From Methylococcaceae bacterium (GTDB lineage Bacteria; Pseudomonadota; Gammaproteobacteria; Methylococcales; Methylomonadaceae): a stretch of 41,493 bases of DNA. The translations under genes and the position numbers were made by a program. Positions 1 through 41,493 of the stretch are shown piece by piece; position 1 is the stretch's first letter; each line of letters starts with the position of its first letter. The notes below the pieces were generated by a model, which saw only the letters and a program-made list of their open reading frames with translations, was not told where the DNA came from and searched no databases. The stretch lies in the NCBI GenBank assembly GCA_005772825.1, contig SXIP01000184.1, forward strand, positions 1-41,493, written 5' to 3'.

Positions 1-51
1 AGGTTGAAACGCTGGGGGTTATGGCTTCCGTCAGATTTTGCGACAAGATAA
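1..51 (+). CDS. Possible C-terminal end of group II intron reverse transcriptase/maturase (partial)
   Basis: Frame 1 from the window edge is open for 16 codons (ending WLPSDFATR) and stops with TAA at 49-51, 13 nt before the domain V hairpin. Bacterial group II introns usually place the intron-encoded protein in domain IV, just upstream of domain V, so position and orientation fit. The fragment is too short to show any domain, and the call rests on context alone. It could also be chance open frame within intron RNA. Confidence 0.35.
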   Translation, partial: RLKRWGLWLPSDFATR

Positions 52-140
52 GTCGCTGGGTTCAACCGCCGGATGCGGAAAACCGCATGTCCGGTGGTGT
101 GGGAGAGGTGGCGGGCGCAATCCCGTCACCCCGACCCGAT
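1..140 (+). mobile_element. Group II intron, 3' end (domains V and VI), truncated by window edge
   Basis: Positions 65-98 form a 34-nt hairpin with the build of group II intron domain V: a long GC-rich stem, an AAAA tetraloop at 79-82 and a two-nucleotide bulge (GT, 89-90) on the 3' side. A second hairpin follows (107-115 pairing with about 122-130) in the place of domain VI, and the sequence ends with ACCCGAT at 134-140, which suits an intron 3' end. The first 51 nt may encode the end of the intron's reverse transcriptase. The 3' junction falls about 6 nt from the stop codon of the opposing histidine kinase gene, so the intron sits in the gap at the 3' end of that gene and leaves it intact. 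The subclass cannot be judged without the rest of the intron. Confidence 0.72.
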
Positions 141-145
141 CCGTG

Positions 146-1474
146 CTACTTGGTTATGCGTAATATCGCTTCCGCGCAAAATCCGCCTAATTCATTGGAT
201 CGGCGCAGGTTAAGCTGACCGCCGTAGTGCTCTGCGATTAAGCGCGCGATAGGCAAGCCCAGACCATGTCCATTGACCGTTTCATCCAGGCGTGTGCCGC
301 GTTGCGTTAACGTGACAATATCGGCTTCGGAAACGCCGGGCCCGTCATCCTCGACCAGTAAACGTACCTCGTGATTAACATCCAGTCTTATGATTATTCT
401 GGACTTGGCCCATTTACAGGCATTGTCGAGCAGGTTGCCGGTCAATTCCAGCATGTCTTCCCTGTCGATCAACAACACGCCTTTATCCGGTAAGCTAAAG
501 CTGATCTCCAGGTTTTTATCCCGATACATGCTTTGCAGCACCTTGATCAACGCCGGTATCTCCTGCCTTATGTCAAACTTTATCAGGGATGAACCGGCGC
601 CGGCCATGCGTGCACGTTTAAGCACACGATCCATCATTCTTTGCATGTTGGTGGTTTGTGTTTGCAGGGTATGGCAAATTTCCGGTTGAGACTGTAAAGC
701 GGCTTCGCGCGGCAATTGCTGCAATACCGTCAAGGGGGTTTTCAATGAATGGGCGAGATCGCCCAGCGCATTGCGCGAACGTTGCAGGCGCTGTTCCAAT
801 ACGTTCAGCAACCAATTGACTTCCGCCACCAGGCCGGCAACCTCCTGAGGCACGTCGGTATCCAACTGGCTTATTTCGCCTTTTTCCAGGGCCCTGATCT
901 GATGCTGAATGCGCGCCAGACGATGAAAACCGCTACGCAAGAGAATGACTTGAAAGGCGATCAGCGCCAGCAATAAAAGCACGGCTATCAGCGTATAGCG
1001 ATGCTGAAACAAAGCTATGCGCGCCAAGGTCGGCGAAAGGTCCTCGGCAACGGCAATGGTAATGTCCCGATTTTGTTTGCTGTATCCGTACACCATGATA
1101 ACCAGGGGTTGTTGCAAGGGCCCTGTGACATACAGTTTGCCGTTGGTTCCGGCGGGCAAAGCCTTGACGGCAAAGCTTTGGTCCATCAGGGAGCTGGAGC
1201 GAAGCACCTGCTTATCGCTGATGACCTGATAATAGTCGCCTGAAAACGGCTGAAGGTAAATGGGTTCTATGCGGTTAATATCCAGCGTGATCCGGTTTGC
1301 GGCATCAATGGCGAGTGCAGCCAGAATACTTTGCGCATCGTGCTCAAGGTGCTCGGCCACCGATTCTTCGGCCAGATAGCGGATTGAACTGCTGGTTAAC
1401 CACCATAAGGCGATGAATACGCTGATCAGACTGATAAACAGGCCGACGCCCAAACGCACTTGCAATGACTTCAT
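146..1474 (-). CDS. PhoQ-like sensor histidine kinase
   Basis: Membrane-bound sensor kinase of 442 residues that would phosphorylate the adjacent response regulator. A TM helix lies at about 7-27 and a second at about 160-180, enclosing a periplasmic sensor region of some 130 residues. A HAMP-like linker (about 181-230) leads to the H-box with the phospho-accepting His at about 242 (GDLAHSLKTPL). The ATPase domain shows the N-box (LTGNLLDNACKWA, ~344-356), G1 (VEDDGPGV, ~374-381) and G2 (NGHGLGLPIA, ~401-410). The ATG overlaps the regulator's stop codon (ATGA), so the pair is translationally coupled. The periplasmic domain carries few acidic clusters, so the PhoQ resemblance is in architecture and does not prove divalent-cation sensing; QseC-like is an alternative. 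The gene ends next to a group II intron 3' end. Confidence 0.93.
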   Translation of the reverse strand: MKSLQVRLGVGLFISLISVFIALWWLTSSSIRYLAEESVAEHLEHDAQSILAALAIDAANRITLDINRIEPIYLQPFSGDYYQVISDKQVLRSSSLMDQSFAVKALPAGTNGKLYVTGPLQQPLVIMVYGYSKQNRDITIAVAEDLSPTLARIALFQHRYTLIAVLLLLALIAFQVILLRSGFHRLARIQHQIRALEKGEISQLDTDVPQEVAGLVAEVNWLLNVLEQRLQRSRNALGDLAHSLKTPLTVLQQLPREAALQSQPEICHTLQTQTTNMQRMMDRVLKRARMAGAGSSLIKFDIRQEIPALIKVLQSMYRDKNLEISFSLPDKGVLLIDREDMLELTGNLLDNACKWAKSRIIIRLDVNHEVRLLVEDDGPGVSEADIVTLTQRGTRLDETVNGHGLGLPIARLIAEHYGGQLNLRRSNELGGFCAEAILRITK

Positions 1475-2139
1475 TCGACCCGTTCCTTAAAGACATAACC
1501 CTGGCCGCGATGGGTTTCAATGCGCTGCTTGCCCAGTTTACGGCGCAAATGATTGACGTAGACTTCAATCACATTACTGTCTTTGTCCGAGTCAAAATCA
1601 TAGACCTGCGCGGTTAATGTCGATTTGCTCAACACTTGGCCGGGGTGCAGCAGAAAAAAACGTAGTAATTTGTATTCGATGCCGGTCAGTTCATGGATTT
1701 CACCGGTCTCGGTGGTCACTTGCTGACGACTTTCATCCAATGTCAAACCGCCAACCTGCAAACTGCCGCCGGGCTGTTGATGGATGCGATGCAGCAAGGC
1801 GTTAACTCGAGCCAACAGCTCTTCGATATGAAAAGGCTTGCCCAGATAGTCATCCGCTCCTGCTTTAAAGCCGTCCACTTTTTCATACCAAGCGTCGCGC
1901 GCGGTCAGTATCAATACCGGCAAGGTATTTTGCTTAGCCCGCCAGTTTGTCAATACGTCGATGCCGTTACGTTTCGGCAAGCCCAGATCCAGTATTGCCA
2001 ATTCATAAATACCCTCATTGCCCAGATACTCGCCTTCAATACCATCACCGGCGACATCGACGGAAAATCCCGCTTTCTCCAGGTCCTTTTTTAAGATACG
2101 AACTAAATCTTCGTCATCTTCAATCAACAGCAGGCGCAT
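1471..2139 (-). CDS. PhoP-like OmpR-family response regulator
   Basis: Response regulator of 222 residues and usual OmpR-family length. The receiver domain shows the acidic pair E8-D9-D10, the phospho-accepting Asp51 (LAILDLGLPKRNG), a Thr in LILTARD and the conserved Lys in LGKPF (about 101). The C-terminal half is a winged-helix DNA-binding domain (LTGIEYKLLRFFLLHPGQ, then SNVIEVYVNHLRRKLG). It overlaps the kinase gene by 4 nt, so the two form one operon. Only about 50 nt separate its start from a MITE-like element (2189-2399), so promoter elements must lie in that short stretch or in the element. Tandem 11-bp repeats before two nearby operons are candidate target sites. Confidence 0.94.
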   Translation of the reverse strand: MRLLLIEDDEDLVRILKKDLEKAGFSVDVAGDGIEGEYLGNEGIYELAILDLGLPKRNGIDVLTNWRAKQNTLPVLILTARDAWYEKVDGFKAGADDYLGKPFHIEELLARVNALLHRIHQQPGGSLQVGGLTLDESRQQVTTETGEIHELTGIEYKLLRFFLLHPGQVLSKSTLTAQVYDFDSDKDSNVIEVYVNHLRRKLGKQRIETHRGQGYVFKERVE

Positions 2140-2188
2140 GGGTTCTATCCTTATTACGGGTTAATTAGGTGGCTATTTTACTCAGTTC

Positions 2189-2399
2189 GTTCCCAAACGG
2201 TGCTCTCATCGTTATACACAAGTCTGTTCAAGACTTGAATGTAGGCCGGAATAAGCACGCCCGGCGGTAGCAAGGGCGTGTGTTTCCGGCATCACGGAGC
2301 TCCGAAGTGCCGGAAACGCCTGTCCTGCGCTCATGCGCGGACAGACTTATTCCGGCCTACGTCGAGTTGTGTATAACAATGAGAGCTGAGCTTGGGAAC
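2189..2399. repeat. MITE-like element with long imperfect terminal inverted repeats
   Basis: The left arm 2189-2221 (starts GTTCCCAA, ends GTTATACACAA) is matched in reverse complement by 2367-2399. Further in, 2241-2255 (GTAGGCCGGAATAAG) is a perfect inverted match to 2346-2360, and a third hairpin occupies the centre (2282-2316, GTTTCCGGCA paired with TGCCGGAAAC). The whole 211 bp could fold into one long cruciform or RNA hairpin. No reading frame of note is present. It lies directly upstream of the PhoP-like gene and may supply or disturb its promoter. Confidence 0.75.
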
Positions 2400-2529
2400 C
2401 AGCGATAGGGGCTGAGTAGTTACCAAAACTTAATCTTATATTCAATATTCATAGCTGATCAACCCGTTCCCAAGCTCCGGCTTCGAGCATCAAAGCAAGC
2501 TATTTTTGCAAGGCGTCGAAAAATTGCAC

Positions 2530-2570
2530 AAAAAAAATCACCCGACCAAGTATAAGCATGATCGGGTGAT
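2530..2570 (-). terminator. Rho-independent terminator of the Asp-rich repeat protein gene
   Basis: The inverted repeat ATCACCCGA / TCGGGTGAT (2538-2546 and 2562-2570) is followed, read on the minus strand, by a run of eight T (A-tract at 2530-2537). It lies about 44 nt past the stop codon of the minus-strand gene at 2614-3909. Confidence 0.88.
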
Positions 2571-2613
2571 AACAGCCACACATTTATAACGGGTAAATAT
2601 TGCTCGCTAGCCG

Positions 2614-3909
2614 TTAATCATCGGTTTCGTTTTCATCATCGACACCGTCATTATCTTCATCGCTGTCGTCATTGTCATCAATGCCGTCGTCATCAGCATC
2701 AGTGTCATTGTCGTCACCGACACCGTCATTGTCGCTGTCAGAATCACTGTTATCAGTAACGCCGTCATTGTCATCATCGCTGTCATTGTCGTCGGTCACG
2801 CCGTCATTATCACTGTCATTAGGCGTGTTTTCATCCTTGTTGTCAGGCAGACCGTCGTTATCATCGTCAGTATCATTGCTGTCGCTGACACCGTCATTGT
2901 CATCATTCAGGTCGTTTGTATCGGCAACACCGTCATTGTCATCATCGGTGTCATTGACATCTGCAACGCCGTCATTGTCGTCATCGGTGTCACTGGCGTC
3001 TAAAATGCCGTCTTCGTCATCGTCGTTTTCGTCGAGATCGCTACTATCGGGAATGCCGTCATCATCGTCATCACCATCTAATGTATCGGGTGTGCCGTCA
3101 TTGTCGTCATCCAGGTCGGCATCATCGACTATGCCGTCGTTATCGTCATCATTGCCCGCTTCGTCGTTCCTGTCCGCAACACCGTCATTATCATCGTCCT
3201 TGTCGCTTTGATCAACAACGCCGTCATTATCGTCATCGGTGTCGGTTGCGTCAGGAATACCGTCGTTGTAGTCATCCCTGTCATTAACATCAGGAACGCC
3301 GTCATTATCGTCATCCTTGTCATTTTTGTCCGCAATACCGTCGTTGTCATCATCGCTACCATCCAGCTTCTCGGTGACATCGGACAAACCGTCGTTGTCA
3401 TCGTCGGTATCCACGTTATTAGGGATGCCGTCATTGTCTAAATCACCGTCTCTGGCATCCGGGATACCGTCATTATCGTCATCGGTATCAGTGTGATCGA
3501 CCAAATCGGGCGTGCCGTCATTATCATCGTCGGTATCGCTGACATCAGGAATACCGTCATTATCATCATCGGTGTCGGTTTGATCAGGTATACCGTCATT
3601 GTCGGCGTCATCGTCGCGTTGATCCTTACTGTCGGGCACACCGTCATTATCGTCATCGGTGTCGCTTGTATCCGGAGTGCCGTCGTTGTCGTCATCGGTA
3701 TCGTTTTTATCCAGGACACCGTCATTGTCGTCATCGACATCCTTTGCGTTCGGGATAGTGTCGTTGTCGCTGTCTTTATCGACATTGTTGCTTGCCGCAA
3801 ACGCCTGACTGCTTAAACCGGGCAGCCATGAAACCGTTGGCGCGACGGTTGGTGCTGCCAGCAACGCAATGGCGGCGGCCAGTGTTAATAGTTTGGGATG
3901 ATTCATCAT
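2614..3909 (-). CDS. Secreted Asp-rich protein of thrombospondin type 3-like calcium-binding repeats
   Basis: Protein of 431 residues with an N-terminal signal peptide (hydrophobic stretch about 8-35, likely cleavage after AFA at about 39). From residue 42 to the end it consists of about 29 tandem copies of a 12-14-residue unit of the type DTDDDNDGxPDxxD. Such DxDxDG units bind calcium in thrombospondin type 3 repeats. The protein is therefore expected to be extracellular or periplasmic, extremely acidic, and folded only with calcium. No anchor, OmpA or autotransporter domain follows the repeats, which run almost to the C-terminus (ENETDD), so this is a bare repeat protein. A GAGGA ribosome-binding site precedes the ATG. 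Paralogous repeats usually sit in larger adhesins; a stand-alone version could be a calcium buffer, a surface-layer component or an ice-binding-like matrix protein. Confidence 0.85.
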   Translation of the reverse strand: MMNHPKLLTLAAAIALLAAPTVAPTVSWLPGLSSQAFAASNNVDKDSDNDTIPNAKDVDDDNDGVLDKNDTDDDNDGTPDTSDTDDDNDGVPDSKDQRDDDADNDGIPDQTDTDDDNDGIPDVSDTDDDNDGTPDLVDHTDTDDDNDGIPDARDGDLDNDGIPNNVDTDDDNDGLSDVTEKLDGSDDDNDGIADKNDKDDDNDGVPDVNDRDDYNDGIPDATDTDDDNDGVVDQSDKDDDNDGVADRNDEAGNDDDNDGIVDDADLDDDNDGTPDTLDGDDDDDGIPDSSDLDENDDDEDGILDASDTDDDNDGVADVNDTDDDNDGVADTNDLNDDNDGVSDSNDTDDDNDGLPDNKDENTPNDSDNDGVTDDNDSDDDNDGVTDNSDSDSDNDGVGDDNDTDADDDGIDDNDDSDEDNDGVDDENETDD

Positions 3910-4149
3910 TAATTCCTCATGTAGGGTAATTGCCGAGAGAGGCAGATTTTTGTTGTAGGCAAAATAGTGCTGGATATTGCATCCAAGGCAGGAATTTCAG
4001 TGTTGCCAAACCGAATCCCCATTCTGTGCTATTTATTAAATAAAGATCATCTTTTCCGATTAGTTATACGTTTAACGTATTCTAATTTTCTTACTGTTGT
4101 GAATTACATTAAAAGACCGAAAGGTTCAATCGATCGAAACATTGTTAAC

Positions 4150-6579
4150 CTAATTGATTTCAATTTTACTGGTCAGCACGGTATTAGTGGCTTTATCGCG
4201 CAATCCTTTCCACTGTACTTTAGTCATATTCAGCTTGATTAATCTGGCATTAAAGACACTGATTTTTCCGGCCTTCGTGTTTTGTCCAAACACCGTTGCC
4301 GAATTCCAGATTAATTTCTTGCTTCCCACCATCACATAATCACTACCCACAGCCGATATTTTGCCGCTGCTCTCATCTTTAATAGTGTAATTTCCTGTTG
4401 ACGGAGGAACGACTACCGGCGCGGCATCAATCGTAATCGAGCCGTTAAATTGTTGAGCGGTGCCCAGTGAATCAGTCGCTGTTAATGTAAACGAATAGGT
4501 TCCCGCTGTTGTCGGTGTGCCGCTGATCGTATTACCCACCGTTAAACGCAAGCCGGTCGGCAACGCCCCTGCCGTCACTGAGTAAGCAAAAGCGCCATAG
4601 CCGCCGACAGCGTTAATTGACGCCGAGTAAGCGGTGTTCACTACGCCCTTGGGTAAAACGGGGGCAAAGGTGATCGCATTATCATTGATGGCTAGACTTA
4701 ATGTTTTTGTCGCCGTTAATTGCGTAACCGTGTCGGTTACCGTAACGTCAATGTTGAACGGGGTGTTGGCCGCGCTAATAACAGTGGCTGTTCCTTCGAT
4801 CGCGTTAGTCGCATTATTAAACGTCAATCCGGCTGGAAGCACGCTGCTTATAGCGATAGTGTAAGCATGGTTATTCGGTGTAGTCGCGGTAATCGGCAAA
4901 TTAACCGCAGCGCCTACAAAAATATCCGGCAGGACATTGGTGGTTATGGTGGGCGGAACAAGCGGAGCAGCAATTTTTAAGGTTAGGATCTTGGACGCCG
5001 ATTTACCGTTGTTGTCTGTGACAGTAAAGCTGGGCGTGCTGGTTCCGGCAGTACCGGCAGCAGGAATGCCTGACAAAATACCGGCAGCGCTTAATGTCAA
5101 ACCATTCGGTAATACAGATGCAGGGGTGACCGACCAGGTGTAGGGCGCAGCGCCTGAAGTGGCCGTTAAGGTCGTGTAGTAATCGGCCAGTTCAACGCCG
5201 TCCGCCAGTGCATTACTGGTAATCGCCGGTGCATTAAGCACATGCTGACCATTCTCATCTAAAATCTCGATGCTATAGGTTTTAGTGGCTCGGGTGTTAT
5301 CGGCATCGGTAGAAGTTACGGTAAAGGTAAATAATCCCGCTTCTGTCGGCGCGCCGGTAAGAATACCAGTGACCGGGTCGAGACTTAATCCTTGCGGAAA
5401 GGCGCCCGAGACAGCGACGTCATAAGGCGTATTACCGCCAAATACCAGCTTACGCGCAACATAGTCTTGATTAATCTGCCCATCTTCAACATGATCAATT
5501 AAACCCAATGCAGCGGCGGCTTCGAAGCCAACCATATTGGCGCCGGTATAATCACCGACAACGGTTTCCAGACTGCAATCTATATATTGAGTAACGCCAT
5601 TGGCGTCAGTGACGGCCGTGAAACCATCCGGCCTGGACGATTTTTTTCCATGCAAGCCGTCCGGCCCGACCTCATCACACATCGCTTCGTGCGTTTCACC
5701 GTCAATGGTAGCGGCGCTTCCTGCGTATTTATAAAATTCATAACGACGCGTGATATTGTCACCGTCATTAACCTGCTCTGCTGCACCGTTATGGGCGACT
5801 TTATTCTGATTATTACCTTTCTGTAATAAATAAAATTCGGCTTCTACCTGTTGCTCCTCTCCATTTGCCCAGTCCGGCCCGGGGACACCATCCTTATCTC
5901 CACCGATTAACTGCTCTAATACAACATGATTCGCTTTATGCGCTTGGGTTTTAATGACCTTGACAAAAGAAGGCGTACCAAATTTGTAGACAACGAGGGG
6001 AGCGACTTTAGGAACGACAACCGGAGCCGGCATAACCGCCACCACTTGAGCGGGTTGTTGTGGCGCAGGCGGGGTATAAACCCAATTCGGTGTGGCGATC
6101 ACGGTGGAATTAGGCGCTCTAACCAGCGTACCCGGATGAACCGGGTCATTGATAAGCCAGGAATAGGTCATTGATGACGCGACAGGATAGGAGCTTGCGG
6201 CAAAATGTTCACAGCCTTCATTAACGGCCGGATTGGTGCATTGGTGGCCTTGCGTTGCCGGCAGGCCGTTGACTGGGAATGTCGTAAAAGCCGACCAATG
6301 ACCGGTAGCCGCGTCGTATTTTGCCTGATAGCGTATAAACACTTTGGGATGACCCGGCGTACTGTTATCTTCCGTAATGGTTGGGTGTCCGTAATGGTTC
6401 CAATCATAGGTGCCGCCAATTTGCGTACTGGTGACATCGTCCAATTCGATTTCAAAGCCGTGCGCTTCAACGCCGGTGTCGTTTACGGCATCAAAATTAC
6501 CTAAACCGCCATAGATGGTGGTTGAATGCACTGTGGTGCTTAATGAAAACAAACCGGTTAACAGGAGTATTTTTTTCAT
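4150..6579 (-). CDS. Secreted protein with He_PIG/Ig-like repeats
   Basis: Protein of 809 residues with a clear signal peptide (MKKILLLTGLFSLSTTVHS). An N-terminal region (about 20-160) has no family I recognise; it is rich in Trp/His and contains Cys in QCTNPAVNEGCEHF. A proline/valine-rich linker follows (about 165-200). From about residue 400 to 720 there are at least four Ig-like repeats of the He_PIG type, with signatures such as FPQGLSLDPVTGILTGAPTEAG and LPTGLRLTVGNTISGTPTTAG. The last 80 residues form a separate basic domain. Such proteins usually act in adhesion or carbohydrate binding at the cell surface. A tandem operator and -10 box 160-200 nt upstream suggest control shared with the cytochrome/ATPase operon. 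Confidence 0.8.
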   Translation of the reverse strand: MKKILLLTGLFSLSTTVHSTTIYGGLGNFDAVNDTGVEAHGFEIELDDVTSTQIGGTYDWNHYGHPTITEDNSTPGHPKVFIRYQAKYDAATGHWSAFTTFPVNGLPATQGHQCTNPAVNEGCEHFAASSYPVASSMTYSWLINDPVHPGTLVRAPNSTVIATPNWVYTPPAPQQPAQVVAVMPAPVVVPKVAPLVVYKFGTPSFVKVIKTQAHKANHVVLEQLIGGDKDGVPGPDWANGEEQQVEAEFYLLQKGNNQNKVAHNGAAEQVNDGDNITRRYEFYKYAGSAATIDGETHEAMCDEVGPDGLHGKKSSRPDGFTAVTDANGVTQYIDCSLETVVGDYTGANMVGFEAAAALGLIDHVEDGQINQDYVARKLVFGGNTPYDVAVSGAFPQGLSLDPVTGILTGAPTEAGLFTFTVTSTDADNTRATKTYSIEILDENGQHVLNAPAITSNALADGVELADYYTTLTATSGAAPYTWSVTPASVLPNGLTLSAAGILSGIPAAGTAGTSTPSFTVTDNNGKSASKILTLKIAAPLVPPTITTNVLPDIFVGAAVNLPITATTPNNHAYTIAISSVLPAGLTFNNATNAIEGTATVISAANTPFNIDVTVTDTVTQLTATKTLSLAINDNAITFAPVLPKGVVNTAYSASINAVGGYGAFAYSVTAGALPTGLRLTVGNTISGTPTTAGTYSFTLTATDSLGTAQQFNGSITIDAAPVVVPPSTGNYTIKDESSGKISAVGSDYVMVGSKKLIWNSATVFGQNTKAGKISVFNARLIKLNMTKVQWKGLRDKATNTVLTSKIEIN

Positions 6580-6911
6580 GATTTCGCCTTATTTCTTGAA
6601 CTAGGTGCGGAGATTTAAAGTTTTTGCTAAAGAGGCTTTAGCTTAGGAACGTAAAACATCACCGTTGCGCATCTTGTTCAGTAACAGCGAAAGCACAAGG
6701 CTCAAGGCGCTTCATAAGACGTACAGGTAATGATCTGATCAGAGGGTGGCATCAAAATATCAACCGAACCTGAAACGAAACTGAAAATTTTTGAGCCGAA
6801 CCTGGAGAAATGCCTGAGTATTTATTGGCGGTAACTCATTTCCAAACAAGGCCTGCCTGGAAACAAATTCAGGAGGTTGAGCTTTGAAATTAGCGGGAAA
6901 ACGGCAAGTTA
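6580..6911. other. Intergenic stretch of about 330 bp
   Basis: The gap separates the minus-strand metal ATPase (stop near 6912) from the minus-strand He_PIG gene (start 6579). Apart from the tandem operator at 6739-6786 (with a third partial unit at 6797-6807) I see no gene, no convincing terminator for the ATPase and no RNA gene here. Confidence 0.5.
6739..6786 (-). promoter_or_regulatory. Tandem 11-bp operator with -10 box upstream of the He_PIG gene
   Basis: Read on the minus strand, two adjacent 11-mers TTTCAGTTTCG and TTTCAGGTTCG (6776-6786 and 6765-6775) are followed after 3 nt by GATATT, a fair -10 hexamer. A weaker third unit lies further upstream (6797-6807). The arrangement equals that at 9502-9523 and is what OmpR-family activators bind. 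Confidence 0.55.
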
Positions 6912-8864
6912 TTAAAAATCAGAAAGCGATTTCGGCGGGATTGCAGCTCTTAACGCATTCACTATCGCCAGGACATCGATGATTTCCTGGGTCACGGCGC
7001 CGGCTACCGGTGTCAGATAACCCAATCCGGCAAACACCATGCCGATCACACTCAATGCCATGCCGCCGACCGCGCTTTGCAGGGCGATTTTGCGCATGCG
7101 CGCGCCGATATGAAAAAGCTCGTCGACTTTTAACAGTGAGCTGTCCATGATCACGGCGTCCGCCGATTCGCCGGTAATATCGCTATTCTGGCCAAAAGCG
7201 ATGCCGATGGTTGCTGCCGTCAGCGACGGCGCGTCATTGATGCCGTCGCCCAGAAATACGGTTTTTGCCGTTTGGGTTTCCTTGCGCACCAGCTCCAGTT
7301 TTTGCTCGGGACTCTGGCTAAAATACACATGCTTGATGCCAACCTTGTCGGCCAGATAGCGGACTTCCGATTCCCGGTCGCCGGATACCAGCATCACCTT
7401 GTCGAACAGGTGGTTAGGCTGCAAATGATTGATAAAGGATGAACTGTCGGTACGCACTTCATCGCGAAACTGCAAGGTTGCAGCGTAGACTTCATCAATC
7501 AGTACGATACATTCCAGGCCGCCCGTGAGCGGCGGCAAATCGGCATCAACCGTCGGGTGATGCTGTTCGACATAGTTCTTGCGGCTGGTAATCTGCACCA
7601 GCTTACCGGCCACCTGCCCTTTCAGCCCGTCACCCGGTAATTCGGTAATGTTGCTGACGCCTAACAAGGATAGCCCGCTATTTTCCGCCGCCTTGAGAAT
7701 GGCGCCCGATAGCGGATGCTTCGAATAGCGCTCCAGGCTGGCGATTAACGTCAATACGTCGTTCTCGTTGTGAGCCTTGCCCGGAATCAGCGCCGTTAAC
7801 GAGGGACGCCCGTAAGTTAAGGTACCGGTTTTATCAAAAATAGCCGTGCGACAAGTGCCGATCGTTTCCAGAATAGCCGGATTCTTGATGATGATTTCAC
7901 GCCGTGCGGCCAATGAAATGGAGCTAATAATGGTAACCGGTATACCGATCAGCAACGGACAGGGCGTAGCAATCACCAACACGGCCAGAAAACGTATGAC
8001 ATCACCGCTGACGGCCCAGGCAATCAGCGCAATGATGACCGCCAGAGGTGTATAAAACGCGCCCAATTGATCACCGAGACGCCTGATGTTCGGGCGATAT
8101 TGTTCGGAAGAGCGCATCACTTCCATAATTTTGGCATAGCGCGAATCGCCGGCCAGTTTATCGGCGCGAATCGTTAGCATACTATCGCCGTTAATCGCCC
8201 CGGACATTACCGGGGAACCGCTGGTTTTCGACATCATATACGGCTCGCCGGTCAGGTAGGATTCATCCATCGTACCGATGCCCTCCAACACAGTACCGTC
8301 AACCGGGCAAATTTCGTGCGGCAATATCAGCAAGGTATCGCCAATAACGACTTGTTCGGTACCAATATCGATCAGTACATCCGCTGATTTTCTATGCGCA
8401 ATCGACGGCATGCGCTTGGACAAGGCTTCAAGCACCGATGAGGCTTTGCGTACCGCGTAATGTTCCAGCACTACGCCGCCGGACAGCATTAACACCACCA
8501 GCGCCCCTGCCAGGTATTCATCGAGCAACACCGCCGTCACGATGGACAGACCGGCCAGCAAATCGGCGCCGAAATCACCGTGGAATAATTTTGCGATGAG
8601 CTGGTAAACCAACGGAATGCCGCCCAGTATTAATACGGCAAGCAACGGCAATTGCAACAAATGAACAGGAACGACCAGGCGTCCCTGATAGATGTCCGCG
8701 ACGCTTGAAGTCAGCAGTATGTTTAAATTCAGCGTATAAATTTCATCACTGAAATTGAGCGCAAATTTAAGCACCAAATAAGCACCGATACCGAGCAGGC
8801 TCAAAACGGCGATCCTGTTTTCGCCTGTTGAGAGAGGTGTTATTGATTGCTGTGATTTTGTCAT
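6912..8864 (-). CDS. P1B-type heavy-metal-translocating ATPase, no N-terminal metal-binding domain
   Basis: Integral membrane P-type ATPase of 650 residues that would export or import a transition metal. It shows TGE (about 205-207) in the actuator domain, TPCPLL (about 300-305) in the metal-conducting helix, the phosphorylated Asp at about 344 in DKTGTLT, the SKHPLS motif of P1B pumps, and GDGINDAP (about 545-552). It lacks an HMA or His-rich N-terminal domain. TPC in place of CPC or SPC points away from the usual Cu+ and Zn/Cd groups and towards the less studied TPC group, so the metal is not predictable. It follows the cytochrome b561 gene with about 32 nt between them, and the two are probably one operon. 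Confidence 0.92.
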   Translation of the reverse strand: MTKSQQSITPLSTGENRIAVLSLLGIGAYLVLKFALNFSDEIYTLNLNILLTSSVADIYQGRLVVPVHLLQLPLLAVLILGGIPLVYQLIAKLFHGDFGADLLAGLSIVTAVLLDEYLAGALVVLMLSGGVVLEHYAVRKASSVLEALSKRMPSIAHRKSADVLIDIGTEQVVIGDTLLILPHEICPVDGTVLEGIGTMDESYLTGEPYMMSKTSGSPVMSGAINGDSMLTIRADKLAGDSRYAKIMEVMRSSEQYRPNIRRLGDQLGAFYTPLAVIIALIAWAVSGDVIRFLAVLVIATPCPLLIGIPVTIISSISLAARREIIIKNPAILETIGTCRTAIFDKTGTLTYGRPSLTALIPGKAHNENDVLTLIASLERYSKHPLSGAILKAAENSGLSLLGVSNITELPGDGLKGQVAGKLVQITSRKNYVEQHHPTVDADLPPLTGGLECIVLIDEVYAATLQFRDEVRTDSSSFINHLQPNHLFDKVMLVSGDRESEVRYLADKVGIKHVYFSQSPEQKLELVRKETQTAKTVFLGDGINDAPSLTAATIGIAFGQNSDITGESADAVIMDSSLLKVDELFHIGARMRKIALQSAVGGMALSVIGMVFAGLGYLTPVAGAVTQEIIDVLAIVNALRAAIPPKSLSDF

Positions 8865-8896
8865 AAGGGCGCTTGTTCTAGTTTTAATTGCACAGA

Positions 8897-9463
8897 TTAT
8901 TTATCTTCAGATTTTTTATAGCCGTTCCACATCGCTTTTGCCAGGTTTTCACGATGAATATAGCTTTCCACGGCAACGCCGACAATATGAACAAAAACCA
9001 GCAACAGCGTAAAGTTGGCGAAAAATTCATGCACCTCTTCCCACAGTTCTTCATAAGAAGATCCAACCATCGCGGCCAGCGGCCCTGCCCCTTGATCCGC
9101 ACCATATACAGCAAAGCCGGTCAGGCAGGTCATTAACAGGCTGACCAGTAATAACAGAATCATTGCCGCTCCCGCCGGATTATGGCCGATGTAGCGCCTG
9201 GATTTTAAAGCGATTACCTCTTTCACATAATTGATGGATTGAATCGGGCTGCATAAAAAATTCGCAAACCGGGCATGCTCATTACCGACAAATCCCCAGA
9301 TCAACCGGAAAACCAGTAAAGCGGACACCAAGTAGCCGGCCCAAACATGAACCGTTAATAAATCATCTTCCGTCAGGTAAGCGACAAAGAAGCCGAGTAC
9401 CAACAACCAGTGAAAAATCCTGAGTGGAATATCCCAGACTTTAATTAAATTTTGCGTATTCAT
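8897..9463 (-). CDS. Cytochrome b561-family membrane protein (di-heme b-type)
   Basis: Four-helix membrane cytochrome of 188 residues. His residues suited to b-heme ligation lie in IFHWLL near the N-terminus, HVWAGYLV in the second helix, and EEVHEFFANF and FVHIVGVAVES in the last helices; the family passes electrons between quinol and periplasmic partners. I prefer the ATG at 9463 (MNTQNLIKVWD) because GAGGT lies 6 nt before it, whereas an ATG four codons upstream (9475) lacks a ribosome-binding site. The gene heads an operon with the metal ATPase, and a tandem operator with -10 box sits directly upstream. Cytochromes of this kind are often found beside PepSY proteins and two-component systems. 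Confidence 0.88.
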   Translation of the reverse strand: MNTQNLIKVWDIPLRIFHWLLVLGFFVAYLTEDDLLTVHVWAGYLVSALLVFRLIWGFVGNEHARFANFLCSPIQSINYVKEVIALKSRRYIGHNPAGAAMILLLLVSLLMTCLTGFAVYGADQGAGPLAAMVGSSYEELWEEVHEFFANFTLLLVFVHIVGVAVESYIHRENLAKAMWNGYKKSEDK

Positions 9464-9492
9464 TTTGTACCTCATTATTTGTGTCTAGCCAG

Positions 9493-9523
9493 ATTATCGC
9501 GTAAAACTGAAATAAAACTGAAA
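9493..9523 (-). promoter_or_regulatory. Tandem 11-bp operator with -10 box upstream of the cytochrome b561-ATPase operon
   Basis: On the minus strand two perfect copies of TTTCAGTTTTA (9513-9523 and 9502-9512) are followed after 3 nt by GATAAT (9493-9498), about 30 nt before the start codon. No -35 box is evident, which fits activation by a regulator bound at the -35 region. Confidence 0.65.
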
Positions 9524-10035
9524 AATCAAACATCTCACTTATCATTGAAGCACTGAATGCCGGGCTTTTTTGCGTTCAGAAGTTGGAAAGTTAAGCCTTG
9601 ACGGGTAACATAGTCCGGCTTTGCAAAAACGCCGCTATCCCGGTGCGGGCGATGAGCGGATCGCTATTCGGAAGCCGAAATACCTGCCGGGAGAACTGCC
9701 AAAATTCTGATTCACCACCATCTGCTGTAAACAACAATGACGTTATTAATACTACATAAACAGCCTGCCTGCTGAATATCCGTTGTATCCGGTAATTTTA
9801 TTGATAGTATGGTACAGCAATAGCGACATACCGAATCAGGCGTATCATGTCTTTCCAGACGGACAAGGGCATGAATTTCTTTAACTTACAAAGAGTCCGC
9901 CCCGATCATGAAAGTATTTTTAAAGATCAATCATGAGGCGGTAAACATCTTGACCCGGTGTACGAACAAACGCCATCGAGCGTAAATATAAACCACTGAC
10001 CTATTTCACCAATCATTTACAAGGTACATAACACT
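9524..10035. other. Intergenic stretch of about 510 bp
   Basis: The region lies between the divergent cytochrome b561 and PepSY-like genes. It holds only short open frames, the best being ATG 9847 to TGA 9936 (29 codons, starting MSFQTDKGMNFF), with no family recognised and only a weak upstream CAGGCG. I see no repeat or RNA gene. Confidence 0.4.
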
Positions 10036-10518
10036 ATGCGTAACTATTTTTTAAACCTGGGCTGTGTGATGCTGGCACTGTCATCAATGTCCGCTTATGC
10101 CGAAGTTCTCGGTAAAGACGGCATTCCTGCGGCCATAATCGATCAACTGTATAAAAAACATCCCAACGCACTGGATATTAGCGCAGAACAAAAAAAGCAT
10201 TTCGGCCAGGATTTATACGAAGTCTTCTTTAAAGAGAAGGAAGGCGATAGCAAACAAGTCGAGCTGTATAGACCGGACGGTCGTTTTTATATCAACGGCG
10301 CCATGACTGAAACATCCAAAACATCCAACGTCATGCCGTCTGCCGGTTACGACAGCCTGAACGCCGCGTTTAAAAACTATGACATTAAAGAAATGGTATT
10401 GGTGACCAATCCCAACGGATTGGGCGAAGAATACGACCTGACCGTTAACGCGTCTGGCGTTGACTGGAGCGTTTCGATAGACCGAACCGGCAACATCTAT
10501 TTTAAAGAACAAAAATAA
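10036..10518 (+). CDS. Small periplasmic PepSY-like protein
   Basis: Protein of 160 residues with a signal peptide (hydrophobic 8-20, cleavage probably after AYA at 22). The mature part of about 138 residues begins LGKDGIPAAIIDQLYKKHP and contains DLYEVFFKE, RPDGRFYINGA and a C-terminal DWSVSIDRTGNIYFKEQ. This alternation of an opening helix and beta-hairpins carrying DG or TGN turns resembles the PepSY-like (BLIP-like) periplasmic fold. No catalytic residue is apparent. An AAGGTA ribosome-binding site precedes the ATG. Its function is unknown; the family is common beside two-component systems and b-type cytochromes, as here. Confidence 0.7.
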   Translation: MRNYFLNLGCVMLALSSMSAYAEVLGKDGIPAAIIDQLYKKHPNALDISAEQKKHFGQDLYEVFFKEKEGDSKQVELYRPDGRFYINGAMTETSKTSNVMPSAGYDSLNAAFKNYDIKEMVLVTNPNGLGEEYDLTVNASGVDWSVSIDRTGNIYFKEQK

Positions 10519-10626
10519 CGCGAAGGTTGATGACTACCGGTTAATGTTTTTTTGCGACAACTGGAATCTCATGAAGACCGGTCAGTTACAGATTGACGCT
10601 GATGGTTGAATAGACTAGTCTTTGAC

Positions 10627-10685
10627 CGGCGTCGAAGCGTATCCAAACCGAATCTATCGTTAACGGTACGCTTCTCTTCGACGCC
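10627..10685. repeat. Long inverted repeat between two secreted-protein genes
   Basis: GGCGTCGAAGCGTA near 10628 is repeated in reverse complement at about 10667-10685 as TACGCTTCTCTTCGACGCC, the right arm carrying two extra bases. No T-run follows on either strand, so it is not a typical terminator. It may be a small palindromic insertion or an mRNA structure in the leader of the next gene. Confidence 0.55.
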
Positions 10686-10745
10686 GTTCCAGGCTCAGGC
10701 AATAACATGCCTTCACTCTCACACACTTTCAAGCAAGGTAATCAA

Positions 10746-11054
10746 ATGAAATACATCAGTCTATTAGGCCTTTGCTTAACATTCCTCCTTCCACAAATTA
10801 GCACAGGACAAGAGAAATTAACCGCAACGGCGCAAAATTATTATGGCTCCGAACAAGCAATTTCGATAGCGGACGCATCCGAAGACTCCGACTATAACAA
10901 TGGCAATCCGGTCGATGATTTTTCTATTAACAGTGAGGATAATTCGTCCGACCAAGACGCGCCAAATGACGATGGAGGGCAAGGTTTTGAAAACAATCAA
11001 TTTGATCAACCCGATCAAAGCACCGATGATTCTCAAGACATGCAACAAAATTAA
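10746..11054 (+). CDS. Small acidic secreted protein, unknown function
   Basis: Protein of 102 residues. A signal peptide is clear (MKYISLLGLCLTFLLPQISTG, cleavage near residue 21). The mature chain of about 80 residues is disordered-looking and very rich in Asp, Asn, Gln and Ser (for example NSEDNSSDQDAPNDDGG) with almost no aromatic residues in its second half. I chose the ATG at 10746 because AAGGTA lies 6 nt before it and the signal peptide starts there; a longer frame from 10707 adds residues without a ribosome-binding site. I recognise no family. The gene ends 18 nt from the convergent murJ. Confidence 0.6.
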   Translation: MKYISLLGLCLTFLLPQISTGQEKLTATAQNYYGSEQAISIADASEDSDYNNGNPVDDFSINSEDNSSDQDAPNDDGGQGFENNQFDQPDQSTDDSQDMQQN

Positions 11055-11072
11055 TCGTCTCACGCAGACCTT

Positions 11073-12629
11073 TTATTTGCTCCGCATGGCCGTCATATCG
11101 CGCAATCTTAAGCCGGCCAGTAGTAATGTCGCGGTATAAATCGCCATCCCGATACCTATCCACTTAAGCAGGTTAATAACCCGTTCAGTTGCGCTCCATG
11201 CATTCCACCACCGGGCATCAACAAGATAATGCAGGCTCAGGGACATGGCGGCACCCGCCAACAACACGCGAATAAAAAACAAAGGCCACCCGCTTGCCGG
11301 TTGATAAATATTTTCCCTCAGTAATTTTCTCAATAATAAGGCGGCATTAAAAAATGCGCCCAATGAAGTCGCCAAAGCCAGTCCGGCATGGGCCAAAGGG
11401 AAGACCAGAACGATATTTAAAACCAGACTGACCAGCATCGCATAAATACCATAGCGCACCGGCGTCTTCATATCCTGACGCGCGGTAAATCCGGGCACCA
11501 GCACTTTTATCAATATATAACCCAACAAACCGATTGCATAAGCCTTAAGGCTTAATCCCGCCAGATGCACATCGCTTATGCTGAATTCATTGTACTGAAA
11601 CAGCGTCGATAACATCGGTTCTGCGAGTAACAACAAGCCGATGGTTGCCGGCACTCCGACCAGAATGACCAGGCGCAAGCCCCAATCCAGAGTATTGGAA
11701 AAAGCGCTTGCATCATCTGACGCATGGTTTTTAGCCAAATTCGGCAAAATAACCGTGCCTAAAGCCAGTCCCAGAATACCCAGCGGAAACTCCACCAGAC
11801 GATCGGAATAATACAACCAGGACACGCTGCCGACCGCTAAAAACGATGCAATCAGGGTGTCCAGCAACAAATTGATTTGCGTCACTGAAACACTGAAAAT
11901 AGCCGGCAGCATCAGGCTTATAATGCGCCGGACACCGCTATCGTTAAAGCCGAGTCTTAATCTCGGCATTAGCCCGAGACGCATTAAAGCGGGAATCTGA
12001 AACAACACCTGCACAACACCGGCCGCAAACACCCCCCACGCCAGCGCCATCACCGGCTCGTTCATAAGCGGGGCAAGCCGGATTGCCGCAGCAATCATGC
12101 AGATATTCAGGAAGACCGGCGTTAAAGCGGGGACTGCAAACTTGCCGTGAGCATTTAATATCGCGCCGGCAAACGCTACCAGCGCTATAAATAGCAGATA
12201 CGGAAATGTAATTTGCAGCATCTGCACAGCCAGTTCATGTTGGGTGCCCTGCCATGCAAAACCGGGCGCCAACAACAAAATAAGTAGAGGCGCTGTCACG
12301 ATACCGATCAGCGTGAACAGCATTAACAGTAAGGCCAGAGTTCCTGCGGTTTTATCAATAAACAGTTTTAACGCCGCCTTACTGCCTTGCGCCTTGTAAT
12401 CAGCGAGTACCGGCACAAACGCATGCGCAAATGCGCCTTCTGCAAATAAACGCCGCAAAAAATTAGGGATTTTAAAGGCGACAAAAAACGCATCCGTCGC
12501 CAAATCAACACCAAAAATGCGTGCAATCAACATATCCCGTACAAAACCCAGGATACGTGAAATCAGGGTCATGCTACTGACAACCACTGTTGACTTAAAA
12601 AGCTGCCGACTCAACACCGCTCCTTTCAT
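11073..12629 (-). CDS. murJ: Lipid II flippase MurJ
   Basis: Polytopic inner-membrane protein of 518 residues, the usual length for MurJ/MviN, which flips lipid II across the membrane for peptidoglycan synthesis. Conserved features include SSMTLISRILGFVRDMLIARIFG near the N-terminus, followed by ATDAFFVAFKIPNFLRRLFAEGAFA, and some 14 hydrophobic helices. The start may be 15 nt further in, at TTG 12614, because AAAGGAG lies just before that codon and inside the longer reading; this would give MSRQLFKSTVVVSS. It is divergent from rpsT, the usual neighbour of murJ in gammaproteobacteria. Confidence 0.96.
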   Translation of the reverse strand: MKGAVLSRQLFKSTVVVSSMTLISRILGFVRDMLIARIFGVDLATDAFFVAFKIPNFLRRLFAEGAFAHAFVPVLADYKAQGSKAALKLFIDKTAGTLALLLMLFTLIGIVTAPLLILLLAPGFAWQGTQHELAVQMLQITFPYLLFIALVAFAGAILNAHGKFAVPALTPVFLNICMIAAAIRLAPLMNEPVMALAWGVFAAGVVQVLFQIPALMRLGLMPRLRLGFNDSGVRRIISLMLPAIFSVSVTQINLLLDTLIASFLAVGSVSWLYYSDRLVEFPLGILGLALGTVILPNLAKNHASDDASAFSNTLDWGLRLVILVGVPATIGLLLLAEPMLSTLFQYNEFSISDVHLAGLSLKAYAIGLLGYILIKVLVPGFTARQDMKTPVRYGIYAMLVSLVLNIVLVFPLAHAGLALATSLGAFFNAALLLRKLLRENIYQPASGWPLFFIRVLLAGAAMSLSLHYLVDARWWNAWSATERVINLLKWIGIGMAIYTATLLLAGLRLRDMTAMRSK

Positions 12630-12645
12630 TAACTCGTTAAATAGG

Positions 12646-12674
12646 TTGACAATAATAGCAGTTAAAAAGATAAT
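12646..12674 (+). promoter_or_regulatory. Sigma-70 promoter of rpsT
   Basis: TTGACA at 12646-12651 is separated by exactly 17 nt from GATAAT at 12669-12674. This is a near-consensus promoter about 40 nt upstream of the rpsT start codon. Confidence 0.85.
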
Positions 12675-12713
12675 ACGCGGCTAATTAACTCACTCAACAA
12701 TTTTCGAGACACT

Positions 12714-12977
12714 ATGGCTAATACAGCACAAGCTAAAAAGCGCGCGAAACAAGCGGAAAAAAGCCGTATTCGCAATGCAGGACAACGCAGCAACTTACGT
12801 ACCTTCATTAAAAAGATTATTGCAGCCGTAAACGCCGGCGATAAAGAAAAAGCGCAAGCAGCTTATAACACTGCTGTGCCTATTATCGATTCCGCAGTCA
12901 ATAAAGGCATTATTCATAAAAATAAAGCCTCGCGCAGCAAAAGCAGACTGAATTCAAAAGTGAAAGCGCTCGCTTGA
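12714..12977 (+). CDS. rpsT: 30S ribosomal protein S20
   Basis: Basic protein of 87 residues beginning MANTAQAKKRAKQAEKSRIRN, the characteristic S20 N-terminus, and carrying NKGIIHKNKASRSKSRLNSKVKAL at the C-terminus. It binds 16S rRNA in the small subunit. It is a single-gene unit with its own promoter (12646-12674) and terminator (12999-13027), divergent from murJ. In Escherichia coli S20 represses its own translation; nothing in the short leader here allows a judgement. Confidence 0.98.
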   Translation: MANTAQAKKRAKQAEKSRIRNAGQRSNLRTFIKKIIAAVNAGDKEKAQAAYNTAVPIIDSAVNKGIIHKNKASRSKSRLNSKVKALA

Positions 12978-12998
12978 ACGAGTAGTGACACTTCCCAT

Positions 12999-13027
12999 AA
13001 AAAAGCCGCTTAAATAGCGGCTTTTTT
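12999..13027 (+). terminator. Rho-independent terminator of rpsT
   Basis: The stem AAGCCGCT / AGCGGCTT with loop TAAAT is followed by TTTTT and lies about 22 nt past the rpsT stop. An A-tract on the other side lets it work in both directions. Confidence 0.9.
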
Positions 13028-13126
13028 ATGCTTGATGATTTCTGTTCCCATCCTAAGTCAAGCAGCCCGGAACGAAGCGATTAAACTCCGCCCCGGCTTT
13101 ATCGTACGCTTGACACCGATCTCCAA

Positions 13127-15070
13127 TTATTCAAATAATGCCACAATTTCCTCCCTGTTAATGACTTCTTTTTCCTGTAACAACTGGGCCAGCTTTTCCA
13201 ATACCGGCCTGTGTTCAGTGATAATTTTGCGCGCCCTATTCTCCCCGTCCTCAACGAGGGCCATAATTTCGGTATCGATCACACGCGCCGTTACATCACT
13301 GTAATTGCGATATTCAGACACTTCGGATTCCAAAAACTGCAGTTGCTGCCGTTTGCCGTAGGTCAACGGCCCGAGTTTTTTACTCATGCCCAGACTGCAA
13401 ACCATGTTGCGGGCAATGTCACTGGCTTTTTCCAGATCATTTTGCGCACCGGTTGAAATACTGCCCAGTGCAATCTCTTCAGCGATACGTCCGCCCAATA
13501 ATATAGCAATTTGATCTTTAAGCTCATCCTCAGTAGACAGGAACTTTTCCTCTACAGGCAACTGTAAAGTAAAGCCCAAGGCGGACACTCCCCGGGGAAT
13601 GATGGAAATTTTATGCACCGGCTGTCCGGTCGGCACATGTTCGGCAACCATCGCGTGCCCGGCTTCGTGGTAAGCGACCCGACGTTTTTCTTCAGGATTT
13701 AATACCCGGTTTTTCTTTTCGGGTCCGGCCAATATACGATCGATAGCGGCTTCAAAGTCTTCCATTTCAACTTTAGTATGACCGACGCGCGTCGCTATAA
13801 TCGCCGCTTCATTAGCGATATTGGCAAGATCGGCCCCGACCAGCCCCGGCGTACGCTTGGCGATTACCGATATATCGATATTGCCGGCCATGGTCAGCTT
13901 TTTGGTATGCAGTTTAAGAATCTCGATACGGTCTTGCAGATCGGGTTTATCGACCACAATCTGACGATCAAAACGACCCGAGCGTAGCAAAGCCTTATCA
14001 AGCACTTCGGGACGATTGGTCGCCGCCATCACCACCACGCCAACCGACGTATCGAACCCGTCCATTTCGGTCAGCAATTGATTTAATGTCTGTTCCCGCT
14101 CGTCATGCCCACCCATCATGACCGGCCCGCCGCGGGTACGCCCAATCGCATCCAGTTCATCGACAAATATGATACAGGGCGCTTTGTTGCGCGCCTGTTC
14201 GAATAACTCCCGAACCCTGGCGGCGCCGACACCGACAAACAGCTCGATAAATTCCGAACCGCTGATATTGAAAAACGGCACCTGCGCTTCGCCGGAAACG
14301 GCGCGCGCCAACAAGGTTTTTCCGGTTCCCGGTTGCCCTACCAACAGCACACCTTTCGGCATGCGCCCCCCTAACTTCTGGATTTTTTCAGGCGACTTTA
14401 AAAAATCGATAGATTCTTTAAGCTCCTGCTTCGCGCTATCGGCACCCGCCACATCGGCAAAGGTAATTTTGCTTTGGGTATCCTGATGAATGCGCACCTT
14501 GTTGCCCAAATTGAGAAACGACTGCGCCCCGGCCGCCGTCCGGCGCATAAACCATGAGCCTATAAACATGAAGATCAGGATAGGAATGACCCAGTTGAAA
14601 AAAATATTGCTTAACCAGCTCTCGCTGCTTCTAACGACAAACTCAACCTTATTCTCCTCCAACATTTTCGCAAGATCGGTTTGCGGCAGAGGTATGGTCA
14701 TAAAATGTCGGGGTAATTCCTTTGGATCGTCGGATTTGAGAACGCCGGTGATAAAGCGTTCCGTCACGATGGCCTTGTCAACCTTGGCTTCTTTCACATA
14801 TTTAAGAAACTGGCTATAAGGAATTTCATCGCGCTGTACTTCCCGAACACCATTGAACCACAGCATGATCAGGACGATTATCAAGCTTATATAAATAATA
14901 TTTTTTTGTTTGCCGCTAAGCGCGGTTTTATCTGATGGCTTGTTGATTTCAAGATCGGGATCGGATTTGGATAAATAACCCAACCCCGCCATGAAAACTT
15001 TTTTCATGGCGGCGTAGACAGTAAGCAATAACTTTATAAAGAACTGAACTAAATTGTTTAGCGTATCCAT
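13127..15070 (-). CDS. ftsH: ATP-dependent zinc metalloprotease FtsH, with N-terminal extension
   Basis: Membrane-anchored AAA+ protease of 647 residues. TM segments lie at about 57-72 and 157-175 on either side of a periplasmic domain. The ATPase has Walker A GQPGTGKT (245-252), Walker [12 protein letters not shown] (300-310) and the second region of homology ([20 protein letters not shown]). The zinc site is HEAGH (468-472) with a downstream Asp in the family's third-ligand region. About 50 extra residues precede the first normal TM helix and contain another hydrophobic stretch ([18 protein letters not shown]). GAGGA in front of the ATG at 15070 supports this long start. It is not next to rlmE or folP, so it may be a second ftsH copy. 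Confidence 0.94.
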
Positions 15071-15310
15071 TATCTATATTCCTCGTACAGGTCATGCCGC
15101 CTCGCTTGAAAGCATCATTTGTTAGTAAACAAAAACAAATTGCTTGGCGGCTGATGGTTTTATTATTACCTTCGATTAAGATTAGACAAGCATTAAAATC
15201 GCTCTGCAACTCGAATGCCCGGTTTATGCCGGCTCATACTGATATGCACAACACACCTGAATAGTACACCTCATATAGCAGTTGTGCTGACAAAGTCAAT
15301 CATTAAGGCC

Positions 15311-15511
15311 TCACTTGATTTCCAGCAACCAATAGGCGCACTGTTCCCTGACTTCACTTTCCGCCTTAAGCCAGTCCTCTACGTCATGACCAGCTGTAAA
15401 GCCTCTTTTCTCAGCTTTATAATACGCACGTTCTGCAACCATTTGCCGGAACTTGTCCGATTCTATGACGCCGATGTGAGAACTTTGTGACGAGCTATAT
15501 TCAGTTTCCAT
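15311..15511 (-). CDS. DUF2934 family small protein
   Basis: Protein of 66 residues. The core RQMVAERAYYKAEKRGF followed by HDVEDWLKAESEV is the signature of the DUF2934 family, small soluble proteins of unknown function common in proteobacteria. I chose the ATG at 15511 (METEYSSSQSS) because a strong GGAGGAG ribosome-binding site lies directly before it; an upstream ATG at 15577 has none. The gene stands alone between ftsH and the rpsF operon. Confidence 0.82.
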   Translation of the reverse strand: METEYSSSQSSHIGVIESDKFRQMVAERAYYKAEKRGFTAGHDVEDWLKAESEVREQCAYWLLEIK

Positions 15512-15692
15512 ATCTCCTCCTACTAAATAGTTTTTATAGCGTGAAGAAATATTCTTCAACCTGCATTTTATAGACAAAAAGATCAGAAAAACAATACGTA
15601 TGAATACCTAGTCCAAAGGAAAAGCCATCACTGCCTTATTTGAATTCAAAGATCTCAATAGCCGTTACACCGAACGTAAAGCAGACGTTTCT

Positions 15693-15720
15693 TTTCAATA
15701 CCCGGAAAAGACTTTATAAT
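15693..15720 (+). promoter_or_regulatory. Sigma-70 promoter of the rpsF operon
   Basis: A perfect TATAAT (15715-15720) is preceded after 16 nt by TTTCAA (15693-15698). This would give a leader of roughly 80 nt before rpsF. Confidence 0.7.
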
Positions 15721-15744
15721 GCGCGGTTCTATGGGGCATCCTGC

Positions 15745-15800
15745 TCCTCCTTGCTTTACCCTCTTTAAAGACAGAGAGGGGAGGCTCTAACCGAAAGGAA
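15745..15800 (+). promoter_or_regulatory. Structured leader of rpsF, possible S6:S18 autoregulatory site
   Basis: In the rpsF leader CCCTCT (15759-15764) can pair with AGAGGG (15775-15780), extended by flanking CTCC/GGAG, and CCGAAAGGA follows just before the start codon. Many bacteria have an rpsF leader RNA bound by the S6:S18 complex. The position fits, but I cannot match the full consensus by eye. Confidence 0.35.
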
Positions 15801-15805
15801 AAATA

Positions 15806-16276
15806 ATGCGACATTATGAAATTGTCTTTTTAGTCCATCCTGATCAAAGCGCTCAGGTTCCAGCAATGATTGAACGCTACAGATCAACCATTGAAGCGGC
15901 ATCCGGTAAAATTCACCGTCTGGAAGATTGGGGCCGCAGACATCTGGCCTATCCGATTAAAAAAATCCACAAAGCACATTACGTGCTAATGAATGTTGAA
16001 TGCGATCAACCTACATTAGCCGAGTTGGAAAGCGGCTTTCGTTTCAATGATGCTATTTTGCGCAGCATGACGTTACTGCAAAAACAGGCCATTACCGACG
16101 TATCCGCGATTGCCACTTCAACCGCTGAAGAAAATAAAGCCGCTGAATCCAGAGCTAAAGACGCTGCAGCCAGAGAAGCATTAGCCGTAGCAACAGCAGC
16201 CGCTATCCTCGACGATGACATCGATCTGGATGCTATCGATGAAGATTTTGATGCTGACGATATTGTTTCTGAATAA
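15806..16276 (+). CDS. rpsF: 30S ribosomal protein S6
   Basis: Protein of 156 residues starting [21 protein letters not shown], typical of S6, with [24 protein letters not shown] in the middle. S6 pairs with S18 on the platform of the small subunit. The core ends near residue 100; an Ala/Glu-rich and then very acidic tail (ending [17 protein letters not shown]) makes it longer than Escherichia coli S6 (about 131 residues). It is the first gene of the rpsF-rpsR-DUF2232-rplI operon, with AAAGGA before the ATG. Confidence 0.97.
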
Positions 16277-16322
16277 GCCTTCCTGAATAAACACTTTAAC
16301 TAATTGGATTACGAGAATTATT

Positions 16323-16550
16323 ATGGCACGTAACATCAGACGCAAAAAATTCTGCCGCTTCAGTGCAGAAGGCGGCACACAGATTGACTATAAAGATCTG
16401 GATTTATTAAGCGATTACATCACCGAAACCGGCAAAATCGTTCCCAGCCGTATTACCGGCACCAGCGCCAAGTATCAAAGAGAGTTATGCGTTGCGATAA
16501 AACGCGCACGCTTTATCGCTTTGCTGCCTTTCTGCGACGCACACAAATAA
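16323..16550 (+). CDS. rpsR: 30S ribosomal protein S18
   Basis: Protein of 75 residues with the S18 features [39 protein letters not shown] and the basic ending [16 protein letters not shown]. It forms a heterodimer with S6 in the ribosome. It lies 46 nt downstream of rpsF. Confidence 0.98.
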
Positions 16551-16601
16551 CAAGGATTTTTTAATAGCAAAGCTTTTTAATAGCAATAATTGGAGAACCG
16601 A

Positions 16602-17486
16602 GTGAATTTTTTAGCGACATACATTATGCGAGGAAGAATACAGGCCATGATAGTGGCCTCCTCCCTGGCATTATTGTCACTTATCGTTCCTCCAGTCAGT
16701 GTTGTAAGCTCAGCCTCGGTCGCTCTGGTCACGTTAAGACGGGGCGCCTATGAAGGCTTGTATGTTTTGGTTTGTTCAAGTGCGGCGGCAGGATTGTTAG
16801 GACTGTTCCTGATCGGGAATTACCAGTTTGCCTTACTTTATGTGATGGTGCTCTGGGTTCCTGTCTGGCTGATTTCAATCGTATTGCGAGAGGGCCGACA
16901 TTTATCGCTGGCCGTCGAAATTGCCGTGTTAATGGGCGTACTCGGGGTTATAGGCTACTATCTCTTTAACCCGGAACTGGCGGTCATGTGGAGAGGCTTG
17001 CTGTCACAAATGGTGCCGAAAGACGCGCCGGTTGAAGATATTCAACACACGCTGGATGTCATGTCACATTACATGACCGGCGTGGTCGCGGCAGGCACTG
17101 TATTTGGCTTGCTGTTCGGTCTTTTTTTAGGCCGCTGGTGGCAGGCAATCCTCTATAATCCCGGTGGTTTCAGAGAAGAATTCTTGTCCCTGACAACGCA
17201 TCCACGTTTGGCAATAGGCACTATCGGCGTTATCGCTATCGCATCGTTCAGTTCCGGAATGCTTTCCGAGTTGTCCTGGAATATCGTTATTCTGTTGTTT
17301 GTGTTGTATACCTTTATCGGTAGCGCAATCATGCATACGATATTCGGCGCCATGAAACTGGCTCGCTTTACAGTACCGATGTTCTATGTGACGCTGTTTT
17401 TGATCCCTCATGTTTTGTTGCCGGTTGCTTTAATAGGCCTCAGCGATACATGGCTGAACTTACGCAAAAAAACCACATACAGCTAA
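16602..17486 (+). CDS. DUF2232 family membrane protein
   Basis: Hydrophobic protein of 294 residues with about eight predicted TM helices (for example MIVASSLALLSLIVPP and ILFVLYTFIGSAIM). It belongs to the DUF2232 (YybS-like) membrane proteins, which in many gammaproteobacteria sit between rpsR and rplI exactly as here; their function is unknown. I prefer the GTG start at 16602 because TGGAG lies 6 nt before it. A TTG at 16590 is in frame but overlaps that ribosome-binding site. Confidence 0.85.
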   Translation: MNFLATYIMRGRIQAMIVASSLALLSLIVPPVSVVSSASVALVTLRRGAYEGLYVLVCSSAAAGLLGLFLIGNYQFALLYVMVLWVPVWLISIVLREGRHLSLAVEIAVLMGVLGVIGYYLFNPELAVMWRGLLSQMVPKDAPVEDIQHTLDVMSHYMTGVVAAGTVFGLLFGLFLGRWWQAILYNPGGFREEFLSLTTHPRLAIGTIGVIAIASFSSGMLSELSWNIVILLFVLYTFIGSAIMHTIFGAMKLARFTVPMFYVTLFLIPHVLLPVALIGLSDTWLNLRKKTTYS

Positions 17487-17561
17487 AAAATCCACTACAC
17501 ACCAACAACGCCGCAAGGCGCAAAATAATCGGTTAAGCACCGAACAATGAGGTATTAAAAG

Positions 17562-18011
17562 ATGGAAGTTATTCTTCTTGAAAAGATAGCAAACCTGGGT
17601 AACCTGGGCGACAAAGTCACCATTAAATCAGGTTACGGCAGAAACTATCTTGTTCCACAAGGTAAAGCTGTTGCTGCAACGGCTAAAAAAATCGCTGAAT
17701 TTGAAGCGCGTCGTGCAGAGCTTGAAAAAGCCGCCGTTGAAAAATTGAATGCCGCTCAGGCCCGTGCGAACGCGCTCGGCAAGCTGCAAATCGTCATTAC
17801 GCATAAAGCCGGCGACGAAGGCAGATTGTTTGGCTCGGTAGGCACACACAATATTGCCGAAGCCGTCACTGCAGCGGGCGTTCCGGTTGGCAAGCATGAA
17901 GTCCGCTTGCCTCATGGCGCTATCAGACATGTTGGCGAATATAACATCGATTTTAGTTTTCACACCGATGTTACAGCAACACTGGCCATTAAAGTAGCCG
18001 CTGAAGCATAA
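17562..18011 (+). CDS. rplI: 50S ribosomal protein L9
   Basis: Protein of 149 residues beginning [36 protein letters not shown], the L9 N-terminal domain, then a long charged helix (about 41-75) and a C-terminal RNA-binding domain. Length is normal. It is the last gene of the rpsF operon; dnaB, often next, is absent and waaA follows instead. Confidence 0.98.
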
Positions 18012-18024
18012 GGTAAACAACTGA

Positions 18025-18155
18025 TTATCGTAACCTGTGCGACTCCGTTGTTATTGGCAAACGGGTTACGATGATTTAAGCAGCCTGGATCGAGCCCAAG
18101 CCTGATCCGGAGTTTTGCGGCATTGATCCCGTATTTCGCTTATGCTGGATACGGG
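18025..18155 (+). repeat. Hairpins downstream of rplI, one REP-like
   Basis: ATCGTAACC near 18026 can pair with GGTTACGAT ending near 18073; only a short T-stretch follows, so it is at best a weak terminator. Next, CCCGTAT (about 18129) pairs with ATACGGG (about 18155) around TTCGCTTATGCTGG, which resembles half of the REP-like palindromes at 33726, 39565 and 40242. The rest of the 270-bp gap to waaA shows nothing else. Confidence 0.45.
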
Positions 18156-18284
18156 CTTCTTATTGAACCATGACATATACGCACAGCGCGCCCAACCAGG
18201 GGAAATATTGCTTTCGCCATACTGTTCAACGGTAACCTGCAATCATTAAATCCCCCTGCCTGTTCAACAACAATAGGCGTCTTT

Positions 18285-19544
18285 ATGCGAGTTCTATACT
18301 CCTGCCTTTTTTACCTGCTAATCCCTGCAATACTCTTGCGCCTTTTCTGGCGCGGCATTAAAGCCCCCGATTATAGACATCGCTGGCTCGAACGATTTGC
18401 CTGCTATAACAACAAGCTCCCAACAGATGTTATCTGGTTTCACGCCGTTTCAGTCGGCGAGGCGGAAGCTTTATTTCCATTAGTCCGACAGATACAACAA
18501 CAGCATCCCGCTATACCGCTGTTAATCACCACAACAACGCCAACCGGGTCTGCACGGGTCAAAGCCGTGATGAAAGACACCGTTTCGCACGTCTACCTGC
18601 CTTATGACCTTCCCGATGCGGTCAAGCGATTTATGCACTGCTTTAAACCGAGATTGGCTGTTATTGTCGAGACCGAGATCTGGCCCAATCTATTTAGTTA
18701 TTGCGGCGAAAACAACATCCCCTTATGCATGATCAATGCCCGCCTGTCGGAAAAATCATCCCGCCGCTATCAAAAAATCCCGTCATTCATTGCCCCGGTT
18801 TTAGCAAGGGTCAAGCTGATCGCCGCACAATCACAGGACGATGCCGACCGCTTTATCGCTATCGGCGCTAAAACTGAAACCGTCAAAACTTTCGGCAATA
18901 TCAAGTTTGATGTCGAGATTCCGCAAGCCATTATTGAACAGGGCTCGCAGCTAAAAACAGAATTGTTCGGCAACCGATTTGTCTGGTTGATAGCCAGCAC
19001 CCATAAGCATGAAGAAGCGATATTTTTAAGCCTGTATCAGGATATCAAGCAGAGAATCCCCGAATTATTACTGGTCATTGTGCCGAGGCACCCTGAGCGC
19101 TTCAGTGAAGTCAAGACATTGACCGAACAGCAGGGTTTAACGCTGGTGACACGCACCTCCGGTGCAAGCTGCCGGCAGGCAAGCGATGTTTATCTGCTCG
19201 ACACCATGGGTGAATTAAAAATGTTTTACGCCGCGGCAGATATAGCCTTTGTCGGCGGCAGCATGGTAAACACCGGCGGACACAATATCCTGGAACCGGT
19301 CGCAATCGGCGTACCGACCCTGTTCGGCCCTTATATGTCGAATTTTAAGCAGATCGCCGAAAACATACTCAAGCAGGATGCGGCCATACAATGCCAAAAC
19401 AGCAAAGCGATAACCGCCGCGATTTATCTGTTACATGAAGACCCTGTCTACAGAAAAAACCTGGCTGAAAAAGGCAGGCAATTTATAAGCCGAAACCAGG
19501 GCGTGATTACAAAAATCTGCGTGGCGCTTGATGATTTTGTTTGA
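18285..19544 (+). CDS. waaA: 3-deoxy-D-manno-octulosonic acid (Kdo) transferase
   Basis: Protein of 419 residues, normal for WaaA/KdtA, which transfers Kdo from CMP-Kdo to lipid IVA at the cytoplasmic face of the inner membrane. It has an N-terminal membrane anchor, the catalytic-region motif VSVGEAEAL (Glu about 62), TTTTPTGSARV, VETEIWPN, and the C-terminal sugar-nucleotide-binding stretch FVGGSMVNTGGHNILEPVAIGVP. AGGCG precedes the ATG. It stands alone; lpxD lies 800 bp further on the other strand, so two lipid A/LPS genes are close but not co-transcribed. Confidence 0.96.
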   Translation: MRVLYSCLFYLLIPAILLRLFWRGIKAPDYRHRWLERFACYNNKLPTDVIWFHAVSVGEAEALFPLVRQIQQQHPAIPLLITTTTPTGSARVKAVMKDTVSHVYLPYDLPDAVKRFMHCFKPRLAVIVETEIWPNLFSYCGENNIPLCMINARLSEKSSRRYQKIPSFIAPVLARVKLIAAQSQDDADRFIAIGAKTETVKTFGNIKFDVEIPQAIIEQGSQLKTELFGNRFVWLIASTHKHEEAIFLSLYQDIKQRIPELLLVIVPRHPERFSEVKTLTEQQGLTLVTRTSGASCRQASDVYLLDTMGELKMFYAAADIAFVGGSMVNTGGHNILEPVAIGVPTLFGPYMSNFKQIAENILKQDAAIQCQNSKAITAAIYLLHEDPVYRKNLAEKGRQFISRNQGVITKICVALDDFV

Positions 19545-19594
19545 TTACCGTGAAGGGGATGGTGTTTAGGAAAGAAGCCGTTCTGCCCCCAAGC

Positions 19595-19618
19595 GGGACC
19601 GGGTTTAAACCCGGTCCC
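19595..19618. repeat. Perfect 24-bp palindrome between convergent genes
   Basis: GGGACCGGGTTT directly abuts its reverse complement AAACCCGGTCCC. It lies between the convergent waaA and collagen-like lipoprotein genes. There is no T-run, so it may be a dispersed palindromic repeat. A similar 22-bp palindrome sits at 40441-40462. A looser hairpin (GGGAT / ATCCC, about 19661-19676) follows just downstream. Confidence 0.6.
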
Positions 19619-19702
19619 AAATGTTTCGCTGCTATCCGAACCATCCGAGAAACTCGGCGGGAGGGATAATAAATCCCGTCCGGCCCTGAGGAGTAAGCAA
19701 AT

Positions 19703-19951
19703 TTAGTTCGCAGGCTCAGCAGGTGGTGTCACGATTACTGTGGTGCTGTCGCCGGTCTCGCCCTTATTGCCTTTATTACCTTGGCTACCGGTTTCACCTT
19801 GGCTGCCTTGAGCGCCGTCGTTGCCGGTTGCACCGGCGGGGCCTGCGGGGCCCGGAACCGCAACAGGTACGTTGACCACGGTTGGGGTTTGGTCACAAGC
19901 ACTAAGGCTTAGCGCAACAATCAGCGCAGATATCATTATCGAGTAATTCAT
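19703..19951 (-). CDS. Small lipoprotein with collagen-like Gly-X-Y repeat
   Basis: Protein of 82 residues. The first 19 residues are a lipoprotein signal with lipobox LSAC, so Cys19 would be lipid-modified. The mature part has a short Pro/Val stretch (PTVVNVPVAVPG), then about eleven Gly-X-Y triplets (for example GPAGPAGATGNDGAQG) that could form a short collagen triple helix, and a Pro/Val/Ala tail. I chose the ATG at 19951 because it starts the signal peptide and AGGA lies upstream; a longer frame to 20074 adds an unlikely cytoplasmic leader. Function unknown, presumably at the outer membrane. Confidence 0.72.
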   Translation of the reverse strand: MNYSIMISALIVALSLSACDQTPTVVNVPVAVPGPAGPAGATGNDGAQGSQGETGSQGNKGNKGETGDSTTVIVTPPAEPAN

Positions 19952-20344
19952 GGGAAATCCTATGGAAGTGGAAAATTGCGGCGCAGGTTTCTTTAAAAAG
20001 TCTGCGGACAAACCCGATCGACTTGAAATGTCGCTTTCGGTACTACCTGTATAGAATAGATGCGCGCCATTCATAGTTCGGTGCGCTGGCGCACAAAGAG
20101 GAAAATTTCGCTAAGGATGAGACGTCTCAACCGGAATAATCCATTTGCGACTATGCCTGTTGAGATCAATACCGCCCTCCCCTAAAAACAGGTAAAGCAC
20201 AATGAGTGCATGCTGTTCACACCCGACGTTCCAATCCTTCACTATGCCAATGGCGTTCCAATTTGACGGCGGTTGTTGCATTGCCTGACACCGAAATGCC
20301 GGGCAACGATAAAACTGTCGCCCGACCCTTGCATGATTGAACCG
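19952..20344. other. Intergenic stretch of about 390 bp
   Basis: The gap lies between lpxD (stop 20345) and the collagen-like lipoprotein, both on the minus strand. I see short inverted repeats but no gene, no clear terminator after lpxD and no RNA gene. Confidence 0.4.
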
Positions 20345-21397
20345 TCAGCCCGTCTCATCCGCCTTGCCTTCAAGCAGTTGAATCTTTTCTTCCAGCAGTT
20401 TTACTTTTTTCAACAGCTCGGGTAATTTACTGATTGCAATCTGCTCCTTATAAGCCACTTTCTTGTCTTTTGCAGGGCTGCCGAACACCTGTGTACCAGC
20501 CTTGACATCACCGGCAACACCGGAACGCGCCATCACTACCGCGCCCTGCCCTATTGTGACATGATCGGCAATACCGGCACTACCGGCCAGAATGACATAA
20601 TCCTCGATAGTACAGGAACCCGACACGCCGGTTTGTCCGCACATGATCACATGCTTGCCGACTTTATTGTTGTGGCCGACCTGCACCAGGTTATCTATTT
20701 TACTGCCCGCGCCGATTACCGTACTGCCCAATGCGCCGCGATCTATACAGGCATTGGCGCCGATCTCGACATTGTCGCCAATGACGACATTACCGACCTG
20801 AGGCACTTTAACATGCTGATGATTCCTGAACTTATAGCCAAACCCGTCAGCGCCGATAATCGCTCCCGAATGGATAATGACATGATCCCCCACCACGACA
20901 TCGTCGTAGATAACGGCATAGGGATAGATGCGGCAGTTTTTGCCGATTTTCACATTGTTGCCGATATACACTCCCGCCAGTATTGCGCTGTCATCACCTA
21001 TCGTCACATTGTCGCCTATCACCGCATAAGGACCGATATAAAGCGCATTGCCCAGGCTCACATCACGACCAAGCACCGCTTGTGCGGCAATTTCGTTGCT
21101 GTAAACCCGATCGGGATGCAATAACTCAACCGCCTTGATAAAGCTCATTTCCGGGTCCGGACATCTTAACAACGCGATGTTTTCAGGCACATTGTCAACC
21201 GCAAAGTTTTCCGCAATAAAACAGGCTGAAGCCGTCGAATCCTTGATATGGTGGGCATAGCGGCTATTGGTCAACTGGGTCACCTGACCTTGTTGTGCTG
21301 AAGTAATATCCGCCGCTGATTGAATAACGCTGGATGAATCGCCACCTTCAATGCGCGCACCGCACAAATCGGCAAGTTCTTTTAATGTAATCGGCAT
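20345..21397 (-). CDS. lpxD: UDP-3-O-acylglucosamine N-acyltransferase LpxD
   Basis: Protein of 350 residues, close to the family norm. It adds the second (N-linked) acyl chain in lipid A synthesis, using acyl-ACP, in the cytosol. An N-terminal uridine-binding domain is followed by a left-handed beta-helix of hexapeptide repeats (about 105-300, units such as IGDNVT and VVVGDH) and a C-terminal helix ([20 protein letters not shown]). The catalytic His is in VQVGHNN (His242). It is separate from the usual bamA-lpxD-fabZ-lpxA group, which suggests either a second lpxD or a rearranged locus. Confidence 0.95.
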
Positions 21398-21541
21398 AAT
21401 GGTCTCTGGGTTTGTCCTGTTACGGCACCGGTTAAAAATTCCCGGTAGTGTATCAAATCCACCTGGACATCTACATTAGTGAAGCATTATCAATGCAATT
21501 AATCCCCTCATGCTGCAACAACGATAAAATTTTTTTATTAC

Positions 21542-21649
21542 CTTGAACCTTTTGTCGATACCTCGCCATTAACGGTTAAGAAGACATAAAACATCTTCTG
21601 AACCGGGTCGCTTCGAGCGGCATTCAATCGATTAATTGGAGAAATAGAC
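21542..21649 (+). promoter_or_regulatory. Conserved leader of peptide gene 1 (matches leader of peptide gene 2)
   Basis: The ~108 nt before the peptide start share several blocks with 30022-30133: CTTGAACCTTTTGTCG, CATTAAC, an AGAAG/CTTCT hairpin (21579-21584 with 21594-21599), a second small hairpin (CGCT-TCG-AGCG, 21609-21619), AGCGGCATT and TAATTGGAGAA, the last being the ribosome-binding site. Conservation outside coding sequence suggests shared regulation by a transcription factor or an RNA structure. Confidence 0.72.
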
Positions 21650-21784
21650 ATGAAAGTAAAATCTAATGTTCGCGCAGGTAAAGGCGGCGCAAGTGGTGCA
21701 GGAAAAAATTCATCAGGTGACTCATCCTCAACACCTGATGTAGTGCCTGTACCCGTCTATCCAGCACGTTGCGTATTGCCATAA
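21650..21784 (+). CDS. Short secreted-peptide precursor 1 (44 aa), candidate RiPP/bacteriocin-like
   Basis: Peptide of 44 residues starting MKVKSNVRAGKGG, then a Gly/Ser-rich part (ASGAGKNSSGDSSSTPD) and a C-terminal segment VVPVPVYPARCVLP with a single Cys. A TTGGAG ribosome-binding site lies 8 nt before the ATG. The N-terminus matches that of the 34-residue peptide at 30134 (MKVKSN-I-K-AG), and both share their leader region. Gly12-Gly13 could be the double-glycine site cut by the C39 peptidase of the exporter encoded just downstream on the other strand. No TM segment is present. A strong terminator follows at 21811-21844. The role of precursor is inferred from context and the shared N-terminus; the peptide's activity is unknown. 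Confidence 0.68.
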   Translation: MKVKSNVRAGKGGASGAGKNSSGDSSSTPDVVPVPVYPARCVLP

Positions 21785-21810
21785 AACATTGATTTAATTG
21801 CAGTGCCGCA

Positions 21811-21844
21811 AGGAGAGGAGCAAAATATTGCTCCTCTCCTTTTT
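21811..21844 (+). terminator. Strong rho-independent terminator after peptide gene 1
   Basis: A perfect 13-bp stem (AGGAGAGGAGCAA, 21811-21823, with 21828-21840) closes an AATA loop and is followed by TTTT. It lies 27 nt past the stop of peptide gene 1 and between it and the convergent exporter operon. Confidence 0.9.
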
Positions 21845-21889
21845 GCGCTGAATGGAAATTAACCAGCTGTTTATTAGCAGCGATACCGC

Positions 21890-24022
21890 TCAAGGATGAG
21901 CGATAACCACTAAAGTCTGCGCGCGTTTAAATGCGCAGTTCAAACATCTTTCCAGCGTTTCCGGATCCAGTGCGGCGAAGCTTTCATCCAGAATCGTCAA
22001 GCGGGCATTTTGCAATAAGGCCCGCGCCAGGAATATGCGGCTACGCTCACCGTGCGAAAGCTGCCAGCCGGTCTCACCGACCATCTGCATCATGCCCGCC
22101 GGCATACGTTCCAGCAAATCCCCTAAAGCCAATTCCTTGCACAATGCTTCAGCTTCCTGCAAGTCTTCTTCGCTGGCCGGCCAATTACGCCCCATCAACA
22201 GATTAAAGGCCAGCGTGCCGGTGAGTATATGATTCTCATGGAACTGGGGCGCTTCCGTTGCCAGACGATGCCAGCCTTCGCCCAGCGTGTATCGGTCCAG
22301 TCCATTCAAAAGCAGCAGGCCTGAATCCGGGATACGCAGCCCCACCAACAAGGATGCCAGGGTTGATTTACCACCGCCCGAAGAACCTTCAAGCAGAATG
22401 CGCTCGCCTCGATAAATCGACAAATCGACGCCACGCAGAACAGGCTCGCCTTGAGGCCGATAACGAAATACCAAATCGCTTGCATCAACCAATTTTGTTG
22501 ACGAACCACCGGCACCGATACCGGCCATCTGTGCGGACGTTAAAAACGGCTCCCTGGAAGGTTGCCTGTCGGCGGAATGAAATAATGCCGCCACTTGTGT
22601 CCACGCGATACCCGCCCTGAATAATGCCGCCAAGCCTCCGGATACGCCGGAGAGCGCCCTGTTGGCGAGCAATAATCCGCCCAGACCCACCGCCAACCCG
22701 CCTGCCGTGGCAGTCCCGGCAATAAAACCCGGCGCCAGCCCCAGCAGGCCGACGATCATCCAGCCGCGCGATAGTCCGCCGGTAATCGGTACTATCGCGT
22801 TATCCAATTGTTTCGATGTGTGCAAATAACTTTTCATCATCCGGTCTTCCCGGGCATCCCTGCGTACTGCCGACTCCTGCGCCAGACGCGTTTTGTGTCC
22901 GACCATGCGCTCGACCAATTCATGGGTCATATCAAGGCGCATCATCGTCCAACGGCGCGAGCGCTGAAAATACCGCCAGCTCAACCCGACAGTCAAAATC
23001 AACCAGGCCAGCAGCAAGAACAAATGCAGCATACCGCCTGCACCGATAGCCAATACCCAGGCGGCAAAAACCAGTTCGATAGCGGCGATAATGACGGCAA
23101 AGCCACCGTTCAAGGCCAGTGACTCAAGGGCTTGCGATTCCATCACCCGCCCGAGCAACTGACCCGCGCCCTGATGCCGGATCGTTTCAATATCCATGCG
23201 CAAAGCACCGGCCAAAAGCCGCTTTTTAAGGATCCGGCCCATATCCAGGGCAAACACGGCATCCAGCCAGCCACCCAGCAATTGCAGCGGAACCAGCGAC
23301 AGCATCAGTAAGGCCCACGCGGAGAGCCATCCCAAATCCAGGCGGCCATTTAACGCGGCTTGTCCAATCAGGCTCCAGCCGACTATTTCCAAGCCGTATA
23401 GCAGTGCAAACACGCTCAACATCAGCAATGCCTGACGCGGCAGATGCGCATGCGCAAGTTGCCTCCAGAATCCGGTGGTCGGCGGCAAGCGCAGTATCCA
23501 GCAAGCACCGATGCGCTGGGTGGCAAGCCGTTCTTTAAGCATGACTGCCCTGACCCGTTGTCGCTGCCGTTCGGGCACATCGGCGAGGATTAACAAACGA
23601 TCTATTTCAGCGCTCACCGGCGCTTCGTAGCGTTGACAGAGAGCCGCTCTCAGCGTTTCAACCGAACACCGATGCAGGCGTAAATCCGGTCCGAGCAACT
23701 GCAACACAGCGGATTTCGACTTGAGTAACAACACAAAGCGGGCGTCAATGCCCTCCCCGAGTTGAAACAAAGCCGGCCCAGCGCTACGCAGTAAGCGCCC
23801 GAATTCAGCGACCGATGTTTCAACCGGTTCGGCTTCAATGCCTAGCCGATCGCTGACCCATTCAATCCAGCGGCCCAGATCGGCGCTGTCCTGCACTTTC
23901 AACGGTTCAGGCACCGGGTTATCGTGCGCTGCCGCATCCAGTTTGGCAAAACGGGCCAGTTCTTCAATGGCCTCTCCCAAGCGCGAAAATGGCCAGGCCA
24001 TTGCGTTGATGTCGTTGTTCAT
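21890..24022 (-). CDS. Peptide-export ABC transporter, second subunit without C39 domain (NHLP type)
   Basis: Protein of 710 residues: an N-terminal region of about 190 residues without the C39 catalytic residues, a six-helix ABC exporter TM domain (about 195-470) and a C-terminal nucleotide-binding domain. That domain shows Walker A EGSSGGGKST, a variant signature LSHGERSRIFLARAL, Walker B LTILDES and the H-loop LVVIAHP. It ends right after the H-loop, so the C-terminal tail is very short. It is 40 nt downstream of the C39 exporter gene. Paired ABC proteins, one with and one without a peptidase, are the pattern of NHLP-type bacteriocin export operons, where both subunits are thought to act together. 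Confidence 0.87.
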   Translation of the reverse strand: MNNDINAMAWPFSRLGEAIEELARFAKLDAAAHDNPVPEPLKVQDSADLGRWIEWVSDRLGIEAEPVETSVAEFGRLLRSAGPALFQLGEGIDARFVLLLKSKSAVLQLLGPDLRLHRCSVETLRAALCQRYEAPVSAEIDRLLILADVPERQRQRVRAVMLKERLATQRIGACWILRLPPTTGFWRQLAHAHLPRQALLMLSVFALLYGLEIVGWSLIGQAALNGRLDLGWLSAWALLMLSLVPLQLLGGWLDAVFALDMGRILKKRLLAGALRMDIETIRHQGAGQLLGRVMESQALESLALNGGFAVIIAAIELVFAAWVLAIGAGGMLHLFLLLAWLILTVGLSWRYFQRSRRWTMMRLDMTHELVERMVGHKTRLAQESAVRRDAREDRMMKSYLHTSKQLDNAIVPITGGLSRGWMIVGLLGLAPGFIAGTATAGGLAVGLGGLLLANRALSGVSGGLAALFRAGIAWTQVAALFHSADRQPSREPFLTSAQMAGIGAGGSSTKLVDASDLVFRYRPQGEPVLRGVDLSIYRGERILLEGSSGGGKSTLASLLVGLRIPDSGLLLLNGLDRYTLGEGWHRLATEAPQFHENHILTGTLAFNLLMGRNWPASEEDLQEAEALCKELALGDLLERMPAGMMQMVGETGWQLSHGERSRIFLARALLQNARLTILDESFAALDPETLERCLNCAFKRAQTLVVIAHP

Positions 24023-24062
24023 TGGTAATGACTCGCGCGCGATAAATCAAAAATGTGGCTAT

Positions 24063-26882
24063 TCATTCGCTATTTCCTTTAATGCCGCCATCCTGAACCC
24101 GGATGCGCCGCCATTGCCCGCTATGCCACATATCCCGGCTCACCACGTCTTCGGCATTGAGTAAATCGCGGTAACGCGACGGCCGACGGGCCAGCTCAGC
24201 AGGCACCCCATCTTCAACGATACAACCGTTTTCAACCACCAACACCCGGTTGAATGTTAAGGTTTCACCGACGTCATGGGTCACACACAGCAGCGTTGCA
24301 CCACGCCACCACTGCCTGGCCTCACTGAGTAAGCTATGCCGCTGGTTGCGGCTCATGCCACGGAACGGTTCGTCAAGCAACGCCAGGCGCACGGACGTTT
24401 GCTGCAATGCGCGCCCCAAACGCACGCGCTGGCCTTCGCCGCCCGACAGCAAAGCGCCGCTTTCACCTAGACAGGTTTGCAGGCCGGAAGGCAATTTTTG
24501 CAGTACGCCGCGTAACGCTGCAGCATCAATGACATCGGCGATTTTATCGAAACCCTGGTCATCGGAACTGTAATTGAGATTATCCAGAAACGAGCTATTC
24601 CATATCTGGATAGCCGGATCGACCCACGCGGTTTGTTGACGCAAAGCTTGCAGATGCACACTATTCAAGGGCCTGCCGTCAACCAGCAATTGCCCGTCGG
24701 CAAGCCGGTGCCATCCGAGCAATAAGCCGATAAAACTGGATTTACCGGCGCCCGATGGACCAACAATAGCAACATGCTCGCCCGGTGCAATCGTCAGATC
24801 AATGTCCTGCAAAATCGAATGGCCCGCCGCCAGCACACTGCCGTTTTTGATATTGATCCCGACGCCGGTATTCTGATAACTCCCTGCTGTATGGGCAGCT
24901 GAATCGATAAAGCGGCATTCTGCTTCCTCTCCAGCGGGAGAGGGTTGGGGTGAGGGGGGAAAAAATGTAGCGTTATGTTCTGCTACCTCTAAATCTCCCT
25001 GATTCTCACTATGTAGTTCTGCTGATTCACTTTCCTCCGGCGCCGAAAGCGGCTCAAGCAGCCTCAGCAACACATTGCGTTGCGCCGGATATTGCTGCGC
25101 CAAAGCGGTCAGTCTACGACCGATGGCCGGTAACTTTAACGCCCAATAAATCAATAACAAATCACCACCGCTAACGCCGCCGGAACGCAAAAAATGCTGA
25201 AACAGCAGCAGTTCGACCAATCCCAGGCAGATTAATGACTGCACACCGGAAATGAACAATGACAAGCTGATCAGGCTTCGGCTCGATCGCGCCCACTCCA
25301 CCAACAAGCCTTCATGTTCGCGGCTCACCGCCTGTTCCGCCCGATGCGTACGTATCGGCACCAAGCCCAGCAGGGCGTCGAGATAGAAACTGAATAATGC
25401 GCCGGAATGACTGCGCACCCGCAAATCCCTTTCATTCAGCAGAGGCTGCGCCAGTAACGGCAGGCCAATCGCCAGCCCGGTAATGACAAATGCCAACAGA
25501 CTACTGGCAGAATCAATAAGCATGATGCCGGTCAGCGTGAAGATAATATCCCACAGCGTCTGGACAAACTGTATACCCAGACCGGGCACCAAGCGGGTCA
25601 AATGAATACTGTGACTGCGCTCGGCCATGTCTGAAATAGGCCGACTCTGGAAATAGCGGTCGGTCAGGTGCGGTAATTTGCGCAGTAACGCCATGCGCAG
25701 ACGTGCTTCCAGGTGGCGACCGAAGCGCAGCGACTCCATCGCTATCGGAATTTCGATCAACAGCAACACCGAGGCAAATGCAATTAAGCCAAGCACCGCG
25801 GCCAGGCGTTGACTGGCCAGATTGAGCTCCCAGGCAATATCGAAAATACCCCGAAACAACAATGCTTCAATAAGTATGGCCCCTGCCGAAATAGTGAGTG
25901 CGCCGATCAATGCAAGCGGCGACAGGATACCGTCGGTTTGAAGCAAATCCAGCAGTGTCCGACCCGGATTCAGCGGTTTTTCGTTAAGCGCAGCCTCAAG
26001 CTCGGGCGAAAGCCGAACTTGTTCAAATTCAGGTTCAGCGTCTGTCTGCGTGGGTATTAGCTGTGAGCGTACTTTCGCCTTTAATAACACCGCGCCCTGT
26101 AACAGCAGTTGCTCCTGACTATCAGGCTCATCGCTTGACTGCGCTGTCACCGTCCAATAAGAAGCGGGGATGACTTTAAATAAATCGTCGGTTCCCGTTT
26201 GTTCGACCAGCGTCCTCACCAGCCTGACAGCGCGCAGACCGGTTTTAATCCCGTTAGCCGTCACGATGGAATTAACCAATCGGACAGCGGCATCCAGCGT
26301 TGCCACACTTAACCAGCCGGAATCCTTTAATGCCAGGTCGATCAATGCCTTTGCTTCGCTGCCGGACGCGCCCAGCATCGACAAGCGTTGCCGTAGCGGT
26401 TTAAGAAACTCATCCGAAGCTGCCCACTGTCGCCAGTCGGCAGCAGGGACGGGTAAGCGATGACGGTAAATTTCTTCGTGAAAACGCCGGCAATGCACCC
26501 AGCGCCTGCCGATTGCCGGGTCCATCACTTGCAACCAGGGGCCGTAACGTCGCCAGACCACGACAAAATGCGTCGCTCCGTCAGCATGACGCACAACCAC
26601 CATGACAGGCAAAACGGCAGCTTCCGATAACAACACATGATCCACTGGAATCATGACCTGCTCGGCCTCAATACCTAACTGGTTGGCGACGACCTCCAGC
26701 ATATCGATAGAAGTACCGTCCACATCGGTTTGGCAGGCTTCGCGCAGACGCCCGTAACTGACCGGAATATAAAAACCTTCCAGCAAACATTTTAACGATG
26801 CAGGGCCGCAGTCCATCGCCGATGTCTGCACGACCTCGGGCACCAGCCAACGCCGCTTTGCCGTATTTTTCACGGTGCTCAT
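24063..26882 (-). CDS. C39-peptidase ABC exporter (NHLP/bacteriocin type)
   Basis: Peptidase-containing ABC transporter of 939 residues. It would cut leader peptides after a double glycine on the cytosolic side and export the product. The N-terminal C39 domain has its full catalytic set: Gln19, Cys25 (SAMDCGPASL), His105 (GATHFVVV) and Asp121 (VMDPAIG). After a long middle region (about 150-310) come the TM helices (about 320-600) and a nucleotide-binding domain with Walker A GPSGAGKSS, signature LLSGGEGQRVRLGRAL, Walker B LALLDEP and H-loop CVTHD. The linker before this domain contains FPPSPQPSPAGEEAE, a translated copy of a dispersed intergenic repeat. The gene overlaps hlyD by 4 nt (ATGA). 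Confidence 0.92.
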   Translation of the reverse strand: MSTVKNTAKRRWLVPEVVQTSAMDCGPASLKCLLEGFYIPVSYGRLREACQTDVDGTSIDMLEVVANQLGIEAEQVMIPVDHVLLSEAAVLPVMVVVRHADGATHFVVVWRRYGPWLQVMDPAIGRRWVHCRRFHEEIYRHRLPVPAADWRQWAASDEFLKPLRQRLSMLGASGSEAKALIDLALKDSGWLSVATLDAAVRLVNSIVTANGIKTGLRAVRLVRTLVEQTGTDDLFKVIPASYWTVTAQSSDEPDSQEQLLLQGAVLLKAKVRSQLIPTQTDAEPEFEQVRLSPELEAALNEKPLNPGRTLLDLLQTDGILSPLALIGALTISAGAILIEALLFRGIFDIAWELNLASQRLAAVLGLIAFASVLLLIEIPIAMESLRFGRHLEARLRMALLRKLPHLTDRYFQSRPISDMAERSHSIHLTRLVPGLGIQFVQTLWDIIFTLTGIMLIDSASSLLAFVITGLAIGLPLLAQPLLNERDLRVRSHSGALFSFYLDALLGLVPIRTHRAEQAVSREHEGLLVEWARSSRSLISLSLFISGVQSLICLGLVELLLFQHFLRSGGVSGGDLLLIYWALKLPAIGRRLTALAQQYPAQRNVLLRLLEPLSAPEESESAELHSENQGDLEVAEHNATFFPPSPQPSPAGEEAECRFIDSAAHTAGSYQNTGVGINIKNGSVLAAGHSILQDIDLTIAPGEHVAIVGPSGAGKSSFIGLLLGWHRLADGQLLVDGRPLNSVHLQALRQQTAWVDPAIQIWNSSFLDNLNYSSDDQGFDKIADVIDAAALRGVLQKLPSGLQTCLGESGALLSGGEGQRVRLGRALQQTSVRLALLDEPFRGMSRNQRHSLLSEARQWWRGATLLCVTHDVGETLTFNRVLVVENGCIVEDGVPAELARRPSRYRDLLNAEDVVSRDMWHSGQWRRIRVQDGGIKGNSE
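24926..24961. repeat. Dispersed CCCTCACCCCAACC-type repeat inside the C39 exporter gene
   Basis: The sequence CCTCTCCAGCGGGAGAGGG followed by TTGGGGTGAGGGGGGA closely matches the intergenic copy at 37891-37923, and a fragment of the same type occurs near 41340. Here it is in frame and adds PPSPQPSPAGEE around residues 640-652, in the linker between the TM and ATPase domains. Confidence 0.75.
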
Positions 26883-28072
26883 AAAGGCCTGGGTTCGGTC
26901 GGAGGCGCTTGCGGCTTCGCTGTGCCGGACATGAACTGACCCGCCGCGCGCAAGATCATCACGGCTGGCGTCATCTGCTCGATACTCACCTCGATGGAAC
27001 CGGGTAATCCGTGCTGCATAATGATAGGCGATTTGGCCGACAGCTCCGGCGTAAACTCCACACGCACCCGGTTATCCCTTATCTCGGTACCGACCCGGCT
27101 GACTCTGGCTTGAATCGTTCCATATTCAGCCCACGGGAAGCCGTCCAGGCGCATTCGCGCGACCTGTCCCGGATGAATTTTCCCAAGCGCATCGGCAGGG
27201 TAAAAATCCGCAACAATTCTAAGTTTGCCGCGCGGCACCACCGTAGCCAATTTTTCGCCCGCCGCAACATAGGCGCCTACTTGTAACGGCGCTACGTCAC
27301 CGATTTGCCCGCTTGCGGGAGAGCGGATAAAGTGCTTTTCAATATCCTGCTTAAGCCGTTCAATGGTCATTCGGGTGGTTTCCAGTTCACCATTCAACCT
27401 TGCCGCCTCACGTTTGAGATTTTCGATCTCCGCCTGCTCCTGGTGTATGCGCGTTTCGGCGTCCAGTTCCGTTCGTTGAATATCGGACGACAACGCATCC
27501 CTCGCGGAACTCAGTTTTTGCGACTCCGCTTTGGCGCGTAACGCTTCAATAAGCGGAATACGCCCGGAACCGCTCAGTTCCGTCAAGCGGCGTTCATGGT
27601 CTTTGGCAAACTCCGCCGCAGCAATCGCTTCCTTATGCCGCGACTGAGCACTCCGCGTTACCGCAAGCGAGGCCCGATGATCTTGGGATTTGGCTTGCTC
27701 CAGTGCGGCAATCTGTTTTTGTATCGAGGCAATCTGTGGAGGCAAGGCCTTCAATCTGGTCTCTTCCTCGTGCAGGCGGAGCTTTTCGCTGCTCGCATCA
27801 AGTTCAATCAAAACTTCTCCGGCCTGAACTTCTTGTCCCAATAACAAGCGGGTAGCAACAATCTTGCTTGCGACCAGTGCAGCAACCGGATGGGCGGATT
27901 GATTGACTTCCAGACGCGCTTTAGTGGACGTTTCGTAGACGGTTATCCCGGCAAGGAAAAACCACGCCGACCATCCGGCCAGGATAGATACAGCAATCAG
28001 CCATGCGATAACCGCATATCTGGACGAGTCATTGGCAAGCGAGCGCGTGGTTCGAGAAAATGAAGTGGGCAA
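26879..28072 (-). CDS. HlyD-family periplasmic adaptor of the peptide exporter
   Basis: Protein of 397 residues with one N-terminal TM helix (about 20-42), a barrel-sandwich (lipoyl-like) half-domain near VAALVASKIVATRLLLGQEVQAGEVLIELDASS, a long coiled-coil hairpin (about 93-245), the second lipoyl half (SPASGQIGDVAPLQVGAYVAAGEKLATVVP) and a beta-barrel end. Such adaptors join the inner-membrane ABC exporter to a TolC channel. It is the first gene of the operon hlyD-C39 ABC-ABC, with its stop overlapping the next start, and is divergent from the tolC-like gene. Confidence 0.92.
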   Translation of the reverse strand: MPTSFSRTTRSLANDSSRYAVIAWLIAVSILAGWSAWFFLAGITVYETSTKARLEVNQSAHPVAALVASKIVATRLLLGQEVQAGEVLIELDASSEKLRLHEEETRLKALPPQIASIQKQIAALEQAKSQDHRASLAVTRSAQSRHKEAIAAAEFAKDHERRLTELSGSGRIPLIEALRAKAESQKLSSARDALSSDIQRTELDAETRIHQEQAEIENLKREAARLNGELETTRMTIERLKQDIEKHFIRSPASGQIGDVAPLQVGAYVAAGEKLATVVPRGKLRIVADFYPADALGKIHPGQVARMRLDGFPWAEYGTIQARVSRVGTEIRDNRVRVEFTPELSAKSPIIMQHGLPGSIEVSIEQMTPAVMILRAAGQFMSGTAKPQAPPTEPRPL

Positions 28073-28652
28073 AAAATCTCCCCGGACTATTCGCCCGGTT
28101 TTAACGTATCGATTGTTGTTTATTGCGATAAACAGGCAAAAGGTTTAATCATCAAGCCAATTTGTTATGGAAACCAATCAACTGACTTTGCCTACGCCAA
28201 CAGGTGAAAGAAGAAAGTTAGAGCAAAACAATAGCTTTTCCAGTCCTGGGTCAAAAAATCAATTTAAAAAACTTCACGTTGACAATGAACCTTTTTTTCG
28301 TTTTTTGTAATTCACAGGATTATGAAGTTTTGAGTCACTGCCTGGAATTGCCTATTTCAAATCACAGAGCTTTCTTATCGTTCCCACGCTCCGGCGTGGG
28401 AACGCAGTGGCAGACGCTCCAGCGTCGCGAAACATAAAACGGGATAAGTCCTTGTTATATTTTAATATTACACAACGCTGGAGCGTTGGTACCTGCATTC
28501 CCACGCCGGAGCGTGGGAACGATAAGGCTAAGACTTGGAAGAATAATAACTCCCGCAAAGGCGCGAAGCCGCCATGAAAAATAAATAGAAAAACTTTGGC
28601 GTCTTGGCGCGAGATAAATTCACGATAAAACCATGACAACTATTATTAAACT
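28073..28652. other. Divergent intergenic region between exporter operon and tolC-like gene
   Basis: The 580-bp gap must hold promoters for both directions. On the minus strand AAACCTTTTG (about 28136-28146) repeats the core of the CTTGAACCTTTTGTCG block of the peptide leaders, and ATGAACCTTTTTTTCG occurs on the plus strand near 28285; both may be chance. TTGACA at about 28279 could be a -35 box, but no well-spaced -10 is visible. The element 28374-28526 and a CGCAAAGGCGCGAAG-type repeat (about 28553-28620) fill the rest. Confidence 0.45.
28374..28526. repeat. MITE-like element with palindromic terminal inverted repeats
   Basis: The left arm beginning CTTATCGTTCCCACGC (28374) is matched in reverse complement by the right end (28526) without mismatch for 29 nt and with a few changes to about 50 nt. 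Each arm contains its own hairpins (CCCACGC-TCCG-GCGTGGG and CGCT-CC-AGCG). The 153-bp element has an AT-rich centre and no coding potential. The CGTTCCCA ends resemble those of the element at 2189-2399, so the two may be relatives. Confidence 0.8.
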
Positions 28653-29999
28653 ATGGAATTTGTAAGCAAAAAACTGTCCGCTGTCATTGTTATCGCTGTA
28701 GCCGCCATTTCGCCGTTAAAGGCGCAGAACTTATCCGACATTTACGAACTGGCCTTACAAAATGACCCGGTGCTGAAACAGGCTCAAGCCAAACAATCTG
28801 CTATCGGCGAAGTAAAAAACCAAAGTATCGCACGCTTTCTACCGACTATTTCGGCGACGGGCTCGACCAAAAGAGAATGGCTGCATAATAAAAAAGCCGG
28901 CGAAGATTTTCGCGGCGATCTTATCAACCAGCAATTCTGGAGCAACACCTTTGCCATTAATTTAACCCAGCCGCTCTTCCACTGGGACTACTGGATTCAA
29001 TTAAACCAATCAGACAACCAGATCGCACAGGCTGAAGCGGGCTATCAAGCAGAGCTGCAAAACCTGATGGTGAAAACGACAGAAGCTTATTTCAATGTAT
29101 TATCGGCACAGGATAATCTCGAATTTTCCCGTGCCGAAAAAGAAGCCATCGTCCGGCAACTTGAACAGGCCAAGCACCTTTTTCAGGCGGGCCTGATTGC
29201 AATAACCGATATCCATGAAGCACAGGCCGGCTTCGATCAGGCCAGCGCCAATGAAATAGAAGCGGCCAACTCTCTCGATAATCAAAAGGAAGCATTGAGA
29301 GAGATCATCGGCGAAACCGATGCGCTTCTGGATTCATTGGGACCGGAATTGCCTTTGCTTAAACCTGAGCCAGCCGATATTACAGCCTGGAGCGATTCAG
29401 CAGAAGTCAGTAATTTCAGCATTATTTCCGCATTCAATCAGGCCGAAGCAACGCGCAAAACCATCGAATTACAGCGTAACGGCCATTTACCGCGCCTGGA
29501 TCTGGTGGCGTCGCTGGGCGCTTCCGACGATAACAGCAGCTTTGGTTTTCGCGGCGATACGCAAAGCGTAGGCGTTCAGCTGAATGTGCCGCTGTTTGAA
29601 GGCGGTGCGGTGAATTCCAGAACCCGCCAGGCGGGTTACGAATACGAAGCGGCAAAAGAAAAATTAATCGCGACAAAACGGGCGGTGAAGCGTCAGGTAA
29701 AAGACGCCTATCGCGGTGTGCTGTCGACGATAAGTCGTGTGGCCGCGCTGAAAGCTACCGTTACATCCGCGGAAAGCGCGTTAACAGCCACCGAAGAAGG
29801 CTTCGAGGTAGGTACGCGGACAATGGTGGATATATTAAACGAGCAAAGAAATTTATACCGGGCCAAACGCGATTTTTCGCGCACCCGCTACGATTACTTA
29901 TTGAACAGCCTCAAGTTAAAACAGGCGTCAAGCAGCCTGAGCGAAGCAGATCTCGAACAGATTAACGGGTTATTGGTTGCCAATACCGCTGACCACTGA
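28653..29999 (+). CDS. TolC-family outer membrane efflux protein
   Basis: Protein of 448 residues with a signal peptide (cleavage near SPLKA at 24) and the two-fold TolC repeat: LSDIYELALQNDPVLKQAQAKQ, then long helices, and a second repeat beginning near SIISAFNQAEATRKTIELQRNGHLPRLDLVASLG. GLIAITDIHEAQAGFDQA and FEVGTRTMVDILNEQRNLYRAKRDF are typical helical-barrel stretches. It would form the outer-membrane channel for the HlyD-ABC exporter encoded divergently, completing a type I-like secretion route. The ATG at 28653 has no good ribosome-binding site, but no better start gives a signal peptide. Confidence 0.93.
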   Translation: MEFVSKKLSAVIVIAVAAISPLKAQNLSDIYELALQNDPVLKQAQAKQSAIGEVKNQSIARFLPTISATGSTKREWLHNKKAGEDFRGDLINQQFWSNTFAINLTQPLFHWDYWIQLNQSDNQIAQAEAGYQAELQNLMVKTTEAYFNVLSAQDNLEFSRAEKEAIVRQLEQAKHLFQAGLIAITDIHEAQAGFDQASANEIEAANSLDNQKEALREIIGETDALLDSLGPELPLLKPEPADITAWSDSAEVSNFSIISAFNQAEATRKTIELQRNGHLPRLDLVASLGASDDNSSFGFRGDTQSVGVQLNVPLFEGGAVNSRTRQAGYEYEAAKEKLIATKRAVKRQVKDAYRGVLSTISRVAALKATVTSAESALTATEEGFEVGTRTMVDILNEQRNLYRAKRDFSRTRYDYLLNSLKLKQASSSLSEADLEQINGLLVANTADH

Positions 30000-30021
30000 C
30001 AAGGAGAAAAAAGTCTATCGG

Positions 30022-30133
30022 CTTGAACCTTTTGTCGCCATCCGGACATTAACAGACAAGAAGAAAAACACTTCTTCTTAACTGAAACGCCGCATCAAGC
30101 GGCATTGAATTTTTTCTAATTGGAGAATCGAAA
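30022..30133 (+). promoter_or_regulatory. Conserved leader of peptide gene 2 (matches leader of peptide gene 1)
   Basis: This copy of the shared leader has the CTTGAACCTTTTGTCG block (30022-30037), CATTAAC, an AAGAAG/CTTCTT hairpin (30058-30063 with 30074-30079), a GCCGC-ATCAA-GCGGC hairpin (30089-30103) and CTAATTGGAGAA as ribosome-binding site. The second hairpin is the counterpart of CGCT-TCG-AGCG at 21609-21619, with different bases but kept pairing. Confidence 0.72.
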
Positions 30134-30238
30134 ATGAAAGTTAAATCAAACATAAAAGCAGGTCGTCATGGTGCAGATGATGCTCCCGGTCATGTTCGCG
30201 GCGGTCACGGTCGCGACGATGCGCCAAACCACGGCTAA
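30134..30238 (+). CDS. Short secreted-peptide precursor 2 (34 aa), His/Asp/Gly-rich, candidate RiPP/bacteriocin-like
   Basis: Peptide of 34 residues. Its N-terminus MKVKSNIKAG matches peptide 1 (21650) in eight of ten positions, the other two being conservative. The remainder is a tandem duplication: HGADDAPGHVRG and HGRDDAPNHG, rich in His, Asp and Gly with no Cys and no hydrophobic stretch. Repeated HG-x-DDAP units could bind metal or be sites of modification; both are guesses. Gly-Gly at 23-24 or Gly13-Ala14 are possible C39 cleavage sites. TTGGAG is 8 nt before the ATG. The gene lies 135 nt past the tolC-like gene and may be co-transcribed with the 621-residue protein. Confidence 0.68.
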   Translation: MKVKSNIKAGRHGADDAPGHVRGGHGRDDAPNHG

Positions 30239-30253
30239 GCGTCGGCTCATTTA

Positions 30254-30345
30254 ATCGGGCGGGATGCCCGGTATTTTAGACATCATAAGCCATGCAGGAG
30301 TGACTTTAATTCACTCTCTAATTTGCGAATAAAGACTCTCCTGCA
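30254..30345 (+). terminator. Hairpins between peptide gene 2 and the downstream gene
   Basis: CGGGC-GGGAT-GCCCG followed by GTATTTTA (about 30258-30278) looks like a moderate terminator or attenuator. Then GAGTGA and TCACTC pair around CTTTAAT (about 30298-30316), nested in a wider GCAGGAG/CTCCTGC pairing (about 30295-30345). The pair could let peptide 2 be made in excess over the next protein. Confidence 0.5.
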
Positions 30346-30401
30346 ACCCCATCACCTGAATAATTCCAGCCTATTGCTTCCAGCACCAAAAATGGAAAGA
30401 C

Positions 30402-32267
30402 ATGACTAATTCAATAACATCAGGCACAGAACAAACCGGCCCTGAACCCTCCCGCTGCCCCATGCATGCCGGACATTCACTTTCAGAAGGACTCGGTATC
30501 GAAGATGAACTGGTCTTTCCTGCGCATAAGCGGGTGGTCACGCAGTACTCGACGGATGCGGACGGACTTACCGAATTGCATCTCTACTACGGCGATAAGG
30601 AAATTTCCTTCGACGAGCCGGAGCTGTTCGCATTCGGCGAGAATCTCGCCAAGCAATCGCGCTTTATTGCCGGAACCGCCACAAACTGGGGCGATGATTA
30701 TGATTGGCCGCGTATTCAGGCTTTACTGGAACAACTGCTTGAAGAGGGCATCCTGCACTACGCAAGCCGCTATGATGCTGCATCCAGCGGCCCTGAAGGC
30801 GCCTGCCCTTCGCCGCTGCCTCCTGCCCTGACGACAGTAGCTCGCACCTGGTTCGAATGCGAAGCGATTACCGAAGAACTGACCGGGCAATCCTTGCCGT
30901 TGGCTTACCTGGAATTAGCCATCCCGATCTGGCGAATCGCCCACATGGTACTGGATGCGGAAGGACGCCAGGTCGGCGAGGCCAACGTATTCCCGAAGGC
31001 GCTGCGTTTGGACATTCCCACCGATTGGCGGATATGCCAATACCCCGGCAGCCGCTACCAAAGCGAGTTGCCGATGAACGTCACCGCTCTCAAAAGCATG
31101 CGCAACTACTGGCCGCAAATGATGGCGGCTTTGCTGCGGATTCGGGAGGCCTACCTGCTGCGCTTTCCCCATGCCCGACAAGGCATGACCGTAGGCGATA
31201 TTGAAATACTGTCCACATTGGTGCTGGTCGTACCCACTTACCTGCTTATGCGTAGCGGAGAACACATCGAAAACGGGCAATTACATCCGGCCTTATCGTC
31301 GATGTTTCGCGTCACCGACGGCTTGAGAACGACGATGCGTGAAATGCTTTTTGTGCCGCTCGCTGGTTCAACGCTGGACCCGGATACGCCCATGAGCAGC
31401 AGCGAAATCTATGCTTACGCCGAACGCACGAATTCTTTCCACTCGTTTCACGGCGTTTGCGCCGGTCCCAAGGCGATGATCGAGGAATTCCTGAGGGTGC
31501 TGGTTGAAGGACAGTTACAAACGGACACCCAATCGACGCCGCTTGATGCGCCTGTGCAGACTGCGCTGGAAAATCTGGAACCGGCATTCGACTACGGTCT
31601 GTATGGCTTGCAGGTACATTCGATTGCTTTCTCGCTGTGGCCGGCGATGACTCGCACCTACACACAGCTTTTGGCTATTGTCGACGCCTGGTCCGAAAAA
31701 GGCTCGGACACCTTTCTGAATCTTCAGGAAAACCTGCGCAGCAAAGTACATATCCTGAAAACAGAAACACTTTACGCCACCGAGGAATGGCGCACCAATC
31801 GCGAACGCATCTACTCGCTCACCTATGAACAGTGCGCATTGGGACTCGACCCGGAGCTATCCGAACAAGCGCTGTCGGAACGACTGACCCCGGTTCGGGC
31901 AGATTATCATGCGAGCGTTGCCGATCAGCTTCGCGTGTTATTACAGCAGCGCTTATGCGGTACGAATGTTACAGACAGTCCCGACGTAAGAAATTTACTT
32001 GGCTGCCTGATGGATTATTTCCTCCGTGAACAGGCGATATTACGCGTGGCAACGGAAATTCAGCAACAGATCAACGACCTGCTCGGACGCGCACAACCCG
32101 AAGCCCCTATCTCCGGCGCCTTGCTGGATATACACAACCAATTGCAAGGCAGCGGACCCAGACGACTGCCTTATCTGGAACAAGAGCTTGAGGACAGACT
32201 CGGCATTCGTGTCGTCGTCACAAAAGACCGTATAGAAATTACAGAATCAGGTATACCGTGCCAATAA
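30402..32267 (+). CDS. Large protein of unknown function in the peptide-export cluster
   Basis: Soluble-looking protein of 621 residues that I do not recognise. The N-terminus has a Cys/His cluster (SRCPMHAGH, about 18-26). A first domain (about 30-130) with LHLYYGDKEISFDEPELFAFGENLAKQSRFIAGTA and EQLLEEGILHYA resembles a small winged-helix or leader-binding module in length and pattern. The rest (about 150-580) appears all-helical, with SEIYAYAERTNSFHSFHGVCAGP and YGLQVHSIAFSLWP as notable His-rich stretches. There is no signal peptide. Position after peptide gene 2 suggests it modifies, binds or protects against the peptides. The ribosome-binding site GGAAAG precedes the ATG. Its last 21 nt overlap the convergent trhP gene. 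Confidence 0.75.
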   Translation: MTNSITSGTEQTGPEPSRCPMHAGHSLSEGLGIEDELVFPAHKRVVTQYSTDADGLTELHLYYGDKEISFDEPELFAFGENLAKQSRFIAGTATNWGDDYDWPRIQALLEQLLEEGILHYASRYDAASSGPEGACPSPLPPALTTVARTWFECEAITEELTGQSLPLAYLELAIPIWRIAHMVLDAEGRQVGEANVFPKALRLDIPTDWRICQYPGSRYQSELPMNVTALKSMRNYWPQMMAALLRIREAYLLRFPHARQGMTVGDIEILSTLVLVVPTYLLMRSGEHIENGQLHPALSSMFRVTDGLRTTMREMLFVPLAGSTLDPDTPMSSSEIYAYAERTNSFHSFHGVCAGPKAMIEEFLRVLVEGQLQTDTQSTPLDAPVQTALENLEPAFDYGLYGLQVHSIAFSLWPAMTRTYTQLLAIVDAWSEKGSDTFLNLQENLRSKVHILKTETLYATEEWRTNRERIYSLTYEQCALGLDPELSEQALSERLTPVRADYHASVADQLRVLLQQRLCGTNVTDSPDVRNLLGCLMDYFLREQAILRVATEIQQQINDLLGRAQPEAPISGALLDIHNQLQGSGPRRLPYLEQELEDRLGIRVVVTKDRIEITESGIPCQ

Positions 32268-33587
32268 GCCATGACCACTGTGCATTTCCGGGATCGGTAT
32301 TTTCACTTCATAGCCGCCGCCGGACGCTTCTTCCATGACCTGTCCGTACATGCCTTCCATGCGTTCGACGATAATGTCGCGGTTGCCTTCCGGCAGGATA
32401 ACTTCGAGCTTGTCGCCAACCGAAAACTTGTTCTTGACATCAATGGTGGCAAGACGGGTTTCCCGGTCATAACTCCTGATCTCTCCGCAAAACTGCTGCT
32501 GATGGCTTTTTGAATAGCCGCTGATATAGTTTTGCTGTTCGTGGGTATGGTGGCGCTGGTAAAAACCGTCGGTATAACCGCGATTAGCCAGGTTTTCCAA
32601 CACACCAATCAGTTTGGGCTGAAAGGCGCGGCCCGCCAACGCATCATCAATCGCCTGGCGATAGGTTTGTGCGGTGCGCGCGACGTAATAATGCGATTTG
32701 GTGCGGCCTTCGATTTTAAGACTGTCGACACCGATTTCGACCAGGCGCTGCACATGCTCGATGGCTCTCAAGTCTTTTGAATTCATGATGTAGGTGCCGT
32801 TTTCATCTTCCATCACCGGCAGCAATTCACCTTTGCGGCCTTCTTCCTCGAGAAAATACACCTTGTCCGCCAGAGGATGCCGTTCCGCGCCGCCGCAACT
32901 GGCGTTGCTAATGTCGGCCATCGACAACGCGCCGCCGTCCAAAACGTAATCGCCCTCGGCATTTTCATGCGCGGGCAGCGTATCGTATTTCCAGCGGCAG
33001 GAATTGGTGCAGCTGCCCTGGTTGGGATCGCGGTGGTTGAAGTAGCCGGATAACAGGCAGCGCCCGGAATACGCGATACATAACGCGCCGTGGACAAATA
33101 CTTCAAGTTCGGTATCAGGACAACGCTGGCGGATTTCTTCAATTTCATCCAGCGACAACTCACGCGACAATATGACCCGGTCAACGCCCATACTCTTCCA
33201 GAAATTAACGGTTGCATAATTCACCGTATTGGCCTGTACCGACAGATGAATCGGCATATCCGGCCAGGCTTCCCGGGTCATCATGATCAAGCCCGGATCG
33301 GCCATAATCAAGGCGTCCGGCTGCATCGCAATAATCGGGGTAATATCCTTGATAAAGGTCTTAACTTTGGTGTTGTGCGGAATCACATTGGTCGCCAGGA
33401 AAAACTTTTTGCCTTGTTGATGCGCTTCAGCTATGCCTTTGGCGAGATTATCGGCAAGAAAATCATTGTTGCGCACGCGCAGGCTGTAACGCGGCAATCC
33501 GGCATAAACAGCATCGGCGCCGTATGCAAACGCATAGCGCATGTTTTTAAGGGTTCCGGCAGGAGAAAGCAGTTCGACTTGTTTCAT
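32247..33587 (-). CDS. trhP: tRNA U34 hydroxylase TrhP (YegQ), U32 peptidase-like
   Basis: Protein of 446 residues of the U32 family. TrhP uses prephenate-derived chemistry to 5-hydroxylate uridine 34 of tRNAs. Cys170, Cys177, Cys193 and Cys197 (in HGALCIAYSGRCLLSGY and NQGSCTNSCRWK) are the conserved set thought to hold an iron-sulfur cluster. N-terminal MKQVELLSPAGTLKNMRYAFAYGADAVYAG and the C-terminal barrel domain are complete. Its 3' end overlaps the end of the 621-residue protein gene by 21 nt, tail to tail. Confidence 0.95.
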   Translation of the reverse strand: MKQVELLSPAGTLKNMRYAFAYGADAVYAGLPRYSLRVRNNDFLADNLAKGIAEAHQQGKKFFLATNVIPHNTKVKTFIKDITPIIAMQPDALIMADPGLIMMTREAWPDMPIHLSVQANTVNYATVNFWKSMGVDRVILSRELSLDEIEEIRQRCPDTELEVFVHGALCIAYSGRCLLSGYFNHRDPNQGSCTNSCRWKYDTLPAHENAEGDYVLDGGALSMADISNASCGGAERHPLADKVYFLEEEGRKGELLPVMEDENGTYIMNSKDLRAIEHVQRLVEIGVDSLKIEGRTKSHYYVARTAQTYRQAIDDALAGRAFQPKLIGVLENLANRGYTDGFYQRHHTHEQQNYISGYSKSHQQQFCGEIRSYDRETRLATIDVKNKFSVGDKLEVILPEGNRDIIVERMEGMYGQVMEEASGGGYEVKIPIPEMHSGHGLLARYT

Positions 33588-33725
33588 GTTTTAGTAAATA
33601 AATGGTCTATGTTGACGGCTATTTTATCGTAAGCGGCTGATGCAAGCCAAAAATGCCGGATTGAGCCGGTTCGTTGGGATCATCAGGTACGAAATTGACC
33701 CCTCGTGTACGACAGCAAGTAACAA

Positions 33726-33803
33726 GTAGCCCGTATGGAGCTTGCGCAATACGGGACATCGGAGCCACGAAGCCCCGGATTCCGCAAGCTCCATCCGTGC
33801 TAC
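33726..33803. repeat. REP-like palindrome, copy A
   Basis: A 78-bp imperfect palindrome starts GTAGCCCGTATGGAGC and ends with its partial reverse complement GCTCCATCCGTGCTAC. It is the same family as the copies at 39565-39646 and 40242-40322 that flank the RAYT gene, 6 kb away. Confidence 0.82.
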
Positions 33804-33884
33804 TCACTACTCGGTTTTTGCTATTTACAGCTCTCTCAATTTACCGCATAGTCGCTGTTCTAATAATTTCTACCGGAGGCATTC

Positions 33885-34148
33885 ATGACTATTTCACATG
33901 TATTTGACACTTACGCGAAAACAGCCAAAGGCGCAACCATGCACTTTGATGTCGTGCTTGATGAGCAGGACCCGCAAAAAGCTTTAAGCTACGCCAAACA
34001 ATGGCTGGAAAGCATCGGTCATCATGATGCGACCGTCACGCAGGAAAACTGCTATTTTTGTCATAGTGTCGAAGCGCCCGAGGCATTACGAAAACAAATT
34101 GATGAGCAAGGTTACGCAATTTACAAGCTGGAAGGCTGCCCGAAATAA
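33885..34148 (+). CDS. DUF2024 family protein
   Basis: Protein of 87 residues with the DUF2024 pattern: MTISHVFDTYAKTAKGATMHFDVVLDEQDPQKALSYAKQWL, then ATVTQENCYFCHSVEAPE and a C-terminal YAIYKLEGCPK. Three Cys and two nearby His (NCYFCHS and GCPK) could bind a metal. The family's function is unknown. GGAGG lies about 7 nt before the ATG. It is a single gene with REP copy A just upstream. Confidence 0.88.
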   Translation: MTISHVFDTYAKTAKGATMHFDVVLDEQDPQKALSYAKQWLESIGHHDATVTQENCYFCHSVEAPEALRKQIDEQGYAIYKLEGCPK

Positions 34149-34403
34149 CAAATGCCGGATTTCCCAAGGCACCGAAGCCGACACCTTTATCACACTCATC
34201 CAAAGGTACAAAACCCCACCGATTGCACGGTGTCTCGCATGCCCTATTGACCGACCGGTTTTTATTTCAACAGCAGATTTAGGGTGTGTTTATTCGACGG
34301 CTCATTTACACTGTATGCCAAATCAAATCAGGAGACGCGCAGTAAAACCTGTGGCTCCTGATCCATTGTTTACCTCCTCCTCTTAACTAATCGGACTTTT
34401 TTC

Positions 34404-35261
34404 ATGAGACAGCTTACGCCGGAAGGCAAGCAACTAATCGATAACCTTGCACAACGTTACAACTTCAGTCCCGATGCCGTATTCAGCCTGTTGCAGTCGG
34501 TCATCAACGGCAACGGCTCCATGGCGCAATTCAGCCATCCCGAATTCGGCGGTTCCGGCCAATGGATGAAGGGCGGCATGATCATGTTGGGCGATATGTT
34601 CAATAACGGCTTGAAAAACAGTGTCAGCGGGCTGTGCCAGGAACTCTCCAACCTGATTGCCAATCAACCCGGACTCATTCAAAGCGGCAGTTTCCAGTCA
34701 CAGCATCAAGGTACCCAGCAACAAAGCAACTACGTCGGTAATTCCCCGAATACCGGTCATCAGCAACAAAATAATTCAGGACCTGCCAACACTGTCAGCT
34801 TGTTCGCGCCTCCGCCAGCAGGCAGTTCCGGGAATTGGTGGCCCGCAGGACTGCAGTTTCCAACCAGCACCGGCTCGCAAAACAACGTGCGTTATGCTTA
34901 TTTTGCGACCATTCGGCGGCTGGCTATCGACATCAATGGACAAGTCACGCTTTACGATACGCTCGATCACCGGATTGGCGGTTTTTCCCAGCAACAGTCG
35001 ATAGGCGGCTCCGTTACCTTTACCAGCCAATACGGCACGGTCGATGTTAAAACGTTGCCTGTCATTTCTATCAATAATGGTCCAGTTCAATCCCAACCTG
35101 CACCGACTATGCAACCCAGCCCTGCTGTCAATACCCAGGCGACAGCCCAGGAAGCCGATATTTTCGGCGCCATCGAGAAACTGGCTAGCCTTAAAGAGAA
35201 AGGCATATTGACCGATGCCGAGTTCAGTACCAAGAAAGCCGAGCTATTAGCCCGGTTGTAA
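34404..35261 (+). CDS. SHOCT-domain protein
   Basis: Protein of 285 residues. The N-terminal part (1-90) is helical (MRQLTPEGKQLIDNLAQRYNFSPDAVFSLLQSV). A Gln/Ser/Asn-rich linker follows (about 92-140), then a small beta-rich region (WWPAGLQFPTSTGS and later repeats, ~145-225) and a Pro/Gln linker. The last 35 residues (IFGAIEKLASLKEKGILTDAEFSTKKAELLARL) are a SHOCT domain, a short helical pair found at the ends of many bacterial proteins and likely used for oligomerisation. No signal peptide is present. The exact role is unknown. No clear ribosome-binding site precedes the ATG. Confidence 0.75.
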   Translation: MRQLTPEGKQLIDNLAQRYNFSPDAVFSLLQSVINGNGSMAQFSHPEFGGSGQWMKGGMIMLGDMFNNGLKNSVSGLCQELSNLIANQPGLIQSGSFQSQHQGTQQQSNYVGNSPNTGHQQQNNSGPANTVSLFAPPPAGSSGNWWPAGLQFPTSTGSQNNVRYAYFATIRRLAIDINGQVTLYDTLDHRIGGFSQQQSIGGSVTFTSQYGTVDVKTLPVISINNGPVQSQPAPTMQPSPAVNTQATAQEADIFGAIEKLASLKEKGILTDAEFSTKKAELLARL

Positions 35262-35433
35262 TTTTATCCACCTTGTGACATTAGGTGCGCATCGCGCACC
35301 TTATTCGCGCTCTGCACCAATTTGCATACAATCCCCATCGACCGCACTGAAAACGCCCGTCAATTTTGCCGATCAATCGGTAATTTCCCATCACATGAGG
35401 CTGTTTCTCCACGAAACGACAAGGGATAGCTGT

Positions 35434-35457
35434 AATCCGTGATGAAAATCACGGATT
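35434..35457. promoter_or_regulatory. Perfect hairpin with GAAA tetraloop in the glnN leader
   Basis: AATCCGTGAT and ATCACGGATT pair without mismatch around a GAAA loop, 57 nt upstream of the glutamine synthetase start. As DNA it is a 10-bp inverted repeat suited to a dimeric regulator; as RNA it is a stable stem with a GNRA loop. No T-run follows. Confidence 0.55.
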
Positions 35458-35514
35458 GGTTCAATAATTGCTTTCCTATTGAATGACACTTAATTCTCCA
35501 ATAAGGAAAACACT

Positions 35515-37689
35515 ATGACTGGAAATGCAACCCGCGTTCAGGCTGTTCAAAACATCACCAATCGTCAACCGATGCCTGCGAAAACACCGGAGTCGCTCAG
35601 CAGTCTATGGGCGAGTGATGTATTTACGCTGAGCAAGATGAAGGAAAGCCTGCCTAAAGAAGTATTCAAATCAGTAAAGAAAACCATCGAAACCGGTGAA
35701 GAACTGGATGTTTCCATTGCCGATGTCGTGGCATTGGCGATGAAGGATTGGGCCTTGTCCAAGGGCGCGCTATATTACGCACACGTCTTTTATCCCTTAA
35801 CCAATGCAACGGCGGAAAAGCACGACGGCTTTATTTCCGTGCAGAATGACGGCTCTGTCATCTCGGAATTCAGCGGCAAAGTGCTGGTACAGGGCGAGCC
35901 GGACGGTTCATCATTCCCGAACGGCGGCATACGCTCGACCTTTGAAGCGCGAGGTTATACCGCCTGGGATGTCACCAGCCCCGCCTATATCATGACCACC
36001 GACAACGGCGCAACGCTGTGTATTCCGACGGTATTCGTGTCCTGGACCGGCGAAGCATTGGACAAGAAAACCCCGTTACTGCGCGCCAATGCCGCGATGA
36101 ATAAAGCCGCGCAACGCGTCTTGTCGCTGCTCGGCCATAAAGACATCGCCCCGGTCAACTCCAGTTGCGGCGCCGAACAGGAATATTTTCTGGTCGACGC
36201 CAACTTTGTCAACAGCCGCCCCGACTTGCTGCTTGCTGGACGGACCCTGTTCGGCGCGTCAGCGGCCAAAGGCCAGCAATTTGACGATCATTATTTTGGC
36301 GCCATCCCGGAACGCATCCAGGTCTACATGCAGGATGTCGAAGAACAGCTATACCGACTGGGCATACCGGCCAAGACCCGGCATAACGAAGTTGCGCCCG
36401 GACAATTCGAGATTGCACCGTTTTTTGAATCGGCCAACGTAGCGACCGACCATCAGCAATTGCTGATGACGGTCTTGAAAAACACCGCTAAAAAGCACGG
36501 CCTGGTTTGCCTGTTACATGAAAAACCCTTCAAAGGCATTAACGGCTCAGGCAAGCATGTCAACTGGTCGGTCGGTAACGCCACACAGGGTAATTTGCTC
36601 GACCCCGGCACAACGCCGCATTCGAATACACAATTCCTGCTGTTTTGCGGCGCGGTGATTCGCGGCGTTCACAAATACGGCCCGCTACTCCGCGCAGCCA
36701 TCGCAACGGCCAGCAACGATCACCGCTTGGGCGCCAATGAAGCACCGCCGGCGATCATGTCGGTTTATCTGGGCACACAACTCGATAACGTCTTCGAGCA
36801 AATCAGCAACGGCAAGATAACCGGCTCGCTGAATGCCGGCGTGATGAATCTGGGCATCAACACCCTGCCCGTTTTTAACAAAGACGCCGGCGACCGAAAC
36901 CGCACCTCGCCTTTCGCCTTTACCGGCAATCGCTTTGAATTTCGCGCCGTCGGTTCCGGGCAATCGGTGGCAGGCCCGCTGGTTACCATGAATACCATGC
37001 TGGCCGATTCGCTCAACTGGATTGCCGACACGCTGGAAAGCAAATTGGCTGGCGGCGCTGATCTCGATACCGCCATACTCACTACGCTGAAAATATTAAT
37101 CGACGAACACGGCGCTGTTGTCTTCGGCGGCAACGGTTATTCCGCCGAATGGCATAAAATGGCCGTTGAAGAACGCGGTTTGGCTAATCTGAAAACCGCC
37201 GCCGATGCCTTGCCGGTGTTAAAAGAAGCTTATGTCGAAGAACTGTTTGACAAGCTCGGCGTATTATCGCCGGTTGAGCTCGCCAGTCGCTTTGAAATCT
37301 ATGCCGAGCAATACATACTGGCTATTGAAGTGGAAGCCAAACTGGTGGTCAGTATGGCGAAAATCGGTATTTACCCGGCTGCCGTCAATTACTTGTCCGG
37401 TCTTTCCGCTACGATCAACAGCCTTAAAAGCAGCGGTATCGAATTAGATAACGGCCCCTTGACCTTGATAACAGGCCTGCTGGCATCGATGATGGAAACA
37501 GTCGGCAAGCTGAGCGCCGCCCTCAGTCAACATGACTTTGCAACAATAGAGGAACACATGCAGTTCTGTGCAAAAACCATCCGTCCACTGATGGATGAAG
37601 TCCGCCAATATGCCGACGCGCTTGAAGGCGAAATAGCGGATGAATTATGGCCTTATCCAACCTATCAGGAAATGTTGTTTATCAAGTAG
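35515..37689 (+). CDS. glnN: Type III glutamine synthetase
   Basis: Protein of 724 residues, the length of GSIII enzymes and far above GSI (about 470). It condenses ammonium with glutamate using ATP in the cytosol. Hallmarks are [51 protein letters not shown] and [14 protein letters not shown]. These contain the acidic residues and His that bind the two metal ions and the nucleotide. AAGGA precedes the ATG. The gene stands alone. GSIII usually accompanies a GSI enzyme and is often induced by nitrogen shortage, but no NtrC or sigma-54 site is evident in the 250-bp leader. Confidence 0.95.
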
Positions 37690-37723
37690 CTGTCGGTGCA
37701 ATGCCGGTAGCCCTTCCATGTAA

Positions 37724-37821
37724 CAGCATGACAAACGCTGTCATGCCATTCTGTTAAGCTTCCCTGTCTCAGGCTTGGGAAGCTTCCTTGGGAGCGCCGG
37801 TGCTGTAGGGCAGCACCGGCG
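37724..37821 (+). terminator. Cluster of three hairpins after glnN, the last terminator-like
   Basis: GCATGACA/TGTCATGC (about 37724-37744), AAGCTTCCC/GGGAAGCTT (37756-37785) and CGCCGGTGCTG/CAGCACCGGCG (37795-37821, 11-bp perfect stem) follow one another. Only TTTA, then a T-rich stretch, follows the last, so it is a fair but not ideal rho-independent terminator. Confidence 0.6.
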
Positions 37822-37890
37822 TTTATCAATTTGTCTTTTTATTTCGTAGGTCATGCCCTACAAATCAATTGTGACTTTAAGCCGTAAAAA

Positions 37891-37923
37891 CCCTCTCCAG
37901 CGTGAGAGGTTTGGGTGAGGGGA
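37891..37923. repeat. Intergenic CCCTCTCC...GGGTGAGGGGA repeat
   Basis: This sequence (CCCTCTCCAGCGTGAGAGG, then TTTGGGTGAGGGGA) is the intergenic relative of the copy that has become part of the C39 exporter gene at 24926-24961. It contains a small hairpin (CCTCTC/GAGAGG). Confidence 0.7.
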
Positions 37924-37959
37924 AACGAAACTGCTAAAAAACATACCACCCTGATCAAT

Positions 37960-39465
37960 TCATCGACGCGTATAACGATGCTTCACCCCAAGCGGAAAAT
38001 ACTCGACATCTGCAAATGAACGCAGGCTAATCTGCGGCAGTTGCCGCTCCACCGGCGTGTAATTGGCAAATTCACTATTCAGACGCAACAGCTGCGCCCG
38101 AATCGATGCAGCAATCACCGGCCCCATCGCATCATTCGGTTCAATACCGGGCAAAAGCTCGACAGCAATGTGCAGGAATTTGTCGCCGTCTTCGGTTTCC
38201 CGTGTTTCCAGTACGAATTTACCGCTTGTCCATTCGATGATTCCGGGTTGCTCGAGTCCGACCGTAACATTCTCCGGGTAAATATTCGCGCCATAATAAG
38301 ACACCGTGAAATCGGCGCGCCCGAATACATAAACAAACGGCAAATGACGCAGCGACTCTTCATTGTCCAGGCCCAACTCACCGGGCGAAGCCACTCCCTG
38401 CCCTTTCAGGAAATCCCACATTTCATCATAAGCTATCACACCGCCCTTGTCGGCAATGTGATAACGCACCAAAGGCACGCTATTCTCCCCGGACACTACC
38501 AGCGTACCTTCGTGCATTTCAAAGAAGCGGCTGGCCGGATCATATTGCACCAGCGTCGGCAACCGCGATTCGCCGAAAAGGCTGCGCGCGGCGACAGGAT
38601 GCTCGGCCAGCCAGCGACGAATGGCGATACTGAGCGGCGTTTCATTACCCAGCACGCCGCCGTCGGCAGTGCCGTACAGCGAAGCTGAATCAAAACAGGG
38701 CGATACCGAACCGATGCGCTGCCCCATCAGACTGCGCCATTCCTCGCTGAACACCTCGCCGGCAAAAACCAGCTTGGGATTGAAGCGAGTCCAGTCGATA
38801 CCCTCGGCAATACCGGCGTCGATCACGTCTTTAACAAAAGGCGGATAACCCAACAGCACCGTTTGCTCGAAATGCGGCGCGAGCTCGCGCACCACACGGA
38901 AGATTTCCGCCTTGTTGTTGCCCGGCGTCGCCACCATCAGCGGATAACCCTTGTTGGCCAGATGCCAGCAGCACGATGTCGTATACAAGCCGCCCACCCA
39001 ATTACCCAACGCAAAGCAAACCACCGCCAACGTACTGTGCTCATGAGCCCGAAAACTGTCGTGAAAGACCTGCTCGAAGCGCAGCGCCACATCCAGCTCA
39101 TACGCAACAGAGCGCGGCCAGAAAGTCGGCTGTCCGGTTGACCCGGAAGATACCGCCACCCGATCAGCCCCCCTGAGACTTCCGCCCAGACAACGCTCCG
39201 GCAGCGGATAAGCCTGCATATAATCAGCCTTACCCATCAACGGCAATTCCCGGAATGCCGCGAAAGAGGTGATCTCAGCCGGATTAACGCCCCTTGATTG
39301 CAGAAACTTCCGATAGGCCGGAACCTCCGCCACACAACGGTGAAACAGGGCCAGTACCCTGGCTTCGGAATTGTCGGCTTGATGTTCCGCGAGCAGCGTA
39401 TCCAGCGGCGTGAAGATAAAGTGATTAAAAACGTTGTCGGATGGAGGAGTAAGCGAATTAGACAT
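37960..39465 (-). CDS. PaaK-like adenylate-forming enzyme (phenylacetate-CoA ligase family)
   Basis: Protein of 501 residues of the adenylate-forming superfamily. The P-loop-like motif VAVSSGSTGQPTFW (about 103-116) is that of PaaK and F390 synthetases. Further motifs are the glycine-rich LLGYPPFVKDVID, LVFAGEVFSEEWR, SLYGTADGG and VRYHIADKGGVI, with the small C-terminal domain from about residue 370. It would activate an aryl or other carboxylic acid as AMP ester, with transfer to CoA or another acceptor. The substrate cannot be told. It has no pathway neighbours here. Confidence 0.85.
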   Translation of the reverse strand: MSNSLTPPSDNVFNHFIFTPLDTLLAEHQADNSEARVLALFHRCVAEVPAYRKFLQSRGVNPAEITSFAAFRELPLMGKADYMQAYPLPERCLGGSLRGADRVAVSSGSTGQPTFWPRSVAYELDVALRFEQVFHDSFRAHEHSTLAVVCFALGNWVGGLYTTSCCWHLANKGYPLMVATPGNNKAEIFRVVRELAPHFEQTVLLGYPPFVKDVIDAGIAEGIDWTRFNPKLVFAGEVFSEEWRSLMGQRIGSVSPCFDSASLYGTADGGVLGNETPLSIAIRRWLAEHPVAARSLFGESRLPTLVQYDPASRFFEMHEGTLVVSGENSVPLVRYHIADKGGVIAYDEMWDFLKGQGVASPGELGLDNEESLRHLPFVYVFGRADFTVSYYGANIYPENVTVGLEQPGIIEWTSGKFVLETRETEDGDKFLHIAVELLPGIEPNDAMGPVIAASIRAQLLRLNSEFANYTPVERQLPQISLRSFADVEYFPLGVKHRYTRR

Positions 39466-39564
39466 GGCAGGCTACCTGACGAAAGTTGCTCAAAGTAAGG
39501 GGAAAGTTATCGGGAATGGCGGGAAGAGTCAATCACCCGGTCATATTAAGGCCATTCGAGAACC

Positions 39565-39646
39565 GTAGCCCGCATGAAGCTTCGCGGAATGCGGGATCAG
39601 CGGAGCCCACGAACATCCCGGATTGCGCAAGCTCCATCCGGGCTAC
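39565..39646. repeat. REP-like palindrome, copy B (3' flank of RAYT)
   Basis: An 82-bp imperfect palindrome begins GTAGCCCGCATGAAGC and ends GCTCCATCCGGGCTAC. It finishes 2 nt before the stop codon of the RAYT gene. Same orientation as copy C at the other end of the gene. Confidence 0.87.
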
Positions 39647-39648
39647 GT

Positions 39649-40176
39649 CTACTCACCATATTCCTGATCCCAATCCTGGCCCTCGCCACCCCAATCGGGC
39701 GGATAAACACCCGCATTAACGTAACGATGAAAAGAGGAATACGGCCAATCTATAATCCTCGTCACCAAACCATGCTTGACCGGGTTGTAATGGATATAAT
39801 CGACATGATGGGCAAAATCCTTGTCATCACGGATCGTGTGTTCCCAAAACCGGGGTTGCCACACGTCATATTCGCCGCGTGCGTTTTTGCGCAACTGCAT
39901 ACCCGACTTGACCAGTCGACTACAAAAATGGCCTTTGACCAATCCCCAGCGCTTGGAATAATCATGCTCACCGGGCGGCAAAGTCCAAACCGCGTACAAG
40001 TGTTCAGGCAGCACCACGAACGCATCAATACGGAATGGTTTCTTCTGCAAGGCATAGCGTACCGCTTCTCGAAAGTCATCAATCCGATCGACCAACAACG
40101 ATGAACTCCGGTTTTTTAGTGTAACGGTAAAAAAATACGTGCCACCCGCCACGCGGTTCCGACGATATAAAACCAT
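39649..40176 (-). CDS. REP-associated tyrosine transposase (RAYT, Y1/IS200-like) with altered HUH motif
   Basis: Protein of 175 residues of the TnpA-REP family, single-strand DNA nucleases thought to spread REP palindromes. The region FRIDAFVVLPEHLYAVWTLPPGE carries His59-Leu60-Tyr61 where the family has His-U-His, so one metal-ligand His is replaced by Tyr (codon TAC, one base from CAC). The catalytic-Tyr motif DYIHYNPVKHG (about 126-136) is intact and the length is normal. REP-like palindromes flank the gene on both sides (39565-39646, 40242-40322). GGGG before the ATG at 40176 may serve as ribosome-binding site. The protein may be inactive or use Tyr at the metal site. Confidence 0.92.
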   Translation of the reverse strand: MVLYRRNRVAGGTYFFTVTLKNRSSSLLVDRIDDFREAVRYALQKKPFRIDAFVVLPEHLYAVWTLPPGEHDYSKRWGLVKGHFCSRLVKSGMQLRKNARGEYDVWQPRFWEHTIRDDKDFAHHVDYIHYNPVKHGLVTRIIDWPYSSFHRYVNAGVYPPDWGGEGQDWDQEYGE

Positions 40177-40241
40177 AGCAACCCCAACAGTATCTCAAAT
40201 GGATTGCCATCATAAACCACATTACCGTGAAATGTCAGGTC

Positions 40242-40322
40242 GTAGCCCGCATGAAGCCTTGCGGAATGCGGGATCAACGGAGCCACGAACATCCCGGATT
40301 ACGCAAGTTCCATCCGAGCCCG
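40242..40322. repeat. REP-like palindrome, copy C (5' flank of RAYT)
   Basis: About 81 bp beginning GTAGCCCGCATGAAGCC, nearly identical to copy B in the left arm; its right arm (ending CCATCCGAGCCCGC) is more diverged. It sits 65 bp upstream of the RAYT start. Confidence 0.83.
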
Positions 40323-40440
40323 CTGTGTTATCAAAAATTATTTTCAAGTTTTAGACTGATATAATCAAAACATTTATAGCTCAGAATCAAATTAAAAATA
40401 TGTCAGGAAAAGTAACTTTGCTGAGCATTGAAAACGATGC

Positions 40441-40462
40441 GGACGGGTTATATAACCCGTCC
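40441..40462. repeat. Perfect 22-bp palindrome upstream of xthA
   Basis: GGACGGGTTAT abuts its reverse complement ATAACCCGTCC, about 80 nt before xthA. It resembles the palindrome at 19595-19618 in its GGGTT/AACCC core. It could be an operator, but the second copy suggests a dispersed repeat. Elsewhere in the 367-bp gap I see only REP copy C and an AT-rich stretch. Confidence 0.55.
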
Positions 40463-40543
40463 GGCGGGATAGGTTAAAATAGCTCCCAAAATCTATTTTC
40501 ACTATGAATACCCACCTTCAAAACCACCAAACGGAACCCTCGC

Positions 40544-41308
40544 ATGAAAATAATTTCCTGGAATGTCAACGGCATTCGCGCGGTACAAGGTAAAGGCTTT
40601 GCCGAAACGCTGGCGCGGCTGGATGCCGACTGTATTTTGTTGCAGGAAACCAAGGCCCAGTCGGACCAGATCGACAAGGCGCTGGAAGGCATTGACGGCT
40701 ATCATATTTATTCCAACTGCGCGGAACGCAAGGGTTATTCGGGCGTGACGATCTTATCCCGGCAGGCGCCGCTGCAAATTATCAATGACATCGGCATTGC
40801 CGAGCATGACCGCGAAGGCCGCGTGATTGTCGCCGAGTTCGAGTCGTTTTTTCTGCTCGACGTATATGTGCCTAATTCCGGCGAGGAACTGGCCCGGCTG
40901 GATTACCGGCAAACCTGGGATAAGGAGTTTTTGGCTTATTGCCGGCAATTGCAAAGTAGAAAACCGCTGATTGCTTGCGGCGATTTCAATGTCGCGCACC
41001 GGGAAATCGATATTGCCCGCCCGAAGCCGAATTACAATAAATCATCCGGTTATACCCAGGTCGAAATCGACGGTTTCAGCCGGTTTATTGATGCAGGTTT
41101 TGTCGATACCTTCCGCCATTTCCATCCCGATACGGTCGCTTACAGCTGGTGGAGTTTCCGCGCCGGAGCCAGGGCCAAGAACATCGGCTGGCGTATCGAT
41201 TATGTGCTGGTCAGTCAGGGACTGGTCGGCAAGGTCAAGGACGCTTTTATCCTGCCGGACATAATCGGATCGGATCATTGTCCGGTCGGTATTGAGGTTG
41301 ATCTTTAA
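40544..41308 (+). CDS. xthA: Exodeoxyribonuclease III / AP endonuclease
   Basis: Protein of 254 residues of the exonuclease III family, which repairs abasic sites and trims 3' ends. It shows ISWNVNGIRA (metal-site Asn), LLQETKAQ (catalytic Glu, about 36), LDVYVPNSG, CGDFNVAHREIDIA (Asp-Asn pair), YSWWSFR, WRIDYVLVS and the terminal GSDHCPV with the catalytic His. Length is normal for the ExoA-like branch. No strong ribosome-binding site lies before the ATG. A hairpin with T-run follows the stop. Confidence 0.96.
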   Translation: MKIISWNVNGIRAVQGKGFAETLARLDADCILLQETKAQSDQIDKALEGIDGYHIYSNCAERKGYSGVTILSRQAPLQIINDIGIAEHDREGRVIVAEFESFFLLDVYVPNSGEELARLDYRQTWDKEFLAYCRQLQSRKPLIACGDFNVAHREIDIARPKPNYNKSSGYTQVEIDGFSRFIDAGFVDTFRHFHPDTVAYSWWSFRAGARAKNIGWRIDYVLVSQGLVGKVKDAFILPDIIGSDHCPVGIEVDL

Positions 41309-41351
41309 AAATACTTTAAAATGAATATCAACAATTTAATCCCCCTCTCCC

Positions 41352-41374
41352 AACCTTACAAGTGTAGGTTTTTT
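41352..41374 (+). terminator. Rho-independent terminator after xthA
   Basis: AACCTTACA and TGTAGGTT pair with one bulged T, and TTTT follows. It lies about 45 nt beyond the xthA stop, next to a fragment of the CCCCCTCTCCC repeat. The final 120 nt of the window show no gene. Confidence 0.65.
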
Positions 41375-41493
41375 CATCCTCCCTAGTTGGCAACCGCACA
41401 AGTTGCCGGGAATGCATTGTTAATCCCCGGCATGCCAGGCCAAGCCTCTGGATGTCCAGGTTTGACGGGAAGCAGCTGATGGTTAAGCAAGGC

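What the first reader, a model, noticed from the sequence alone, without database searches (positions are those of the whole stretch)
21541..32267. Candidate new peptide system: two divergent micro-precursors, one C39 exporter, TolC and an unknown 621-aa protein
Seen: hlyD, C39-ABC and a second ABC in one minus-strand operon, a divergent tolC-like gene, and a tiny gene at each end (44 and 34 residues) sharing MKVKSN-(V/I)-(R/K)-AG. Downstream lies a 621-residue protein I cannot place. Known: NHLP-type exporters with an active C39 domain cut and export RiPP or bacteriocin precursors, and precursors share leaders while cores vary. Inferred: both peptides are substrates. The cores look unlike common bacteriocins: one Gly/Ser-rich ending YPARCVLP, the other a His/Asp repeat. 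The leader would be unusually short (about 10-13 residues).
Basis: partly seen in the sequence, partly recalled or inferred. Interest (0 to 1): 0.92.

Follow-up and report, generated by a model that had tools for sequence, protein, structure and literature searches.

The report
Tiny peptide genes with dedicated exporter
This stretch of a methane-eating bacterium's genome holds two tiny genes of a small peptide family, next to an export machine and an unusual protein that probably alters such peptides chemically, which makes it a good candidate for a new kind of bacterial natural product.

Summary
Both micro-ORFs (21650-21784, 30134-30238) belong to a family with a fixed 10-residue N-terminus, MK(V/I)K(S/T)(N/K)(V/I)(R/K)AG, and a variable remainder. 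I list 21 members in 13 loci, 19 from the methanotroph order of the window. In 200 related genomes the leader pattern occurs in 11. A close HlyD occurs in 10 and the 621-aa protein in 8, all among those 11. In 9 of 10 loci a single-Cys peptide follows the 621-aa gene directly.

The 621-aa protein's N-terminal domain is modelled (pLDDT 90) with the topology of RiPP recognition elements. It is fused to a helical domain without a Pfam, NCBIfam or PDB match. One subtype adds a MauG-type di-heme protein. The window subtype has a promoter motif that also precedes ECF sigma genes in two relatives.

Best reading: a new RiPP family with a very short leader, exported by a C39 transporter and probably modified at one Cys. 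"NHLP-type" fails the curated cut-offs. No modification, cleavage or export was shown. Chemistry and role (bacteriocin, signal, metal binder) stay open.

The parts
21543..21573 (+). promoter-like motif TTGAACCTTT-N16-TTAAC before peptide 1
   Evidence: 2 matches in the window, 0 in 100 shuffles; same motif before ECF sigma genes in L055 and, minus its first T, L038
21650..21784 (+). peptide 1 (44 aa, type II: Gly/Ser-rich, one Cys, ends YPARCVLP)
21890..24022 (-). second ABC protein (710 aa), no C39 domain reported by Pfam
   Evidence: PF00005; relatives beside the C39-ABC in L014, L017, L034, L053, L054, L057
24063..26882 (-). C39 peptidase-ABC exporter (939 aa)
   Evidence: PF03412 1.7e-17, PF00005; Cys/His/Asp kept in 10 of 10
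26879..28072 (-). HlyD-family membrane fusion protein (397 aa, TTG start)
   Evidence: PF13437; co-occurs with the peptide
28653..29999 (+). TolC-family outer-membrane channel (448 aa)
   Evidence: TIGR01844 340.5 bits, cut-off 225.15; PF02321
30023..30053 (+). promoter-like motif TTGAACCTTT-N16-TTAAC before peptide 2
30134..30238 (+). peptide 2 (34 aa, type III: His/Gly/Asp-rich, no Cys)
30402..32267 (+). 621-aa putative peptide-modifying protein
   Evidence: 8 of 200 genomes, all with the peptide; helical part related to a ~420-aa family; no Pfam match
30483..30776 (+). RRE-like N-terminal domain of the 621-aa protein (residues 28-125)
   Evidence: AlphaFold2 pLDDT 89.8; 9 of the top 16 Foldseek PDB matches are RRE-bearing peptide-modifying enzymes or a close relative, E 0.024-0.62; PqqD profile comparison negative

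Best explanation
A new family of ribosomal peptides with an unusually short, 10-residue leader, worked on like RiPPs. Shown by sequence: leader conserved and remainder variable; peptide and exporter co-occur; C39 catalytic residues are kept; the 621-aa protein is found only in genomes with the peptide (8 of 8). Inferred: the 621-aa protein binds the leader through its RRE-like domain and its helical domain modifies the peptide, most likely at the single Cys. The C39-ABC with HlyD and TolC, with the second ABC protein, removes the leader (probably after Ala-Gly) and exports the product. In the window's subtype an ECF sigma factor switches the peptide genes on. In another subtype a MauG-type di-heme protein may act on the product after export. 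The Cys-free His-rich peptide is probably a second cargo of the same exporter, not an obligate substrate of the 621-aa protein.
For: Leader family: 11 of 200 genomes, 12 of 311 of the order, no reversed-control hits; 21 members, synonymous leader divergence, tandem copies. Co-occurrence: HlyD 10 of 200, 621-aa protein 8 of 200, both inside the 11 (Fisher 4.9e-16 and 3.0e-12, genomes not independent). Cys peptide directly downstream of the 621-aa gene in 9 of 10 loci. N-domain model with beta strands followed by helices, and RRE-type Foldseek matches. Exactly one Cys in 16 of 21 peptides, Arg next to it in 15 of 16. MauG-type protein in 6 of 6 type I loci.
Against: Foldseek matches to RRE proteins are weak (best 0.024, none <= 0.001), the top two are MINA53, and comparison with PqqD fails. 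The helical domain has no fold or function match, and its model is fair only. G003, G090 and G169 have peptide and exporter but no 621-aa protein at E <= 1e-20, although G090/G169 peptides carry Arg-Cys. In the window the 621-aa gene follows the Cys-free peptide. Leader ends AG, not GG or GA. The promoter motif precedes only 5 of the 11 type II/III peptides. G115 (73% complete) has no close HlyD; in G001 HlyD and second ABC are fragments.
Confidence: 0.65

Rival explanations
1. Unmodified microcin-like or pheromone-like peptides: the C39 system cleaves and exports them, and the 621-aa protein does something else, such as immunity or regulation.
For: Exporter parts are those of class II microcin systems (passages of PMC9746304). 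G003, G090 and G169 do without the 621-aa protein.
Against: Cleavage site AG rather than GG/GA; RRE-like domain and direct linkage of the 621-aa gene to single-Cys peptides; its helical part has stand-alone relatives near a Rieske oxygenase, a methyltransferase and a haloperoxidase-like gene in one genome, which suggests an enzyme.
Confidence: 0.2
2. A secreted metal-binding (copper) peptide system of gammaproteobacterial methanotrophs, working like methanobactin: single Cys or His-rich cores bind metal. This is a claim on role and can hold together with the RiPP reading.
For: Type I loci all carry a MauG-type di-heme protein with the best NCBIfam match to the MbnH model; CorB/SACCP, di-heme proteins linked to copper-binding CorA/MopE, are known in methanotrophs (passages of PMC3912023 and PMC3621798). 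Type III peptides are His-rich.
Against: TIGR04039 score 110.4 is below its cut-off 362.85. No TonB-dependent receptor and no DUF692 protein among the neighbours scanned beside the leader-type peptides (not every ORF was scanned). Window, L011, L016 and L038 have no close MauG-type relative. No copper data.
Confidence: 0.13
3. The short ORFs are not peptides but chance ORFs or regulatory leader ORFs.
For: They are very short and in none of the libraries searched.
Against: No reversed-control hits in 200 and 311 genomes, synonymous leader divergence, tandem copies, and co-occurrence with the exporter even where unlinked (G138, G146).
Confidence: 0.02

Closest known systems
Class II microcin / double-glycine peptide export (C39 PCAT + membrane fusion protein + TolC)
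   Same: Short precursor with conserved N-terminus and variable remainder, C39-ABC, HlyD-type protein, TolC-family channel
   Different: Leader of only 10 residues ending AG, a second ABC protein, an RRE-like fusion protein in 8 of 11 genomes, no immunity gene recognised
RRE-dependent RiPP pathways (azoline type: TruD, McbBCD, PbtF, ThcOx)
   Same: N-domain of the 621-aa protein resembles their RRE in the predicted fold
   Different: Attached helical domain is none of their catalytic domains by Pfam or PDB search; similarity weak (E >= 0.024)
NHLP/NHLM export systems
   Same: C39-ABC, second ABC protein and HlyD in one operon
   Different: All three fall far below the curated NHLP cut-offs; no Nif11/nitrile-hydratase-type precursor match
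Methanobactin (MbnA with MbnB/MbnC; MbnH/MbnP)
   Same: Methanotroph host, 22-57-aa precursors with basic N-terminus, Arg-Cys in many cores, a MauG/MbnH-like di-heme protein in type I loci
   Different: One Cys per peptide or none, no DUF692 protein among scanned neighbours, different exporter and different candidate modifying protein

Membership tests
RiPP | ribosomal precursor with conserved leader and variable core, in the gene neighbourhood of dedicated machinery | tested here: met
   21 peptides in 13 loci
RiPP | leader-binding RRE on a modifying enzyme | tested here: inconclusive
   fold model and weak RRE-type matches; PqqD profile comparison negative
RiPP | post-translationally modified product | not testable with these tools
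   needs mass spectrometry
NHLP export system (TIGR03794/03796/03797) | scores over the curated cut-offs | tested here: not met
   43.8 vs 156.2, 164.6 vs 853.3, 102.7 vs 709.4 bits
Class II microcin | C39-ABC, membrane fusion protein and TolC | tested here: met
   C39 residues in 10 of 10
Class II microcin | double-glycine (GG or GA) cleavage site | tested here: not met
   leader ends AG in 20 of 21 and GG in 1 of 21; definition from passages of PMC9746304
Class II microcin | cognate immunity gene | tested here: inconclusive
   none recognised in the maps, but such genes are highly variable and small ORFs were not screened
Methanobactin | DUF692 (MbnB) partner beside the precursor | tested here: inconclusive
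   none among the neighbours scanned with Pfam; not every ORF was scanned and no genome-wide search was made
Methanobactin | precursor with modified Cys residues (two in the characterised examples shown in PMC3621798) | tested here: not met
   one Cys in 16 and none in 5 of 21 peptides
MauG/BCCP superfamily (745-aa protein of type I loci) | PF03150 over cut-off and two CxxCH heme sites | tested here: met
   PF03150 over cut-off in 4 of 4 scanned; two CxxCH in 5 of 5 read
MbnH family (TIGR04039) | score over the curated cut-off | tested here: not met
   110.4 vs 362.85 bits for the L017 protein

The most novel reading that the evidence does not exclude
A new RiPP class whose maturase is an unnamed enzyme family (RRE-like domain plus an all-helical domain with one Cys kept in 14 of 14 aligned relatives) and, in one subtype, a MauG-type di-heme oxidase. 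Together they turn one Arg-flanked Cys into a new group, possibly a metal ligand, giving gammaproteobacterial methanotrophs a counterpart of methanobactin.
Probability: 0.3. Interest if true: 0.87.

Novelty: new variant of a known kind. Interest (0 to 1): 0.74.

Why it matters
If true, it gives natural-product chemists a compact, testable peptide family with a very short leader for a C39 exporter, and an enzyme family with no annotated domain. None of the libraries used here recognised the two window peptides, so such precursors are easily missed. In methanotrophs it opens a direct test of whether MauG-type oxidases act on small exported peptides, and whether these organisms have a metal-binding peptide other than methanobactin.

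Tried and rejected
PrnB-type enzyme for the 621-aa protein: a PF08933 search of 21 genomes gave no match over the cut-off (1 of 21 had a weak match, in G018) and none in G000 or G001, which carry the gene. PqqD by sequence: no match. PDB sequence search with the 621 family (best E 0.09) and the 420-aa family (none): nothing credible. Full-length fold search: 0 matches at E <= 0.001, best 0.13. A P450-like reading of the stretch around Cys353 was considered by eye (motif recalled) and dropped, as Pfam reports no P450. Piscinibacter plasmid relative of the C39-ABC (40.9%): beside a DUF692 gene and moeB; no leader-type peptide was found in the stretch scanned (the record's first 8 kb was read only as annotation). 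Hairpin in the type I upstream element: paired in 97% of cells and better than slid versions, but 36 of 500 shuffles reach its covariation score, so only suggestive. No Rfam match for that element in the 7 loci scanned. Literature: none of six leader/core strings occurs in the held open-access library; the listings showed no description of this family. Subscription papers and preprints are not covered.

The exporter was sought in 200 genomes, not in all 311 of the order, so G609's exporter is unknown.
Full report
WHAT WAS CHECKED. Named relatives that carry the 621-aa protein are Methyloglobulus morosus, Methylomonas koyamae and Methylococcales/Methylococcaceae MAGs, so the window is from that methanotroph order. 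The two peptides match no family in NCBIfam, Pfam or PHROGs at the E-values used.

THE PEPTIDE FAMILY. A leader regular expression found a matching micro-ORF in the stretch around each of the full-length 621-aa homologues then in hand. A codon-degenerate DNA pattern then gave 7 of 200 related genomes in its strict form and 11 of 200 in a form relaxed after seeing two MKVKTK variants, with no hit of the reversed control pattern. Over the order as held it gave 12 of 311, again without control hits. In a class sample it hit 1 of 369, the own genome; 4 of those 369 are from the order, so 0 of 365 outside it. One further locus, L011, is a contig of a Ramlibacter MAG with 67% G+C, so the family probably reaches Burkholderiales, unless the contig is misbinned. 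One search lists 21 peptides in 13 loci (G609's copy, identical to G146's, is not counted again). Lys2, Lys4 and Gly10 are in 21 of 21, Ala9 in 20 of 21; positions 3, 5, 6, 7 and 8 are V/I, S/T, N/K, V/I and R/K/Q. Because members were collected by such a pattern, part of this is by construction. The DNA shows selection on the protein: leader codons 2-10 give 756 identical, 638 synonymous and 496 non-synonymous pairwise comparisons.

FOUR TYPES (my grouping). Type I: short, one Cys, hydrophobic end, in L010, L014, L017, L036, L037 and G609 (L097). Type II: Gly/Ser-rich, ending like SRCVGI, in the window (21650), L011 twice, L016 and L038 twice. Type III: no Cys, rich in His, Gly, Lys or Arg, in the window (30134), L034 twice, L035 and L016. 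Type IV: 22 residues ending (N/Q)RC(E/D)(T/N)FRR, 2 copies in G090 and 3 in G169. Sixteen of 21 peptides have exactly one Cys and five have none; Arg is next to the Cys in 15 of 16.

THE EXPORTER. The 939-aa protein carries a C39 domain (PF03412). Cys (MDCGPA), His (HF) and Asp (MDPA) are identical in 10 of 10 exporter homologues aligned (their catalytic role is recalled). HlyD homologues at E <= 1e-60, a threshold I chose, occur in 10 of 200 genomes, all among the 11 peptide genomes; the eleventh, G115, is 73% complete. In G138 and G146 exporter and peptide are unlinked. In G001 HlyD and the second ABC are fragments, so that exporter may be decayed; its C39-ABC was not sought genome-wide. Fisher p is 4.9e-16 for peptide against HlyD and 3.0e-12 against the 621-aa protein; related genomes are not independent, so these are too small. 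The set does not meet NHLP cut-offs. The leader ends AG (20 of 21), not GG or GA, so the cleavage site is inferred.

THE 621-AA PROTEIN. At E <= 1e-20 it is in 8 of 200 genomes, all among the 11; shorter relatives in G008, G035 and G058 (E about 1e-15) are a different family. With L011 and G609 there are 10 distinct loci; in 9 of 10 a Cys peptide lies directly downstream on the same strand, 40-442 nt away. The window is the exception. G003, G090 and G169 have peptide and exporter but not this protein. Its main part (residues 178-567) matches a ~420-aa family (hhalign 99.7%, E 3.9e-25) that lacks the N-terminal part; in one genome two members lie near methyltransferase, Rieske and haloperoxidase-like genes. 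One Cys (Cys353) is kept in all 14 sequences of the two alignments. Neither family has a Pfam match over cut-off or a credible PDB sequence match. The full model is fair only (pLDDT 69) and has no fold match. The N-domain alone models well (pLDDT 89.8) with beta strands followed by helices. Of its top 16 PDB matches, 9 are RRE-bearing peptide-modifying enzymes or a close relative: ThcOx three times, the PbtF RRE, McbBCD twice, TruD, a heterocyclase and the oxidase BmdC. The best of these has E 0.024, none reaches 0.001, and the two top matches are MINA53 (that these chains bear RREs is recalled, except PbtF, which the listing names). [quoted passage not shown] MINA53 is, as recalled, a JmjC protein. 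Against this, comparison with PqqD fails. I regard the RRE as likely, not proven.

TYPE I EXTRAS. All 6 type I loci have a 734-746-aa protein of the MauG/cytochrome c peroxidase kind: PF03150 over cut-off in the 4 scanned, the other two by BLAST. The five read for motifs have two CxxCH each. Window, L011, L016 and L038 show no match to it at E <= 1e-8; the own genome has a 36% identical relative on another contig. L034 has a different, 566-aa PF03150 protein upstream of hlyD. The string ACGTGCGATGGGCACGG occurs in 6 of 311 genomes, once each, the 6 type I genomes, just before the peptide; the reversed control string had 1 hit in 311 genomes. A second hairpin beside it is only suggestive by covariation. 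Role unknown.

REGULATION IN THE WINDOW SUBTYPE. TTGAACCTTT-N16-TTAAC stands 76 and 80 nt before the two window peptides and in no shuffle. In the other fetched loci (97 loci, 684 kb, overlapping) the distinct sites are before one peptide each in L016, L035 and L038, and before an ECF sigma gene in L055 and, lacking the first T, in L038. So it precedes 5 of the 11 type II/III peptides; those in L011, L034 and the second ones in L016 and L038 lack the exact motif. In both genomes the sigma gene is followed by genes for an anti-sigma-like protein (weak zf-HC2 match in one, homology in the other) and an S8 subtilase. In L038 these adjoin TolC, the 621-aa gene and both peptides; in L055 they lie beside the HlyD remnant. 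I infer an auto-regulated ECF regulon; whether the window's genome has it was not tested.

JUDGEMENT. It works like a RiPP or microcin secretion system. RiPP membership rests on precursor anatomy (met), an RRE-bearing enzyme (likely) and a modified product (untested). It is not an NHLP system by the curated models. Role is open. Papers cited were seen as search listings and passages only.

Noticed in passing
L055:5753-8449 (G001:C42) and L038:9809-12456 (G115:C227): ECF sigma, anti-sigma-like and S8 subtilase genes in a row, with the window's promoter motif (minus its first T in L038) before the sigma gene; by eye the C-terminus of the L055 anti-sigma-like protein resembles a subtilisin-propeptide domain (recalled motif).
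   Followed up: partly
L017:8089-8132 and equivalents in L010, L014, L036, L037, L097: Two adjacent hairpins just before the type I peptide; a 17-nt string invariant in 6 of 311 genomes, no Rfam match.
   Followed up: partly
L018:2574-3830 and 14710-15987; L019, L020, L021: Stand-alone ~420-aa relatives of the 621-aa protein's helical part, in one genome near Rieske oxygenase, methyltransferase and haloperoxidase-like genes; no Pfam family over cut-off.
   Followed up: partly
L081 (Piscinibacter gummiphilus plasmid NZ_CP136338.1): A 40.9% identical C39-ABC relative beside a second ABC gene, moeB and a DUF692 gene: perhaps another peptide system with a related exporter.
   Followed up: partly
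L035:11449-14358 (G138:C36): 969-aa protein with a multicopper-oxidase domain about 1.3 kb from a type III peptide.
   Followed up: no
L057:13522-14700 and L056:728-1906: TPR-repeat protein between the two ABC genes in the type IV loci.
   Followed up: no
window 28374-28526: 66-nt inverted repeat (83% complementary, 21-nt loop) between hlyD and tolC, like a small mobile repeat.
   Followed up: no
window 64-140: Group II intron match, 41.7 bits against a gathering score of 40.
   Followed up: no
window 19703-20074: Small lipoprotein-like ORF with a collagen-type Gly-repeat (PF01391).
   Followed up: no
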